From Amazonocrinis nigriterrae CENA67 (GTDB lineage: Bacteria; Cyanobacteriota; Cyanobacteriia; Cyanobacteriales; Nostocaceae), in the NCBI RefSeq assembly GCF_016056305.1, contig NZ_JAECZC010000017.1, positions 1,865-65,864 on the forward strand: 64,000 nt of DNA, in the 5' to 3' direction. Made by a program: the position numbers and the translations under genes. This document shows positions 1-64,000 of the stretch, one piece after another. How positions within the stretch are numbered: position 1 is the first letter of the stretch; each line of letters begins with the position of its first letter. The notes beneath the pieces were generated by a model. That model worked only from the letters and a program-made list of their open reading frames with translations. It made no database searches and had not been told where the DNA came from.

Positions 1-977
1 CCCCCCACTCCCCTACTCCCCATCCCCCCATCTCCCCTATCACTCGCCAGAATTTCTAGCAACCGCGTCTGCAATGGGCTAGAATCTTGGGCTTCGTCTT
101 CAAAGACTGCGAAAACTTGGTTTTGCTCGATACGACGAGCGCTATCGTTTTCTAGGACGCGCAGGGCAGCTAAAATCATATCGTCGTAGTCGATAAAGTC
201 ACGCGATCGCATTAAATTTTGATATTGCTCGTACAATCCCGCTGCTACGCTCAAAATTGCATATTCGTCTGTGGTTTGTTTACTCCATTCCCGCAGTTTT
301 TCTGGTGGTATTCCAGAACTTTTTGCTTCATGAATGACTGTAGTTGCCAATTCTGGCAATACTTCTGTCCGCAGTACCGATTGACGACGCAATCTTTCTG
401 TTTCTTCGCCGTCAAATTGATAACCTTCTAATAAACGTAAATACCGCCCTGGATTGTTAGCAATCCATTGTTCTACAGCTGTGCGGATGAAACGATGGCT
501 TTGACTTGGTGTAATTAATGTGACATTTTCTAACTGCAAACCCGACAAATCAGGGTGGCGGCTGGCAATGTTCAATGCCAAACCATGCAAGGTATACACA
601 GCAAAGCCGGTTTGAGGTAAAGATAAATCCTCGCGTAAGTACTTACGGATCTTGGCTTTAATATTAGCAGCAGCGGAGCGAGTGAAAGTAACAACTACAA
701 TTTGACGACGAGAAGACGGGCGAAACTCAGGGGAATCATACTGACGGGCGATCGCGATCGCCGCCGCCGCCGCCATACCCGTAGATTTACCAGCCCCAGG
801 AACAGCAGAAACAGCTAGTGGCCCAGATTGCCAGTCAGCCATTTGCTGTTGTCCAGGACGTAAACCATTGCGGATTTTGCTAATCTTCTCCCCCAGAGAA
901 GAAACAGGCAATGGCTGAGATAATTTGGATTGGAGAGATTGTTGAGGCACGGTAGCGGTAAAATTAGCGTCTGACAT
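1..977 (-). CDS. UvrD/Rep-type superfamily 1 DNA helicase, N-terminal part (runs off the window)
   Basis: The reading frame starts at the ATG at 975-977 (MSDANFTATV) and stays open to base 1, so only about 325 N-terminal residues are present. A Walker A segment (AVPGAGKST, about residue 58), a TFTRSAAANIK segment (motif Ia region) and a DEAQDSS motif II (about residue 295) identify an ATP-dependent UvrD/Rep/PcrA-like helicase acting in DNA repair or replication. From about residue 313 (bases 1-41) the frame passes into a G-rich low-complexity tract read as Gly/Arg/Ser/Met. This resembles the short GGGGAGN repeats seen between genes here, so a repeat seems to have entered the coding region in frame. 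Whether the helicase resumes beyond base 1 cannot be seen, so it could be intact or truncated. Confidence 0.85.
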   Translation of the reverse strand, partial: MSDANFTATVPQQSLQSKLSQPLPVSSLGEKISKIRNGLRPGQQQMADWQSGPLAVSAVPGAGKSTGMAAAAAIAIARQYDSPEFRPSSRRQIVVVTFTRSAAANIKAKIRKYLREDLSLPQTGFAVYTLHGLALNIASRHPDLSGLQLENVTLITPSQSHRFIRTAVEQWIANNPGRYLRLLEGYQFDGEETERLRRQSVLRTEVLPELATTVIHEAKSSGIPPEKLREWSKQTTDEYAILSVAAGLYEQYQNLMRSRDFIDYDDMILAALRVLENDSARRIEQNQVFAVFEDEAQDSSPLQTRLLEILASDRGDGGMGSRGVG

Positions 978-1051
978 AAATCGGTTATCAGTTATCAGTT
1001 ATCAGTCATCATTGCTCACTGATAAATGTTCATTGTTTTAATAACTAAATA

Positions 1052-2812
1052 ATGACAAATAAAAGACTTACTCTACATTATCTAGGTTTAGCTGGGGCGA
1101 TGGCACTTGGTGCTGTTTTGCGCTTTTGGCATTTAGACTTAAAACCTCTGTGGATGGATGAGGTAATTACTGCCATTTTCAGCTTGGGGAAAAGTTACCA
1201 TGATTTGCCTTTGAATTTGGTGTTTTCTCTTGATCGTATACAAGAAATTTTTACATTTAAATCTGGAGTTAGTTGCAATCAAATTGCCGAAAACATTGCA
1301 ACTCAGTCTACACATCCGCCGCTATTTTTTTGCGGAATGTATAGTTGGTTGGGGCTAATGTTTCCTTTGGGGCCGGAGTGGGTAACGAAATTGCGATCGC
1401 TACCAGCTTTGTTTGGTGTGGGTGCGATCGCGGCAATTTATAGTCTCAATCGTCTTGCCTTTTCTAGAGTATCTGGAATCATCGCGGCATTTTTCATGGC
1501 CGTTTCGCCCTTTGCTGTTTACCTTTCCCAAGAAGCGCGGCATTATACCATGCCCATGCTACTGATCACTTTAGCCTTATTGGGGCTAATGCAAATTCAG
1601 CGGGATATTTTTGAGCGATCGCGCCTCAGAGTTGGGGTTTGGGTTTTATGGGCAATTATTAATAGTATAGGTTTGTATGTTCATTACTTTTTTGCTCTAG
1701 CTTTCATTGCTGAAATCGCCACACTACTTGTATTAATCTACTGGGGTAAAACAAAAATACTTAACAAAGGTCAAATCTGGCTTGCTTTAATTATCTCAGT
1801 CAGTGGCGTTGTAATTAGTTTTATTCCCTGGTTACTAGTTATATTCAGTCATTTTCAACGGTCTGAAACCAATTGGTTACCCCCTCCCAATCATATCGCA
1901 CCTTTTTATCAAACTCTTCTTAGTTGGGTTTTAATGGTCATTGCTCTACCCGTAGAAAATCAGCCTTGGACAATTGCTATTATCTGCGGTTTTTTAATGT
2001 TGATTTTTGCTGTTTGGGCAGGATATCAAATATTCAAAGGTTTAAAAATTTTATGGTCACAATATACAACTAGTTTAGCAACCTTAACACTTTTGAGTTT
2101 TACTATTTTTGTATTGTTACAATTTTTTGCCATCGTCTATTTTTTAGGTAAAGATATTACCGTAGTTCCCCGCTACAGCTTTGTTTACTATCCTAGTTTT
2201 TGTGCCCTATTAGCAGCCAGTATTACCAAAAATTATCAGTCATCTGTCATCAGTCAACAGTCATCAATTAAATTTATACTTATTGGGTTTATTAGTTCTA
2301 TTTTTGTAGTTTCTAATCTAGTCTTTCAAAAACCTTTCCAACCTGAACAAGTTGCCCAAAACATGAATTTAGAACCTTCTGTACCGCTGATGTTGGTGGT
2401 GTCATACAGCAGTTATCAGGATGTGGCATTGGGATTGAGTTTCGCCTTGGCATTAGAACAACTCAGGAATCAGCCCACGGTGGGGAAATTCCCAATTCCA
2501 AATGAAAATTTAAAAATTAATAATACTACTGATAAATATACGAGTTTCAACTCAGCTATTAACTTGGATAATTTTGCTGTTTTACAGAGATATCCTGATT
2601 TATCTACTTTCTGGAAAAAGTTTTCTGAACTATCTCCACCAACAACATCTCAGTTAAATTTATGGATAGTTGCTCCTGGATTGAGAAAACGCGACTATCC
2701 GCCACAAGTAGCTCTTGCCGGTCAAATTGCTTGCACTATAAACCCCAAACAGTACTACCGTATAGGTGTTCCCTATCAGCTTTACCGATGTACTAATGTT
2801 GGATTGCAGTGA
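1052..2812 (+). CDS. Multi-span membrane glycosyltransferase (GT-C / GT39-like)
   Basis: A 586-residue protein with about ten hydrophobic segments, the first at residues 9-27. After it comes an acidic WMDEV motif (34-38), and a luminal-type THPPLFF segment follows at 87-93. This is the arrangement of GT-C membrane glycosyltransferases of the ArnT/PMT (GT39) kind, which move a sugar from a polyprenyl-phosphate donor on the outer face of the membrane. The acceptor is unknown. The C-terminal 170 residues form a soluble domain. Bases 2236-2270 carry TCATC/CAGT short repeats read in frame (YQSSVISQQSS) at a loop, suggesting a tolerated repeat insertion. TTATCAG repeats also lie just upstream (988-1010). 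The gene is divergent from the helicase. Confidence 0.75.
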   Translation: MTNKRLTLHYLGLAGAMALGAVLRFWHLDLKPLWMDEVITAIFSLGKSYHDLPLNLVFSLDRIQEIFTFKSGVSCNQIAENIATQSTHPPLFFCGMYSWLGLMFPLGPEWVTKLRSLPALFGVGAIAAIYSLNRLAFSRVSGIIAAFFMAVSPFAVYLSQEARHYTMPMLLITLALLGLMQIQRDIFERSRLRVGVWVLWAIINSIGLYVHYFFALAFIAEIATLLVLIYWGKTKILNKGQIWLALIISVSGVVISFIPWLLVIFSHFQRSETNWLPPPNHIAPFYQTLLSWVLMVIALPVENQPWTIAIICGFLMLIFAVWAGYQIFKGLKILWSQYTTSLATLTLLSFTIFVLLQFFAIVYFLGKDITVVPRYSFVYYPSFCALLAASITKNYQSSVISQQSSIKFILIGFISSIFVVSNLVFQKPFQPEQVAQNMNLEPSVPLMLVVSYSSYQDVALGLSFALALEQLRNQPTVGKFPIPNENLKINNTTDKYTSFNSAINLDNFAVLQRYPDLSTFWKKFSELSPPTTSQLNLWIVAPGLRKRDYPPQVALAGQIACTINPKQYYRIGVPYQLYRCTNVGLQ

Positions 2813-2950
2813 TTAATGAATGACAAAATTTTTTAAAACCCTGAAGTAATTGCAGATAAATATAAATTAATTCTCATATAATTTGAGTATTTTTAAAGTT
2901 ATTAAACAAAAATTTTTGAATTATTAAAAATATTTATTAACACAAAATTG

Positions 2951-3115
2951 TTTGACCCATTCTTTACTACTAAACCTGTAGGTAAGGGTACTGGTTTAGG
3001 ATTATATATTAGTTACCAGATTATAGTAGATAAACATCAGGGAACAATCAATTGTATCTCTGCACCTGGAAAGAGTGCAGAGTTTGTGATTGAGATTCTT
3101 ATTAAGCAGAGATGA
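2951..3115 (+). pseudogene. C-terminal remnant of a histidine kinase (HATPase G2 box)
   Basis: A 54-codon open stretch ending in TGA at 3113-3115 encodes [18 protein letters not shown] followed by a typical kinase C-terminus ending in IKQR. This is the F and G2 box region of a HATPase_c domain. It has no start codon and no preceding H box, and the upstream sequence is AT-rich noncoding DNA. It closely matches the C-terminus of the large hybrid kinase at 51545-57073 ([18 protein letters not shown], ending IKQHQ), so it is probably the tail of a deleted family member. Confidence 0.75.
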
Positions 3116-3163
3116 CCGAATAATTCGTAATTAAGAATTTATTAATTTAGAGGGTTTTAATGA

Positions 3164-4249
3164 TTATTCATCAATCTGCCAGGAATCTTTAGTTACTTCT
3201 TCGTCGAGGATTTTCTTAGGACGTACAATGATAATAATTCGTCCTAGTAGGGGAAGTTCTGGTTCAGTTTCAAACCACTGAAAATCTAATTCTCCACGGT
3301 TATCAACCACAAAGTAGCTAGAGATATCCCATTGCCTTTGTGCGCGATCTATAACTACTAGGACTGGTGTTTGTGGATTTTGTGATTGGTTGGGAAAGCG
3401 ATCGCTATTTGCTAAAATCACCACTGGATCTTCTGCACTTAACAACACTTGCCAACCTGGTAATGGCACCCAAGCTTGCTCTCCGGCAAACTTAACTAAC
3501 CGAAATGGTTGAATTTCTTCGATCAACGGTACACTTTGCAAGTCTTGTGGTGTTAATGGCATCTCACCCACCACAGGCACAATCCGAGGCAATTCCTCTT
3601 CAGACTCTAGTCTATAAAAGGGTAGAAGGGGAGCCGGACGCTTGGGAACAACAGTAAAATCCACAAGTAACTGTTCGATTTGTTTCCTAGCCGTTGGTGT
3701 GTGAGCAAAGCGCAACCCTTTGGCAATCAGGCGCGATCGCTCTTGCAAATCTGTATATTGCCGTGCTAATTTCCAAACTTGGTAAGCAACAGCATCCCCA
3801 GGATGAGCAGAAAATCCTTCTGGTAAGGTACGAAAATAAGAGAACTCCTTGACTGCTTTTGCCACTTCCCGCGCTTCAAGAGCATCGAGTTTCAGTTGGT
3901 AAATCAGTTCCGCAGCACTGGCGCGTTCATCTTGGCTAAGCAGGCGCAGTTCATATAAAATATCACTACCGCGTGTGGCGTAGTGCGATCGCGTTGCTTC
4001 TGATGCCCCGCCTTTTTCTAAAGAATTGTAAACTTGAGAACCAACAATCACCTGATTTTGTTGAATTGGTTCAAATCCCGTTGCTTCAAAAATTTCTTGT
4101 GGGTTGTAACCGGCTTTTTGCACAGAAGCGATCGCTATTCCCCATTCCACCCAGTTCCCTTGCTTTTGCCTGAGTTTTTGCAGCAACTCTTGTGCTGCTT
4201 CGTTAGCAATATTTTCGGGATTTTGAGCGTTAGGTGGTAAATCAGTCAT
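3164..4249 (-). CDS. raf1: Rubisco accumulation factor 1 (Raf1)
   Basis: A 361-residue protein recognised as cyanobacterial Raf1, the chaperone that stabilises folded RbcL dimers and helps assemble the RbcL octamer core. The layout fits the family. Residues about 15-190 are the helical alpha domain (QELLQKLRQKQGNWVEWGIAIASVQKAGY, then a region containing HPGDAVAYQVWKLARQY). A proline-rich linker lies near 205. Residues about 215-345 form the beta domain (PFYRLESEEELPRIVPVVGE, WVPLPGWQVLLSAEDPVVILANSDRFPNQ). The length is typical. The gene stands alone, with no carboxysome or rbc genes beside it, as is common for raf1. The start is the ATG at 4247-4249. Confidence 0.93.
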   Translation of the reverse strand: MTDLPPNAQNPENIANEAAQELLQKLRQKQGNWVEWGIAIASVQKAGYNPQEIFEATGFEPIQQNQVIVGSQVYNSLEKGGASEATRSHYATRGSDILYELRLLSQDERASAAELIYQLKLDALEAREVAKAVKEFSYFRTLPEGFSAHPGDAVAYQVWKLARQYTDLQERSRLIAKGLRFAHTPTARKQIEQLLVDFTVVPKRPAPLLPFYRLESEEELPRIVPVVGEMPLTPQDLQSVPLIEEIQPFRLVKFAGEQAWVPLPGWQVLLSAEDPVVILANSDRFPNQSQNPQTPVLVVIDRAQRQWDISSYFVVDNRGELDFQWFETEPELPLLGRIIIIVRPKKILDEEVTKDSWQIDE

Positions 4250-4738
4250 AATCTGGAGTGGAAGCTACAACTTGAAACAGTGATTGAATTGGGAATTGGG
4301 AATTGGGGATTAAAAGAATTTTTTGCTAGTACCTAGTCCCCAGTCCCCAGTCCCCAGTACCCAGCTTATTGTAATCTTTTACAGCAGATTATCTCTAGAC
4401 TCTACCGCTAAACAAAATTATGAGTTATGAATAATACACGCTCACTAGCTAGGAGTAAATAGATAAAATTCAAAGTTAAAGATTTAGAGTCTAAAGATGA
4501 CAATAATAGGGTTTGGGATTTTGAGTTGCTGACCCCAACTTAAGTATTGAGATTTATTTGTAGCAAACTGACTTTAGCCCAGAAATTAGAGAGCAAAATC
4601 TTTCTTGAGGTATCTATTCAAGACAAGTTTTTGCTGCCTAGAGATACAACTGTAAATTTACGCAAATTTCAGCAGATATTCTCAACTGGGCTTGGTATGG
4701 AATATAACAAAATGGATAATCTTTAGAAGAATTGTCTT
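4250..4738. other. Intergenic, 489 bp, divergent promoter region
   Basis: This gap separates the divergent raf1 and response-regulator genes. Next to raf1 it holds short repeats (GGGAATT units at about 4290-4310 and CCCCAGT units at 4337-4362). The remainder is AT-rich with no convincing ORF. Promoters of both genes should lie here, but I could not fix them. Confidence 0.5.
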
Positions 4739-5695
4739 ATGGAGAATACCCTTGTTGAAGTTCCTGCAAGTCGTCGTCAAGGGGCGACTCTAGAACGAAG
4801 CAAAAAGCTAAAAATATTGGTAGTAGATGATGAGCCAGATAATCTTGATCTGCTATACCGCACTTTTCGACGCGACTTTCATGTTCTAAAAGCCGATAGT
4901 GGAATTAATGCCTTAGATGTGTTGGCAGCAGAAGGAGAAGTGGCAGTAATCATCTCTGACCAACGAATGCCAGAAATGAAGGGAACTGAGTTTCTCAGCA
5001 AGACTGTACCCCAGTTTCCCGATACGGTAAGAATCATTCTCACCGGATTTACGGATATTGAAGACTTAGTGGAGGCGATTAATGCCGGACAAGTCTACAA
5101 ATATATTACCAAGCCTTGGGATCCAGGTGAACTGAAGGCAGTGGTGCAAAGGGCTGCTGAGACTTACGACTTACTGAAGCAACGCACAGAAGAATTGCGA
5201 CGCGCCAATGCCCAAATGGCCCTGCTGACTGTTTTAGTGCAGGTGACACAAGCATCTCAAAGTTTAGAAGCAAGCCTGGAACCAATTGCAACAGTTTTTA
5301 GCGACAGTTTTGCAGCAGATAGCTGTATTTTGCAGCTGTTGGAGAGCAATACACTGGCTGCAACTCAAGGGTCTTATAGTCAAGGAGGTATGGTCAAAAA
5401 CTGGCTAGATCAAGATCCACTCACCAGTGAGGCAATTGCCACTGGGCAAATGCAAGTTGCTTTAAATGTAGCCAAAGAACCGAAACTCGCTGGTGTGAAT
5501 CACTATCAAGATAGTGGTGTGCAAGCACATTTAGTGATTCCAATTACCTACCGGAATGATATGTTAGGGGTATTGTCACTTCAATGGCAACAACCCTGTT
5601 CTTTGCGAGAAGATGAATTAAACCTAATTCATTTATCAGCCCAACTAGTGGCGATCGCTCTTACCAGTAGCGGGTGTTATCAAGCAAAAATTTAG
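4739..5695 (+). CDS. Response regulator with C-terminal GAF domain
   Basis: A 318-residue protein. Residues 25-140 are a receiver domain with the acidic pair D30/D31, phosphoacceptor D74 (ISDQRMPEMKG), T102 (LTGFTD) and K125 (KYITKPWDPGE). The DQRMP and KPWD motifs are those of receivers common in RpfG-like and cyanobacterial regulators. A short coiled coil (about 140-170) leads to a GAF-like domain (about 172-315) that would bind a small molecule or chromophore. The GAF part has no obvious bilin-binding Cys. There is no DNA-binding or enzymatic output domain, so it probably acts by protein contact. No partner kinase is adjacent. The next gene, menG, lies 66 bp downstream behind short repeats, and co-transcription is possible but not shown. 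Confidence 0.85.
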   Translation: MENTLVEVPASRRQGATLERSKKLKILVVDDEPDNLDLLYRTFRRDFHVLKADSGINALDVLAAEGEVAVIISDQRMPEMKGTEFLSKTVPQFPDTVRIILTGFTDIEDLVEAINAGQVYKYITKPWDPGELKAVVQRAAETYDLLKQRTEELRRANAQMALLTVLVQVTQASQSLEASLEPIATVFSDSFAADSCILQLLESNTLAATQGSYSQGGMVKNWLDQDPLTSEAIATGQMQVALNVAKEPKLAGVNHYQDSGVQAHLVIPITYRNDMLGVLSLQWQQPCSLREDELNLIHLSAQLVAIALTSSGCYQAKI

Positions 5696-5761
5696 TCAAG
5701 AGTCCATAGTCTATAGTACAGTTCTATTGACTCTTGACTATAGACTATCGACTATTGACCA

Positions 5762-6454
5762 ATGACTCAAGAAATTCGTGCCATTTTTGACCGTATTGCC
5801 CCAGTTTATGACCAGCTAAACAATTGGTTCAGTTTGGGTCAACACCATATATGGAAGGAAATGGCTATCAAATGGAGTGCTGCGAAACCAGGGGATACTT
5901 GCCTGGATTTGTGTTGCGGGAGTGGCGATTTAGCTTTGCGTTTAGCAAGGCGTGTGGGAAGCAAAGGTATTGTGTATGGTGTGGATTTCTCACCAAACCT
6001 GCTAGCAACTGCTAAAGAACGTTCCCAAAGGCAGTACCCCCAGCCTGCTATCTCCTGGATAGAAGCAGATGTGCTAAATTTGCCCTTTGAGGATAACCAA
6101 TTCGATGCCGCCACAATGGGCTACGGTTTAAGAAATGTTACAGATATTCGCCGTAGTCTTCAAGAATTACACCGCGTCCTCAAGTCAGGTGCTAAGGCAG
6201 CTATTTTAGACTTTCATCGACCAGCCAATCCGCAAATCCGCGCTTTTCAGCAGTGGTACTTAGATAATATAGTTGTACCAATGGCGGAACGTATGGGTTT
6301 AAAGGAAGAATATGCTTACATTAGTCCCAGTCTCGACCGCTTCCCCACAGGGAAAGAGCAAGTCAAATTAGCCCGTGAAGTTGGTTTTGCATCAGCCACA
6401 CACTATCCCCTTGTGAACGATATGATGGGAGTGCTGGTACTCAGCAAATTATGA
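5762..6454 (+). CDS. menG: Demethylphylloquinone methyltransferase MenG (UbiE family)
   Basis: A 230-residue class I SAM methyltransferase of the MenG/UbiE family, which does the last methylation of phylloquinone (photosystem I quinone) in cyanobacteria. Family marks are FDRIAPVYDQLNNWFSLGQH at the N-terminus, the SAM-binding motif LDLCCGSGD (48-56), ATMGYGLRNVTD (a UbiE signature) and RVLKSGAKAAILDF. The length is full. No Shine-Dalgarno is seen. The ATG sits in a degenerate heptamer run (GACTATN, TTGACCA; 5735-5764), so the repeat touches the start codon. Confidence 0.92.
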   Translation: MTQEIRAIFDRIAPVYDQLNNWFSLGQHHIWKEMAIKWSAAKPGDTCLDLCCGSGDLALRLARRVGSKGIVYGVDFSPNLLATAKERSQRQYPQPAISWIEADVLNLPFEDNQFDAATMGYGLRNVTDIRRSLQELHRVLKSGAKAAILDFHRPANPQIRAFQQWYLDNIVVPMAERMGLKEEYAYISPSLDRFPTGKEQVKLAREVGFASATHYPLVNDMMGVLVLSKL

Positions 6455-6601
6455 GTTATGAGTTATGAGTTATGAATTAGGAGTAATAAATTTGTAATTT
6501 ATGAGTAGTGATAAATTATTATTTATCATTTCTAACTTCTAACTCCCAACTCCTAACTTTCGACTGCAAACTTCCAATTCCTCATTTTTTTAATTTTTCC
6601 C

Positions 6602-7837
6602 TTGGATTGGTCTCATCTCTGGCTTTATATCTCTCCCCCAGTATTGGGTGGAATTATTGGCTATTTTACAAACGATATAGCCATCAAAATGTTATTTCGT
6701 CCTTACCGAGCAATTTATATCGGTGAACGAAGAGTACCATTCACTCCTGGATTGATTCCTCGCAACCAGGAACGACTGGCTAAGAAGATTTCTGATACAA
6801 TTATGGGATCGCTGCTGACGCCGGATGAATTGCAAAATCTGGCGCGGCGCTTGTTGGAAACAGAACGGGTACAAGGAGCAATTCTTTGGTTATTGCAACT
6901 GGCAATTGAACAAGTCAAAGCAGATCAAAACGAGAAAAGTGTCAAAGTTGTCGCTGGAATTTTGCGTGATTTGTTAGGGGAATCATTGCCACGTTTGCTA
7001 AAAGTTTTAGCAAGGCGAGAAGACTTTTTAGAAGCGCAGATTAATCAAATTTTTGACCAAGTATTGCTGGAATTGCAGTTATCTGAAGAACAATCTACAC
7101 GATTGGCTGATTGGCTATTACAGGTAGTTTTGCCACCAGATGTCTTGCGTCAGGCAATTATTGATTTTTTAACAGATCGCACGATTCAAATTGTTGATGA
7201 AAGCTTTCGGGAAAAAACTAGCGGTACTTATTGGGTTGTAGCTAATCTGTTCGGTTTACGTAATACTCTCACTAGGTTGCGGACTTTTTGCTTAGATGAA
7301 AAAGAAGCTACTAATCAGCGTTTGCAGGAATTGATTCAAGATTTACAATTGCGCGATCGCCTCAAGAAAATCCTACTAAATTTATCACTGCAAAACTTAC
7401 CAATTGGCACAGTACGCCAACTACGAAAGACTACACGGGAAACTGTGCGCCATTATATTCAAACCAGTGGTAGCGATTTATTAGAAGGATTAACTGACTC
7501 TGTGAATTGGGAAAATATTGCTTCTTTGCTACTTAATCGTCTGAGTGCTTCACCTGTTGTCAGTTCTTCTTTAGAAGTTGTGAGTCAAGAGTTAGCCTTG
7601 ATTTTAGAACGCTATTTAGAGAAAGATTTAGAAGCAATTGTGGCGCAGGTAATTCCGATTTTGTCCATAGATCAGGTGATTGTTAACCGTGTGAAGTCAA
7701 CTTCACCCGCTGATTTAGAAGCTGCAATTGAGGGAATTGTCAAAGATGAATTGCAGGCGATCGTCACTTTGGGTGGTATTTTGGGTTTTATCGTCGGCTT
7801 ATTTCAAACAGGATTTTTATTTTTTAATAGTTTGTGA
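6602..7837 (+). CDS. DUF445 family membrane protein
   Basis: A 411-residue protein of the DUF445 family (YheB-like). It has an N-terminal membrane segment with [20 protein letters not shown] (13-32), the family signature [20 protein letters not shown] (35-54), a long amphipathic helical middle region, and a C-terminal membrane helix ([19 protein letters not shown], about 388-407). Its molecular function is not known. The two terminal membrane anchors with a helical body between them suggest a membrane-tethering role, but that is inference. The start is TTG at 6602. The first in-frame ATG is too far inside (residue 30) and would cut the signature. Heptameric TTATGAG/AACTCC repeats fill 6453-6560 upstream. 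Confidence 0.8.
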
Positions 7838-7886
7838 TATGTAGCAATAAATTATCTGTAAGTTTTAGTAGCGATCGCTTTGGTTA

Positions 7887-7982
7887 AAAAATATCATGTC
7901 CGTTGAACAACTAATGTCGGTCTTGAACCGAGATATGGCTACAAAGCTGCAAGAGGACAACTGTTTAACCGGACATGATACA
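7887..7982. repeat. Imperfect inverted repeat, about 95 bp
   Basis: Arms of about 21 bases, TATCATGTCCG-TTGAACAACT on the left and the reverse complement of TATCATGTCCGGTTAAACAG on the right, enclose about 50 bp. An ORF of 32 codons (ATG at about 7896) lies inside, but nothing supports it as a gene. The convergent position between the DUF445 gene and the oxygenase gene fits either a small mobile-type repeat or a bidirectional transcription end. Confidence 0.55.
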
Positions 7983-8028
7983 AAAGGTGGTTGACAGAAA
8001 ATTTAATAATGTGGATTTACCGTTAACT

Positions 8029-10323
8029 TCAATAAGTAGCCATTGCAAGAGACGAGATCCAGGTAGCATGGAAGCCGTAAGGAACGCGCTGAGGCATAAT
8101 TACCCGCGCTACAGGTTCAGATGTGAAGTTTTGGGCATCAATAACTAGTAACTCAGACTGCTTGGCTACCGCATCCCAGACCATCGTCAGTAACCAACCA
8201 TCATCCTCAGCAGCAGCACCAGGTCGAGGTGCAAACGCACTATCACCGCCAAAGCGTCCCCGTCCAAATTCATGCACTTGGGAGCTACCAGTTTCCAAAT
8301 CATACTTAATCAAACCATCTAGTAATAGTCTGGGTCTCATGTAGGTAGCCTGCCGTGAAGCGTACATATAACGTGTTTTCCGACCCGTGAAATCATCGTT
8401 GATCCGAGGAAATTCTGTGGCAACATCATCCAAAGCCTCTTCTTTGACGACACCCGTCGCTAGGTTAATGCGATAGCGATACAGCCGGAATTGTTCAAAC
8501 TCAGTTTCCCCACCTTCACCTTTGTCTTCTTGAGGAATAAACAGATAGGTATCGGGTGTTCGGGTAGCAAAGAGTACCACCTCGTCACCTTCTTCCCAAG
8601 CATTACCCACATGGTAGAGCATACAGGCAGAAACCTCAAACCAGCGGATTGTCCGATTATCGCCATTGCGCGGTAGGATGCCAATACGGCTGGGGTTTTG
8701 AGGCTCAAACTTAATGGGTAGCTGACCTTGCATGATTCGCATCGGTTTGAAAGTCAGCGGCATATCTAGGAAAATGGTGTAGTGTTCAGTAATGGCAAAA
8801 TCATGCATCATCACCGGGGCTGGTATGTCAATAGGCACGGTTCGCTTTAATTCCCCTTCTTTTGAAACGACGCTATATTCCAGGTAAGGCGGAGCAATGG
8901 GTGCGAAGCCGAACACAATCATTTCACCCGTCACCGGGTCAACTTTTGGATGCGCTGTAAAGGTAGAAGCTAGTTTGTTGTTAAAGGTATATACACCAAC
9001 AGTTTCTAAATCTGGAAGCTGGATTTCATAGGGTGCGCCAGCTTCCCAAAGAGCCAACAATTTACCAGCGTGGAATACACATGAAGTATTGGCGGTATTC
9101 TTCATCATCAAGCCGTAGGGTGTGTCAAACCTTGGCAGGTTCAGCAGCCCAGGCCAAATTGCTTTGCCTTGAGTTTGCTCGACTTTAAACCCATCTGTGC
9201 GGATGTAGCGGTTGCGGTACTTAGCTTTGCCATTGCTAATCTCTACAGAGTGGAGCATTCCATCTCCATCTAACCAGTGATGGAGTCCAATGGGCTTAAA
9301 TTGCGGATTGGGGCCGTTGCGGAGAAACATCCCCTCTAGTTCTTTGGGCAGTTCGCCTTCTACTGTCAAGTTGTCCGCAGTGATTTGTTTGTTTACTGGG
9401 GCGAAGTTGTCAGTTAAATAGAGCTTCGCCATATCGTCCGCGAGAATTTTGGTACTTGCAGTGGTACTGAAGCGACTTATGATTTGATAGGGAACGCGAG
9501 CATAATAGCCAGTCCCCATTGCTGTTTGACTAACTATTGATGAGCGCTCCATCTGTAGTACGTTAGCCAGGAATTTGCTATCGAGCATCATGCTCATAAA
9601 TCGGCGCTGTAGAGTCAGTTGGCGACTTTGGGCGTTCGCTACATCTGTGGTTGCAAGCTCTGCTAAAAGTTCCTTTTCCTGGCTATCCAATGCACCATCG
9701 CTGTACATTAGCGAGTTAAGGGCTTCATACAACTCCTGAAAATCTTTGTCTGAACTATTATTTCCTAAATAGGCTTGTAACCAGCCATAACATTCTTCAG
9801 GCTGTACTGGCTTATCTACCGATAACAAGGATTGAATCTCCGGATCATCAGCCAGTCCTTTCTCGTTTACCATCCGTTGCAAAAATACTTGTTCTCCTGG
9901 TTCAAGTACCCCATCAATCCAGGCAATACCGATGAGAAGTTTTAATAACTGCTTATTATCTTTTGAAGACCTTTCTTTATTTGCAAGTAAGGTAGCTTTG
10001 GGAATTGCAACATCAAAATGTTCATGATTCTTTGCATTGCTACGAATTTTATTCTCGCTGCTATACAAAATTTCCCTCATGTCAGGCGTTTTGACCACAA
10101 TATATAAATCAGCATTGCCTTCAAATTTCTCAAATTTGCCTTGAAAATCTGCTTGGGAGTAAGTAATTTCAAAGGTTCCATCGATATTGGTCTTCACTTG
10201 TCCTAACTTATCGTTCTTAACAACATCCTTGTCAAAGGCTTCGATAATGAGGTTAGGAATACCATTACCACTTTCGGCTTCGTAAATTCGTCCACTAACT
10301 TTAAAAGACATTAGATTCTGCAT
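8029..10323 (-). CDS. Carotenoid cleavage oxygenase with N-terminal beta-sandwich and TerB-like domains
   Basis: A 764-residue three-part protein. Residues about 6-110 look like a transthyretin/carboxypeptidase-regulatory beta-sandwich (VSGRIYEAESGNGIPNLIIEAFD, then DGTFEITY). Residues about 124-225 resemble TerB, with two helical repeats carrying WIDGVLEPGE and YSDGALDSQE. Residues about 290-764 are a carotenoid oxygenase (RPE65/CCD family). All four iron-ligand histidines are visible: H458 (FTAHPK), H507 (MMHDFA), H571 (MLYHVGN) and H752 (YGFHATW), along with FLRNGPNP and HWLDGDGMLH. It should cleave a carotenoid or apocarotenoid double bond with O2; the substrate is unknown. A usual cyanobacterial oxygenase is about 480-500 residues, so some 280 residues are extra. 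The frame is uninterrupted. The start at 10323 is followed by a second ATG four codons in. Confidence 0.88.
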   Translation of the reverse strand: MQNLMSFKVSGRIYEAESGNGIPNLIIEAFDKDVVKNDKLGQVKTNIDGTFEITYSQADFQGKFEKFEGNADLYIVVKTPDMREILYSSENKIRSNAKNHEHFDVAIPKATLLANKERSSKDNKQLLKLLIGIAWIDGVLEPGEQVFLQRMVNEKGLADDPEIQSLLSVDKPVQPEECYGWLQAYLGNNSSDKDFQELYEALNSLMYSDGALDSQEKELLAELATTDVANAQSRQLTLQRRFMSMMLDSKFLANVLQMERSSIVSQTAMGTGYYARVPYQIISRFSTTASTKILADDMAKLYLTDNFAPVNKQITADNLTVEGELPKELEGMFLRNGPNPQFKPIGLHHWLDGDGMLHSVEISNGKAKYRNRYIRTDGFKVEQTQGKAIWPGLLNLPRFDTPYGLMMKNTANTSCVFHAGKLLALWEAGAPYEIQLPDLETVGVYTFNNKLASTFTAHPKVDPVTGEMIVFGFAPIAPPYLEYSVVSKEGELKRTVPIDIPAPVMMHDFAITEHYTIFLDMPLTFKPMRIMQGQLPIKFEPQNPSRIGILPRNGDNRTIRWFEVSACMLYHVGNAWEEGDEVVLFATRTPDTYLFIPQEDKGEGGETEFEQFRLYRYRINLATGVVKEEALDDVATEFPRINDDFTGRKTRYMYASRQATYMRPRLLLDGLIKYDLETGSSQVHEFGRGRFGGDSAFAPRPGAAAEDDGWLLTMVWDAVAKQSELLVIDAQNFTSEPVARVIMPQRVPYGFHATWISSLAMATY

Positions 10324-10904
10324 TATGATTAGAAAATATGATAAGATTTTTGATTTTTCTGAATATTTTCATAATCATGACGAAGATGCAAGGACAGTTA
10401 AGACAGTTAAGTAACTTTTTTATAAAATCTTAAGAAATTTACAGTTGCTTTATATTCACTACATAAATCAACGTGAGTTCGACGGATATAAAAAACCCCG
10501 CTTCCATTCCTCTTTCCCCCAATCCCCAGAGGGGGCCCCGAGTCCCCCATAGGGAGAGAGGCTTTGAAACCCTGATTTTTCCGTTGAAAACGCGGAATAT
10601 TTCTGCCCCTCTCCGCGTCGGAGAGGGGTTGGGGAGAGGTTCATCGAACTCACGTTAAATCAGTAGACCAAAAAGTTCTGCGAAGCACGAAGCTCGCTGA
10701 AGGTATCGCTCTATGATGGATATATGCATATTTTTGCTAATAAATAGTATTATTTAATATTTATTAATAATTTTGAGAAATTTAAGATAAGTAAAACTAA
10801 CAAATTAAGATAACAAGCAATGTCAGCAGTGCTTTAATATTAAAAAGATTTTTTAATCCTAGACCGCGCAATTTGTCAGGGCGTACATATGTACGCCCTG
10901 ACTG
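10324..10904. other. Intergenic, 581 bp, with one dispersed repeat
   Basis: Upstream of the oxygenase gene the first 145 bp are AT-rich and probably hold its promoter. A 187-bp inverted-ended repeat occupies 10470-10656. The rest, to the ppx end, is AT-rich. Near 10878-10902 a short inverted repeat (GTCAGGGCGTACAT / ATGTACGCCCTGAC) lies just beyond the ppx stop codon and could end its transcript. I see no gene. Confidence 0.6.
10470..10656. repeat. Dispersed repeat with 13-bp perfect terminal inverted repeats (most complete copy)
   Basis: The ends AACGTGAGTTCGA (10470-10482) and TCGAACTCACGTT (10644-10656) are exact reverse complements. The interior contains further small hairpins (CCCCTCTCCG/CGGAGAGGGG at about 10606-10628; GGGGGCCCC region). 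Related copies or parts lie at 15222-15309, 32382-32526, 51415-51502 and, interrupted, 57591-57968. It has no coding capacity for a transposase, so it is a MITE-like or structured-RNA-type repeat. Confidence 0.8.
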
Positions 10905-12560
10905 TCAATATTGTACTGGCACCTTAGAAGCTTCTAAATTCGCCACTAATTTGACATTAAATTCTGCTTCAAATACTCCTTTTTTATAATCTAAACTCCA
11001 CATTTCTAAGGCACAATCATCATCAGGATGAGATGGAGAAATGAGCAAATTAACCTGCTGAAACTGTGGGTAATACTCACACTCTACTCTGGCGATCGCT
11101 CCAATTTGTCGCCTATCCAAAGCAACTGCCAACCTCAAAATACTACTCAATTGGCTGACTATTTGGCGATGCTTTTTACTCAGCAAATTCCGATAGTTTT
11201 CATGCTTTTTCTTTGGCGGTGATTTGCGATGATAACGCGCTAAATTGGCAATGATTTCTATCTCAGTTTCGTTGTAGCCAAGTAATTCACCATTGCGAAT
11301 TAAGTAGTAGGAGTGTTTGTGGTGAGAAGAATGGCTGACATAGTGACCACAATTATGTAGCATCGCAGCTGCCCACAACAATTGCCGCTCATTGACTCCC
11401 CAGTGGTGTAATAGACCTTGAGTTTGGTCAAATAAACTTAAGGCAAATGCTGCCACGCGATCGCTGTACTCTAATTTAATGTGGTACTTATCCGCGTGTT
11501 TGAGAACACTCCGCTGGCGTACTGAACTTTGATAGCGCAGTTTGTCTTCAATTAAACCGTGGGCTAGCATCCAGTCTACAATCACGCCTTCTCTGAGGGA
11601 ACGCCCACAGGCTGTGACTGACTCCACACCCAACAAAGTCATGGCTTCTTGTAAAATAACTGCACCAGCCAATATCACTTCAGCCCGCTTTTCTGGCATC
11701 CCAGGTATGGCAGCCCTTTCTGAATTAGACAATTTCCGCAAGCGATTTACCCACTCCCGCACGTCTTTAAGACTCAACTCGTAGCCATTTAGGGTGGAAG
11801 GGACTGAACCAGAATTATCCCGTGCCTGAATTAGGGCTAAAGTTTCAATGGTGCCAGAAGTACCAATCAACCGTGGCGATTCACCAAACTGGGTATTTGC
11901 TAGCACCTCTTCTACAGAACGTTCCAACATACCGCGCGCATAAGCTTGCAAGTACTGAAACTCACTATTACTGATGGGGTCGGTCTTGATTAACTCGCTG
12001 GTGAGTCGCACTGCACCAATTTTGGTACTGGTGAGAGTACGCGGTTCATGACTATCTCCCAAAATGATTTCTGTAGAACCGCCACCAATATCGATAATCA
12101 TCTGGGGCTGGTTGTTAAATTCCATCCCCGACAGCACACCTAAGTAAATTCGTCGCGCTTCTTCTTGACCAGAAATCAAGTCAACGCTTAAATTCAACTC
12201 GGTTTCTATTTGGTGCAAAAAATCTTTACCATTGGGGGCTTCCCGCACAGCACTAGTTGCCACAGCGATTATTGTTTCAGCGTCGAAAGTTTTGGCAACT
12301 TCTTGGAAGCGTCCGAGGGTAGCGATCGCTTTTGCAATTATCTCTGGTTTCAGTTCCCCAGTGGTGATATCGCGATCGCCCAGCCTCACAGTTTCTTTTT
12401 CCCTGGCGATAATGCTAAAAGATGGTAAAGTCGGGTCAATCTTTACCACTACCATGTGCAGAGAATTTGTACCCAAATCAATGGCAGCAATAATCCGGTG
12501 TTGCTTAACTGATTGAGTGCTAAGACTCTCCCAGTCAGCTGAAACTAAAGCATTTAGCAT
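10905..12560 (-). CDS. ppx: Exopolyphosphatase, Ppx/GppA family
   Basis: A 551-residue protein of the Ppx/GppA phosphatase family. It has the sugar-kinase/Hsp70-like fold motifs AAIDLGTNSLHMVVVKID (about 25-42), SGQEEARRIYLGV (about 133-145), IDIGGGSTEIILGD (about 156-169) and IGTSGTIETLA, and a C-terminal HD-type domain with AAMLHNCGHYVSHSSHHKHS (about 388-407). It hydrolyses terminal phosphates of polyphosphate and may also act on pppGpp, linking phosphate storage and stress signalling. The length fits the long, two-domain form. It is divergent from the prenyltransferase gene at 12901, with a 340-bp shared upstream region. Confidence 0.93.
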   Translation of the reverse strand: MLNALVSADWESLSTQSVKQHRIIAAIDLGTNSLHMVVVKIDPTLPSFSIIAREKETVRLGDRDITTGELKPEIIAKAIATLGRFQEVAKTFDAETIIAVATSAVREAPNGKDFLHQIETELNLSVDLISGQEEARRIYLGVLSGMEFNNQPQMIIDIGGGSTEIILGDSHEPRTLTSTKIGAVRLTSELIKTDPISNSEFQYLQAYARGMLERSVEEVLANTQFGESPRLIGTSGTIETLALIQARDNSGSVPSTLNGYELSLKDVREWVNRLRKLSNSERAAIPGMPEKRAEVILAGAVILQEAMTLLGVESVTACGRSLREGVIVDWMLAHGLIEDKLRYQSSVRQRSVLKHADKYHIKLEYSDRVAAFALSLFDQTQGLLHHWGVNERQLLWAAAMLHNCGHYVSHSSHHKHSYYLIRNGELLGYNETEIEIIANLARYHRKSPPKKKHENYRNLLSKKHRQIVSQLSSILRLAVALDRRQIGAIARVECEYYPQFQQVNLLISPSHPDDDCALEMWSLDYKKGVFEAEFNVKLVANLEASKVPVQY

Positions 12561-12900
12561 CTAGTTTTCTCTCTGTTAAGGAAGGATGGTCAGGCTGAAG
12601 GCTGAAGTATGAAGTCAAGGTTTTAGTCTTTATCCTTTACACTTCAGACTTCTTTAGTTAAAGGTGGTGTGTGGGAGTAGATGACACTGCTATTTACTGC
12701 AACACACTTGCTATGATGTTGCCCTTCGGTCTAGGCAAACTTAGCTAAGTATATTCACTCTGCTGCTTATAACTTTAGTGACTCTTTAAGCTTATTTTAA
12801 GTCGTCACTTCAGGTTATGTTTTTACAAATATCAAATAAAGTTATTCTATAGATGTAAAGTTGTGTTAAATCATCTATCTAAAGTTATTTGTTTCTTTAT
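12561..12900. other. Intergenic, 340 bp, divergent promoter region of ppx and the prenyltransferase gene
   Basis: AT-rich with no ORF of note. A short imperfect repeat (GGCTGAAGGCTGAAGTATGAAG) lies at about 12592-12613. It must hold promoters for both divergent genes; none could be placed with confidence. Confidence 0.45.
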
Positions 12901-13782
12901 ATGTTGAGTATGCCAGAACGCAACCAAGAACCAGTGTGGCTTGTGATTATCCGACTTCTGCGGTGGCATAAACCAGAAGGGCGGTTAATCTTGATGATTC
13001 CTGCACTTTGGGCTGTGTTTTTGGCAGCCGATGGCAAACCGCCTTTACCTTTGGTAGGTGTAATTGTCTTGGGTACTCTGGCTACAAGTGCGGCTGGTTG
13101 TGTGGTCAATGATTTGTGGGATAGGGATATTGACCCACAAGTTGAGAGAACACGCGATCGCCCCCTGGCTGCTCGCGCTCTTTCCATAAAAGTTGGTATT
13201 GTGGTTGGTATAATAGCGCTATCATGTGCAGCGGTTCTCGCTTTTTATCTTAACCCACTCAGCTTTTGGTTATCTGTAGCAGCCGTGCCTGTAATCTTGC
13301 TTTATCCGGGTGCAAAGCGGGTGTTTCCAGTACCGCAGCTAGTTTTATCAATAGCTTGGGGTTTTGCTGTGTTGATTAGCTGGAGTGCAGTTACAAAAAC
13401 CCTTTCTCAACCGACTTGGCTACTTTGGGGTGCAACTGTACTGTGGACATTGGGATTTGATACAGTTTACGCTTTGAGCGATCGCGAAGATGATCGGCGC
13501 ATTGGCGTTAATTCTAGTGCTTTATTTTTTGGTAAATACGCCCCCACAGCAATTGGAATTTTCTTTGCTGGCACAATTTTATTATTAGCTTGGTTAGGTA
13601 TTTCGATTCACCTCCAGCTTGCTTTTTGGATTAGCTTGGCAATTGCCACTATCGGCTGGGGTTGGCAGTATTGGCGATTAAACAAAAAAGACTTACCTAA
13701 CTCTGCTTATGGTGAGATGTTCCGGCAAAATGTGTGGATTGGTTTTATTGTACTTGCTGGGATGATTGCTGGCTCTTTGTAA
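12901..13782 (+). CDS. 4-hydroxybenzoate polyprenyltransferase (UbiA family), plastoquinone pathway
   Basis: A multi-span UbiA-type prenyltransferase of 293 residues from the ATG at 12901. An upstream TTG at 12889 is open but less likely, and ATG 12910 is another option. The first aspartate motif NDLWDRDID and the second DREDDRRIG bind the prenyl diphosphate through Mg2+. About eight to nine membrane helices are seen. In cyanobacteria this orthologue attaches the solanesyl chain to 4-hydroxybenzoate on the way to plastoquinone. Two COQ4-family genes, one intact and one broken, occur elsewhere in the window, also suggestive of quinone metabolism, but they are not adjacent. Confidence 0.88.
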   Translation: MLSMPERNQEPVWLVIIRLLRWHKPEGRLILMIPALWAVFLAADGKPPLPLVGVIVLGTLATSAAGCVVNDLWDRDIDPQVERTRDRPLAARALSIKVGIVVGIIALSCAAVLAFYLNPLSFWLSVAAVPVILLYPGAKRVFPVPQLVLSIAWGFAVLISWSAVTKTLSQPTWLLWGATVLWTLGFDTVYALSDREDDRRIGVNSSALFFGKYAPTAIGIFFAGTILLLAWLGISIHLQLAFWISLAIATIGWGWQYWRLNKKDLPNSAYGEMFRQNVWIGFIVLAGMIAGSL

Positions 13783-13791
13783 ATCAAGCTT

Positions 13792-13826
13792 TGGCGACTA
13801 GAAGTCGCGCGATTTCTAATCGCCCT
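13792..13826. repeat. Compact double palindrome downstream of the prenyltransferase gene
   Basis: GGCGACTAGAAGTCGCG followed by the related CGCGATTTCTAATCGCC pair in inverted orientation just after the stop codon at 13782. It can fold into a GC-rich stem, and each half is itself near-palindromic. It is probably a dispersed cyanobacterial repeat that may also end transcription, although no T-run follows. Confidence 0.5.
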
Positions 13827-14015
13827 AGGTGCTGGTCTATAAAGAGGAATAAGTGTTAATTAGTGTTTTTCAATTCACACTAATTTTACAATTGCCCCGT
13901 ATTTACCCTGGGTTTACAAAGTTTTTATCAAAATATCTTGAAGTACCTCCGCAATACTACGAAATTAGATTAGTAGTTGAGTATATGACTATGTAATTTA
14001 GACGTACTCAACACC

Positions 14016-14594
14016 ATGAAGCGATCGCCTCTTGTCAAAGTCGCCATGATAGTTTTACTTTCCCTTGGCAGTGTTGGTATTGTCGGAGGAAGTTTTTTTC
14101 TCAGAAAAGCTTTTAGTAGTACCAGTGAACCAGGAATCATAACTGATACATTACGTTACAGTGAAATCCGTAATCAACTCTGGGCTAATAATGACGAAGT
14201 AAAATACTTTCCTAATGAGATTTCTGCTGACGCTAAAAGCGCCCGCATTGCTTATTATCCCGGCTTCTTGCAAGGAGGTAGTTATTTTCAGTTGCGGCTA
14301 AAACAATCACCAGAAAAGATACAAAAATTACTTACACAATACAGAAAGCTTGCTAAACATAAATATATAGGTGGTGACACAAACGACCATGCCAACCTAC
14401 CCAATGGTGTACCGACAACTTTCTTTTATACTAGTGACTCTGGAACGGAATCTTTTCCACCCACCTATGAAATATTAGTATTAAATGCACAAGATAGAGG
14501 CAGCCCTGGTTTTAAGTGGAATCACGGTGATAGCTACGGCGTAGCCATTGATAGCGCAGCCTCAGAAATTGTTTATTGGGCTGAGAGGTGGTAA
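14016..14594 (+). CDS. Membrane-anchored hypothetical protein
   Basis: A 192-residue protein I do not recognise. Residues 8-28 (VAMIVLLSLGSVGIVGGSFFL) form one N-terminal membrane helix after a short basic start (MKRSPLVK), so the remainder probably faces the periplasm or thylakoid lumen. The soluble part is mixed alpha/beta, with YYPGFLQGGSYFQLRLKQSPEKIQKLL in the middle and many aromatic residues near the end (EIVYWAERW). No catalytic motif or cysteine pair is evident. The gene lies 51 bp before the SLOG-family gene in the same direction, separated by an AATTAAAA-type repeat, so the two could form a transcription unit. Confidence 0.7.
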   Translation: MKRSPLVKVAMIVLLSLGSVGIVGGSFFLRKAFSSTSEPGIITDTLRYSEIRNQLWANNDEVKYFPNEISADAKSARIAYYPGFLQGGSYFQLRLKQSPEKIQKLLTQYRKLAKHKYIGGDTNDHANLPNGVPTTFFYTSDSGTESFPPTYEILVLNAQDRGSPGFKWNHGDSYGVAIDSAASEIVYWAERW

Positions 14595-14645
14595 GTAGGA
14601 ATTAAAAATTGAAAATTAAAAATTAAAAATTAGAAATTAATCTTC

Positions 14646-15146
14646 ATGAGGAAAACTGTTATTGGGGTGATGGGGCCTGGAGAAAAGGCTACAGAAGGTG
14701 ATTTGCAAAATGCTTATGAATTAGGTCAATTCATCGCCCAACAAGGGTGGATATTATTGACTGGTGGTAGGAATGTGGGGGTAATGGATGCAGCAAGTAA
14801 GGGTGCAAAATCTGACAATGGTTTAACTATTGGCATTCTTCCCAACAGTGATCAACATGGTATTTCTGAAGCAGTAGATATTGCAATTTTCACAGACATG
14901 GGGAACGCTCGCAATAATATTAATGTTCTCTCCAGTGATGTGGTGATTGCTTGTGGTATAGGTGCAGGAACAGCTTCAGAAATTGCCTTGGCTTTAAAAG
15001 CAAAAAAGCAAGTAATCTTGTTGACTGACGATGTAGAAAGCAAAAGTTTCTTTCAAAGCCTGTCGCCAGAAAATGTTTATATTGTCGAGAGTGTAGTGGA
15101 TGCGATCGCTATTGTCAAAGCAATTTTGAGAAGTAAAAGTTTGTAG
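14646..15146 (+). CDS. SLOG/LOG-like Rossmann protein (TIGR00725-type)
   Basis: A 166-residue Rossmann-like protein of the SLOG superfamily, the one that includes LOG phosphoribohydrolases and DprA. It begins VIGVMGPGEK and has LLTGGRNVGVMDAASKGAK (about 38-56), GILPNSD, and ACGIGAGTASEIALALKAKKQVILL (about 99-123), where GAGTASE takes the place of the PGGxGTxxE nucleotide-binding loop of true LOG enzymes. It could bind or cleave a nucleotide, but the altered loop makes cytokinin-type activity uncertain. A hairpin directly after the stop probably ends the transcript. Confidence 0.75.
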   Translation: MRKTVIGVMGPGEKATEGDLQNAYELGQFIAQQGWILLTGGRNVGVMDAASKGAKSDNGLTIGILPNSDQHGISEAVDIAIFTDMGNARNNINVLSSDVVIACGIGAGTASEIALALKAKKQVILLTDDVESKSFFQSLSPENVYIVESVVDAIAIVKAILRSKSL

Positions 15147-15147
15147 T

Positions 15148-15171
15148 AGAGGCAATTCATCAATTGCCTCT
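15148..15171 (+). terminator. Hairpin after the SLOG gene
   Basis: AGAGGCAATT and AATTGCCTCT are perfect 10-bp arms around a CATC loop, starting two bases after the stop codon at 15146. The T-run is weak (TAAGACTTTG), so this is a possible rather than a classic intrinsic terminator. Confidence 0.5.
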
Positions 15172-15221
15172 AAGACTTTGTTTGAAAAGTTTAATTTATT
15201 ACTTGCCTTGGCGACTGAAAA

Positions 15222-15309
15222 AAGCTTGATTTTTCGTTCTTTACCGAGGATATTAAAGCCCCTCTCCGCGTCGGAGAGGGGTTGGGGAGAGGTTCATCGA
15301 ACTCACGTT
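15222..15309. repeat. Dispersed repeat copy (right half)
   Basis: Starts AAGCTTGATTTTTCGTTC, contains a CCCCTCTCCGCG/CGGAGAGGGG hairpin and ends ATCGAACTCACGTT, matching the right part of the repeat at 10470-10656 and nearly identical to the copies at 51415 and 57883. It lies between the SLOG and P450 genes, which converge here. Confidence 0.8.
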
Positions 15310-15342
15310 AAGGTATATTTATTTAAGTCCAATTTACCACAA

Positions 15343-16725
15343 CTAATATTGCTCTTTCACCGCTAAATGCACACCCCTGGCTGGTGCAAATACCAAACCA
15401 CGACGAACAGGTAAAAGAGGACGAGAATCCAAAAGTTGTAGCGAGTAGCGTGATAAAATAGTTGCTAAAACCAACTTCATTTCAAACATGGCAAAAGCCA
15501 TACCAATACAGCGACGATTACCACCTCCAAAAGGTAAAAATTCATATGGAGAAAATTGACGTTCTAAAAAGCGTTCTGGTCTAAACTGATTAGGTTCTGG
15601 GTAGATATCGGGACGATGGTGTGTCAAATAAATGCAAACAGATAAGTACGTTCCTTTTGGTAAATCGTAGCCGAAAAATTGCATATCATCTCGCAGAATT
15701 CTCGGCAAACTAAAGAAAGCAACTGGATAAATGCGTAGAGTTTCTGAACAGACGGCATTCAAATAAGGTAGTTGAGCAATTGTTGTGGGATTCGCATTCT
15801 TGATATCAATAGAGTTGAGTTCTTGCAAAAGTTTTTCACGGACTTCTGGTATATAGTGAATCCAATATAAAGCCCAAGCAAGAGCGATCGCTGTAGTTTC
15901 ATGCCCAGCAAATAGCATAGTCATTAACTCATCGCGCAACTCAACATCAGTCATTGGTTGACCTTGTTCATCACGAGATGACATTAACAAGCTGAGGATA
16001 TCTTCACCTTCCAATTCAGCTTTAATTCGACGTTCATGAATTTCTTGATAAACTAGTTCATCAAGCCGCTGTCTTTGGCGTAGAAAATTGCCCCAAGGAC
16101 TCCAAGCACCTAAATCTTGTTGTAGGAAATTGAAAAAAAGTAGACTAGATTTCCAAGGAGAATCAAAACTATCCAACATGGCAGTTAAAACTTGCCTGAT
16201 TTGTTGGTAACGTTCACCTTGTTTTAAACCAAAAACAGTTTTTAAAATTACTTGCAGGGAAATATTTTGCATCTGGGGACGGGCGACAAATTCCTGCCCA
16301 ATAGTCCACTGATTAATAACTTCTTGTGTAATTTCACAGATGGTTTGCCCGTAAGCCCGCATCCGTTCACCATGAAACGTCGGCATCAAAAGTTTACGCT
16401 GTTGCATGTGGCGATCGCCATCTAGCACTATAACTGAATTTGGCCCTACAAAAGGTTCGATCAGTCGGTTTCCGGAACCAGAATCAAACAACTTTGAATC
16501 AGCCGTAAAAATTTCCTGAATGGCTTGGGGACTACTAATAATGATTTGACGAGGTAAGGTACTAAAGTTGGAAATAAATATGTCCCCATAACGCTCACGG
16601 GCGCTTTCTAATGCCTTTATTGGTCGCCATATACCCCTCAATGTTTGGATTAATTTAGGTGCATGGGAGCCATTTGGCAGTTTAAAATGGGTTTCATGTG
16701 AAGAATTTCTTGGAAACGTAATCAT
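15343..16725 (-). CDS. Cytochrome P450 (CYP110-like)
   Basis: A 460-residue P450. The I-helix AGHETTAIALAW, the K-helix SETLRIYP (ExxR) and the heme loop PFGGGNRRCIGMAFA with its cysteine ligand are all present. The N-terminus LPNGSHAPKLIQTLRGIWRPIKALESARERYGDIF resembles cyanobacterial CYP110 enzymes, which oxidise fatty acids or terpenes. There is no N-terminal membrane anchor. The frame is open 18 codons further upstream, but the ATG at 16723-16725 is preceded seven bases away by AGGAGAA, so I take it as the start. The gene follows the COQ4-like pseudogene and the VOC gene on the same strand. The substrate is unknown. Confidence 0.9.
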   Translation of the reverse strand: MITFPRNSSHETHFKLPNGSHAPKLIQTLRGIWRPIKALESARERYGDIFISNFSTLPRQIIISSPQAIQEIFTADSKLFDSGSGNRLIEPFVGPNSVIVLDGDRHMQQRKLLMPTFHGERMRAYGQTICEITQEVINQWTIGQEFVARPQMQNISLQVILKTVFGLKQGERYQQIRQVLTAMLDSFDSPWKSSLLFFNFLQQDLGAWSPWGNFLRQRQRLDELVYQEIHERRIKAELEGEDILSLLMSSRDEQGQPMTDVELRDELMTMLFAGHETTAIALAWALYWIHYIPEVREKLLQELNSIDIKNANPTTIAQLPYLNAVCSETLRIYPVAFFSLPRILRDDMQFFGYDLPKGTYLSVCIYLTHHRPDIYPEPNQFRPERFLERQFSPYEFLPFGGGNRRCIGMAFAMFEMKLVLATILSRYSLQLLDSRPLLPVRRGLVFAPARGVHLAVKEQY

Positions 16726-16862
16726 TACTAATTCTCCTAATATTAACAACACCAATTCGCAATTCGCTGCTTTTAGCAATTAGTAATTAAAAAAATCAGA
16801 TTGTATCTAAGTTTCAAGGTTTAAATTTATTGCCGAATTTTAGAGAATTGGTATGACTTAAG

Positions 16863-17288
16863 TTAAGCTTGCTGGCTGGCTTGCGCGACGGTAAAATTAA
16901 TTTCCTGACCATAGGAAATTTCCAGGGTATGACCATCAGGATCTTGTATAAAAGCCCAGTAACCAACAGGATGACCCCAATCATTTGGCCCTTCTAGCAG
17001 CACAGCCTCTGATTGCGCCTCATGGCAAAGACGATCAACTTCCTCACGGGTTTTACAAGCGACACCAAGATGAGATGCGGGTAAGAGTTTGCCTTGTACT
17101 TTAGGCACTTGAATCAGCACAATCACGAATGGTCGAGTTAAATCACTAATCCAAACAACATCTAATTGGGTTGTGGGATCTGTGCGACGATGTACAACTT
17201 TCATTTCAGCATACTTCGCATAAAACGAAATGCTTTGATCGATGTCGCTAACCTCAAGTGCAACGTGGGTAAAACCAAAATCAGACAT
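16863..17288 (-). CDS. VOC/glyoxalase-fold protein
   Basis: A 141-residue vicinal-oxygen-chelate protein with the usual two beta-alpha-beta-beta-beta modules. It opens GFTHVALEVSDIDQSISFYAKYAEMKVVHRR, has a middle HLGVACKT strand, and closes FIQDPDGHTLEISYGQ. Metal-ligand candidates are H8, H73-region and the E of LEISYG. The family includes glyoxalase I, ring-cleavage dioxygenases and antibiotic-binding proteins, so the reaction cannot be named. Its ATG (17286-17288) overlaps the end of the COQ4-like frame by 8 bp (stop TGA at 17281-17283), which indicates translational coupling and a shared role before that gene was broken. Confidence 0.82.
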   Translation of the reverse strand: MSDFGFTHVALEVSDIDQSISFYAKYAEMKVVHRRTDPTTQLDVVWISDLTRPFVIVLIQVPKVQGKLLPASHLGVACKTREEVDRLCHEAQSEAVLLEGPNDWGHPVGYWAFIQDPDGHTLEISYGQEINFTVAQASQQA

Positions 17289-17551
17289 TAGAAGGTTCCT
17301 TTATTGTCGATAAACACAAGGGTAGGATACCGTAGCGATCGCGTAATTCTTGAACTGGCACATCGACCACTTCCCAGAAGTTCCAATTATCTGAAAGGTC
17401 TACTTTGCAAGCTGCTCCTCTTTGTAAGGCGTGCATAATTAATTGAATGTCAAACACTCCCATATCGGCATCTGCAATGGGAGTGATTTGAATTCCCCAA
17501 TGAAAATGTAAGATGACAAACAGCAAAAATACAAAGCCATCGTCGCCAATA

Positions 17552-17671
17552 GACTTCTTGCAGAAGTGGGGAAAAGGGTAAGGGGTAAAGGGGAAAGGGC
17601 AAATAAAAACCCTTTTCCCTTTAACCTTTCCCCTTTCCCCCCTCTTGCAAAAGTTACTTTTGCAAGAGGTC
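17552..17671. mobile_element. 120-bp MITE-like insertion in the COQ4-like gene
   Basis: The ends GACTTCTTGCAGAAG and the reverse complement of GACCTCTTGCAAAAG form imperfect 15-bp terminal inverted repeats. TA flanks both sides (17550-17551 and 17672-17673), and the element can also be read with AAT at both sides. The interior is purine-rich on one arm and pyrimidine-rich on the other (GGGGAAAAGGG ... CCCTTTCCCC), and the right end holds a second perfect hairpin (CCTCTTGCAAAAG/CTTTTGCAAGAGG). No transposase is encoded. Confidence 0.75.
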
Positions 17672-18157
17672 TAATGAAACCAGCTTGAAACGCTGCTTGC
17701 TGCATCTGTCCTTGTGGTTCAGTATTGTAGCCTGACAGAATATGACCAAAATCATGAAAAACCATGCGTTCGGGAATGCCGCCAGCCTCACCAGGGAAGC
17801 TAAAGTGGCGTTGGGTGCAGTGTTCCCAAAAGACACGTCCCAAAGTTCCCTCTGGTAATAGCCCTAATTGGCGATACTTCCATGCTATCTCTGAATCTTC
17901 ACCCTGATTTAAAAAAGGAGCTAGCAATTTTTTGATGCCAATAATTCCCTCTTGTTGATCAGTACCACTCATAAATTTGCCCATAAACCCCCGCATCATG
18001 TCCATGTGTGCTAACAGCTTGTATTCGTTTACCGCTTTGTGTAGCATTCGTAAATCTTGCTCATTGACACAAAGCGCATCCGCAAGCGATCGCAATTTCT
18101 TCTGCTGAGTAGGTGTAATCTCACTATCTACTAGTTCACCACGCAAATTTTGACAGG

Positions 18158-18245
18158 TGAAGGCCGGGGAAAGGGAAAGAAATTAAAAACATGCGCCCCT
18201 TTTTCCCTTACCCTTTCCCCCGCCTGCCAAAAAGATTTTGACAGG
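18158..18245. mobile_element. 88-bp insertion with 11-bp direct repeats in the COQ4-like gene
   Basis: ATTTTGACAGG occurs at 18147-18157 and again at 18235-18245. The DNA between is GGGGAAAGGGAAAG-type sequence pairing with TTTCCCTTACCC, and a hairpin (CCTGCCAAAA/TTTTGACAGG) sits at the right end. Deleting 88 bp restores the coding frame. The architecture parallels the element at 17552-17671. Confidence 0.72.
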
Positions 18246-18297
18246 CTACTACCATTGCCATCTGTAATATCAATTCCCGAAAAAAATGAAACAAATG

Positions 18298-18378
18298 TGT
18301 AGGTTGGGTTGAACAAAGTGAAACCCAACAATGGCATGATTTTGGGGTGTTGGGTTTCGTTCCTCAACCCAACCTACA
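18298..18378. repeat. Palindromic repeat, 81 bp, about 30-bp arms
   Basis: TGTAGGTTGGGTTGA at the left and TCAACCCAACCTACA at the right begin imperfect arms of about 30 bp (inner parts GAAACCCAACA / TGTTGGGTTTC). This is a common type of cyanobacterial interspersed palindrome. It abuts the 5' end of the COQ4-like pseudogene and may have displaced its promoter. Confidence 0.75.
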
Positions 18379-18435
18379 TCTACTAAGCATGGGAGATGAG
18401 GGAGATGAGGGGGATGAGGGAGTAAAAGATAGCAA

Positions 18436-18656
18436 GTTTGAGGCTTTGAAGCTGAAGTTTGAGGCTTTGAAGCTGAAGTTTGAGGCTTTGAGGTTGAAGT
18501 TTGAGGCTTTGAGGCTGAAGCTTGAGGCTTTGAGGCTGAAGCTTGAGGCTTTGAGGCTGAAGTTTGAGGCTTTGAGGTTGAAGTTTGAGGCTTTGAGGCT
18601 GAAGCTTGAGGCTTTGAGGTTGAAGTTTGAGGCTTTGAGGTTGAAGTTAGAAGTTC
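18436..18656. repeat. 21-bp tandem repeat array, ten copies
   Basis: About ten units of the form GTTTGAGGCTTTGAGGCTGAA, varying at a few positions (AAG/AGG, CTG/TTG, TTT/CTT). Being 21 bp, the array stays open in both directions: the plus strand reads as KFEALRL heptads and the minus strand as ASKPQTS heptads. A GAGATGAGGGG tract precedes it (18391-18420). There is no ribosome site or conserved flanking protein sequence, so I treat it as a noncoding satellite rather than a gene. Confidence 0.75.
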
Positions 18657-18769
18657 TATGTCTCTTTCATCCTCATTGTTTGTAGATTGATATCTTACAA
18701 TTGCCCCATTTCCCGCCAAGAAATTTATTTTTTGGCTAATAGCTAAACGATGATAGCAATATTAATAAT

Positions 18770-18908
18770 TACCAAAAAGGGGAAAACAAAAAGGGGAAGG
18801 GGAAGGAAATTAAAGTTAAAACTTTTCCTCACATGGTATGAAGCCCCTATTTTTAAATATGGGGTTCTCTTCCCCTTTACCCCTTCCCCTTCCCCTTCTT
18901 CATGACAA
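18770..18908. repeat. Purine/pyrimidine inverted repeat, GGGGAAGG type
   Basis: AAAAGGGGAAGGGGAAGG at about 18799-18808 on the left and CCTTCCCCTTCCCCTTC at about 18882-18899 on the right form long low-complexity arms around AT-rich DNA. It is the same purine-rich type found inside the two insertions in the COQ4-like gene and at 28496-28530. Confidence 0.6.
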
Positions 18909-18955
18909 ATTCTTTGGTAGAGATGCTTCAAAACCCCATCTCTACGATAAATAGT

Positions 18956-19645
18956 CTATTTCTCACTCTCAGTTTGTTGCAATGGTAGGGGTAATTCTAA
19001 TTCTGTTGCCATAGTAAGTGCTTGGGGCAGAATTTCCCGTGCTGAATTGCTGAGATATTGCCCATCGTTGACAGGTGGTACAACCTTCATCCGGTGATAG
19101 ATACTGTAAAAGCGGTGAGTTTGTTGAGTTTGCTGACGTTCTTGGATGCTTTCATTGGCAATTTTCTTACGCAACTTCACAATTGCATCCATAATTGCCT
19201 CTGGTCTGGGTGGACATCCCGGCAAATATACATCAACTGGAATTAACTTATCTACGCCTCGAACAGCTGAGGGAGAATCTGCACTGAACATACCTCCCGT
19301 AATTGTACAAGCTCCCATTGCAATGACATACTTCGGTTCTCCCATTTGTTCATAAAGACGCACCAACGTAGGCGCGTACTTCATGGTGATTGTACCTGCG
19401 GTGATTAACAAATCTGCTTGCCTAGGTGTAGCACGGGGAAACATCCCAAATCTTTCTAGGTCGAAACGTGACCCAATCATGCCAGCAAACTCAACAAAAC
19501 AGCAAGCTGTGCCAAAAAATAGGGGATACAAACTAGACATTTTCGCCCAGTTGTAAAGGTCATCTACCGTTGTGAGAATGACATTTTCAGAAAGTTGTTG
19601 CGTAACTTGGGGGCGCTCAACTGGATTGATAATAGAACTTGTCAT
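18956..19645 (-). CDS. ndhK: NDH-1 subunit K (NdhK), without ndhC or ndhJ beside it
   Basis: A 229-residue NdhK/NuoB-type subunit. It holds the N2 4Fe-4S cluster of the NDH-1 complex, which works in respiration, cyclic electron flow and CO2 uptake at the thylakoid. The cluster cysteines are seen in [12 protein letters not shown] (paired Cys), [12 protein letters not shown] and [15 protein letters not shown]. The length and the N-terminus ([28 protein letters not shown]) are normal. In most cyanobacteria ndhK sits in an ndhC-K-J cluster. Here its neighbours are repeats and a 65-residue small gene, so this may be a second, stand-alone copy. That requires a genome check. Confidence 0.92.
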
Positions 19646-19689
19646 AGATTTAAGTTTCCTAAACTTTCAAGATGTCATGAATTCTTCTT

Positions 19690-19745
19690 TGTGTCTTAGT
19701 GTCTTTGTGGTTAAAATGAACCACCAAGGCACAAAGACACGAAGG
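19690..19745. repeat. Inverted repeat upstream of ndhK
   Basis: GTGTCTTAGTGTCTTTGTGGTT pairs imperfectly with AACCACCAAGGCACAAAGACAC. A related repeat (TCTTAGTGCCTCTGCGGTT / AACCGCAGAGGC) lies at about 37487-37535. Confidence 0.6.
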
Positions 19746-19797
19746 TGAACTGATGATGTGCTTTAGCTTTATTAAAGTTTCTGATGACTGTCTCAAA

Positions 19798-20180
19798 TGC
19801 ACCAGTAAAGATAAAGGTGTTAAGGTGCTAACTTAACGTGAGTCTTTAACGGAGGCGCACGTTAAGCAAGTAAACCGAGGCGCTTACCGTTGTAGCGAGC
19901 CATACGAATCAGATGTTGACGGGTTGTATCGTCGATACTAAAGATATGGCAAAAGTCAGTAATTGTCTGAGCATGGAGTCCAATTAATTTACTACGCAAT
20001 CTGTTGAACTGCCGTTGGTCTAGATGATTGCAAATTAAAATAATAAATGGTGCAAACATAATAATTATTCCTGTTTTATAAGTTGTAATTGCAGCGATTG
20101 ATTTATTGCTGACAGTTTTAGTTTGTCTTTTCCTCTCAATCTGCACCAGTCAATATAAAGGTCTTAAAGGGCTAACTTAA
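19798..20180. repeat. 39-bp direct repeats flanking a small gene
   Basis: 19798-19836 and 20142-20180 both start TGCACCAGT and end GCTAACTTAA, agreeing at about 34 of 39 positions. They bracket the 65-residue gene at 19862-20059. They may be duplicated regulatory DNA or the marks of a past duplication. Confidence 0.7.
19862..20059 (-). CDS. Small conserved-looking cyanobacterial protein (65 aa)
   Basis: Starting at ATG 20057-20059 (MFAPFIILIC), this 65-residue protein has a hydrophobic N-terminus of about 11 residues and a basic helical body (FNRLRSKLIGLHAQTITDFC) ending in RYNGKRLGLLA. The pattern matches my memory of a family of small cyanobacterial proteins of similar length and ending. 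I cannot name a function. The frame is open further upstream to 20146, but the internal ATG matches the expected hydrophobic start better. The gene lies upstream of ndhK on the same strand, 216 bp away, between two 39-bp direct repeats. Confidence 0.55.
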   Translation of the reverse strand: MFAPFIILICNHLDQRQFNRLRSKLIGLHAQTITDFCHIFSIDDTTRQHLIRMARYNGKRLGLLA

Positions 20181-20333
20181 GTTTTGTTAAGTTAAAGTTA
20201 GTCTTGGTCAATATCCAAGCACATGGGAATGTTTCTAAATCTAGACATTGAGGGAAACAGCGATCGCTTAAGTTGTATAAAAGAGTTAAAACCAGTAAAA
20301 TGCTGTTCAACTTGGCGTTAACCTTGTAATCTG

Positions 20334-23300
20334 ATGGAATTGCCCAAGCAAAGACGCAGGCGCGGTGTTATTCTTAGCCTCCCAGGATTTCATAAGCTAC
20401 AGGAGGCTAGGTATCAAGCGGAAATTCTAGAAAATGATGGAGCTAGATTTACTCTAGAAGAATTAAGTTATCGTACTCAATTAGCTCCTTTTACAGTTTC
20501 CAAAATTCTGGCGCGAGAAGAAGGAGTAGATAAACAAAGCCTTGAGTACTTCTTCAGAGCTTTTGCATTAGATTTAACACCAAGCGATTTTGTTAGAGCA
20601 GGGGAGCAGGGGAGCGGGGGAGCAGGGGAGCAGAGGAGCAGGGGAGCAGGGGAGAATGTTTCTAACTCGTCACTCCTAACTCCTAACTCCCCACTCAGCA
20701 CTCCCCACTCAGCACTTAGCACTCAGTACTCAGCACTCTACGCCGACTGGGGTGAAGCTGTTGATGTCTCGATTTTTTTTGGACGTACAGATGAAGTTAG
20801 CAAGTTAGAGTATTGGATTATCAATGATCATTGCCGACTTGTGGCGCTGTTGGGGATGGGGGGAATTGGTAAGACTTCTCTATCGGTGAAACTAGCACAG
20901 CAAATTCAGGAGGAGTTTGAGTTTGTGGTATGGCGGAGTCTCCGCAACAGTCCGCCTTTGGGAGAACTGCTAGCCAACTTGCTTCAGTGCTTTGCTCAGG
21001 GAGAACCGATTAAATTATCGGAGAATATCGGCGATCTGATTGGGCAATTCATGGCACATTTGCGATCGCACCGTTGCCTGATCATCCTAGATAATGCAGA
21101 ATCAATTCTAGCTAGTGGCGATCAATCTGGACATTACCAAACTGGATATGAAGACTACGGACAACTGCTCAAACAGATAGGAGAAACAACTCATACTAGC
21201 TGTGTGGTGTTGACGAGTCGAGAAAAACCCCAGGAAATAGCAGCTTTAGAAGGAGAAAATCTACCAGTCCGTTCATGGTATCTCACAGGTTTAAGTGCGA
21301 TCGCTGCTTTAGAATTAGTCAAAACTAAAAGCTTCTTCTGCGGCGATGATACCGATTGGCAAAACTTAATTGAACATTACGCAGGCAATCCCCTAGCACT
21401 CAAGATTATTGCTACCACAATTCAAGAGTTATTTGATGGCAATATCGCTGAATTTTTCGCCCACGGTTCTACTGTTTTTGGTAGTATTTACGACTTAATA
21501 AATCAGCAGTTTCATAGACTTTCAGCACTCGAAAAAGACCTGATGTACTGGCTAGCAATTAATCGAGAGCCAGTAAATTTGGTAGAACTACGTGCTGATT
21601 TAGTTTTACCTGTTTCATCCATGAAACTATTAGAGGCGTTAGATTCCCTCGGTAGGCGAAGTTTAATTGAAAAAAAATCAATTCCCCAAGCTTCTGTGCA
21701 TTTCACTCTTCAACCTGTAGTCATGGAATATGTCACAGACCAAATGATACAGCAGGTGTGTACAGAAATTCTAGAAAATATAGAGATAAATTCTATTTTC
21801 AACAGTCATGCTTTAATTAAAGCTACTGCCAAAGATTACATCAGGATTGCACAAACTAAGCTTATTCTGCAACCTGTTATTGAACACTTGCAGCAAAAGC
21901 TGCGAACCAAACAAGCAATTGAAACTCAACTCACGCAGATTTTACAAAATTTACAACAACAATCTTTCGCCAGATGCCAACAGGACAACAGAGGACAGAA
22001 TGAGATTTCCCAAAAAATAACTCCAAGTAGGGTAGCACAGCTGTGCTACCCTACAAACTTTCAATTAGAACCGGGATATGCAGGTGGCAACATTCTCAAT
22101 TTACTCTCTCACCTGCAAACAGATTTAACAGGCTATGATTTCTCTTGCCTGACAATTTGGCAAGCATATCTTCAAGATACTCCTTTGCGGAAAGTTAATT
22201 TTGCCCATGCTGATTTATCCAAAACTGTATTTGCGAAAACATTCTCCACAGTAATATCTACAGCATTTAGTCCAGATGGTAAAACTTTAGCAACTGGGCA
22301 TTTCAACGGTTATTTTCGGCTATGGGATGTCACCAGCGGTCAAGAGTTACTTGACTGTCAAGCACATATAGGTATGCTTTGGTGTGTTACTTTCAGTCCA
22401 GATGGCAGCAACTTGGCAACTGTGGGGCAAGATGAAACGATAAAGCTTTGGGATGTCACAACCGGACAATGTTTGAAAAATCTGCAAGATAGCAACGGTG
22501 GGGTTGTCTGCGTGAAATTTACCCATGACGGTAATACATTAGTTAGCAGCAGCACAGACTCCAGCATTAAGCTTTGGGATATTAGCTTAGGAAAATGTAC
22601 CAAAGTATTGCGAGGGCATAGTAGCAAAGTTTGGTCTGTGGCGTTGAGTCCCCAAGGTGACATCCTCGCCAGTGCAGGGGAGGATAACACAATCAAGCTT
22701 TGGGATCTGGCAACAGGTTCCTGTATAAATACACTACAAGGACATACTGACTGGCTCAAGTCCATAGCCTTTAGTTCATCAGGAGTGCTAGCCAGTGGCA
22801 GTTTGGATAAAACAATTAGACTGTGGGATATTGAGCAAGGCCTTTGTGTGGGCGTTCTAGAAGGACATTTAAATGGGATACTAGCGATCGCATTTGTTAA
22901 TGACAGCATCGTTGCTAGCTGTAGCATAGATTGCACAATTCGACTTTGGGATATTGCCACACAGCAATGTCTCAAAACCCTGCAAGGACATAGTAATTCC
23001 ATTGATGCGATCGCAGCCAACCCCCAAGGAACGTTGTTAGCTAGCGGTGGTGATGACTTTTCCCTAAAACTGTGGGATATCTTCACCGGCGAGTGCTTGA
23101 GAACATTCAAAGGCAGAAATAACTGGATTAAATCTGTAGTTTCTACTTCGATTTTGCCTAATTCACTCACTCAAACAGGCATTGACGGTCTGATTGTCAG
23201 TGGTAATGAAGACCGCAGTGTCAGGTTATGGACACCGGACGGCGAATGTCGTAGTTTGTACGGTCATGCAGATATAATTTTTGACGTAGACTTGACTCGT

Positions 23301-24182
23301 GATGGTCGTACAGTAGCCAGTGCCAGTGCTGACACAACCATTAAGTTGTGGGATGTGACAACAGGTCAGTGTATAAAAAGCTTACACGGGCATCAAGGAA
23401 CAGTAACCGGAATAGCTTTTAGTCCCGATGGTCGTTTATTGGCAAGCAGCAGCTATGACAGCACAATTAAACTTTGGGACAGGTTCACAGGACAGTTGGT
23501 AGATACTTTTCCAGTACATCTAGGGATGTCAATAGCCTTCAGTCCAGACGGCAAAAAGCTAGTATCTGGCGGTTTTGACAACACAGTCAGGATTTGGGAC
23601 ATCACAACGCGGCAGTGTTATCAAACCTTGACAGGACATATGAATTGGGCCTGGTGGGTAGCTTTTAGTCCCGATGGTAGCAAACTCGCCACTGGTAGCA
23701 GTATCGAGCAGATAGTGAGACTTTGGCATGTAGAAACAGGAGAGTGTCTGCATATTCTCTCTGGACATCAAGATATGATTTGGGCGATCGCTTTTAGTCC
23801 AGATGGCAGTACTCTTGCCAGTAGCAGCTGTGACGGCACCATCAAACTCTGGGATGTGGCAAATGGTGACTGCATTGCCACCCTGGAAGGACATAATACC
23901 TGGGTCATGAGTGTCACCTTTAGCCCAGAAGGTCAACACCTAATTGCTGGAGATGGGTATGCCGCCATTAAAATTTGGCATATAGAAACAAAAAAATGCC
24001 TTACCACCCTCAAAGCAGAGCAAATTTATGAAGATATGAATATTTACGGCGTTACAGGTTTGACCGAAGCGCAAAAATCGAACTTACTAAGTCTTGGTGC
24101 AGTTGCAGCAGGGGAGATGAGGGGGATGAGGGAGATGAGGGAGATGAGGGAGATGAGGGAGATGAAGGAGATGAGGGAGTAA
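20334..24182 (+). CDS. NB-ARC STAND ATPase with 14 WD40 repeats
   Basis: A 1282-residue protein. Residues 1-87 form a small helical/HTH-like N-terminal domain (RFTLEELSYRTQLAPFTVSKIL). Residues about 88-135 are Gly/Ser/Thr-rich and come from short DNA repeats (GGGGAGCA, CTCAGCA) read in frame. Residues about 150-450 are an NB-ARC-type ATPase with P-loop GMGGIGKTS (174-182) and CLIILDNAESIL as Walker B. After a linker come 14 WD40 repeats (LWDV/LWDI motifs; about 640-1250), enough for two seven-bladed propellers. The C-terminus is a GEMREMREMRE tail from GGGAGATGA repeats. STAND proteins of this kind sense a ligand through the repeats and oligomerise. They serve in signalling or defence; which applies here is unknown. 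Confidence 0.88.
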   Translation: MELPKQRRRRGVILSLPGFHKLQEARYQAEILENDGARFTLEELSYRTQLAPFTVSKILAREEGVDKQSLEYFFRAFALDLTPSDFVRAGEQGSGGAGEQRSRGAGENVSNSSLLTPNSPLSTPHSALSTQYSALYADWGEAVDVSIFFGRTDEVSKLEYWIINDHCRLVALLGMGGIGKTSLSVKLAQQIQEEFEFVVWRSLRNSPPLGELLANLLQCFAQGEPIKLSENIGDLIGQFMAHLRSHRCLIILDNAESILASGDQSGHYQTGYEDYGQLLKQIGETTHTSCVVLTSREKPQEIAALEGENLPVRSWYLTGLSAIAALELVKTKSFFCGDDTDWQNLIEHYAGNPLALKIIATTIQELFDGNIAEFFAHGSTVFGSIYDLINQQFHRLSALEKDLMYWLAINREPVNLVELRADLVLPVSSMKLLEALDSLGRRSLIEKKSIPQASVHFTLQPVVMEYVTDQMIQQVCTEILENIEINSIFNSHALIKATAKDYIRIAQTKLILQPVIEHLQQKLRTKQAIETQLTQILQNLQQQSFARCQQDNRGQNEISQKITPSRVAQLCYPTNFQLEPGYAGGNILNLLSHLQTDLTGYDFSCLTIWQAYLQDTPLRKVNFAHADLSKTVFAKTFSTVISTAFSPDGKTLATGHFNGYFRLWDVTSGQELLDCQAHIGMLWCVTFSPDGSNLATVGQDETIKLWDVTTGQCLKNLQDSNGGVVCVKFTHDGNTLVSSSTDSSIKLWDISLGKCTKVLRGHSSKVWSVALSPQGDILASAGEDNTIKLWDLATGSCINTLQGHTDWLKSIAFSSSGVLASGSLDKTIRLWDIEQGLCVGVLEGHLNGILAIAFVNDSIVASCSIDCTIRLWDIATQQCLKTLQGHSNSIDAIAANPQGTLLASGGDDFSLKLWDIFTGECLRTFKGRNNWIKSVVSTSILPNSLTQTGIDGLIVSGNEDRSVRLWTPDGECRSLYGHADIIFDVDLTRDGRTVASASADTTIKLWDVTTGQCIKSLHGHQGTVTGIAFSPDGRLLASSSYDSTIKLWDRFTGQLVDTFPVHLGMSIAFSPDGKKLVSGGFDNTVRIWDITTRQCYQTLTGHMNWAWWVAFSPDGSKLATGSSIEQIVRLWHVETGECLHILSGHQDMIWAIAFSPDGSTLASSSCDGTIKLWDVANGDCIATLEGHNTWVMSVTFSPEGQHLIAGDGYAAIKIWHIETKKCLTTLKAEQIYEDMNIYGVTGLTEAQKSNLLSLGAVAAGEMRGMREMREMREMREMKEMRE
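22027..22054. repeat. 28-bp perfect palindrome inside the WD40 gene
   Basis: GTAGGGTAGCACAG is followed directly by its exact reverse complement. It is read in frame as part of PSRVAQLCYPTNF in the linker before the WD40 repeats. It looks like a small palindromic repeat inserted in frame. Confidence 0.7.
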
Positions 24183-24189
24183 TAACTAA

Positions 24190-24238
24190 TGCCCAATGCC
24201 CCATGCCCCATGCCCCATGCCCAATGCCCCATTCCCCA
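24190..24238. repeat. Heptamer-type short tandem repeat (GCCCCAT/GCCCAAT)
   Basis: About seven units of GCCCCAT or GCCCAAT follow the WD40 gene stop at 24182. Such short tandemly repeated sequences are typical of filamentous cyanobacteria. Confidence 0.75.
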
Positions 24239-24342
24239 ACCTATTGCAAACCATTAAACTTCATTGCGAATTAAGAAGTCTGGCAAAACTACATGATAAT
24301 TTTTGATGGTGTGAAGAAATAGCAATAGTAAAGGAGAACACA

Positions 24343-24549
24343 GTGGCAATGGAATCAAACTTCTTAACAAGCGCAGTTGCAGCAAATGAAGATTTCAGCG
24401 AGTATGTTGCCCATTTGCAGCTTCACATGACTTTACAAGCTCGCAATCTGGTTCCACCCCTGAAGCAGACACTTGAAGATAGCCGCCAACAATTGCTTCA
24501 TCAGACCCAAGCCAACTTTGAAAAACAAATTTCTCGCCAAGGGCTATAG
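24343..24549 (+). CDS. Small hypothetical protein (68 aa)
   Basis: A 68-residue, mainly helical protein (YVAHLQLHMTLQARNLVPPLKQTLEDSRQQLLHQ) with no membrane segment or cysteine. I do not recognise it. AAGGAG at about 24330-24335 is well placed for GTG 24343, while ATG 24349 two codons later is the alternative start. An intrinsic terminator follows 35 bp after the stop, so it appears to be its own transcription unit. The charged amphipathic helices suggest a small dimeric or adaptor protein, which is only a guess. Confidence 0.7.
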   Translation: MAMESNFLTSAVAANEDFSEYVAHLQLHMTLQARNLVPPLKQTLEDSRQQLLHQTQANFEKQISRQGL

Positions 24550-24583
24550 AATATACAAATTTTAATTAAAATTCAAATAAAAT

Positions 24584-24639
24584 AAAAGCAGATCTTGTTG
24601 TATCACCAACAATGGTGTACTCATCAAATCTGCTTTTTC
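24584..24639 (+). terminator. Intrinsic terminator after the 68-aa gene
   Basis: AAAAGCAGAT (24584-24593) pairs with ATCTGCTTTT (24628-24637), followed by TCT. A smaller inner stem (TTGTTG/CAACAA) lies in the loop. Confidence 0.72.
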
Positions 24640-24752
24640 TAACTTTTTCAGTAACGAGTTACGAAAATCACCCTTTAGGAACAATAGCAAGGAGCGGAAA
24701 GCCGTTAAGATGATTGCAGCAGTTCCTCCCAAGAGCAGTTAGTTAGGGCTAA

Positions 24753-26009
24753 ATGGCAGCTCGAATCAAAATGACCTCAATACTTCCTCGAAATCTCAGC
24801 GTTGTCATCCGTCCAATCCAATACCGGGATTTGGATGGAATTGAGCGAATAACTCAAGAGTCATCAAATGACCCCTCATCTAAAGGGGCTAGCTTCGACA
24901 TACGCCAGATGCAAGGGCTGCGCCGCTGGTATGGGTTGCTCAAATGTTTGAGTTGGTTTCCTAACCCATTACAGTATCAGTTCTGTGCCTATGTAGCAGA
25001 GCAAGGGCGTATGCTTCTAGGAATGATTCAAGTGTCGCCGTTTAACCGTACACGCAGTACTTGGCGGGTTGACCAGGTAATGCTGGATCGTGCTGCTGAC
25101 AAGCAAGGAATTGGCTCACAACTTTTACGCCATTGCTTTGAGTCGATTTTAGAAGCTCGCACTTGGTTATTAGAAGTCAATGTCAATGATAAAGAGGCGC
25201 TGGCGCTTTATCGCCAAAATGGATTTCAGCGTCTAGCTGAAATGACCTACTGGGAAATTGAACCGCAATTGCTGACGGAATTAGCCCAAGCCGAGCCAGA
25301 TTTGCCCAATTTGTTACCAGTGAGTAATGCCGATGCTCAGTTGCTTTATCAACTAGATACAGCATCAATGCCCCCTTTGGTGCGTCAAGTGTTCGATCGC
25401 AACACCCGCGACTTCAAAACTAGTTTGTTCGGTGCTTTATGTGATGCCGTCAAACAATGGGTAACTAAAATAGAAGTGGTGAGTGGGTATGTGTTTGAAC
25501 CCCAACGCAAAGCGGCTATAGGCTACTTTCAGATACAACTTGACCGCAAAGGTGAATCTCCTCATGTGGCAACTTTGACGGTTCACCCTGCTTATACCTG
25601 GCTGTATCCAGAGTTACTTTCTCAACTAGCTCGCATTGCTCAAGATTTTCCCCAGCAAGGTTTACAGTTGGCTTCGTCAGACTACCAAGCAGAACGAGAA
25701 GAATACTTAGAACGCATCGGGGCAAAGCGCATAGAACATACATTGATCATGTCTCGCTCAGTTTGGCACAAGCTGCGGGAGTCTAAATTTGTCTCTTTAG
25801 AAGGAATTCAGTGGACTGAGGTGCTACAAGGTCTACAACCGGCACGTAAACCGATACCGGGTGGGATGTCATGGGGACAACAAAGGCAACTACCAGCCTC
25901 AGATAGACCTGTGCCAAGTAAATCAGAATCTGTGAGCTTTGCATGTAACAACTGTACCAACGAGGTTTCTTGCCAGTCTGAGTCATCAGATGTCAAGCAG
26001 GAGAATTAA
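24753..26009 (+). CDS. GNAT-family N-acetyltransferase with extra C-terminal domain
   Basis: A 418-residue protein. Residues about 14-170 form a GNAT domain: VVIRPIQYRDLDGIERIT at the start, DQVMLDRAADKQGIGSQLLRHCFE as the acetyl-CoA-binding motif A, and LEVNVNDKEALALYRQNGFQRLAEMTYWEI as motif B. Residues about 190-350 look like a second, degenerate GNAT-like module (VATLTVHPAYTWLYPELLSQLARIAQ). The tail (350-418) is polar and probably disordered. Substrate unknown. ruvX starts two bases after the stop codon, indicating an operon. Confidence 0.83.
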   Translation: MAARIKMTSILPRNLSVVIRPIQYRDLDGIERITQESSNDPSSKGASFDIRQMQGLRRWYGLLKCLSWFPNPLQYQFCAYVAEQGRMLLGMIQVSPFNRTRSTWRVDQVMLDRAADKQGIGSQLLRHCFESILEARTWLLEVNVNDKEALALYRQNGFQRLAEMTYWEIEPQLLTELAQAEPDLPNLLPVSNADAQLLYQLDTASMPPLVRQVFDRNTRDFKTSLFGALCDAVKQWVTKIEVVSGYVFEPQRKAAIGYFQIQLDRKGESPHVATLTVHPAYTWLYPELLSQLARIAQDFPQQGLQLASSDYQAEREEYLERIGAKRIEHTLIMSRSVWHKLRESKFVSLEGIQWTEVLQGLQPARKPIPGGMSWGQQRQLPASDRPVPSKSESVSFACNNCTNEVSCQSESSDVKQEN

Positions 26010-26010
26010 T

Positions 26011-26487
26011 GTGACGCCCCAAGAGCAACCAAAACCGTTTATTTCCGCATTGGGGTTAGATGTCGGGCGCAAGCGTGTTGGTGTGGCTGGATGCGATCGC
26101 ACTGGTTTGATTGCCACAGGTATTACCACAGTCGAGCGCACAACTTTTGAAAAAGATGTTGAGCAAATACGACAAATCGTTAATCAGCGTGAAGTGCAAG
26201 TTTTGGTAGTCGGTTTGCCTTATTCAATGGATGGTTCTTTAGGCTTTCAAGCGCGTCATGTGCAGAAATTTACCACTAGACTTGCTAAAGCTCTCAAACT
26301 CCCTGTGGAATATGTAGATGAGCGGTTAACATCATTTCAAGCAGAACAACTGCTAATAGCTGAAAATCGCTCTCCATCACGCAATAAAGGCTTGATTGAC
26401 CGCAAGGCAGCATCTTTAATATTACAACAATGGCTCGATACAAGACGAGCCAGTTTTCCAAGCACCGTAGTAGCCGTAGAGTATTGA
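26011..26487 (+). CDS. ruvX: Holliday-junction resolvase-like protein RuvX (YqgF)
   Basis: 158 residues of the YqgF/RuvX family, an RNase H-fold nuclease linked to Holliday-junction resolution or pre-16S rRNA 5' processing. Family motifs are GLDVGRKRVGVAGCD (catalytic Asp at the first strand), VLVVGLPYSMDGS, EYVDERLTSFQAEQLL and DRKAASLILQQWL. The frame is open 24 codons upstream within the GNAT gene, but GTG 26011 has CAGGAG seven bases before it and starts right after the GNAT TAA (26007-26009), so I choose it. DUF3727 follows in the same direction. Confidence 0.9.
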   Translation: MTPQEQPKPFISALGLDVGRKRVGVAGCDRTGLIATGITTVERTTFEKDVEQIRQIVNQREVQVLVVGLPYSMDGSLGFQARHVQKFTTRLAKALKLPVEYVDERLTSFQAEQLLIAENRSPSRNKGLIDRKAASLILQQWLDTRRASFPSTVVAVEY

Positions 26488-26627
26488 TACGTTTTAACAT
26501 GATATTCTGAAAGCTATTACCCAGTAGTTGTATTTTCGTCTGAAACTATTTGCTTGACATTATTTGTCATTAAACAGTGAAGCGATTTTCACATCTGCTG
26601 GTACTTATAAAGTTTGATAATTCCCTT

Positions 26628-27200
26628 ATGTTTTCCTCCCCATTTCCCGAAGAAAATGATCACGCTCAAACAAGTACTATCACCTTGAGCGATGAAACAG
26701 GGCGAACTCTCGAATGTTATATCGAGCGATCGCTCTCAGTTGATGAACAAGAATTCGTTTTACTGCTTCCTGTAGACTCACCCATAGAAATTTTTGCTTG
26801 GCAAGGTGAAGACGAGGAAGAAGAGGCAATTCTAGTAGACGATGATGCCGTCATTGAGCGAATTTTTAGTACTGCTCAAGCTGTCTTAGCTGAGCAAAAT
26901 CTGATATTAAAACACACTGCCTATGCTTTGACAGTAGAGGGTGAATTACCGCCTGCTGAAGAATCAGAACTTTTCACCTTAGAAATCGAAGACGAAGAGG
27001 CAGATTTAGAGCCAGAGCAATTACAGCTACTTACTAGCTTCTATTTTGAAGACCAAGAGTATGCCATTTATACTCCTCTAGATCCACTGCTGTTTTTTGC
27101 ACGCATCTCAAAAACAGGTCAACCTGTATTATTGTCTCCAGAAGAGTTTCGTGAAGTACAACCACTCTTAGAAGAACACCTTTTTAATGAAGTGGAATAA
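26628..27200 (+). CDS. DUF3727 family protein
   Basis: 190 residues from ATG 26628 (MFSSPFPEENDH); the upstream GTG 26577 would add 17 residues. It is very acidic and has two similar halves, TITLSDETGRTLECYIERSLSVDEQEFVLLLPVDSPIEIF and a later YFEDQEYAIYTPLDPLLFFARI, matching the DUF1292-like plus DUF3727 pattern of cyanobacteria and plastids. No catalytic residues are apparent and no function is assigned. Its place after ruvX is common in cyanobacteria. Confidence 0.8.
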   Translation: MFSSPFPEENDHAQTSTITLSDETGRTLECYIERSLSVDEQEFVLLLPVDSPIEIFAWQGEDEEEEAILVDDDAVIERIFSTAQAVLAEQNLILKHTAYALTVEGELPPAEESELFTLEIEDEEADLEPEQLQLLTSFYFEDQEYAIYTPLDPLLFFARISKTGQPVLLSPEEFREVQPLLEEHLFNEVE

Positions 27201-27637
27201 GCTTAAAAATTAAAAATTAAAAATTAAATTTTTTTTTAATTGAGAATTTTTAATTATATTTGAATAAGCTTTGGGCATCTGTCAAACAGATGCTCAGCCA
27301 CTAGTGTAGCCAAGTAGAAGAAAAGCTTTTATACCAATTCTCTAGAATGAGGCAACACATTCAAACCCCGAAAGCCATGCCATATTTGAGTACAGACGAT
27401 TCGGCGAATCGTCTCTACAATTACGAATTACGAATTACGAATTGGTATTACACTGAGCTTTTAGCCTTTTTTAACTAGATGGTAATTTTTGCAGTACTGC
27501 ACTAAGGGTTGCTTACACTAAATTGTGGTTAGACATAGCACTATTTCTGCCCCTTTGCTCCCCTGCACCCCTGCACCCCTGCTCTTATTCAGGATTGCCT
27601 TACCTACCCTTCAGTTGTTTACGATTGACCTTTGACT
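27201..27637. other. Intergenic, 437 bp, repeat-rich
   Basis: Contains AATTAAAA repeats (27204-27250), a 118-bp inverted-ended repeat (27331-27448), and short CCCCTGCA repeats (about 27550-27580). No gene is seen. Confidence 0.6.
27331..27448. repeat. 118-bp MITE-like repeat with 10-bp perfect ends
   Basis: ATACCAATTC (27331-27340) and GAATTGGTAT (27439-27448) are exact inverted ends. Inside are a perfect hairpin (AGACGATTCG GCG's partner AATCGTCT, 27394-27414) and four ATTACGA heptamers. A related end (AGAATTGGTAT) is at about 16845-16855. Confidence 0.6.
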
Positions 27638-28177
27638 ATGACCTGGAACAAGTTCTTACAGCCTGACTTGATTTTAGAAGGTTCCGTGTTGACCCTGACA
27701 CCAGACATTATTCAACAATACGGGCTGAAGGGGCTGGTATTGGATGTAGATGAAACTTTAGTACCGATGAGAGTAGGGGTAGCTTCGCCAGAATTACAAC
27801 AGTGGGTAGAGCAAATCCGCAGTTGTACAGCGTTGTGTTTGGTGAGTAATAACCTGAGTGAAGCACGTATTGGTGGCATTGCCCGCTCTCTGAATTTGCC
27901 ATACTTCCTCGGTGCGGCCAAGCCTTCACGACGCAAAATTAGAGCCGCACTCAAAGCTATGGATCTGCCAGTACAGCAAGTAGGGATGGTAGGCGATCGC
28001 TTGTTTACCGATGTCCTAGCAGGTAATCGCTTAGGTATGTTTACTATTTTGGTTGAACCAATCGTCCATCCTGATGTAGCTTTACGCTCTCATCCCATAC
28101 GTAACTTTGAAGTTTGGATTTCTGAAATCTTGGGAGCCTCGATTACTCCCGAACATAAGAAAATTCATAAACATTGA
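27638..28177 (+). CDS. YqeG-type HAD phosphatase (class IIIA)
   Basis: A 179-residue HAD-superfamily phosphatase of the YqeG/GEP4 type. Motif I is LVLDVDETLVPM (nucleophile Asp about residue 37), motif II is CLVSNNLSE, and motif III/IV is VGMVGDRLFTDVLAGNRLGMFTILVEPI, with a Lys before it (AAKPSRRK). Eukaryotic GEP4 and plastid homologues dephosphorylate phosphatidylglycerol phosphate, so a role in phosphatidylglycerol synthesis is plausible for this photosynthetic cell, but is inference. The ATG at 27638 is chosen over an upstream TTG at 27632. Confidence 0.85.
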   Translation: MTWNKFLQPDLILEGSVLTLTPDIIQQYGLKGLVLDVDETLVPMRVGVASPELQQWVEQIRSCTALCLVSNNLSEARIGGIARSLNLPYFLGAAKPSRRKIRAALKAMDLPVQQVGMVGDRLFTDVLAGNRLGMFTILVEPIVHPDVALRSHPIRNFEVWISEILGASITPEHKKIHKH

Positions 28178-28578
28178 CAAATCGTCAGGAAACTAAATCT
28201 AAAAAAATAATTAAGAAAACTTAACAGTATTGAAAAATCGGAGATTATAAATATTAATAACATGGGGTCAGCCAAAAAAGACCCTAGTCGATACTAAATA
28301 AATATAAGCCCGTAAAGCGTCAGTCTTCACCTATAGAAGCGCTGGCGCTTTACAATTTTTTTAGTTAGTTGTTAGTTGTCAGTTGTTATTAGCTACTGAC
28401 CACTGACCACTGACTACTCAATAGGGTTCGGATAAGCATTTTAAACTCACAATAGGGTTTGAGGAAAAGGTTACTGGGCTTGGGTTAAAGGTTTTTCTTC
28501 CCCTTTTCCCTTTCCCCTTTCCCCTTTAACCGAACCGTATTGACTGACCACTGACCACTGACCACTGACCACTGACCA
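28178..28578. other. Intergenic, 401 bp, repeat-rich
   Basis: Holds an inverted repeat (GTAAAGCGTCAG ... CTGGCGCTTTAC, about 28313-28352), TTAGTTG/TGTCAGT heptamers, a TTTCCCC tract (28497-28526) and CTGACCA heptamers that run into the proB start. No gene is seen. Confidence 0.6.
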
Positions 28579-28583
28579 ATGAC
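28540..28583 (+). repeat. ACTGACC heptamer array overlapping the proB start
   Basis: About six units of TGACCAC/TGACCAA run to 28583. The ATG of proB (28579-28581) lies inside the last unit (CCAATGACC). No Shine-Dalgarno can be seen between the array and the start. Confidence 0.75.
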
Positions 28584-29688
28584 CAAAACAATTGTCGTCA
28601 AAATTGGCACTTCTAGCCTCACTCAACCAGGAACTGGACAACTGGCACTTTCAACTATTGCCACCTTGGCGGAAACGCTTTGTTATTTGAGACAGCAAGG
28701 TCATCGGGTGATTTTAGTATCTTCTGGTGCTGTGGGTGTGGGTTGTGCGCGGTTAGGCTTAACCGAACGTCCCAAAGCGATCGCTCTCAAACAGGCTGTA
28801 GCAGCAGTGGGTCAAGGTCGGCTAATGCGCGTATATGACGATTTGTTTACAACTTTACAACAGCCAATTGCCCAAGTTTTACTGACTCGCAGCGATTTAG
28901 TACAGCGCAGCCGTTATCTCAACGTCTACAACACCTTTGGCGAACTGCTGGGACTAGGAGTGATTCCCGTAGTGAATGAGAATGATACAGTAGCAGTCGA
29001 TGAACTGAAATTTGGCGATAATGACACCCTCTCAGCATTAGTTGCTAGTTTAGTCCAAGCAGATTGGCTATTTTTGCTCACCGATGTAGACAGGCTTTAC
29101 TCAGCCGATCCGCGTTCTGTACCCGATGCCCAACCCATAGCCTTGGTGAGTAACATGAAAGAATTAGCAGAATTAGGCATACAAACAGGTACTCAAGGTT
29201 CGCAATGGGGTACTGGCGGGATGGTGACAAAAATTTCCGCAGCCAGAATTGCGATCGCAGCTGGAGTACGTACCGTAATTACCGAAGGGCGATTTCCCCG
29301 CAATATCGAAAAAATTTTACAAGGGGAACCACTGGGGACTCACTTTCAGCCACAACCCGAACCAACTTCTGCCCGTAAACGTTGGATAGCTTACGGACTA
29401 TTGCCTGCTGGAAAATTATATTTAGATGCAGGTGCGATCGCTGCGATCGCCCAAGCAGGAAAATCATTATTAGCAGCGGGAATTAAAGCTGTAGAAGGAG
29501 AGTTTGAGACTCAAGAAGCGGTGCAATTATGCGACAGTAGCGGCAACGAAATTGCTAGAGGACTTGTGAACTATAGCAGCGATGAACTACAAAAGATTCG
29601 TGGTTGCCATTCTAGAGAAATTCCTACGATTTTGGGCTATGTAGGTGCAGAAACTGTGGTTCACCGAGATAATTTAGTTCTCACTTAA
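28579..29688 (+). CDS. proB: Glutamate 5-kinase (ProB) with PUA domain
   Basis: A 369-residue glutamate 5-kinase, the first step of proline synthesis: glutamate plus ATP to gamma-glutamyl phosphate. The amino-acid-kinase domain (1-260) has [58 protein letters not shown] and [19 protein letters not shown]. The C-terminal PUA domain (about 280-360) has [24 protein letters not shown]. The length is normal. proA is not next to it. A strong terminator follows. Confidence 0.95.
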
Positions 29689-29705
29689 ACAAAATATTTA
29701 CAAGA

Positions 29706-29733
29706 AAAAACCCCTTTATCAATTGGGGTTTTT
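29706..29733 (+). terminator. Intrinsic terminator of proB
   Basis: AAAAACCCC and GGGGTTTTT form a 9-bp stem with a 10-base loop, 17 bases after the stop codon, ending in a T-run. Confidence 0.82.
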
Positions 29734-30370
29734 GCTACATTAGCCGCATATTTTTCACTGGAGGAATTCCTATTCATCAAGCTATATGATGATAGTTTTT
29801 GCCAAATAAGTAAAAGGTAGGAAAATCCCACCTTGTTGCAGAGCATATTGTTTAGCCCGAATTAACTATCACACACCAATTTGACAAAAGTATTGCGATT
29901 TGATGACGTTAGTATTAACATATAGCGCTTTTCAACAAGCGTGAAGTCAGCTACTCCCACCCGCTTTATTGGACACCCTCTTAGGGATTTCCAAGAAATA
30001 AATTATACATCTTGCGGCTTTGGACATCCTACCTGCCCTAAATATGAAAGACAGGTGGGGACACTCCGAAGTTTGCAAGGGCGGGGGAAACCCCCCTTTG
30101 GGTGACGCTCGCAAGCTCGCTAACGCCAGTCTCCTGCAAAGGGAAACCCTCCCGCAGTTCTCCATCCCACAAGAAAAGGCTATTTTTGAGGATGAAAGTC
30201 CCCTAGAGACTGAAAAATGAGAGATTGAAGCGATCGCTAGTGTTTCTTGTACGAAGTTTTTTCAATCTGTGCAAGATATCTATCTGGCCCACTTATAACA
30301 GTAAAGTAGAAAAACTGGTGATCAACGCTGATGCACTTAGAATACCTCAGAAAAGCAAAATACAAGAAAA
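29734..30370. other. Intergenic, 637 bp, with a repeat and gene debris
   Basis: After the proB terminator come 300 bp without features, then a repeat-like GC-rich stretch at about 30050-30170 (GGGCGGGGGAAACCCCCC, CTCGCAAGCTCGCTAACGCC). A decayed piece of the exporter gene lies at 30228-30287. A 66-codon ORF at 30020-30220 covers the repeat and is not credible as a gene. Confidence 0.55.
30228..30287 (+). pseudogene. Short decayed copy of part of the ABC exporter gene
   Basis: 30240-30287 reads GTGTTTCTTGTACGAAGTTT then TTCAATCTGTGCAAGATATC, aligning with 33896-33944 of the exporter gene (GTGTTTCTTGTACGAGGTTT, CTTTCAATCTGTACAAGATA) at all but a few positions and with one base deleted. A GCGATCGCT lies just before both. 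The deletion shifts the frame, so nothing useful is encoded. Confidence 0.7.
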
Positions 30371-31432
30371 ATGGCTCAAAATTTTAATAGGAATTCTCAA
30401 TTTACCTCAGAAATCCCAACTCCACAAGGTCGCACAGCAAACCCCATTACTGAGTTCTATTCTATTTTTTCGGAAGCAGAAGTTTTAGGAATAATTAAAG
30501 CATTAGAAGTCAACAGAGAAATACCTCTAAAGTATTCTTACAAAGGTAGAGGTGCGACAATTTGGGATACTTTTTATTTAAAAAATATTATTCCTAAATG
30601 GTATCGGCCATCAAGCGTAGAAATTGACCTGTTAAAGCAGAATTTTACATATATTAATGGCAATCTTCAAGAATGTCAAAAATTAAATATTATAGATGTA
30701 GGTTCAGGCAACTCTTATCCAGTTAAAGAATTTATCAAAAACCTGATTCAAATGGAGAGACTGAATCAATATATTGCATTAGATATTAGTGAGGAATTAC
30801 TCAAAGTATCTCGAAAAAACTTTCAGAAATGGTTTCCATTCATCGAGTATAAGAGTTACACAATTGATATAGAAAATAGTTGTATTCCCCAATTTTTTAT
30901 AAAAAATCAAGCTAAACTTGAAACTCTTGATACTGCTAATTTATTTTTACACTTAGGTGTCACAATTGGAAACCATAAAAATAGAACCCAAGTCTTCAAG
31001 AATTTCAGAGACAGCATGGGGAAGAATGATTTTCTGGTTTTCACTAATGAGATTGGTTCTAACTCTCAATGGGATGGTATAGCCAGAGGTGGCTGTAAGT
31101 ATCATGCAGAACAAATTTATGAATGGATTAAAAGTCAGATTGGCATTAGCTCTGAAGATTGTGAACTGGTCAGGAAATATGATTTAGCAACAGATAGTAT
31201 AATTGCTAATATCAAACTTCATCATAGTTATACTCTCAACTTCAAATCTATGAAAATAGATAAGAGTATTCATCTCTCTAAAGGTGAAGAGATTACTATC
31301 TGGAGACATCATAAATTTGAACTACCAGAACTTTTGCAAGAAATAGAACAAGCAGGATTACAACTTGTTCACTATAGTACGAACAAATATTCATCACATA
31401 TCATGGTAATTTGTAAACTTGCCAGTAACTAG
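30371..31432 (+). CDS. EgtD-like SAM methyltransferase (histidine N-alpha-methyltransferase family)
   Basis: A 353-residue protein of the PF10017 (Methyltransf_33) family that includes EgtD, the histidine trimethylase of ergothioneine synthesis. The SAM site is LNIIDVGSGNSYPVKEFI (about 104-121), followed by YIALDISEELLKVS and the family's LFLHLGVTIGNHKNR. EgtD's usual partner EgtB is not nearby, so the substrate cannot be taken as histidine. Some family members serve other pathways. Upstream is only gene debris, and downstream the next gene points towards it. Confidence 0.8.
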   Translation: MAQNFNRNSQFTSEIPTPQGRTANPITEFYSIFSEAEVLGIIKALEVNREIPLKYSYKGRGATIWDTFYLKNIIPKWYRPSSVEIDLLKQNFTYINGNLQECQKLNIIDVGSGNSYPVKEFIKNLIQMERLNQYIALDISEELLKVSRKNFQKWFPFIEYKSYTIDIENSCIPQFFIKNQAKLETLDTANLFLHLGVTIGNHKNRTQVFKNFRDSMGKNDFLVFTNEIGSNSQWDGIARGGCKYHAEQIYEWIKSQIGISSEDCELVRKYDLATDSIIANIKLHHSYTLNFKSMKIDKSIHLSKGEEITIWRHHKFELPELLQEIEQAGLQLVHYSTNKYSSHIMVICKLASN

Positions 31433-31587
31433 CCTGAGTTATATGCGGAGTTGGGCTTAATTCACTTTAGGAAAATTTATGAATTCTACTGTTTCGACTT
31501 TCCAAACATCCTCTTAATAGACTAAGTAAAAAATGAAAGTTGGGGCGATCGCTTATTTTGAGATTATATCAGCCCCTTAACTCATCT

Positions 31588-32328
31588 TTACAAACCAACC
31601 CAACGAAAATCAAATGTATTTGTAGAAGTTTGTTCTATCTTAAATCCTTTTGGTGCAGTTTCAGGGTTAGTGCTATATTCTGCTTTATCTTCTTTTGCAT
31701 TCCATTGGAAGTACACAGAACCAGTGGACACCAATTCACCTTCTTTGTTACGTAAATTCACAGCAGTTACTTTTGGTTCACCGTCTGCGTTGGTTGGTAG
31801 AATGCCAATAATACGATAATCATTCTTTCCGTCATCTGTACTATCTTCAATAGGCTTGTTTGATGGTATACCAAAAGGTTGAATGTACAAAGTTAGAGGT
31901 ATCTTGGAATTAGTGTTATCAACTAAACGAAATGTTAATATTGTATCGGTACTATTAGTTACTTGAAAACTTGACAGGCTTTCTATATTACTAATATCAG
32001 GCTTACTTTCTTCCCACTCATCCGTAATTCCAGTATTATCGCAGTGTTGCCAAGCTACAACTTTGGCCTGTGAGCCGAGTTCAAATGACAAATATTTATC
32101 ATTGATACTGTCATTGTCATCGCTACAATCAGCCTGGTATGAGTCCCCTATTTTATAGGTAGTTGCTGTACCCTCATAACTACTCTTTGTGTAAAAAATT
32201 GCTTCACTAGGTTCAGCAGAGTAGGATGCTGTGCTAAAGCAGATGACAAGCATAGCAGCAAGAAGCAAGACATATCTGAATTGACGGATCAATCGTACTG
32301 TTGTTTTGAGCATGGTCGCAATTCTCAT
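31588..32328 (-). CDS. Secreted protein with a beta/gamma-crystallin-like domain
   Basis: 246 residues. Residues about 15-37 are a signal peptide (RYVLLLAAMLVICFSTASYSAEP). Residues about 42-100 (AIFYTKSSYEGTATTYKIGDSY, then NDSINDKYLSFELGSQAKVVAW) show the Y..xSYxG and NDxxSS-like patterns of a beta/gamma-crystallin, often a Ca2+-binding fold. Residues about 110-246 are a second, beta-rich region I do not recognise. Two cysteines (CSDD, HCDN) could form a disulfide. It is probably exported to the periplasm or outside. Its role is unknown. Confidence 0.6.
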   Translation of the reverse strand: MRIATMLKTTVRLIRQFRYVLLLAAMLVICFSTASYSAEPSEAIFYTKSSYEGTATTYKIGDSYQADCSDDNDSINDKYLSFELGSQAKVVAWQHCDNTGITDEWEESKPDISNIESLSSFQVTNSTDTILTFRLVDNTNSKIPLTLYIQPFGIPSNKPIEDSTDDGKNDYRIIGILPTNADGEPKVTAVNLRNKEGELVSTGSVYFQWNAKEDKAEYSTNPETAPKGFKIEQTSTNTFDFRWVGL

Positions 32329-32381
32329 GAGGTTGATATTAACTACTTTTCAAGTATCAATGAAAAGTTACTAAATAGGCT

Positions 32382-32526
32382 AAGAACCCCTCTCCAAACC
32401 TCTCCCCGAAACGGAGAGAGGCTTTGAAACCCCCATTCCCTCGTAGGGAACTCGGGGCCCCCATGAAATTCGGGCTAAACCCGAATTTCATGGGGATTAG
32501 GGTCAGGGGGGCTTGGGGGGTTAGGT
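32382..32526. repeat. Dispersed repeat, degenerate copy with a perfect 16-bp hairpin
   Basis: CGGAGAGAGGCTTTGAAACCC is shared with the copy at 10470-10656 (first 20 bases quoted in part). A perfect hairpin is nested within: CCCCATGAAATTCGGG (32459-32474), loop CTAAA, then its exact complement (32480-32495). Confidence 0.65.
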
Positions 32527-32532
32527 TTTTAA

Positions 32533-32817
32533 GATTTTGATGTTAGCAATGATACTTTTCAAACAACCTCTAATGCGGCTAATCTCGCCTTCTTTATGGT
32601 TAATTTATTTCATCATCTTCTCGCTGATTTCCGTAAACATAATCCTGGTTTCGGCATTATTGACCTGAAAGCTTATTACCGTGGTTTCTGATATGGTCGT
32701 GAAATATTAAAAATACTTCCTCAAAAGCCTGAGCCTATTTTATTAGCCCAAATTTTTGCCAAGCTCACTTCTTGGGGACGTATTAATCCCCTTTCCACAG
32801 ACGTTGAACCCTCGTAA
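32533..32817 (+). pseudogene. Unidentified coding remnant with an in-frame TGA
   Basis: From just after a TAA at 32530-32532 the frame reads as a convincing protein segment (NLAFFMVNLFHHLLADFRKHNPGFG, split by me for brevity; then IIDLKAYYRGF), meets TGA at 32689-32691 where a Trp would fit, and goes on as YGREILKILPQKPEPILLAQ to TAA at 32815-32817. There is no start codon. I do not recognise the family. It is probably the C-terminal part of a lost gene. Confidence 0.55.
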
Positions 32818-32851
32818 ATTGGCTAAGGTATTGATATTAAGAGGCTATAAA

Positions 32852-33358
32852 ATGATAAGTAACACGATTGAAAAATATCTAAAATTATTTAAGGATTCTC
32901 CAAGCTCCAATGAATTATCAAAACTTTTAAAGGAGATGAACAAAGAATTTAAGACATCGCCTCCTTCAGTTAGCGAAGTGATTCAGGAGTTGGAAAAATA
33001 TGCTTCAAATCCAGATTATCCTGGGGCTTCGTTTGTCATGATGGCAGCATGGAGTAACCTATCAAAGGATTACACACCTATACTTTGTCAAATCCTCAAT
33101 GATGAGAGTAATAATGGTCTTCATGAATCAGTTATTGAACTTTTGGATGTATTACGCGATGAAAGAGCAATTCCTACATTATCCAAGGCATTGACATACC
33201 GATGGTCTTATGATGAATGGCTCAATGTGCCAAGAAAGTCTCTCCTAGCATTAGCAGAAATCGAAACTCCTGAAGCGAAGATGATTATAGAGTCGGCAGC
33301 TCAATCCCCTGAAGAACTAATTAGTGAAGATGCAAATCTGATATTAGACAATTGGTAA
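32852..33358 (+). CDS. HEAT-repeat-like protein, possible immunity-type protein
   Basis: 168 residues from ATG 32852 (MISNTIEKYL). The frame is open to 32756, but that part overlaps the preceding remnant. It is all-helical, with HEAT-like units (YTPILCQILNDESNNGLHESVIELLDVLRDERAIPTLSKAL and SLLALAEIETPEAKMIIESAA). The composition is acidic and there is no membrane segment. HEAT-like proteins of this size are often immunity or scaffold proteins, but no toxin gene is recognisable next to it, so this is only a possibility. Confidence 0.65.
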   Translation: MISNTIEKYLKLFKDSPSSNELSKLLKEMNKEFKTSPPSVSEVIQELEKYASNPDYPGASFVMMAAWSNLSKDYTPILCQILNDESNNGLHESVIELLDVLRDERAIPTLSKALTYRWSYDEWLNVPRKSLLALAEIETPEAKMIIESAAQSPEELISEDANLILDNW

Positions 33359-33697
33359 ATTGATTAATCCACCAAGCATAAAATGCAAACAATACCTCCA
33401 TACAAACAGCCATTCAACCAAAAATAACTATAAAATCTTGGTTAGTAGTCTCTTCAAATCAGACAAATCACCTATTTGCTTCAATCCTCTTGTGGTGTAG
33501 TTATCCTGTGGAGTCAGCTTTCGCCATAAGTCCTCATTTCACCCTGGCAGTGTGAGGCTAGACTATTGATGTAAAAATGCCGATAAAAGACAGATTCTAA
33601 ACACGTGCCTTTGTTCAATATTTGAAAAATGCTGTGAGAAACTACGCAAAAGCTGATAGCGTCAAACAAAGGAAAATATTTTTGTGGAATTGACAGC
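33359..33697. other. Intergenic, 339 bp, upstream of the ABC exporter
   Basis: AT-rich with no ORF or strong repeat that I can support. It presumably holds the exporter promoter. Confidence 0.4.
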
Positions 33698-35422
33698 TTG
33701 AAAACTCGTTCTAACTACTGGCAACTGCTACCCTATATCCGGCCACAGTGGCAAAACATTACGAAGGGATGTGTTGGTATCTTGGGATATGTACTGGCGA
33801 CATTAATTTTGATTAATCTCGCGGGTAAATTGGCAACTCCCTTTGGACAAGGTAATGTAGTAGCGATCGCTCAACTAGCTGGAATTTTAGCCTTGGTGTT
33901 TCTTGTACGAGGTTTCTTTCAATCTGTACAAGATATCTACATGGCGAAAGCTGCTTTAAGAGTCGCTTTTAATCTCCGTAAGCAGGTATATACCCACCTA
34001 CAAAAGCTGGATTTGAGCTATTTTGAAGCAGCAAAAGCAGGTGATTTATCTTACCGCCTCACCGAAGATGTTGACCGAGTAGGGGAAGTGGTAAATAAAC
34101 TGTTTCACGATTTTATTCCCTGCGTTTTGCAGTTGGTGGCAATTCCCATTTACATGATTTACCTCAATTGGCAACTCACACTAGCGACAGTGATTGTTGC
34201 ACCATTGATGGGGATTTTAATTGGCTGGTTCGGTGAAAGGTTACGCAAGTATTCTTTAAAAAGCCAAAATCGCGTGTCTGATTTATCGGCAATTCTCACA
34301 GAAGTTTTCAGCGGTATTCGTCTTGTAAAAGCTTTTGCTGCCGAATTTTATGAAATTTCCCGGTTTAGCTATGAGGCAGAACGCAGTTTTCAAGCAAAAT
34401 ATTCCGCAGAAAGGCTAAAAGCAATTCAAATTCCCATAGTAGGATTTTTAGAAGCTTTGAGTGCTTTATCTTTATTGTTGGTGGGAGCATGGCAAATTGC
34501 TCAAAACAACTTAACAGTGGGAGAGTTTTTCAGCTACCTTGCGGCTGCGGGATTATTAATTGACCCCATTGGTCATACTACTAATAACTACAACGAATTT
34601 AAGCAGGGTGAAGCATCAGTTGACCGCGTTTTTGAATTGATGGCTATTCAACCGACGGTACAAGAAAAGTCAAATGCCATTACTCTCCCCCCAGTCAAGG
34701 GGAAAGTGGAATATCATCATGTGTCCTTTGCCTACAAACCTGGTGAACCTGTTTTAAAAGATATCAGTTTGTTGGCATTGCCAGGAGAAGCGATCGCCCT
34801 TGTGGGTGCCTCTGGCGCTGGTAAAACCACATTTGTAAATCTCCTGCCTCGCTTTTATGACGCGGCATCTGGTGAAATATTCATAGACGGCGTTGATATT
34901 CGCAATGTCTCCCTTGAAAGTTTGCGGCGACAAATTGGTATTGTTCCCCAAGAAACCATCATGTTTTCTGGAACTATTGCCCAAAATATTGCTTTTGGAC
35001 AAGATAACTTTGATATAGAAGCAGTAGCCGCAGCAGCCAAAATTGCTAATGCTCATCAATTTATTACCCAGCTACCAGAAGGTTATAATACCTGGGTAGG
35101 TGAACGGGGAGTCAATTTATCAGGTGGACAACGGCAAAGAATTGCGATCGCCCGTGCTGTTTTGCTGAACCCGCGGATTTTGATTCTTGATGAAGCCACA
35201 TCTGCACTAGATTCTGAGTCAGAAGCGTTAGTACAGGAAGCACTGGAAAGACTCATGCACAACCGTACAGTGTTTATTATTGCTCATCGTCTGAGTACAG
35301 TGCGGCGATGCGATCGCATTTTAGTTTTAGAACAAGGACAAATTGTCGAATCAGGAACCCATGAAGAATTGTTAGCCCTTGAGCGTCGTTACGCCAGATT
35401 TTATGCTCAGCAATTTAGTTAG
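33698..35422 (+). CDS. ABC exporter, fused permease-ATPase (MsbA type)
   Basis: A 574-residue half-transporter. Six membrane helices (about 20-310) include SYFEAAKAGDLSYRLTEDVDRVGEVV. The ATPase domain (about 340-574) has Walker A LVGASGAGKTTF, the Q-loop region IGIVPQETIMFSGTI, the signature NLSGGQRQR, Walker B RILILDEATSALD and the switch His in IIAHRLSTVRRCDR. It should export a lipid, polysaccharide or peptide as a homodimer. The start is TTG at 33698 (MKTRSNYWQLLPYIRPQW). Part of this gene is duplicated as debris at 30228-30287. It converges with the parvulin gene. Confidence 0.9.
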   Translation: MKTRSNYWQLLPYIRPQWQNITKGCVGILGYVLATLILINLAGKLATPFGQGNVVAIAQLAGILALVFLVRGFFQSVQDIYMAKAALRVAFNLRKQVYTHLQKLDLSYFEAAKAGDLSYRLTEDVDRVGEVVNKLFHDFIPCVLQLVAIPIYMIYLNWQLTLATVIVAPLMGILIGWFGERLRKYSLKSQNRVSDLSAILTEVFSGIRLVKAFAAEFYEISRFSYEAERSFQAKYSAERLKAIQIPIVGFLEALSALSLLLVGAWQIAQNNLTVGEFFSYLAAAGLLIDPIGHTTNNYNEFKQGEASVDRVFELMAIQPTVQEKSNAITLPPVKGKVEYHHVSFAYKPGEPVLKDISLLALPGEAIALVGASGAGKTTFVNLLPRFYDAASGEIFIDGVDIRNVSLESLRRQIGIVPQETIMFSGTIAQNIAFGQDNFDIEAVAAAAKIANAHQFITQLPEGYNTWVGERGVNLSGGQRQRIAIARAVLLNPRILILDEATSALDSESEALVQEALERLMHNRTVFIIAHRLSTVRRCDRILVLEQGQIVESGTHEELLALERRYARFYAQQFS

Positions 35423-35483
35423 TTGTCATTTGTCAGTTGTCAGTTGTCAGTTGTCAGGAGTTCTCCCCTGCACCCCTGCACCC

Positions 35484-36224
35484 CTACTCCCCTGCTTCAC
35501 TGCGCAAAGATGTTATTTGCTTTCTCTGTTCTTGTACCCAAGTTTCAAAGAGTTCATTCAAAAGACGCGCTTTCATGGGTTCGTCTAGTTGTGCTGGAAT
35601 AAATTTCTCCAACCGTAGAATTACAAACCACTCAGCGATGCGAGTAGGAGGTAAGACTTGATTTGGTTGACTGCTAGAAAGCAGTTGTACCATTGCTGGA
35701 TGCAGTGAATTCAGTTCAACCGGGCCAACTAAGCCACCAGTTTGGGCTTCTGGGCCGAGTGAATATTCCTTTGCCAGTTCTGCGAAGGTTTGTTCTTTTG
35801 CTTGAATGCGGAAGTAGAGTTCTTGGGTAATGCCTACATCTTGGGTTCGTAACAGGGAATAAATTACTTTGTCCAGTTTTGCTTTAGACTGAAAAAAATA
35901 GGATTCCAGTTTGTTACCCCAAGTAGCTTGTTTGAATTTTTCCAGTTTCAACTTCCGCACAGTAATAGTTTCTAACTGACTTGCAGTTAGGCCATGATAA
36001 GCCATCCATGCTTGAATTTCAGCTTCTTGTGTTAAATGTTTTTCAGCGTAGAACTGCTTTTTAGCCTGGTCTACTTCTTGCGGTGTACACTCTATTGGTG
36101 CGATCGCCTCGTCGATAATTAATTCCCGCAGTAATTGCGGCAGCATTTGGTAACTGGCTAGTAAAGGAATCAGTTCACTAGCCTTGATTGTCCGGTTGCC
36201 AATTTGGAGTGCTTCAGTGGTCAT
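35484..36224 (-). CDS. Parvulin-type peptidyl-prolyl isomerase (PpiC/SurA-like)
   Basis: 246 residues. The N-terminal helical SurA-like part (10-110; LLREL then IIDEAIAPIECTPQEVDQAK) is followed by a parvulin domain (about 125-215) with RIQAKEQTFAELAKEYSLGPEAQTGGLVGPVELNSLHPAM. There is no signal peptide, so it may stay in the cytoplasm. In Nostoc-type genomes such proteins often sit beside HlyD/ABC peptide exporters. Here the neighbour is an MsbA-type exporter convergent with it. The C-terminal few codons adjoin a CCCCTGCA repeat (35463-35500). Confidence 0.85.
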   Translation of the reverse strand: MTTEALQIGNRTIKASELIPLLASYQMLPQLLRELIIDEAIAPIECTPQEVDQAKKQFYAEKHLTQEAEIQAWMAYHGLTASQLETITVRKLKLEKFKQATWGNKLESYFFQSKAKLDKVIYSLLRTQDVGITQELYFRIQAKEQTFAELAKEYSLGPEAQTGGLVGPVELNSLHPAMVQLLSSSQPNQVLPPTRIAEWFVILRLEKFIPAQLDEPMKARLLNELFETWVQEQRKQITSLRSEAGE

Positions 36225-36645
36225 TATCTTTTAGGCACAATGTCTGCTTAGTTTTGCGCTCTTTGCTTATGAATGCTCAGCTAGCAGCTTGCAAAGCAGT
36301 TTTTGTACAGCTACCAGTTATAGCTTTAAAATTCTAATATAAAAAATATACAATTAATATAAAATTTTATCGCCGATTATACCTAGTTAGCTAAAAGCTA
36401 AAAATAGGAGAGTAATTTATAAATGATGACTGCAACAACGTGTTGCGCCTCTACACACTTACTGGTTAAGTTTAGTGTTAGCGATCGCCATTTTTAATTA
36501 AACACATCTGCAAAAATCTCAGCAGCGATCGCTTCATAGAAATTAATCAAGCTATCAACACAATTAGATATACAATTTTTATATGGAACAGCTTAGTGTA
36601 TGTTTTTAGCCCGATGTAGCCAATACCAAAGCTTTGAAATTTAGG
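36225..36645. other. Intergenic, 421 bp, divergent promoter region
   Basis: Lies between the parvulin and COQ4 genes. AT-rich with two HIP1 octamers (GCGATCGC at about 36480 and 36524). No gene is seen and no promoter could be fixed. Confidence 0.4.
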
Positions 36646-37350
36646 ATGAAAAATATGGGTTTGGTAAACAATTTCAAACAAAAGTGGGATTTGTTAGTAA
36701 TTGGATACCGCTTTATGCAACTTGTCCAAGCTCCTTATGGTGATTTTGCTGGAGTTGGGCGACTGTCAAAGCTACTCAAAAAGCCTTCTAGCTTGCGAAA
36801 AGTTATAGAATTCATCTCGCGCTCTCAACAAGGTCAAAAAGCTTTGCAGGAACGCCCCCGTTTGGGAAAAGTCGATTTGCAGCAATTACACCAGTTACCA
36901 AAAAACACTCTGGGTTATCTCTATGCAGATCACATGCTCAAATGCGGTTTAACTCCACCTCAAACTCCAGAAGTTATTGATGAAAAGTCATTTCCCAGCA
37001 TTCATCTTCTAGAAACCCATGATATTTGGCACGTCGTTACTAATTCTGACGTTACCATAGCCGGAGAAATTCAGTTAGAAGCATTTTATGTAGCACAAAT
37101 TTATCCATACCCTCTATTTTTGGCACTGCTTGCCAAAAATTTATTGAAAACTGCGATTGAAGATATTGAACTCTCTGAACAACACATGAATGCATTAGTT
37201 CAGGGATGGTTACTAGGAAAACAAGCAAAACCCCTGTTTGGCATTCAATGGAATACTTTATGGGAAACTCCCATAGATGAATTGCGTACTGAGTTAAATA
37301 TTAATCAACAGATAGGTAAAACACCAGAAAAAGTTGCAGTGGCTTCTTGA
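36646..37350 (+). CDS. COQ4-family protein
   Basis: 234 residues from ATG 36646; TTG 36634 would add four. Recognised as COQ4-like from FMQLVQAPYGDFAGVGRLSKLL, RPRLGKVDLQQLHQLPKNTLGYLYADHML and the metal motif HDIWHVVTN (HDxxH), with Glu in AGEIQLEAF 12 residues on. COQ4 organises and takes part in ubiquinone synthesis in other organisms. Cyanobacteria make plastoquinone, so the role of this homologue is open. It is intact, unlike the distant relative at 17281-18261. It stands alone. Confidence 0.85.
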   Translation: MKNMGLVNNFKQKWDLLVIGYRFMQLVQAPYGDFAGVGRLSKLLKKPSSLRKVIEFISRSQQGQKALQERPRLGKVDLQQLHQLPKNTLGYLYADHMLKCGLTPPQTPEVIDEKSFPSIHLLETHDIWHVVTNSDVTIAGEIQLEAFYVAQIYPYPLFLALLAKNLLKTAIEDIELSEQHMNALVQGWLLGKQAKPLFGIQWNTLWETPIDELRTELNINQQIGKTPEKVAVAS

Positions 37351-37852
37351 TTTTTCTGGAATTTGGGGCGATCGCATTGATCAAAAGTCATATTAGAAGT
37401 GCAAAGTATGGAACAACCATAGTAGCGCTTTTCAAGTGGGTAAAAATCTTAGTGAAAAATTCCTCTTTCGTCTCTTACCTCTGTGTTCTTAGTGCCTCTG
37501 CGGTTCAATAAATAATTTTAAACCGCAGAGGCGCAGAGGAGGACACTTCCGTGCGGAGGTTCCCTCCGTTGAGGAAAGTGTCCGTCGCGCATAGAGAAAA
37601 ATAAATTTTACGATTAGTTTTGAAAAGCATTTATAAATATAATATATGTTCTTGTTCAGCCGAGATTTATCTGTCCTGAATACTAACGAGAAACACACTC
37701 AAAATAATATAAATTTGTGATTTACGCAGAGCAATGTAATTGTCTCTTGAAGAGAGGATTTCTGAGTGAAGATTCTAGTTGAAGCGATTGTGCGAAGTGA
37801 GATTGAGTCAGAAAACCTGCTTTGCAGTCAACTCTTTATACAGCCATACGAA
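37351..37852. other. Intergenic, 502 bp, with two inverted repeats
   Basis: An inverted repeat at about 37488-37535 (CCTCTGCGGTT / AACCGCAGAGG) and another at about 37540-37588 (GGACACTTCC / GGAAAGTGTCC around GGAGGTTCCCTCC). The remainder is AT-rich and without a gene. Confidence 0.6.
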
Positions 37853-38929
37853 TTAACGAACTGTTTCTCGTGTTAATTCGGCATCAATGGGTTTGATTAG
37901 GTAAAGCCGCAACATATTCCAGATGATAGCAGTAATTGGGGGGATTTTCTGGAAAAATTTGACAATCTTGGGACGTTTACTTTGGTTAATTGCTGTTAGC
38001 TTGAGACTATTTTCGCAACACTGTTCTAACCGCCAGAAAAATGACGGGTGATTGGTATTCAAGATGAGAGGAAATGCCCGTGCAGAAGTGTTATTTGTCT
38101 CTTGAATTACTTTGTTATTGTATTTGCGGGGATGGATGCCAATAGATTCGTAGAATGTTGCCCGTTCAAATACTGTAATTGTGTGGGTAACAAACACACT
38201 CAGCAAGAAGAAACGCACCCACAACCTTGCTCTCCAATTGTTCCATAGCTGAGGTTGCGATCGCAGCAGTGCTTTGAAGAAATCCCCATGTCGATTTTCG
38301 TCCTGACACCAACTCTCAAATTTGCGGAAGAGCGGATAAAACTGATATTCTGGGTTCGCTTCCATGTGGCGATGCACTAAGATATAGCGCCAGTAACCAA
38401 TTTTCTCCGATAGATATACTGTGTAAATAACCCACTCTGGCGGGAAAAAAGTATATGTGCGATGCTTGGTTAAATAGCTTAAATCTAACGAGAGATTCAA
38501 ATCTGCCATTGACTTATTGAGAAATCCCGCATGGCGTGCTTCATCCCGCGCCAAAAAATCGAAAGCATCTGCCAATAGGGGATTTCGCTCTTTGAGTCGG
38601 CGAGATAACTCTTTGAACAAAAGAAAACCCGAAAATTCTGAAGTGCAAGAACGTTCTAAGAAATCAATAAAAGCGCGGCGTTTTTCTCCAGTAATATGAT
38701 CCCAATTCTGCTTAAACTCCTCATCGCGCACGAAGTGATGGCGGTTATAGTCAGCACGTAATTCTTCAATAACTGCCCGTAACTCAGTTTCATTTGCCGA
38801 AACATCTAAATTCGCCACTGCTTCAAAGTCAGTGGTGTAAAACCTGGGTGTTAACAACGTTTCCTGAACAGGTGCCTTAACACCTGGCTTCAGCAACTGC
38901 AGCTCTGGGGTTTCGAGAGACTTGATCAT
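37853..38929 (-). CDS. acsF: Mg-protoporphyrin IX monomethyl ester oxidative cyclase (AcsF)
   Basis: A 358-residue aerobic cyclase that forms the chlorophyll E ring from Mg-protoporphyrin monomethyl ester with O2, at the thylakoid or plasma membrane. The di-iron ligands are seen in ERSCTSEFSGF, FDFLARDEARHAGF (ExxH) and CQDENRHGDFF (ExxH). The N-terminal TLLTPRFYTTDFEAV is characteristic. The length is full. Filamentous cyanobacteria usually have more than one copy, adapted to different oxygen levels; which this is cannot be told. No other chlorophyll or heme genes adjoin. Confidence 0.95.
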   Translation of the reverse strand: MIKSLETPELQLLKPGVKAPVQETLLTPRFYTTDFEAVANLDVSANETELRAVIEELRADYNRHHFVRDEEFKQNWDHITGEKRRAFIDFLERSCTSEFSGFLLFKELSRRLKERNPLLADAFDFLARDEARHAGFLNKSMADLNLSLDLSYLTKHRTYTFFPPEWVIYTVYLSEKIGYWRYILVHRHMEANPEYQFYPLFRKFESWCQDENRHGDFFKALLRSQPQLWNNWRARLWVRFFLLSVFVTHTITVFERATFYESIGIHPRKYNNKVIQETNNTSARAFPLILNTNHPSFFWRLEQCCENSLKLTAINQSKRPKIVKFFQKIPPITAIIWNMLRLYLIKPIDAELTRETVR

Positions 38930-39044
38930 GAAACTCCTTTATATTATTTTATGCTTCAAAAGTTATATAAGCATAAAATGCTGTTGCAACACATCAGTTA
39001 AATTATTGAAAAGCAATTTGAGACAAATACCTGAAGGGAGCGGC

Positions 39045-39157
39045 GGGGGAGCAGGGGAGCGGGGGTGATGGGGTGATGGAGTGATGGGGAGATGGGAAGA
39101 ATAACAAATGACAACTGACAACTAACAACTGACAACTAACAACTAACTCATTCAGCA
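39045..39157. repeat. Low-complexity GGGGAGC/GGTGATG and AACTGAC repeats
   Basis: GGGGAGC and GGGTGAT units (39045-39095) then ACAACTGACAACTAA heptamers (39107-39155) lie between acsF and the NodI-type gene. Confidence 0.7.
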
Positions 39158-39184
39158 CTCTTTCAATATACAAAAAGCAGTATC

Positions 39185-40108
39185 ATGAAAGTCAAATCAA
39201 TGGCATTAGTGGCTAGGGATTTATGCAAATTCTATAGAGAACTTCCAGTTGTTCAAAATGTTAGTTTTACCCTCAATCCTCAGGAAATTCTCGGTCTTTT
39301 AGGGCCAAATGGAGCGGGGAAAACAACAACGGTAGGAATGCTTTACGGAGCAGTAATTCCCAGTGGTGGATTTGTGCAATTGGGGTCTTGGAATGTGCAT
39401 CGTCAAGGTCGCCAAGTCCGTACTCACATGGGAATTGTCACACAAGATGATAACTTAGACCCGGAGTTCACGGTTTTTCAGAATCTCATTCACTTTGCCC
39501 ATCACTATCGCTTGGTTGGTAAAGCCGCAAAGCACAGGGTTGGGGAATTATTAGAGCGAGTGGGATTGGAAAATTATGCTAAGCATCATCTGGATGAGCT
39601 TTCTGGGGGACTGAAGCGGCGGGTAGTCTTAGCCCGTGCTTTAATTAACCATCCTCAAGTTGTGTTTTTAGATGAGCCAACAACAGGTTTAGATCCAGAT
39701 GCACGACAAGATTTTTGGAAATTAGTCAGTCAACTAAAACAAGATGGCTGTGGAGTATTACTCACGACTCATTATATGGATGAAGCACAACGATTGTGCG
39801 ATCGCCTGCTATTACTTCAGCAAGGACAAGTGATTGACCAAGGTAGCCCTATAGAACTAATTGATCGTATTGTCGGACAAGAAATAGTAGAAATCGCAGG
39901 TGTAGCAGAATCTATTTTGCAACAGCTAGCGATGTCAGCAGGAACTTGGTATCGCCCGTTCGGTAACAGTTATCTGGTAACTTTACCTGCAAACAATCCC
40001 AATCTTTTATGGGAACAACTTGTCGCTACACAGCCTATCAGCCTAACTCGGCGACGAACTAATTTAGAAGATGTGTTTCTTAGACTTACTGGTATTTCAT
40101 TGAGATGA
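39185..40108 (+). CDS. ABC transporter ATPase (NodI/DrrA type)
   Basis: 307 residues with Walker A GLLGPNGAGKTTTVGML (about 36-52), a Q-loop in GIVTQDDNLDPEF, signature ELSGGLKRR, Walker B VVFLDEPTTGLDPDARQ and the switch His in LLTTHYMDEA. The accessory C-terminal region (about 225-307) is typical of the DrrA/NodI drug or lipo-oligosaccharide exporters. It pairs with the permease gene, which it overlaps by 4 bp (ATGA). Two ATG candidates are close (39185 and 39200). Confidence 0.9.
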   Translation: MKVKSMALVARDLCKFYRELPVVQNVSFTLNPQEILGLLGPNGAGKTTTVGMLYGAVIPSGGFVQLGSWNVHRQGRQVRTHMGIVTQDDNLDPEFTVFQNLIHFAHHYRLVGKAAKHRVGELLERVGLENYAKHHLDELSGGLKRRVVLARALINHPQVVFLDEPTTGLDPDARQDFWKLVSQLKQDGCGVLLTTHYMDEAQRLCDRLLLLQQGQVIDQGSPIELIDRIVGQEIVEIAGVAESILQQLAMSAGTWYRPFGNSYLVTLPANNPNLLWEQLVATQPISLTRRRTNLEDVFLRLTGISLR

Positions 40109-40887
40109 AGTTGAATTCAAGTATTACTCTTTGGGGTGTCTATTCTGTCTGGCGTCGTAATGCCAAGGTGTACCAAAATACTTGGTTAGTTAACTTGCTA
40201 CCGCCAATTTTAGAACCCTTAATTTATTTGGTGGCTTTTGGTTACGGCTTAACTCCCTTAGTGGGAGAAATAACTTATGGCGGACGAACCATTAGTTATC
40301 TAGAATTTCTCGCTCCAGGAATGATCGCGATCGGAATTCTCAATCAATCTTATTATGAAGGTGCTTATAATAGCTTCATCCGTTTGAAGTTTCAAAAAAT
40401 TTGGCAAGCATTATTGACGGCACCGCTAACATTTACTGAGGTGTTTTTAGGAGAGTGGCTTTGGGCTGCAACTCGCGGTTTGATAGCTGGTCTAGTAACT
40501 GCAATCATAGTATGTTTCTGGGGATTATATTCAAGTTGGCACCTGCTTTTGTCTTTACCCCTGATTTGTTTAGGTTGTCTTGTGTTTGCAGCAATGGGAC
40601 TGCTGACGGCGGGAATTGTCCGAAAAGTAGACCAATTAAACGTACCTACTTTTTTATTGCTTGTGCCGATGTTTACAATCTGCGGCACTTATTTTCCTCG
40701 TAATACACTTCCTCCCATACTCGAAAAAGTAGCAACTGTATTGCCTTTAGCGGCTTTTGTCGATTTATTACGCTGGCCTTTCAGTTTACCAGAGTGGTGG
40801 TTAGCGGCATTAATATGGTTGTTGCTATTAATGGGTGGCTGCATCTGGCTAGCTTGGAAACAAATTTACCCTCAGTTATTTCGCTAA
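40105..40887 (+). CDS. ABC-2 type permease (NodJ/DrrB type)
   Basis: A 260-residue integral membrane permease with about six helices (for example WLVNLLPPILEPLIYLVAFGYGL and LLTAGIVRKVDQLNVPTFLLLVPMFTICGTYFP). It forms an exporter with the overlapping ATPase gene. The cargo is unknown. A drug, pigment precursor or glycolipid is possible. Confidence 0.88.
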   Translation: MKLNSSITLWGVYSVWRRNAKVYQNTWLVNLLPPILEPLIYLVAFGYGLTPLVGEITYGGRTISYLEFLAPGMIAIGILNQSYYEGAYNSFIRLKFQKIWQALLTAPLTFTEVFLGEWLWAATRGLIAGLVTAIIVCFWGLYSSWHLLLSLPLICLGCLVFAAMGLLTAGIVRKVDQLNVPTFLLLVPMFTICGTYFPRNTLPPILEKVATVLPLAAFVDLLRWPFSLPEWWLAALIWLLLLMGGCIWLAWKQIYPQLFR

Positions 40888-41083
40888 ACAGGAATGACAC
40901 AAAGAAAAGCACTAACTTTTGATATTAAGGTTTTTGGGGTGTAGGGTGTAGAGAATTAAGAAGAGTAAGCCGGCGTTTCACACTGCTCAATGCAATGTTT
41001 CTTAGCACTTAGCACTACACCCAATTAGCCACCCCCCAACACAATGACAGATTATACATTTTGCCCTCTTTGCAGACATTCTT

Positions 41084-41644
41084 TTAAATGCTGGCTTTGT
41101 CGTGGTTTTCCAATTTGGCAAGATTAGTTAAAAAACTGGCAAGAACTCTATCTATTGTCTGTTTGGAAGTAGGCAACACAACTTCATGGTGGGCAATATA
41201 GTCTATGCCAGCTTCCGGGTGAGTATTGGTTTCAACAAAGGGATTGTTAGTGGCTGAAATGTCAAATTTGTAGAGTTGAAATTGTATTGCTACAGGCTGG
41301 TGATTAGTTACAAACCATCCAAAAGAATTGGTTTTTTCTATGTTAGCCACAGAAGCAAGCATTACTAGCGATCGCTCACTGTTTGTTTTACATGTTCCCC
41401 TTACACCTGATGAGTCTGAATGCCCAGCAGGGGGTTTTTGATCTTTGGGTGGTTGATACCCAGCTAGTGCAGTCTGTCCCATACTTAAGAACATACTTAA
41501 AAAGCAACTTGTTAAAACTTTAGGATTCAAAATTTTCTTAAAGAGACTTTTTTCGTATACTCTTGTGAATTTGCTTTCTTTTTTGTAGGTATAGACTACT
41601 CTAAATATTAAATTGTCTACTTCTAGTCGAGATGATTTAGTCAT
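41084..41644 (-). CDS. DUF928-like secreted protein, probably shortened
   Basis: 186 residues. A hydrophobic signal-like segment (about 42-62, VLTSCFLSMFLSMGQTALAGY) follows an unusual polar N-terminal extension of about 40 residues; a start nearer to the signal is possible. After it, PPKDQKPPAGHSDSSGVRGTCK and SLVMLASVANIEKTNSFGWFV resemble the start of DUF928. The C-terminal half expected of the family (about 220-250 residues) is short. DUF928 genes commonly accompany CHASE2 sensor genes in cyanobacteria, as here. Function unknown. Confidence 0.65.
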   Translation of the reverse strand: MTKSSRLEVDNLIFRVVYTYKKESKFTRVYEKSLFKKILNPKVLTSCFLSMFLSMGQTALAGYQPPKDQKPPAGHSDSSGVRGTCKTNSERSLVMLASVANIEKTNSFGWFVTNHQPVAIQFQLYKFDISATNNPFVETNTHPEAGIDYIAHHEVVLPTSKQTIDRVLASFLTNLAKLENHDKASI

Positions 41645-42223
41645 CGTTTTTTTTCCTTCGGTTTGACGCCAATTAAATATTTTAAAATCTTCAAAATTCT
41701 CGATTGTCCAATCAAATTAGCTTTACAAAAATGCATATATTATTAACTATGCATTTTTTAATCAAGCATATATTTGATTATAGCTTTTTTACAAACTATA
41801 TAGTAATTTTTAGCTTTTTTAGGTTCTTTGTTCAATATATTTATATGGAAAAATAAGTAGATATGCATGGCGATAATCACGATAGACATATTTTTATATT
41901 GCTATAGTTTATAAAATTTAACTTATCAGTAAGTATCAAATACTAGGAATTAATAAGTTTTAGCTAAGTCTATTAATGTCTACTAATTTATCAGTAATTT
42001 AATACTAATTCTACGTAAGGTTATGCTTGATTCTTACACTAGCTAGATCTAATACCAAGTTGTGTTCAGAGATAGTAGCTTATGGAGTAGGGGAGTAGAG
42101 GGGAAGAAATCGTACTACTTCAAACAGAAACTTAGTATAAAAATACAATTATGAAAACTCCACACTACTTGCATGTTTAGAGTTTGCTACCGACTGTCAA
42201 TAAAGTATATTTGTGTAAAAATT
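41645..42223. other. Intergenic, 579 bp, AT-rich
   Basis: Between the CHASE2 kinase gene and the DUF928 gene. A perfect 11-bp AT-rich hairpin (AAAAATGCATA / TATGCATTTTT, 41727-41758) is the only structure noted. It is flanked by A/T runs on both strands and could stop or pause transcription. No gene is seen. Confidence 0.5.
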
Positions 42224-44119
42224 TCATTTGAAATAATTGCCAAAATAAAACTTGGGCATAGGCCAAGATAACTCACAAAGAGTACCCTTAGGAGAAAGTG
42301 GTACTCGCCGAAATTTCCCTTTCAATTGTCGAGCTAAATTTCTAAACTGTTGTGTTCCCCGGCCTTCTTTAGATGAATTACCTCCTAAACCATCATCAAT
42401 AATGCTGAGAGTGTACCAGCCTTCAGATGAATAGCAAGTAACTTCCAGACGTGTGACTCCCATAGCATGTTTACCCACATTGCATAAAGCTTCTTCCAAA
42501 AATCGGCACAGCCCCCGCTTTTGTTCCATATTCAAGACCCGCTCATTTATAGGTTCAAAAGCTCTGATTTTAACTTTGATAGTTTCAAAACAGGGTAATT
42601 CTCTTTCTAAGGTAGAATTATAAACTTGATAGAGAATTTCATGAAGAGGGTCTCGCAAATTTAGTACTAGACTTTTACCTAAATAAAGACTAGTCTCTTG
42701 GTCAATAGGTTCCCTTTGTAAATATTCATAAATTCCCCTTAACTCGTGGTTCAATTTTTCAAGTTCTTTTTCTAGTTCTAGGAGCAAGTCGTTCATTGGT
42801 AACTCTTTGTCTCGAACTAGTTTCAAAACTTTAGCGAGGCTTTGCAGGGGGCCATTATGAATTTTTACAAATGTGCGCTCAATAATAGTTTGTCTTGCTC
42901 TAATTCCAGAACGCAAAGCTTGATCGTATTGATATAAAGCTGTGATTTCCATTCCATTTAAAGCTAAAACAAGGAGTGTCGGTATCAGCGGAACCCACCA
43001 ACCCAAAAGCAGAAGTAAATAACAAAATATCAGTAGGCTACAGCTAGCGATCACAACAACTAATAGACTGGTAAGAGGCGATTTAGTGAGCCTAGCAATG
43101 GCAATTCCAAGCAAACCCCAAGTCAAAATCCATAGATATTCCCATCCATCTTGCCAAGTATTTAACAGTGGTCTAGAATCAAGCGCCGCGCTGATAATTT
43201 GGCTAACAGCATGTGCTTGAATTTCTACTCCATAAACTCGTCCTGGTGCAGATTCGATAGATTCAATGGCTGAAGTAGGGATAAAATCTTTACGGCTAGG
43301 GGAAGTTATGCCAATAATGACTATGCGATCGCGTATCCAGTCTGGATTAAATTTATCGCTTTTGAGATCATACAAAGATAAAGTTCTAAATTGTTCTCGA
43401 CCACTGCGAAAATTCAGTAGTACCTGAACTCCACCTGCATCAGTTCGGATATATCCCCCAGAATTAGTTAAAAACCTGGGTATTTCAGTCTTACCGAATC
43501 TGATAGCAGCGCGATCGCGAATACCATTTTCTATACTAATACCTTGATTACTTAAATATAATGCTGCCAGACTTAGAGATAAAGATAACTTATAACCTTT
43601 GCTTGTGGGTGTACTTAACAAGCTACGCCTTAATTTGCCATCGCTATCTGTAATTTGATCGGCAAAACCAAGCTGTTCAGGTGATAATCCTGGTGGTGGA
43701 GCAATTTCATCAGGTAATACTTTTTCAATACCAATTATATTTTTGAAACTTTGAAAAACTCTAACCAATTCTGGATGACCAGGATTAACTGGAAAATCCC
43801 TATAAATATCAAGACCAATAGCTCTTGGTTTATAACTCTGCAATTTTAACAGCAACTGTGCCAAGTCGTGATCTGATAGAGGAAAATCTGCACGAGTGTT
43901 GATATCGTCTTCATTAATCCCTAAAATTACAATCCGTTTATCTCTAGGTTCATGGGGGCGTAGTCGAAGAAAATTATCAAAAGCCATCCACTCTAAAGAT
44001 TGCATTAAACCAGCTAGACGAGCAATCATCACCAGCACAATCACTGCAATACCTGGTAATGCACCTACACGCCATATAGCAATTTCTTCTTTAATTGTTC
44101 TCCAACGTTCAGGCTTCAT
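42224..44119 (-). CDS. CHASE2-domain sensor histidine kinase
   Basis: 631 residues. A membrane helix (about 18-36) is followed by an extracytoplasmic CHASE2 domain (about 40-320; FLRLRPHEPRDKRIVILGINEDDIN, RAIGLDIYRDFPV), then three membrane helices (about 325-400). Next is a HisKA_3-type dimerisation region (about 410-480) with KIHNGPLQSLAKVLKL as the H box, and a HATPase (about 530-625; FLEEALCNVGKHA, IIDDGLGGNSSKEGRGTQQFRNLA). The H box is of the NarX/LuxR-pathway class, which fits the LuxR-type response regulator just upstream on the same strand (204 bp apart). Signal unknown. Confidence 0.88.
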   Translation of the reverse strand: MKPERWRTIKEEIAIWRVGALPGIAVIVLVMIARLAGLMQSLEWMAFDNFLRLRPHEPRDKRIVILGINEDDINTRADFPLSDHDLAQLLLKLQSYKPRAIGLDIYRDFPVNPGHPELVRVFQSFKNIIGIEKVLPDEIAPPPGLSPEQLGFADQITDSDGKLRRSLLSTPTSKGYKLSLSLSLAALYLSNQGISIENGIRDRAAIRFGKTEIPRFLTNSGGYIRTDAGGVQVLLNFRSGREQFRTLSLYDLKSDKFNPDWIRDRIVIIGITSPSRKDFIPTSAIESIESAPGRVYGVEIQAHAVSQIISAALDSRPLLNTWQDGWEYLWILTWGLLGIAIARLTKSPLTSLLVVVIASCSLLIFCYLLLLLGWWVPLIPTLLVLALNGMEITALYQYDQALRSGIRARQTIIERTFVKIHNGPLQSLAKVLKLVRDKELPMNDLLLELEKELEKLNHELRGIYEYLQREPIDQETSLYLGKSLVLNLRDPLHEILYQVYNSTLERELPCFETIKVKIRAFEPINERVLNMEQKRGLCRFLEEALCNVGKHAMGVTRLEVTCYSSEGWYTLSIIDDGLGGNSSKEGRGTQQFRNLARQLKGKFRRVPLSPKGTLCELSWPMPKFYFGNYFK

Positions 44120-44323
44120 AAACGTCCACCTTCACTTTTTGCTGTTAATTAGCCTTGAACTATCAGCCATTAATCATTAACTGAGAACTTATGCAATTAA
44201 CACACTAATACCAAAGTGATGATTGTGAAGAGTCAATAGTTAGAAATCAAGCTATTTTTAGTCTTTTAACTATTGCTGATACCAGCATAATGACTACAAA
44301 AATTGTATAATTTATCTCAACTA

Positions 44324-45001
44324 TCAATCAATTAATCCTTCTTCTCTAGCCCGGATTTCAGTTTGAATTCGGATATTTTTACCCTCTTCAGGATAAACAC
44401 TTAAAGCATCTTGCAGCTTACTCCAGTAATGACGCACCATTCGTTCAGACATACACATACGTTCAGCAATTGCTTTATCTTGCAATCCTTCCTCAAATGC
44501 TAAAGTCAGCACCCTGAGCCACTCTGGTTTAACTTCTAAGACAGAATGTATTCCTTTAATATCTTTTGTATGAGTTAAGCCCTGTAATGCCCAATCAACT
44601 CTGGTCAACATTTCCTGAGTCGATAGGCTTTTATCAGCGACTGTAAAGCCTCCTTTGTGACTATCAATATCAGGTCTAACCCTCACCAGGGTTCTCACAT
44701 TAGCACTTTGGACAACAATATTTAAGTTGGGATAGTTTTTCATCAAAGTTCTTAAAAGTTGAACCCCTATATCAGGTCGAGCTGTCATTCCAGAGTTATC
44801 TGGAATCGAAAGATCCATCACAACCAGATCTGGCTGTGAGGTAGTAATTTGATTAAGAGCATTCTTAGCATTGATTGCAATGATGAATTCAGCGTCAGGG
44901 TATTGCTTTTGTAGCACATTCGCAGTTCCAGCTAAAACTGATTCGTGGTCATCAATTACTAGAATTTTTAGCAATGCTTTCTCTGTACAAGTTTGTTTCA
45001 T
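44324..45001 (-). CDS. LuxR/NarL-type response regulator
   Basis: 225 residues. The receiver domain (10-135) has ILVIDDHESVLAG, phosphoacceptor in DLVVMDLSIPDNSGM, and a conserved Lys in TVADKSLSTQEML. The C-terminal helix-turn-helix (about 160-215) reads VLTLAFEEGLQDKAIAERMCMSERMVRHYWSKLQDAL, the NarL/LuxR DNA-binding fold. It most likely receives phosphate from the CHASE2 kinase encoded next, and could control the peptide export cassette upstream. Both points are inference from position and class. Confidence 0.87.
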   Translation of the reverse strand: MKQTCTEKALLKILVIDDHESVLAGTANVLQKQYPDAEFIIAINAKNALNQITTSQPDLVVMDLSIPDNSGMTARPDIGVQLLRTLMKNYPNLNIVVQSANVRTLVRVRPDIDSHKGGFTVADKSLSTQEMLTRVDWALQGLTHTKDIKGIHSVLEVKPEWLRVLTLAFEEGLQDKAIAERMCMSERMVRHYWSKLQDALSVYPEEGKNIRIQTEIRAREEGLID

Positions 45002-45362
45002 AACTAACAGCCTACAGATGAAGTAGGTAAAGATTAACTGTTTATTTTGAAATCAATCCATACATATTTTTTGATATACAGCACTTACGTCAGTATAGTA
45101 GATTTTTTTATGAAGCTGTCAAAATTCAAAAGCAGAGCCGGAGTTTTAGCAGTCTCCGGTCAATAGTCTAAAAAACCTTGTTTTTGACCATGAACTGTTG
45201 AATTTTCACAACCTTCACATTTGTTTTATTGTGCCAGTTGGGTAATTACCTATATAATTATATTGTTGATTATATATTTATGACTACATTATTACATGTT
45301 TTTAATCTAAAATCATTAAGGTATACATTTTAGCCAGACAGCAAGCAATACTGCAATAAATC
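45002..45362. other. Intergenic, 361 bp, AT-rich
   Basis: Upstream of the response regulator. A small stem (CCGGAG / CTCCGG, 45139-45158) is the only structure noted. It probably contains the promoter for the regulator-kinase pair and the end of the export operon. Confidence 0.4.
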
Positions 45363-46070
45363 TTACCAATAGAAGTAACAAGTAATACTCAGGTTCTGTT
45401 TACGGCAAAAGCATGTTCCCGAAGTTAAAAATCGAAAGCTTTCGCAAAGATACTTTAATTCTCTTAAGGTAGAATAAAAAATGACTGTAGATTGGTCAGG
45501 ATATGTAATTTGTACCATTAGCTGACCCATATTTTTCTGTTGTTTTAAACTGATAAAAATTGATGTAGGAACTGAAACATGGGACAAAGTTAATATTAGT
45601 AGTTCTTCTAAAGCTCTTAAAACTATCAAACTCTGCTCAGCTGGCTCATACCGCCAGTAGGGTGGTATATCAAAATGAAAACATAGGTGAGAATTTGATG
45701 TTAACCACGGTTCTAATAGGCACTCAAGAGCCAAAGGAAGGCTATCTTGAATATATGCCGGAAATAAGCGATCGCTCAATTGCACGAGAGCGTGATGAAA
45801 ATTATCAGCTTGTTTTAGGTATTCTCGGGTTTTATTAATTGTTAAACTGAGGTTATCTTGCGCTAATAAATCTAAGCTGCGGCGTATTGTAAATGATTCT
45901 TGCAATAAGCCATCATGAATTTTCTTTGCTTCTATAAATAGTTTTAGAGACTGCCTAGAAAACCACCATTGTAATGCTTGTTGAATTCTACAATAGGTTT
46001 TCAAAAACATTACCAATGTCACTACATAGGTAATTACTAGTAGATTTTGCGTGTTGAATGTCATAATCAC
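45363..46070 (-). CDS. Degenerate histidine-kinase-like membrane protein
   Basis: 235 residues. One N-terminal membrane helix (7-25) leads to a HisKA_3-like segment KKIHDGLLQESFTIRRSLDLL (about 49-69), closely resembling KIHNGPLQSLAKVLKL of the CHASE2 kinase. The later region (LRALEELLILTLSHVSVPTSIFISL) has the outline of a HATPase N box, but the DxGxG and GxGL boxes are absent and the C-terminus is short. ATP binding is thus unlikely. The gene begins 12 bp after the HlyD stop, so it is almost certainly co-transcribed with the exporter. It may be a partner or modulator of the CHASE2 kinase, which is inference. Confidence 0.72.
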   Translation of the reverse strand: MIMTFNTQNLLVITYVVTLVMFLKTYCRIQQALQWWFSRQSLKLFIEAKKIHDGLLQESFTIRRSLDLLAQDNLSLTINKTREYLKQADNFHHALVQLSDRLFPAYIQDSLPLALECLLEPWLTSNSHLCFHFDIPPYWRYEPAEQSLIVLRALEELLILTLSHVSVPTSIFISLKQQKNMGQLMVQITYPDQSTVIFYSTLRELKYLCESFRFLTSGTCFCRKQNLSITCYFYW

Positions 46071-46082
46071 ATACTTGTCTCT

Positions 46083-47495
46083 TCATAAATCAGCAATTAA
46101 CCTAGCCTTCCTCAACATAAATTGTAATGCTGTCTCTTCTTTAGAAATAATGTCAGCTTTGGCCTCCATTCCAGATTGGATATGACACTGGCGATCGCCA
46201 TTGCCAAATATGGTTTTTTCAGGTTGAATAGTTGCTTCAAAGTAGCTATTTGCAGAGGTTGCAGAACCTGGTATAGCAACTTCTGGGTTGTTACTTTTAG
46301 ACGCAATTGCATCGGGAGAAACAGCCGTGACTACACCATTGAGAGTGCCATAATCAGGATAAGGACAAGCATCAATTCGCAATTGCACTTTTTGACCAAC
46401 TGCGACATTTTTAATTTCTTGAGTGGGAATAACAGCTTTAATAACTAAAGGAGCATTATTAGGAGCAATTTCAGCAATAGCTTCACTAGCACGCAGCACT
46501 TGACCAGGGTTGCGTAAATTGAGCTTGAGAATGATACCATTAGCACTTGCTCGCAGAATAGTATCTTGTAATTGACTAATTACTTGGAGAAGTTCTTTAT
46601 GAGATTGTCCGAGTTGGTTTTGCATTTCCACTCGCTGCTGAATTAAAGCTTGTTTTTCCTTTTTTAAAATAGCGAGACTGGCTTCACCTTTAGCAGTTTC
46701 TTGACCAATGCGTTCTTGAGCGATCGCAACTATGGCGGTGGTAGGATTAACAGCAGCTTTAGCTGCTTGCACTTTAGCTTTGGCAATATCAACAGCTTTT
46801 GTTTCTGCTGCAAGTATGGCTTTAGTCTGCACAACAACTAGCTTTTTCTGCTCAAATTCGCGCCTACCAATTGCGCCAAGCTTCGCCAACTGTTCATAGC
46901 GATCGCGATCCACTTCAGCAAAACTTAAATCAGCTTGGGCTTTTTGCAAGTCTGCTTCAGCTTTTTCTAAACTTGCTTGCGCTGCTATTAATTCGCTGTT
47001 GGTGGTAATTTGTCGCTCTTGATATTCCCGTTGATTGCGTGCTAAATCTGCTTGAGCAGAAGCTACGCTTCGTTCTGCTACTGTTGCTTCAGCAGTAATT
47101 TGAGTATTTAAAGATCTAATTTGGGCATAAATTTGTAGTATTTGCAACCTAATTTGTTGAATATTGTCTTGTAATTGACTCTTTTTGATTTGTAGTTGTT
47201 CATCGTCTAAACGAGCAATTACATCTCCCTGTTTGACTAGCTGATTTTCTTTCACCAAAATACTTTTAACGGTTCCTTCAATTTTCGGTTGCACTAACCG
47301 AATTTCTCCTGTAGGACGCACAACAGCAGTAGCTTTCACCGTCACATTGTATTTCACCCATGAGGAAAGACTAATCCCAGCACCAAGACTTACAACCAGA
47401 AAAATTCCTGCTAAAGATGTCCAACGACTCACAGGAGGGAGAAACTCTTCATTCTGCTCTGATGGCAGAAGTTTTTTACTATATGTGTAGAGCAT
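46083..47495 (-). CDS. HlyD-family membrane fusion protein for peptide export
   Basis: 470 residues. A membrane helix (about 27-46; LAGIFLVVSLGAGISLSSW), a lipoyl-like half (IEGTVKSILVKENQLVKQGDVIARLDD), a long alpha-helical coiled coil (about 110-310), the second lipoyl half (ANGIILKLNLRNPGQVLRASEAIAEIAP) and a beta-barrel domain. It bridges the inner-membrane ABC exporter and the outer membrane or periplasm. It lies 24 bp after the C39 exporter gene, so both are one transcription unit with the following kinase-like gene. Confidence 0.9.
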   Translation of the reverse strand: MLYTYSKKLLPSEQNEEFLPPVSRWTSLAGIFLVVSLGAGISLSSWVKYNVTVKATAVVRPTGEIRLVQPKIEGTVKSILVKENQLVKQGDVIARLDDEQLQIKKSQLQDNIQQIRLQILQIYAQIRSLNTQITAEATVAERSVASAQADLARNQREYQERQITTNSELIAAQASLEKAEADLQKAQADLSFAEVDRDRYEQLAKLGAIGRREFEQKKLVVVQTKAILAAETKAVDIAKAKVQAAKAAVNPTTAIVAIAQERIGQETAKGEASLAILKKEKQALIQQRVEMQNQLGQSHKELLQVISQLQDTILRASANGIILKLNLRNPGQVLRASEAIAEIAPNNAPLVIKAVIPTQEIKNVAVGQKVQLRIDACPYPDYGTLNGVVTAVSPDAIASKSNNPEVAIPGSATSANSYFEATIQPEKTIFGNGDRQCHIQSGMEAKADIISKEETALQFMLRKARLIADL

Positions 47496-47519
47496 AATTA
47501 TTTAAATAAATTTGTATAA

Positions 47520-49670
47520 TTAAGGATTTAAAAATTCTAAATGCTCACCAGATTGAGAGCGCAGTTCTTCCAAAGAACCTTGAGTTTTTAACTTGCCTTG
47601 ATCTAGTAAAACTATCCAATCAGCACGATTAACTACCTTGGGACGGTGAGTAATTAAAATTGTAGTTTTACCTTGGCGATGTTGAAATAATTTATCTAAA
47701 ACTTGAGCCTCACTTACTGGATCAAGACCACCAGTAGATTCATCTAAAATCAGAATTGGTGGATCTGTAACAATAGCTCTTGCTATTGCTAATCTTTGAC
47801 GTTGCCCACCAGAAATATTTGCACCAAATTCCCCTAAAATAGTTTGATATTTATCAGGTAGTTTACTAATAAATTCATCAGCTTCCGCTACTTGGCAAGC
47901 TCTGACAATCTGTTCAAAAGTGACATGGGGAGCGCCTAAGCGGAAGTTTTCGACAATTGACCGACTCCAAAAATGAGGCTCTTGGGGAACAAGTACTACT
48001 TGTTGTCTGAGACATTCAAGGGATAAGTCTTGGAGGTTATACAGACCAATACGAATATTGCCAGATTGCAGTGAATATAACCCAGCAATCAGTTTTGCTA
48101 AAGTACTTTTACCACAACCAGATTTACCAATTAGTGCAACAACTTTACCACCAGGAATTGTTAAAGAAAAGTCATCTATTAAATCTAGGCGACCAGCATA
48201 ATGGAAATTAATATTTGTGCAAACAATGTCAGCATCTCCTGCAATCTTGGCGTAAGGCTTGATCTCGTCACCCTCATTTTCTGAAGTGGCATCTATCACT
48301 TCTGTAAGACGTTGTGTAGCGGTTTTTGCACGAGTAAATTCTTCAACAAAGCTGATTATAGTAGCAAATAAGCCCAGAAAATTAGCATTCATGGAATTAA
48401 AGGCAAATAGTTGCCCGATACTCAGATTTTCTACTGGGTTAATTACCAAATTGCCACCAAACCAAAGCAAAATCACGCCACCAACCCCTGAAACTAAGCC
48501 AGAGAAAGTATTATTAATAATTCCAATCTGAATTGTCCGGTATGTCACGTTAGCCAGGCGACCAAATCGGCTTTGTAATTCATCCCAAAATTGCAACCCA
48601 GATGTAGTAGTTTTAAGAGTTAGTGCGCCTTTAAAAGTTTCTACTAAAACTCCTTGTGTTTCTGCTTCTTGGACTAAAAGTTCACGAGTTTTTTGCTGTA
48701 AAGTTGGCTGGAATACTACTGTAGATAAGCTCATCACTATACCGATGAATACAGCTACTATAGTCAGTTTCCAACTATAAAAAACCATAAATCCCAAAGA
48801 AACTAATGCAACAAAAAATTGGCTAGGTAGACTAACAACAACCTGAGCAACTAAATGATTAATCTGGTCAATATCTTGTAGACGGCTCACAATTTCACCA
48901 CTACGACGGGCTTCGTAGTATGAGAGAGGTAATCGGAGAATTTGCCGCCCAAATTCTAGCACTAAACCCAATTGCAAACGTTGTGCAAAGTGAGCAATTA
49001 AGTTGGACTGGACAAACGACAGACTACGAGAAATAAAATTCATCACTACCACAGCGATCGCTACAGTAGTAAGTAACTTTGTATCACCTCTAACCAGCAC
49101 ATCATCAGTCAAGATTTGCATTAAAAATGGGGAAGCTAAAGATAGCAATCCCAACATCAAGTTAAGAGGTAAAGCTTGAGCTAAAATAGCCCGGTAAATC
49201 CAGACGCGCTGAAAAAAACGCCAAAATCCACCTACTTTTTCATCTTTCTGAGCAAAAAACTTGATTGGATCAGGTTCTAGTAAAAGCATCAACCAATCTG
49301 ACCAACTTTCAGCTATCTCTTTTTTAGAAAGATAACGGATACCTACAGCCGGATCAGCAACTAAACATTTTTGACCCTTTCTACCGTATAAAACAACCCA
49401 GTGATTGCCTTTCCAGTGAATAATTGCAGGTAGCGGTGCTTCGTTCATCCGGTTTAGGAGTTCTGGTGAGGTTTTCACTGGACGAGCATTAAAACCAAGT
49501 GTTTCTGCACCTCTTTTTAGCCCTAACAAAGTAGTGCCAAACTGCCCAGTACCAACCGCTTCACGAATACGACTCAGAGTAAAAGTACGACCATAATATT
49601 TAGAAACAGCAGCGAGGCAAGCAGCTCCACAGTCTTCTTCACTATGCTGTTTAACAAATTGATATTTCAT
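47520..49670 (-). CDS. Peptidase-containing ABC exporter (C39 domain, bacteriocin type)
   Basis: A 716-residue PCAT-type transporter. The N-terminal C39 peptidase (1-135) has the catalytic Cys14 (SEEDCGAACLA), His90 (WKGNHWVVLYG) and Asp106 (VADPAVGI) and removes leaders after a double glycine. The membrane domain (about 160-450) and ATPase (about 480-716; VALIGKSGCGKSTLAKLI, NISGGQRQRLAIA, ILILDESTGGLDP, ITHRPKVV) follow. It should cut and export the three GG precursors encoded just upstream. Unusually for the family, the Walker B tail reads ESTGGLD instead of EATSALD. Confidence 0.93.
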   Translation of the reverse strand: MKYQFVKQHSEEDCGAACLAAVSKYYGRTFTLSRIREAVGTGQFGTTLLGLKRGAETLGFNARPVKTSPELLNRMNEAPLPAIIHWKGNHWVVLYGRKGQKCLVADPAVGIRYLSKKEIAESWSDWLMLLLEPDPIKFFAQKDEKVGGFWRFFQRVWIYRAILAQALPLNLMLGLLSLASPFLMQILTDDVLVRGDTKLLTTVAIAVVVMNFISRSLSFVQSNLIAHFAQRLQLGLVLEFGRQILRLPLSYYEARRSGEIVSRLQDIDQINHLVAQVVVSLPSQFFVALVSLGFMVFYSWKLTIVAVFIGIVMSLSTVVFQPTLQQKTRELLVQEAETQGVLVETFKGALTLKTTTSGLQFWDELQSRFGRLANVTYRTIQIGIINNTFSGLVSGVGGVILLWFGGNLVINPVENLSIGQLFAFNSMNANFLGLFATIISFVEEFTRAKTATQRLTEVIDATSENEGDEIKPYAKIAGDADIVCTNINFHYAGRLDLIDDFSLTIPGGKVVALIGKSGCGKSTLAKLIAGLYSLQSGNIRIGLYNLQDLSLECLRQQVVLVPQEPHFWSRSIVENFRLGAPHVTFEQIVRACQVAEADEFISKLPDKYQTILGEFGANISGGQRQRLAIARAIVTDPPILILDESTGGLDPVSEAQVLDKLFQHRQGKTTILITHRPKVVNRADWIVLLDQGKLKTQGSLEELRSQSGEHLEFLNP

Positions 49671-49791
49671 AACTCAATTACTCTAGTTTATGACAACCTA
49701 ATCCTAATAATGTTGTCAATTTATTAGGTGATTTTTGCAATTACTAACAACTCTGGATTCAGAGCCTATTAACAGTTAAAAACTTTATTGA

Positions 49792-50121
49792 TTAATCTAA
49801 AAGAGATATAATATTAAATAACATATCGAATAAACTAGACCTCCTACTTGACCTACGCCCGCGTCCTCTACCACCTAGACTCAATCCAAAAGTAATTTGT
49901 GAAAACCTATATCCAGTTTGTTGAATAGAAGAAATACTACCATTACTACCAGATACATTAATTGCACTATTGGCAAAAGTTTCTATATCTGTTTTTTGGA
50001 AGAACAAATTGTAAAGAGATAATCCTGAGTAATGTGAACGTCCACCAGATATAGCTTCTTGTTGTTGTTCGGATACATCAAGAAATAATTCATCAATTTC
50101 CGGTTTGATATGGCTAGACAT
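49792..50121 (-). CDS. Double-glycine leader peptide precursor with Arg-rich core (109 aa)
   Basis: Starts at ATG 50119-50121 (MSSHIKPEIDEL). The open frame to 50211 is only extra. The 27-residue leader ends ELFLDVSEQQQEAISGG, nearly the same as the leaders of the next two genes. The 82-residue core begins RSHYSGLSLYNLFFQKTD, then has a Ser/Gly-rich stretch, and after FGLSLGG carries RGRGRRSSRRSS before a hydrophobic end (LFDMLFNIISLLD). The basic patch and C-terminal amphipathic tail are unlike the other two. Likely an exported peptide, perhaps antimicrobial. Lies 121 bp ahead of the exporter gene. Confidence 0.78.
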   Translation of the reverse strand: MSSHIKPEIDELFLDVSEQQQEAISGGRSHYSGLSLYNLFFQKTDIETFANSAINVSGSNGSISSIQQTGYRFSQITFGLSLGGRGRGRRSSRRSSLFDMLFNIISLLD

Positions 50122-50194
50122 ATTTTTTAGCCTTGAAAAAGTGGAATTACAATGTTCTATCAACAAGGAATATGGCACAATAATTGAAAAAAAG

Positions 50195-50273
50195 CAGTTA
50201 GCTATCAGCAATTTATGGAAACATCATTAGTTTTGTATCCATTAAAATTTAATATAAAGCTGATAGCTAACTG
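50195..50273. repeat. Perfect 15-bp inverted repeat between two precursor genes
   Basis: CAGTTAGCTATCAGC (50195-50209) and its exact complement GCTGATAGCTAACTG (50259-50273) are 49 bp apart, in the 252-bp gap between two precursor genes. An RNA hairpin here could separate precursor mRNA from exporter mRNA, or be an operator. Confidence 0.6.
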
Positions 50274-50373
50274 TCATAAAAACAAAAATCTAGGGGAAGA
50301 TAGGGGAGCGCTAATTACTCCCCTCCTCAACGCGTTGAGAGATGATCATACTCATCGCGATCTATTGCATCAA

Positions 50374-50610
50374 CTAGGAAACTACTGCTTTAAAGGAAGA
50401 AGCTGTTTGAATAGCTTCTTGAATTGTTTTTAGCACACCACCAGCTAATAAACTGCTGCCGCCAAGACCAGAACTACTACCTACTGGGCTAATAGTTTCA
50501 GTTTGTTGGAACGCTTTAGCATATAGGGTGCTAAAGTCTAGAGTCGATAAACCACCTGCTACAACTTCTTGTTGTTCAGCAGATAAATCGGTAAATAGTT
50601 CGTGTAACAT
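50374..50610 (-). CDS. Double-glycine leader bacteriocin-like precursor, 78 aa (CTB-like)
   Basis: A 78-residue precursor. The leader MLHELFTDLSAEQQEVVAGG (20 residues) fits C39 cleavage. The 58-residue core has LDFSTLYAKAFQQTETI, a Gly/Ser-rich centre and a second double glycine (LLAGG, Gly57-Gly58) before a 20-residue amphipathic tail. AAGGAG lies nine bases before the ATG. It is a paralogue of the gene at 50745 (same length, same layout) and resembles the cyanobacterial bacteriocin families with GG leaders that sit beside HlyD/C39 exporters. Activity and target are unknown. Confidence 0.85.
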   Translation of the reverse strand: MLHELFTDLSAEQQEVVAGGLSTLDFSTLYAKAFQQTETISPVGSSSGLGGSSLLAGGVLKTIQEAIQTASSFKAVVS

Positions 50611-50744
50611 GGTTGGAAACTCCTTGATTTGACTTGAATTATCTTGACAACTGAAATACTGAACTTAAAGATCATTTGACTTCAAACGATTGAAGAAGGT
50701 AACCCTTTAATTAGCATCCAGGTTATTCAATCTATTGAAGAGCG

Positions 50745-50981
50745 TTAGCCAACTAATGCTGAAAATATAGAAGATGTTTGGAGAACTTCTTGGATTGTCT
50801 TTTGGATACCACCAGACACTATGGTGCTACCACTAGGGCCTGAAGAAGCTGCAACTGGCCCAATAGTTTCAGAGAGTTGGTAGAGGTGGTTATATAATGT
50901 TGACAAGGTAATACCTTCTACGCCACCAGCTACGATTTCTTGTTGCTCTTCAGTTACATCGATAAACAAGTTGTGAGACAT
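50745..50981 (-). CDS. Double-glycine leader bacteriocin-like precursor, 78 aa (CTB-like), first of the set
   Basis: A 78-residue precursor with the leader MSHNLFIDVTEEQQEIVAGG. The core has ITLSTLYNHLYQLSETIGPV, a PSGST turn, and a second GG (IVSGG, Gly57-Gly58) in exactly the position of its neighbour, followed by a 20-residue tail (IQKTIQEVLQTSSIFSALVG). AGAGGA stands eight bases before the ATG. As the most upstream precursor it probably carries the main promoter in the 51-kb intergenic region. No cysteines, so neither disulfide nor lanthionine maturation is expected. Confidence 0.85.
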   Translation of the reverse strand: MSHNLFIDVTEEQQEIVAGGVEGITLSTLYNHLYQLSETIGPVAASSGPSGSTIVSGGIQKTIQEVLQTSSIFSALVG

Positions 50982-51544
50982 AGTTTTAATCCTCTAATTT
51001 TGAGTTGAATTTGCTTTTAGCTATTTGGTTGATTGCCTTTGTTTGGTGTCTCAACCCCTCGCTTAATTAATACGATAAGTGAAAGTACAGAGGATAGTCA
51101 TTTACACTTTCAGTAAACTTACTTACCAGATTTAGAACACTAGATTTCACAATTACGTCATTACCATTACCGAAAAATACATAGACAGAGTAATTGCTCT
51201 GGAACTAGTTTCTAACTCAGGACTTATAGTGGGACTTAGACAAAAAGTAGCCTGCAAAAGACATCAAACCTATATACAGAAAGGCTTTGACATCGTTTTA
51301 CCTAGTTTATTGATATATCATGGTTTGAAGCATTTTTGAGCAAGGGGTGTATTTTCCTTGCCCTGTATAGGTTTAAGCCTTGTTTCTGCCTCAAAAATGT
51401 TTAAGTCCCGTTAAAAGCTTGATTTTTCGTTCTTTACCGAGGATGTTAAAGCCCCTCTCCGTATCGGAGAGGGGTTGGGGAAAGGTTCATCGAACTCACG
51501 CTAATACAATCCACACTCAAAAAATATGACAATGCGCGTAAGTC
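50982..51544. other. Intergenic, 563 bp, precursor promoter region and one repeat
   Basis: Between the first precursor gene and the stop of the giant kinase gene, both on the minus strand. About 51000-51400 is AT-rich and should carry the promoter of the precursors. The dispersed repeat copy occupies 51415-51502. Confidence 0.5.
51415..51502. repeat. Dispersed repeat copy (right half)
   Basis: AAGCTTGATTTTTCGTTC through the CCCCTCTCCG / CGGAGAGGGG hairpin to ATCGAACTCACGCT. Nearly identical to 15222-15309 and 57883-57968. Confidence 0.8.
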
Positions 51545-54500
51545 CTACTGATGCTGCTTGATGGGAATTTCAATGGTGAATTGAGTTCCTTGTCCTAGTG
51601 CAGATTTGCACTTCAGTTGACCCCGGTGCTTTTCAACAATAGTTTGGTAGCAAATCGATAATCCTAGACCAGTGCCAGAACCAACTGGTTTAGTTGTAAA
51701 GAAAGGATCAAATATTCGACGGCGTACTTCTTCTGTCATACCAGGGCCATTGTCTGTGATTTGAATGACCACGCGGTCAAAATCTAGCTGTTCAGTACGA
51801 ATATGAATGGTTGGTAAATCAGCGATTGCTTGTACAACTTTACCATTTTTTTGGTCTAACTTGCATGAAACATGGCTATTTTCATACTCTTGATCGATGG
51901 CATCAATGGCATTTGTCAAAATATTGATAAAAACTTGATTCAGTTGCCCAGGATAGCACTCAAGCTTTGGTAGTTGAATGTAGTCTTTATAGACTTCAAT
52001 TCTCGGTCTTCCTGCCTTTTCTTTGAAGCGATGCTGCAAAATTAGCAACGTACTGTCAATGCCTTCATGAATATCTACCTGTTTCATCTCTGCTTCATCC
52101 AGGCGGGAGAAGTTACGCAGCGACAGCACAATCTGGCGGATACGATTTGCTCCCATTTTCATGGATTCTAAAGTTTTTGGCAAATCTTCTTTCAAGAATT
52201 CTAAATCAATGGCTTCTTGCCTAGCTAGGATTCCCGCTGCGGGATGGGGATAGTTTTGTTCGTAATCCTCTACTAGCTGTAGCAAATCTTGAAGGTAATT
52301 AGTTGTGTGAACAAGGTTACCATTAATAAAGTTGACTGGGTTGTTAATTTCGTGAGCTACACCAGCTACTAGTTGTCCTAAACTGGACATTTTTTCTGTT
52401 TGGATTAATTGAGTTTGGGTTTGCTGTAATTGTTGCAAAGCTTGTTGTAAATGCTGATTTTTATCATAAAGTTCTAATGTTCTTTCCTGGACTTTGTTTT
52501 CTAAATTTCTGCTGTAATCTTCTAAACTTGCTTTTGCTTCTTGGAGTTTTTTATTAGCTGCTTCCAGTTTGGCATATAGTAAAGCATTTTTCAGAGAGAT
52601 CGCCATTTGAGAAGAAAGCAGTCCTAAAACTTCGAGCCTTTGGGAAGTAAAGGCATCGGTAGTGAGATTGTTTTCTAAGTAAAGAATGCCAATTAGTTGT
52701 CCTTGGTTAATTAAGGGAATGCACAAAACCGACTTTGGTTTGGTTTTCGCAATATAGGGGTCTTTAATAAATATTCCTTCTTGAGCAGCATAATTTAAAA
52801 CAATATTTTCCTTAGTTCTTGCCACGTAATTAATTAAAGAGAGAGGCAGGTAATATGCTGTATTTTCTAAAGGAATAGATGAACATAAAGTAAATTCATC
52901 TTGTTCAACGGAACCCTGAGCTTCAATTAATAACTTACCTTGCTTTTCTAAAAGTAAGTAACTCGTTTGAGCGCCAGCATTTTCCATGACAATTCTGAGT
53001 AACTTTTCTAGCAAGCGACTAAGGACGATTTCACTTGTTAGAGCTTGCGATGCTTTCATAATGGTGGTAAAATCCAATGCACTGGAAGCAATCCCACTAG
53101 TCAAGGTTGTCGTCTGAGTTAATTCTCTCTCTGGAGTTTCTCGTTTATGAATTTGGGAGAAAACCATTGGATAGTTTGTTTCTAAATCTTTGACTTTTGC
53201 TGTTGCTCCCCAACGAATATAGGTATAGTAAGCCTCAATTAAATAAGTTTGAGCAACTTTTTCTCGACCAAGAGAAAAGTAAAACTCTGCTGCTAATTCG
53301 TTAGCAATAGCTTCATCTTGAAGGTAGCCTTGCTCCTTGGCTTTGGCGATCGCGCGATCATAAAGCTCCATGGCTGCAACGATGTCTCCTAAGACTCGCG
53401 CTTTTTCTGCTGCTACAAGTTCATACTTATGCTCAAAGTTACAAGGAGCGCGTAGGGCCCATTGCTGCATCTTTTGCTGATTTTCTTCAACCAAAGCTAA
53501 GTATTGTTGTTTTTCGCTCGTCTGTGCTTGAGCATATAAACCGAGAACAGCCAAGGAATAAAAGAAGGTATAATTACCAAAAACCATCACCCACCCGACA
53601 ACAGGCGTAATGTATTCTGCTGCTAATTTCGCGTTGGCAACTGCTTGGGCACAGTCTTTAAAGAGATACATTAAAATTGCTTTGGCATTGTAGGTGAGAA
53701 ACAGCAAAATCGGATTATTTGCTGCTAAAAAAGCAGGCAGCTTTTTTGATTCATCAAAACTTTCACCAATTAGCTGAGAATTATTTTCAGCTTTTCCTAA
53801 TAGATTGAAGACAACTTGTCGCGCAATACTCACATTGTCAATCGAATATTCTTGCTTCATTTTTAGCAAGAGTTCTAAATATTGTGTTTGCTGCTGCTCA
53901 ACTTTTTCTAGCTGCTCTCCTGACCAAAATAAATGGCAGCAGTAGTTAACTATACAATATCCTGAAAACTCGATATCACCTGTTTCTAGTCCGCTGTGAA
54001 CTCCTTCTATCAATGGTTTGAGAGATGTTTTCACATGCTCTTTCCAAGGACGAATAAAGAGATTGAATAGGTTATATACCTTACATTTGAGTTCTCTAGC
54101 ATTAAATTTATCCAACAGCTTTAATGCCAATTGACCAGACAAGTATCCTGCATCTGTGTTCCCCATTATTGCAGATAAAAGCATACCGTATAATGCACAT
54201 GCAAAAGCTGCTAGACCAGAATAGCCATTTTCGATACACAAATTGATTTGCGTCAATATAATTAGGGGAAACATATCAGGTTTAGCAAAGGTAGAGGCAG
54301 CCGTAACACTGATTAAAAGACGCAAAGTTGCTAATTTGTAAGGGTCGGTCATCACTGGAATATCTTCTAAGTCTGCCAGAGTTGGCAGATTAGCTACTAA
54401 TTGCATGTCACTGGGAGTAGTTTCCCAAGAAACACCAAGCATTGACAGTGCAGAAAGTCCCGTGTCCATCGCTGCACTCATCTGGCTTTGAGCAAAATAA

Positions 54501-57073
54501 AACTGGATTTGCAACTCATACACTTTCACTTTGTCGAGGAGGTTGGTTGCATGTTGCAGTGTGACTTCAGATAAGATAGCTGACCCTTGAAAATTGGTAT
54601 TTAAGTACTCTGCTTCTGCTGCTTCTACGTGGAGGTTGAGTGTTAGGTCATAGTGAGTTTGCCAACTCTCAGGTGTTAGCAGTCCCAATCCGACCCTTAA
54701 GTATCTCACTGCTGGTTCGTAGGCTGTTGCAGCCTTAGCTTTGCGACCTGCAATCAGATTAAGGTGAGCTAGCTCATCTTTTTGTGTGCGATCGCTAATC
54801 AGTTCCACCCCAATATTCAGCTGGTTTACAATGTCAAAGATATTGTCTTCAATTTTTGCTGTAGGAGTATTTTTTAGCAGCTGTTGACCAACTTTGAGGT
54901 GAGTTTCTTTTTTCTGCTCTTCAGGAATTAGGGAATAAGCAGCTTGCTGCACTCGGTCATGTAAAAATTTATAGGAAATGATTGGGGCTTCACGGTCTGT
55001 ATTTAGTTGTTCAAAGCTATCAATCGTTAGTGAATCATCAACAGTTGCTAAAGGAATTTTATAGGCGTTGCTCAGGGGTAAAATTAAACCTGATTGCAGA
55101 GCTATCCAAAGTTCTGTAGCGGTTTTTGTTTGAGATTTCTCGCGGACAATTGCCAGAATATCTAAATTAAAAGAGTTGCCAATACAAGCAGCTAATTTCA
55201 GTACTTGCTGCGTTTCATATGGCAGTTTTTGAATATTCCTTGCAACGAGTTCGACAACATTATAATCGGTAATGCCGATGGTTTGAATTTTGCCAATGTC
55301 CCACTGCCAACTGTCAGTTTTAAAGTCAAAAGTTAAAAGCTTTTCTTCATGTAGGGTTTGGAGTAACTGAGTCAGGAAGAAAGGATTGCCTTGGGTTTTA
55401 TGAAATAGTAGTTCGGCAAGAGGTTGTGATTCATCGCTTTGTTTGAGGGTATCGGCTACTATTTGGCAAACGTGGTCAAATTCTAAAGCTTGTAGAGCGA
55501 TCGCGTTTACAGTTGCACCCGTTTTTTTTATTTCCTCCAAGGTCACTATTAACGGATGGGTAGCGCTGACTTCGTTATCTCGATAAGCTCCGATTAGTAA
55601 TAGATGTTTGCTATCAGGGTCTGTCATCATCAGCTGAATTAATTTGAGAGACGCTGAATCTGACCACTGTAAGTCATCTAGAAATAAAACTAGTGGATGT
55701 TGAGGTTGAGCAAAGACTTGAATAAATTTTTGAAAGACTCGATTAAAACGGTTTTGCGATTCGGTTGGCCCTAATTGAGGCAGGTCTGGTTGTTGACCAA
55801 TAATTAGTTCAACTTCGGGGATAACTTCAACAATGGCCTGACCGTTAGCACCTAAGGCTTCTAAAAGTTTTTGTTTCCAAACAGCTATACTTTCTTGACT
55901 TTCTGTGAGTAGCTGCCGAATTAAATCTTGAAAGGCGTTGACAACACAACTATAAGGAATATTTCGTTTAAACTGATCGAACTTACCAGCAATAAAGTAA
56001 CCGCGTGCTTTCACAATTGGTTTATGAACTTCATTAACCAAAGCTGACTTACCAATTCCTGAATAACCCGCAACCAACATCATTTCTGTTGAGCCAGAAT
56101 CTGCTGGTTTTTCTGATACAGTTGCAACACGAACGAAAGCCTCAATGAGTGTAGCAACTTCGGCTTCGCGACCGTAAAGTTTTTGAGGAATTTGTAGTTG
56201 ACCAGAACGGTCTTGCTGGCCCAAAATAAAGTTTTCTATGTTGCCTGTGGTTTCAAGCTGGATGAGACAAGTTTTTAAATCAGCTTCTAAACCAACGGCG
56301 CTTTGATATCTATCTTCTGCTGTCTTTGCCAACAATTTCAGGATGATGTTAGAAATTGCTTGAGGAATTTTAGGATTTCGTTCGCTTGGAGGTAAGGGTT
56401 GTTTGGCAATGTGACAGTGAACTAACTCCATTGGATCAGTTGTTACAAAAGGTAGCTTACCTGTGAGGATTTCATAAAAAGTTACTCCTAAAGAGTAGAA
56501 GTCGGTGCGATAATCAATGGAACGATTCATGCGCCCGGTTTGTTCCGGCGACATATAAGCAAGTGTACCTTGAATAAATTTTGGATTGCTAAAGCTGGGA
56601 TTCTCTTTTGATAGGCGCGAAGCAATGCTGAAGTCAGTAATTTTGACTTGCAAAGTTTCTGGATGGATAATCAGATTTTGGCTTTTAATATCTTTATGGA
56701 TAATGTGATTTTCGTGCAGCAAAAACAGTGTATTTGCTAGCTGAATAGCAATTTGGAGAAAGCAAACAATATCAACAGAATTGTGATCAATAAATTGCTT
56801 GATAGATTGACCGCCAAAATCTTCTAAGACTAGAACAAGACTGTTACGATAGTTCTCTAGTCCGTATGGTTGAACGATTCCAGCTATTTTGAGTTGTTTG
56901 GAAATCTCGTATTCGTGCCGGAGTTGGGTGATTTCTTCTAAGGTGGGGCACTCTGCGCGGAGAGTTTTGAGAATAACTGCTTTGCCGTCTTTTTCCCTGA
57001 AGGCTCGATAAATAACGGTTCTTAAATCTTCATAAACTGTTTCTATAACTTTGTATTCTAAAAGAGTAGTCAT
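51545..57073 (-). CDS. Hybrid Ser/Thr kinase - ATPase - GAF - histidine kinase (HstK type)
   Basis: A 1842-residue soluble signalling protein. Residues about 10-270 are a Ser/Thr kinase ([13 protein letters not shown], then TDFSIA, with DFS in place of DFG, and [13 protein letters not shown]). Residues about 295-600 are an AAA/AfsR-like ATPase (P-loop [25 protein letters not shown]). Residues about 600-1310 are a TPR-like helical region. Residues about 1345-1500 are a GAF domain ([21 protein letters not shown]). Residues about 1550-1842 are the HisKA ([18 protein letters not shown]) and HATPase ([27 protein letters not shown]). Such HstK proteins are typical of filamentous cyanobacteria. No regulator adjoins it directly; the peptide cassette lies downstream on the same strand. 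A fragment of a related kinase remains at 2951-3115. Confidence 0.92.
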
Positions 57074-57590
57074 GACTTTTCTTGTTCTGCTATTGTAACT
57101 GACACATTAAAAGGGAAGAAAACACATTTTTGACTAGAAGAACTCTGGCGAGTAGAGGATTGCTTCCTCTGCTGACCGTCTCAGGAATGGTGATATTAAT
57201 TCTAATATTCTCCTATTGATTTAATATTCCCAAGACAATTGCTTAACTTAGAAAATTCATCAAAACTATAAATACTGATATTGTCCGTCTCCTGTAGATG
57301 AATAAATTATAGTCTTCGTTAATATACAAATCAGGATGTATTGTTGAAAATCATTAAGAAAAAATACAGATAAAATCGCAATTTAGATAAAATGTAGGTA
57401 AAGGAGGGTTGTAGGGACAATTCATAAATTGCTCCATGAAGAGTGTGGCATTGTATAAATTCTCTAGATGCATCTTCAGACAGAATTGCTAAGTAGGTGG
57501 ACATAATTAAATATAAAATGCCAATCAGAAAAATCTACTCACCACAAGGCTTTTCCCTCCTCCTGCCTGCCTCCTACTTATTAGCCTCAT

Positions 57591-57968
57591 TAACGTGAAT
57601 TCGACAGATTTAAAAAACCCCGCTTCCATTCCTCTCCCTTGAAAGGCTATCCATTAGTCACATCTTTCTTAACAATCTTGAAACCCTTGTTTTATAACCA
57701 TCCTATCAACTGAGGGATTAGACATACTTGACAAATTCGCGCTTATTAGTCTCGCTAAAACTGTGTTTTTATTGAGAATTAACGACGAACTAATAAGGGT
57801 TAGAAAAAACGTGAGTGAATACTCTCACAAATGTTGAGAAAGATCCGGGTAATGGATAGCTTGAAAGGAAAGAGGCTTTAAAAGCTTGATTTTTCGTTCT
57901 TTACCGAGGATGTTAAAGCCCCTCTTTGCGTCAAAGAGGGGTTGGGGAGAGGTTCATCAAACTCACGT
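57591..57968. repeat. Dispersed repeat copy, interrupted by a nested element
   Basis: The left end AACGTGAATTCGA (57592) with AAAAAACCCCGCTTCCATTC matches the left half of 10470-10656. The right half (57883-57968, ending ATCAAACTCACGT) matches the other copies. A 214-bp element separates the halves. Confidence 0.75.
57647..57860. mobile_element. 214-bp nested MITE-like element with 9-bp target duplication
   Basis: Ends CTATCCATTA (57647-57656) and TAATGGATAG (57851-57860) are exact inverted repeats, extending imperfectly to about 30 bp (ATCTTTCTTAACA / ATCTTTCTCAACA). CTTGAAAGG occurs directly on both sides (57638-57646 and 57861-57869), as a target-site duplication. It carries no transposase. 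Confidence 0.8.
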
Positions 57969-58501
57969 CTCATTAGTAAGGACTCTCAAAAAGGTAGATA
58001 TAGAGCTAAAAGAGCCGTTTGATAAAATTTCTACTCCATTGAAGCCACTGCATATATCTAGGTGTTCTAGATGCGTAATATCCAGGGCTTACGCAAGTGT
58101 TAGAAATTTTAGGTTGAGGCTGTTAATAGTGAGCCAGCGCGGTGAGGCGGTCTCTTTCTTGGGTCTTCCTGCCAGGATGGATAAATTAGGTCAGTTGTAA
58201 TTTATAATACACCTTTTCATTATATTAATTAAGCATGTCGGGGCTTGGTCATGGGAGGATATAATTTGCGTAGGCATTTAAGTAATGTTGACTGAATGCG
58301 ATCGCAATCCAAGTGAAAAACTTTTTGCACAACTTTTATAGTGAAACTTAGCAATCATGAAATTTCTAGGCTTCGAGTCATAAATTCAGGCGGAAGGTAG
58401 AAGGTGCAGGGAGCAGGGGAGCATGGGTGATGGAGGAAAAATTTTACCTTGTCTTTCCATCCCTTTATCTCCCCATCTCTTGATGCCAAGGGACGCGATT
58501 C

Positions 58502-58744
58502 TTAAATGTCCTCTACTCCCTCAGCTTCTAAAGCATAGGCATCCACAGAATCTATGAACTCTGCCACGTCTTCTTCCTCGTCTTCTTCCTCGTCTTGGTA
58601 ATAGTATTCAACAGATACGTGCGGTACTAATCGACCAATACTTTCCAACCAATCAAGCAGAGATTGCTCTTGCTTGAGAAGAACAACAGGTGTTGGTTGG
58701 TGACGGGGTTCTTCGTGGAGAGCAGGGTTAGATAATTTAACCAT
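58502..58744 (-). CDS. DUF3134 family small protein
   Basis: 80 residues. NPALHEEPRHQPTPVVLLKQEQSLLDWLESIGRL (about 6-39) is the DUF3134 signature of small cyanobacterial proteins. The rest is strongly acidic (DEEEDEEEDVAEFID, about 51-65) and probably disordered. Function unknown. It stands alone. Confidence 0.82.
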   Translation of the reverse strand: MVKLSNPALHEEPRHQPTPVVLLKQEQSLLDWLESIGRLVPHVSVEYYYQDEEEDEEEDVAEFIDSVDAYALEAEGVEDI

Positions 58745-59149
58745 TTTTGTTTACCCCCGAAGAATCTATTTTGATACAAATTTGCGTTCAAAAATAGTAC
58801 CTAGAAATAGGGAAGCAAAAGAGCAGCAGGAACCCGGCAACTAAACTGTCTCACCGCGCTACCTTACCCTGGGGCTGACTCTTGATGAGAGTCAACAGTT
58901 ATCAGTCAACTTCGCGATCGCTAAGCTACTATTTTTGATTGCGAGCTTGTATGATTAACAGTTTGATTCTTGTATCTTCAAAACCTTCTTCCTTATGGCT
59001 GATGTTTTTCTATCCACAAGAAATAAATATGGTCTGTCAATGAAGAGATAGGGGGATAGGGAGGTAAGGAGATGGGGGGATTAGAAGATAGGGGAGTAGG
59101 AGGATAAAAACGTAGAATTTCTCCTCTATCTCCCCATCACCCTTGCTCC
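58745..59149. other. Intergenic, 405 bp
   Basis: Low-complexity GGGGGATAGGGAGG/AGATAGGGGAGTAGG units at about 59046-59106. The rest is ordinary, without a gene, and contains the DUF3134 promoter region. Confidence 0.5.
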
Positions 59150-59470
59150 TCATTCTTTGGGCTTTATTTCACAAACGAGTTCATATACAACAGTCTCTGG
59201 TGGCTCAGCAAACAAGGGCATCATCTTTTTCAAGATGCTTTGGTAAACTTCGCTTTGATTGGCTGTCATATCTTCTACGCTTTCCCAAAAAATTACGGAA
59301 ATGCCTTTGTCAGTTCCTGGTTCTTGTAACAGATATGCCCCTTTGAAGCCAGTGCTATATGTTGATACAGCTTCTTCATAAAGTTTTTTTGCTGCTTCAA
59401 ATTTACCTGGTTTGAATTCTCCAATGGCAATATGAGCAAATTGATGTCTGAGAAAATCTTGAAAATCCAT
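59150..59470 (-). CDS. Antibiotic-biosynthesis-monooxygenase-like (ferredoxin-like fold) protein
   Basis: 106 residues. The pattern FAHIAIGEFKPGKFEAAKKLYEEAVSTY, then FKGAYLLQEPGTDKGISVIFWESVEDMTANQSE, matches small dimeric alpha+beta (ABM-like) proteins. Conserved features are GAYLL, the turn EPGTDKGISV and FWES. Members bind hydrophobic or heme-like ligands, but many have no known reaction. No neighbours suggest a pathway. Confidence 0.68.
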   Translation of the reverse strand: MDFQDFLRHQFAHIAIGEFKPGKFEAAKKLYEEAVSTYSTGFKGAYLLQEPGTDKGISVIFWESVEDMTANQSEVYQSILKKMMPLFAEPPETVVYELVCEIKPKE

Positions 59471-60548
59471 TAATTTTTCTACTCCGTAGTCAAGTATTTT
59501 AACTGGTAGTAATACTAATAGTAATAATCTCTTAATTTCCTTGAGTTCTAATATTTACAAACAAAGCTAATTGCTTTGTGATCGCTGCCCCAAAGTCTTC
59601 TCCTGTAAATACGTCAACAAAGTTCGCCACTATCATGAATGGTTTTTTTGGCTAACTTTTGACTGCTGTATCACTCAGTTAAAAACATGGGTGGACGAGC
59701 AAGCATCAGGTAAGCACGATGCCTTAGCAATCTCTACTCACTGCATGGGCTTGTAGTCGCTATTTACCTTGTCTACAAAAATACGACAATTGGCATCCAA
59801 AATGATAAACAAGCGCCATAAAAGAAGCAAAATTTAATATTTAGTGTATTTAACTCAAATGCCCCTACTTCAGACTTGAAACTTAATATTATTCTGAGGC
59901 TAATTGTGCTTTTGTCTACTAGTGCAATAAATTTGCCTAGTACTTGCTCCTTCAAGTAAAAAATATAAAAATTTCTGGAATTACCTGCTATTATTTTATG
60001 ATTTTCGCAAGACAGCTACTGTAGCGCAGACCGGACTTAGAGAATATTTAACTTTGCCAACACTAAATATATAATCTTCATTATGTGTATAAATAATTTA
60101 AGAATAAACGTGTTTTTGCTTAGATTAAACCAAGATTTTACAGCAAAATCTTGGTTTAATAGATGTTTAGCTAGATTTTAGTATTTAGTCTCAGTAGTTA
60201 AAATTACAAATTAATGTGATTCCAATCACTATTCTTCAACTAATTATTTTGGTTTATGTTACGACAACAGCACTATGAAGACCATTAATTAAGGTAATCT
60301 TTTTATGTATGGAGATCATCTATCCTGAATTTAACAATAGAATAAGTTTGACCATTAGAAAATTTCATTAATGTCCCAACTAGTCTACTCAGCTTTAGGC
60401 CAGAGCCAGTAAATCATGTTTTGTAATGTGAAAATTGCTAAATTCATCAATAAAATTGATTTATTCCCTATTAAAACTTGACAACCGCTGATTGCTAACA
60501 GTTTCCTCAGTTTAACCTTCGCTATATCGTTCTGATGTCGATAAGATA
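59471..60548. other. Intergenic, 1078 bp, AT-rich
   Basis: The longest gene-free stretch apart from 57-58.5 kb. Small ORFs at 59571-59756 and 59773-59955 look random. A perfect 16-bp hairpin lies at 60124-60160. Promoter sequences of the sensor kinase should be near its right end. Confidence 0.5.
60124..60160. other. Perfect 16-bp stem-loop in an intergenic region
   Basis: ATTAAACCAAGATTTT (60124-60139), loop ACAGC, and the exact complement (60145-60160). It has no gene immediately on either side, so it may be the end of a small RNA or a protein-binding palindrome. Confidence 0.55.
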
Positions 60549-63500
60549 ATGAGAATTGACGAATTAACTATGCGATTCAACGATCAGCTGATTGATTTGC
60601 CTGATTTATATGATGTTATTGATTATTCTCCCCTGACGATCTGCCCAAATAGTTATGTAGTCGATGCTGTTATCTTGATGAGTCAGCAACGTACTGACAC
60701 TCTATCAATGGCTAGCTTTAGTTCGTCGTTAGTCTCTAGCAGATGGAATCAGCAGCAAACTAGTTATATTCTGGTCGTAGAAGCAGGACATCTCTTAGGA
60801 ATATTAACTAACACAGATATAGTTAGAATTACGGCATCAGGCAGGGATTTATCTCAGATAAAAATAGCTGATGTTATGACACAGCCAGTTGTTAGCCTGG
60901 TTCAATCATCATCACAATCTCAGGATATTTTCACCGCCTTATCACTATTGCGTCAATCTCAGATCAGCCATTTACCGATTGTAGATGAGCGAGAACAACT
61001 CATAGGAATCGTCAATGAAACGAACCTACTGCAAGCTTTTGACCTCCTGAAAATGGTTGGTGTCGTCACCGCCCTAGAGCAACATTTACAACAGCCAAAA
61101 GATGATTGTGGGCGGGTGAATCAGGACATAGAGGCGGTACGTTGGCAAACTTACAATTATTTAAAACGTTGGGTTGATGCCCAATCTGCTGAAGTCATCC
61201 AAGTTAACCGAGAACTTCAGCAAGCCTTAGAAGAACTCCAGGCGGTAGAAGAAGAACTACGCCAACAAAATGAAGAACTAGCTTTTGCCCATGAAATAGC
61301 AGAATTGGAGCGCCAGCGTTACCAAGATTTATTTGAGTTTGCTCCAAATGGTTATTTGGTAACCGATGTCCATGGTGTCATCCAAGAAGCTAATTATGCA
61401 GCAGCTACCCTACTTTCTGTACACCAAAACTATTTGGTAGGCAAATCATTAGTTGTGTTTGTTGCTGAGTCAGATCGGCACAAATTCACTACCCAACTAA
61501 AGAGTTTACAAAATGTTCAAAACTGGGAAATTGACTTCAAGCCACTAGACGGGACACCTTTCCCAGCTAGCATCAGAATAGCGACCGTGTACAATTCACA
61601 GCGTCAAAGGATTGGCTGGCGCTGGTTGTTGTGTGACATTAGCGATCGCAAACAAACACAAGAAGCCTTACGCCGAGCTACTGATGAATTAGAACAACGA
61701 GTAGTAGAACGCACCACAGAACTCCTTGTTACTAACCAACGTTTACAACAGGAAATCATTGAACGTAAACGTACTGAAGAAGCGCTGCGGCAAAGCGAAA
61801 AACTCTATCGCCAGCTAGTTGAAAGCCAAACTGACTTAATCATCCGCATAGATATGCAGCAGCGGATCACCTTTGCCAACACAGCAGCGTGTCAAACATT
61901 GGGCTACCCATTGGATGAGTTGTGCGGTCAAGAGATGTGTCAGTTTTTACACCTAGATGAAATGCCGCAAGCGAGGGAACAACTCACAACCCTGGCACTG
62001 CCACCACATAACTTTACCATTAGTGAGCAACGTATACTCACAGTTAACGGCACACGCTGGGTGCAATGGAACGTTGCAGGCATTAAAGATGAATCGGGAA
62101 ATATTGTAGAAATTCAAGGGGTAGCCAGAGACATTACCGATCGCAAGCAGATGGAAGCAGCATTGCGGACAAGTGAAGAAAAATTCCGCCATTTTGCCGA
62201 AAATATCAATGCAGCCATCTGGATTATTAGCCCAGATCCATACCAAACCTCGTATGTTAGTCCTGCTTATGAGAAAATTTGGGGTCGTTATTGTGAGAGT
62301 CTCTCTAATCAGCCAGAGTCTTGGATAGACAGCATTCATCCACAAGATCGCGATCGCATCAGAGCAATCATCGCCCAACAACATCTCAGTGGTGAGTCTA
62401 CTTCATTGGAATATCGCATTTTGCGCCCAGATGGTTCAATCCGCTGGATTTGGGATCGCAGCTTTGCCATCCGCGATGAACAAGGAAAAATTTACTCCTT
62501 TGGAGGTATTGCCGAAGACATCACCGAACGCAAACGCTCAGAAGATTCATTGCGGGAAAGCGAGGAAAAATTCCGCCATTTTGCAGACAACACCCACGCT
62601 GTGCTTTGGATGGCCAGTCTAGAGTCAGGAGACAATTTGTATGTCAATCCTGCTTATGAGAAAATTTGGGGTCGCACTTGCCAAAGTCTACGTGATCAGC
62701 CGAATTCCTGGCTAGATGCTGTTCATCCAGAAGACCGCGATCGCATCATGGAAAAACTGGAGCAACAGCGGCAAGGACAAGCCACCGATACAGAATATCG
62801 CATCCTACGACCAGACGGATCAATTCGCTGGATCTGGGATCGCGGCTTTGTGATGCAAGATGAACAAGGCGAAATTTACTCCTATGGTGGCGTTGCCGAA
62901 GATATCACCGAACGCAAACAGGCAGAAGATTCATTGCGCCAGAGCGAGGAGCGGCTGAGTTTAGCTCTCGAAGCAGGTAATATAGGCGTATGGGATTGGA
63001 ATCTCCTCACCAACGAGAGCGTTTGGTCTGCCAACATTAGGCCAATGCTTGGTTTTTCAAGCGGGCCACCTCTAGCTTACGAAGAATTTCTCAATTTAAT
63101 TCATCCAGAAGACCTGGAATCCATGCTTGAATGTGTGGCTGACACAATAAAACAAGGAACCAGACCGCCATTCAATTATCGGGTTATTTGGCCAGACGGC
63201 AGCATACACTGGTTATCTGTTAAAGGTCAAGTCTACTATAACGAACTCAGTGAGCCAATACGGATGATTGGTACAACTAGAGACATCACCGACCGTAAAC
63301 AAGCAGAACAGAAAATCAAAGAACAAGCAGCTCTACTTGATATTACCACCGACGCAATTCTCTTACGAAATTTACAATCCCAAATCTTATTTTGGAATAA
63401 AGGTGCAGAGCGTCTGTACGGTTGGCAAGTAGAGGAAGTTATGGGCAAAGACGCTCTGGAGATTTTGTACAAAGAAACTTGCCCACAACTAGAAACAGCT

Positions 63501-64000
63501 TTAAAAACTGTAACTGAGTCTGGCTTATGGCAGGGTGAGTTAAATAAAGTGACGAAATCTGGTAAAGAAATTATCGTCGAGAGCCGCTGGTCACTGATGC
63601 GCGATGCTGCGGGGGAACCCCAATCTATCCTGATTGTGGATACAGACATCACCCAAAAGAAACAACTCGAAGAACAGTTTTTCCGTGGTCAGCGATTAGA
63701 AAGCCTCGGTACTTTGGCAGGTGGCATTGCTCATGATTTGAACAATATATTGACACCAATTTTGGCAGCATCTCAACTCATACAAGTAAAATTCGCTAAC
63801 GACCAAGAGCGCTGTCAACACCTGCTGACAATTGTAGAAAACAACGCCAAACGTGGCGCTGCTTTGGTCAAGCAAGTTTTATCCTTCGCACGAGGATTTA
63901 AAGGAGAACGGACAATAGTCCAAATCAAACACCTGATTTCGGAAATTACTCAGATTGCCAAGCAGACATTTCCCAAATCTATCGAATTTGCGATCGCCTT
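60549..64000 (+). CDS. CBS-PAS multi-sensor histidine kinase (runs off the window)
   Basis: Open from ATG 60549 (MRIDELTMRF) to the window end, 1150 codons seen. Residues about 20-175 form a CBS pair (ILVVEAGHLLGILTNTDIVRI, IADVMTQPVVSLV, SHLPIVDEREQLIGIVNETN). After a coiled coil come six PAS/PAC units starting near residues 257, 417, 540, 672, 800 and 927; the third and fourth are near-duplicates (FRHFAENINAAIW / FRHFADNTHAVLW, both with PAYEKIWGR and ILRPDGSIRWIWDR). HisKA begins near 1045, with the H box GTLAGGIAHDLNNILTP (His about 1061). The ATPase domain lies beyond the window. Alternative start ATG 60570. The signals may include an adenosine-nucleotide bound by the CBS pair, which is inference from the family. 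Confidence 0.9.
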   Translation, partial: MRIDELTMRFNDQLIDLPDLYDVIDYSPLTICPNSYVVDAVILMSQQRTDTLSMASFSSSLVSSRWNQQQTSYILVVEAGHLLGILTNTDIVRITASGRDLSQIKIADVMTQPVVSLVQSSSQSQDIFTALSLLRQSQISHLPIVDEREQLIGIVNETNLLQAFDLLKMVGVVTALEQHLQQPKDDCGRVNQDIEAVRWQTYNYLKRWVDAQSAEVIQVNRELQQALEELQAVEEELRQQNEELAFAHEIAELERQRYQDLFEFAPNGYLVTDVHGVIQEANYAAATLLSVHQNYLVGKSLVVFVAESDRHKFTTQLKSLQNVQNWEIDFKPLDGTPFPASIRIATVYNSQRQRIGWRWLLCDISDRKQTQEALRRATDELEQRVVERTTELLVTNQRLQQEIIERKRTEEALRQSEKLYRQLVESQTDLIIRIDMQQRITFANTAACQTLGYPLDELCGQEMCQFLHLDEMPQAREQLTTLALPPHNFTISEQRILTVNGTRWVQWNVAGIKDESGNIVEIQGVARDITDRKQMEAALRTSEEKFRHFAENINAAIWIISPDPYQTSYVSPAYEKIWGRYCESLSNQPESWIDSIHPQDRDRIRAIIAQQHLSGESTSLEYRILRPDGSIRWIWDRSFAIRDEQGKIYSFGGIAEDITERKRSEDSLRESEEKFRHFADNTHAVLWMASLESGDNLYVNPAYEKIWGRTCQSLRDQPNSWLDAVHPEDRDRIMEKLEQQRQGQATDTEYRILRPDGSIRWIWDRGFVMQDEQGEIYSYGGVAEDITERKQAEDSLRQSEERLSLALEAGNIGVWDWNLLTNESVWSANIRPMLGFSSGPPLAYEEFLNLIHPEDLESMLECVADTIKQGTRPPFNYRVIWPDGSIHWLSVKGQVYYNELSEPIRMIGTTRDITDRKQAEQKIKEQAALLDITTDAILLRNLQSQILFWNKGAERLYGWQVEEVMGKDALEILYKETCPQLETALKTVTESGLWQGELNKVTKSGKEIIVESRWSLMRDAAGEPQSILIVDTDITQKKQLEEQFFRGQRLESLGTLAGGIAHDLNNILTPILAASQLIQVKFANDQERCQHLLTIVENNAKRGAALVKQVLSFARGFKGERTIVQIKHLISEITQIAKQTFPKSIEFAIA

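Follow-up and report, generated by a model that had tools for sequence, protein, structure and literature searches.

Clusters for double-glycine (GG) peptides are common in cyanobacteria, and to our knowledge little has been established about what turns them on. In the window analyzed here, a stretch of 64,000 nucleotides from Amazonocrinis nigriterrae CENA67, such a cluster lies next to genes for signal transduction, which raises the question of whether peptide export and signaling form one regulated unit. A preliminary description had listed three precursors, a C39 exporter, HlyD, a kinase-like protein, a regulator, a CHASE2 kinase, and a DUF928 protein on a single strand. All of these genes lie on the minus strand, at approximately the positions first assigned. 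We label the pseudokinase PK, the response regulator RR, and the histidine kinase HK.

51161..51183, minus strand: A box, with the core TGTATTTTTCGGTAAT at 51166-51181; score 26; from 9-mer enrichment and a position matrix
51106..51141, minus strand: B box, TTCTAAATCTGGTAAGTAAGTTTACTGAAA; score 47; 42 bp from the A box
50745..50981, minus strand: GG precursor 1 (pre1), 78 aa; leader MSHNLFIDVTEEQQEIVAGG; NF038167, 46.0 bits
50374..50610, minus strand: GG precursor 2 (pre2), 78 aa; leader MLHELFTDLSAEQQEVVAGG; NF038167, 45.3 bits
49792..50124, minus strand: GG precursor 3 (pre3), 110 aa from the ATG at 50124; NF038167, 29.6 bits
47520..49670, minus strand: C39 peptidase-containing ABC exporter, 716 aa; PF03412, PF00664, PF00005
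46083..47495, minus strand: HlyD-type periplasmic adaptor, 470 aa; PF13437; TIGR01843, 174.9 bits
45363..46070, minus strand: PK, membrane-anchored pseudo-histidine kinase, 235 aa; starts 12 bp past hlyD
44324..45001, minus strand: RR, NarL/FixJ-type response regulator, 225 aa; PF00072, alignment, model, Foldseek
42224..44119, minus strand: HK, CHASE2 sensor histidine kinase, 631 aa; PF05226, alignment
41084..41644, minus strand: decayed DUF928-family protein, 186 aa; core deletion of ∼73 residues

The export half of the block is of a known kind. Precursors 1 and 2 score above the curated cut-off of the NCBIfam model NF038167 ("CTB family bacteriocin", 32 bits), and pre3 falls slightly below it (29.6 bits). 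The leader of pre3 ends in EQQQEAISGG, its C-terminal region is rich in arginine, and its orthologues lie 5' of the C39 gene in many loci. The exporter comprises Peptidase_C39, ABC_membrane, and ABC_tran domains, and the adaptor matches HlyD_3. Assignment of the exporter to the NHLM/NHLP export ABC transporters (TIGR03796) was rejected at 447 bits against a cut-off of 853. With a short-type C39-ABC exporter that lacks an N-terminal CAP_ED domain, an HlyD, and several GG precursors, the locus has the gene content of the group III cyanobacterial bacteriocin clusters. Between the precursors and HK in the window, neither LanM nor an S8 peptidase was found. Catalytic residues are present in the exporter, HK, and RR and are lost in PK.

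The order precursor-C39-HlyD-PK-RR-HK is repeated across many genera of the Nostocales, as emerged from the comparison that the preliminary description had proposed, whereas the genes flanking the block recur in only 1 of 61 loci. The block is therefore no chance cluster. PK was found in 53 of 149 related genomes, and the exporter-linked RR and HK genes form one clade, of whose 66 rows they make up 61. Had related genomes kept the regulator and kinase apart from the exporter, the supposed linkage would have been undermined; in the Nostocaceae the pair beside the exporter is the rule. The tight junction of hlyD and PK, to which importance had also been attached, exists in the window (12 bp) but widens to more than 700 bp in relatives, so it is the order that is kept. 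Nostoc CHAB 5836 and its relatives have an inverted HK gene, and at two further loci (L129 and L239) the gene is frameshifted; in all of these the exporter is kept, as is the promoter element described below where the sequence covers its site. Genera with the cassette include Nostoc, Anabaena, Fischerella, Scytonema, Calothrix, and the bloom-forming Dolichospermum.

The last gene of the block had been called a DUF928 member. Its relatives in the same place do match DUF928 (PF06051, 1.7e-37), but the window protein itself does not; it is short of ∼73 core residues compared with these relatives.

RR and HK both retain their catalytic residues. RR possesses a Response_reg domain and a NarL/LuxR-like fold, its receiver Asp and Lys are kept (D63 and K124, invariant in the alignment), and its model resembles LiaR, RcsB, DesR, and NarL in Foldseek; the Pfam LuxR HTH model has no match in RR. 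HK carries CHASE2 (3e-65) and an intact catalytic core, with H421, N547, D575, and the G-box residues G586 and G588 invariant in the alignment. In the Dolichospermum group the whole CHASE2 domain is deleted from HK, and precursors, exporter, and promoter element are kept.

PK, first described as a degenerate kinase-like membrane protein, is indeed a DesK-like pseudokinase whose ATP boxes are gone. The N, G1, and G2 boxes are missing from all PK sequences in the alignment, and the phosphoacceptor position (residue 52 of PK) is an arginine in 94 of 97 homologues, the histidine of the window PK being an exception. A sequence search against the PDB gave no meaningful match for PK, and its alignment to HK by hhalign is weak (probability 0.4, E 0.16), with the register as expected, so that a structure model was needed. 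The model (pLDDT 84) assumes a histidine kinase fold with a DHp hairpin and a CA sandwich (Foldseek E 2.7e-7; VIA Z 13-14 to DesK). PK is thus a histidine pseudokinase, predicted from alignment and model not to bind ATP. Ten non-catalytic residues are invariant (W35, E47, Q57, R63, R64, P112, W139, E156, G218, and W235), and the reading frame is open in nearly all genera. Some lineages have lost the membrane helix of PK; from others, and from a few linked loci (L108, L110, and L202), the gene itself is missing, indicating that PK is not essential. The idea that the PK membrane helix and the CHASE2 domain of HK were lost jointly agrees with the counts (32 both, 18 neither, 12 mixed), but the tree has no more than 3 and 5 such changes, too small a number to carry weight.

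The two halves of the block are connected by a composite promoter element that is newly described here. It consists of TGTATTTTTCGGAAAT (A box) followed at fixed spacing by GGTAATTAAGTTTGCAGAAA (B box) and lies ∼150-205 bp 5' of the precursors. The underlying 9-mer occurs in 38 of 58 loci, where 1.2 would be expected, and the other upstream regions of those loci gave no such 9-mer signal. A and B have a fixed orientation and are spaced by 20 or 42 bp; these distances differ by two helical turns and would thus present both boxes on the same face of the DNA. The A+B pair, scored with matrices built from a subset of the linked loci, was found in 69 of 82 such loci but at none of 16 unlinked exporters and none of 36 further loci. 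In the window, the sequence that separates A from B includes a weaker repeat of the A type, CGTAATTGTGAAATCTA. Within 51106-51183, TTTTTCGG and GGTAA are the motifs on which binding by RR would depend. A pattern search of the window's genome yielded two exact sites, both 5' of CTB precursors, one of which is decayed.

Exporters that departed from the cassette (L113-L117) are nested among linked ones and lack the element, and at two unlinked exporters it is partial (a B box at L109, an A box at L111). Conversely, three loci that bear RR and have lost the exporter (L152, L242, and L289) still have the full element, and in PK-negative genomes real elements occur only where RR is present. The exporter itself is sometimes preceded by the element. 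Of 53 loci, ∼12 have a version of it 5' of PK when the plus strand is scanned, and 1 when the minus strand is. These PK-side sites are weaker than the precursor sites; 6 of the 12 also have a B box in one or the other spacing class. Upstream of DUF928, A boxes occur at a few loci from the Fischerella/Chlorogloeopsis group; lacking B, they are only suggestive. The element is absent before RR (0 of 60) and before HK (0 of 50), and direct autoregulation by a site in either promoter was therefore rejected. The supposed self-regulation of the system thus extends to PK but not to the promoters of RR and HK.

Presence of the element in linked loci, its absence from unlinked exporters, and its recurrence 5' of PK support a dedicated circuit. 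The block is probably a self-contained secreted-peptide module in which HK acts through RR on the precursors, the exporter, and PK, as far as sequence can tell. CHASE2 of HK would sense a condition of the cell envelope, and HK would phosphorylate RR, which would bind the predicted A and B boxes and switch on the precursor-exporter transcript. The C39 domain would then cleave the leaders at GG, and the peptides would exit through the ABC-HlyD channel. PK would come under the same control, either from its place directly behind hlyD (12 bp in the window) or through its own copy of the element, and the element shared by precursors and PK suggests that the block regulates itself. The dead PK may pair with HK through its DHp-like hairpin and tune the kinase or phosphatase activity of HK, a feedback loop of either sign.

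The A-B element might instead be bound by a global regulator, of nutrient or stress responses for example, with HK and RR controlling something else and their co-location being historical. Such a regulator would accommodate the RR and HK promoters without the element and the partial sites at L109 and L111. A Nodularia CTB operon that is up under phosphate starvation (PMC9846622) also points this way, its belonging to this type not being shown. The gene alr5147 is a predicted LexA target (PMC3091678); the composite element was discovered without any LexA model. We consider a global regulator unlikely, given that the full element is missing from unlinked exporters and from PK-negative genomes without RR, persists in the three exporter-less loci with RR, and also precedes PK of the same cassette. 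Peptide quorum sensing, in which the CHASE2 kinase would bind the secreted peptide as its ligand in the manner of peptide-pheromone systems, draws on the physical linkage of the genes, the shared control of precursors and PK, and the extracytoplasmic sensor domain of HK in most genomes. However, the Dolichospermum group retains precursors, exporter, and element without CHASE2, the precursor cores differ greatly from one another and in how many there are whereas HK is well conserved, and neither HK nor RR is under the element, which makes peptide sensing quite improbable.

That PK is a functionless relic retained by operon position alone would agree with the loss of every catalytic motif, of the membrane helix in some lineages, and of the gene in others, but is very hard to reconcile with a frame open in nearly all genera, invariant non-catalytic residues, a confident structure model, and element copies of its own. 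Compatible with the dedicated circuit is a different view of its product: rather than bacteriocins, the peptides would be microproteins of the matrix or of development, and the circuit would act in biofilm or filament behavior. In Synechococcus elongatus, EbfG1-4 and the C39 exporter PteB enable biofilm formation (PMC4997328), and some genomes encode many near-identical precursors per locus (about nine in L069). The NCBIfam name says bacteriocin, by family only, and the competition-related role suggested in the preliminary description is not supported; a matrix role is a serious possibility that we rate at somewhat under even.

Regulated bacteriocin loci of Gram-positive bacteria also encode a two-component system next to their GG precursors and C39 exporter. 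Their kinases are polytopic peptide receptors and their regulators are of other types, where the present block has a CHASE2 kinase with a NarL-type RR and a pseudokinase. PK shares the DHp-CA fold of DesK, and RR the fold of LiaR, DesR, and NarL; in contrast to DesK-DesR and LiaR/VraR, PK has neither the His nor the ATP site, a distinct CHASE2 protein is the live kinase, and the target is peptide export. As in the bacterial pseudo-histidine kinase DivL, a dead kinase would modulate how a live one phosphorylates a regulator. The same applies to an evolved ChrS variant (PMC9491836); these are full-size sensors or laboratory variants, whereas PK is a compact natural family that is linked to an exporter and apparently controlled by the circuit. 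EbfG1-4/PteB resembles the block in its cyanobacterial C39 exporter and GG microproteins, but no linked HK-RR-PK is described for it, and its regulation is given as unknown (PMC4997328). The group III clusters of filamentous cyanobacteria described by Wang, Fewer and Sivonen in 2011 (PMC3140520; e.g. hlyD alr5148 of Nostoc PCC 7120) resemble the block in their short-type C39 ABC exporter, their HlyD, and their multiple GG precursors. Kinase, histidine, sensor, and two-component genes go unmentioned in the text of the paper, which describes neither the PK-RR-HK unit nor the promoter element.

Related PK-RR-HK-DUF928 sets adjoin two-partner-secretion genes, suggesting that the signaling unit has been reused. 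It may be, at a chance we put a little short of even, that a unit of pseudokinase, NarL-type RR, CHASE2 kinase, DUF928, and a convergent CHAT protein, found in related loci with two-partner secretion of large exoproteins, joined a C39 peptide exporter once in an ancestor of the heterocystous cyanobacteria and there gained an operator of its own, from which the pseudokinase is driven as well, becoming an autoregulated secretion switch with a dead feedback kinase. Within one conserved block, the locus supplies candidates for the sensor, the regulator, the binding site, and the modulator, and PK is a compact natural family for studying how a dead histidine kinase may tune a live one.

The genes and sites considered here are as follows.

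41084–50981, minus strand: in transcription order, three double-glycine (GG) precursors (pre1–pre3), a C39 ABC exporter, HlyD, a 235-amino acid degenerate histidine kinase (PK), a response regulator (RR), a CHASE2 histidine kinase (HK), and a 186-amino acid protein
51106–51183, minus strand: the two boxes (A and B) of a composite promoter element ahead of the precursors
51545–57073, upstream of the block: an 1842-amino acid protein resembling a hybrid of Ser/Thr kinase, AAA, GAF, and histidine kinase

The genes, their order, and their location on one strand agree with the preliminary description. The 186-amino acid protein, listed there as DUF928, has no Pfam match and lacks ∼73 core residues compared with the proteins at this position in relatives, which are clear DUF928 members. 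Pre1 and pre2 belong to the CTB family (NCBIfam), and pre3 falls slightly below the family cut-off. RR does not match the Pfam LuxR HTH model; judging from its structure model (pLDDT 90.5; structural matches LiaR, RcsB, EvgA, DesR, and NarL), it is a NarL/FixJ-type regulator. The adjacency of the hybrid kinase gene to the block is not conserved in relatives.

PK is encoded once in the genome and was found in 53 of 149 relatives. Across the neighborhoods of these relatives and of 80 named genome contigs retrieved by RR alignment, the order one to several precursors, C39, HlyD, PK, RR, HK, and often DUF928 is near-universal, and the block occurs in Nostoc, Anabaena, Dolichospermum, Aphanizomenon, Sphaerospermopsis, Fischerella, Chlorogloeopsis, Scytonema, Brasilonema, Tolypothrix, Calothrix, and Komarekiella. 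In a quick tree of RR and HK, all 61 exporter-linked rows (exporter next to the signaling genes) lie within a single clade of 66 (SH-aLRT 100), the remaining five being contig ends or exporter losses. Among 61 loci, the genes that flank the block on the outside in the window (the large hybrid kinase, an ABC-2 pair, and an AcsF-like gene) are found next to it in one, the window itself. The cross-genome comparison proposed in the preliminary description thus favors the bundling of the exporter with its own signaling genes. Nostoc sp. CHAB 5836 and its close relatives (L128, L129, and L239) retain the exporter and PK, with HK lying in inverted orientation to RR; L129 and L239 have the HK gene broken up in addition.

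We counted 9-mers upstream of each gene class, with shuffles as control. The 9-mer GAAAAATAC (either strand) precedes the precursors in 38 of 58 loci, versus 1.2 expected. Because the same count upstream of exporter, HlyD, PK, RR, HK, and DUF928 gave maxima of 5–11 loci, the strong signal is restricted to precursors and is not plain conservation by descent. The composite element consists of box A, TGTATTTTTCGGAAATA, followed by box B, TTCTAAATNTGGTAATTAAGTTTGCAGAAA, at a spacing of 41–43 bp (60 pairs) or 20 bp (20 pairs), a difference of two helical turns. It typically lies 150–205 bp ahead of a precursor in an orientation that is constant across linked loci, and some genomes carry three copies, each ahead of a separate precursor. 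Of the 82 linked loci whose upstream sequence is long enough, 69 have the A+B pair. This figure is partly circular because the matrices were trained on some of these loci; the circularity does not extend to the shuffle control, the fixed spacing, or the strand bias. The pair was found in none of 16 same-family exporters away from the cassette and in none of 36 other loci. In the exporter tree, the unlinked copies L109 and L113–L117 are nested among linked ones; the element is absent from L113–L117, and L109 has a B box only. Two more short-type C39 exporters of the window's genome (L050 and L054 on contigs C17 and C27; 67 and 65% identical), accompanied by GG precursors, have neither linked regulators nor the element.

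Allowing up to one mismatch, the A pattern matches four times in the window's genome, not above the reversed control. Exact matches are two, the window site and a site on contig C74 (L271, ∼32724), which stands ahead of a decayed CTB-like precursor (leader MSYNLFFDITED, then a stop) and reads as a fossil precursor with its promoter. Exact A matches occur in 49 of 149 relatives (35/53 PK-positive and 14/96 PK-negative). Among the PK-negative genomes, only four have a real element, all of them RR-bearing (G025, G029, G074, and G147, with B degenerate in G147); in the remaining ten, the matches are without B, and several of them lie inside coding regions. In Cylindrospermum (L152/L242 and L289), exporter and PK are lost, RR is kept, and an element persists. 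In G147 (L243, ∼7204, minus strand), an A-like element lies behind an RR–CHASE2 pair without PK or exporter, ahead of a gene that may be another target and encodes a pentapeptide-repeat protein whose N terminus is signal-like.

Upstream of PK, A boxes (score ≥8) lie on the plus strand in 12 of 53 loci and on the minus strand in 1, and 6 of the 12 are accompanied by a B-like sequence at a spacing of either class, an arrangement also found ahead of four exporters in this locus set. PK of the window and of its closest relatives instead starts 12–18 bp downstream of hlyD. With either arrangement, PK would share the control of the precursors, and this is the best sequence evidence for self-regulation. 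No element was found upstream of RR (0/60) or HK (0/50); the apparent self-regulation would extend to PK and not to RR or HK.

The phosphoacceptor position of PK is Arg in 94 of 97 homologues, including the sister genome's PK, and His in the window and two close relatives. The N-box Asn, the G1 box, and the G2 box are all missing from the PK alignment, whereas HK keeps His-421, Asn-547, Asp-575, and the G box in 21 of 21 aligned sequences; PK therefore appears to be a dead kinase encoded adjacent to a live one. In the PK model (29 sequences; pLDDT 84), a long N-terminal helix, which combines the membrane part with the first DHp helix, is followed by the second DHp helix and a CA-like sandwich. 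A Foldseek search of the PDB with this model ranks histidine kinases and kinase-like modules first (best E 2.7e-7); over the full length, DesK structures count among its nearest matches. DivL and the ChrS pseudokinase (PMC9491836) serve as analogies for our inference that PK pairs with HK. In the Dolichospermum/Sphaerospermopsis/Trichormus group (L080, L081, L088–L091, L095, L104, L105, and L195–L203), CHASE2 has been lost from the linked HK, with membrane helices and kinase retained, a loss that argues against sensing via CHASE2 in the Dolichospermum group. The PK membrane helix is lost in the same and in neighboring lineages.

The precursors bear the name “bacteriocin” by family annotation. 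GG proteins have a role in biofilm in Synechococcus elongatus (PMC4997328), and a CTB operon of Nodularia spumigena, which may or may not be of the type described here, is up under phosphate starvation (PMC9846622). Exporter and precursors are already known, and the text of the cluster-defining paper (PMC3140520) mentions neither kinases nor sensors. What appears to be new is the dedicated circuit, together with the PK family and the element, judging from a literature search that covered few subscription journals. This search yielded no paper combining CHASE2, bacteriocin, and cyanobacteria, and nothing on alr5149–alr5151, which we assume to be the counterparts in PCC 7120.

PK–RR–HK–DUF928 sets without an exporter (L087, L097, L101, L103, L106, L236, and L237) are found near two-partner-secretion (TPS)-domain exoproteins, five of the seven also near a CHAT-TPR protein and one with a ShlB transporter. 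A convergent CHAT gene follows DUF928 in 16 of 86 exporter-linked loci, early branches included, at a position that matches its place in TPS loci. The simplest reading would be that a signaling unit of TPS loci joined once to a peptide exporter, the direction of joining being what we infer from a tree rooted at midpoint only. The papers searched contain no description of this unit beside TPS exoproteins. From their gene neighborhoods, the PK–RR–CHASE2–DUF928 sets adjacent to TPS and CHAT-TPR genes appear to be a recurrent secretion-linked signaling unit.
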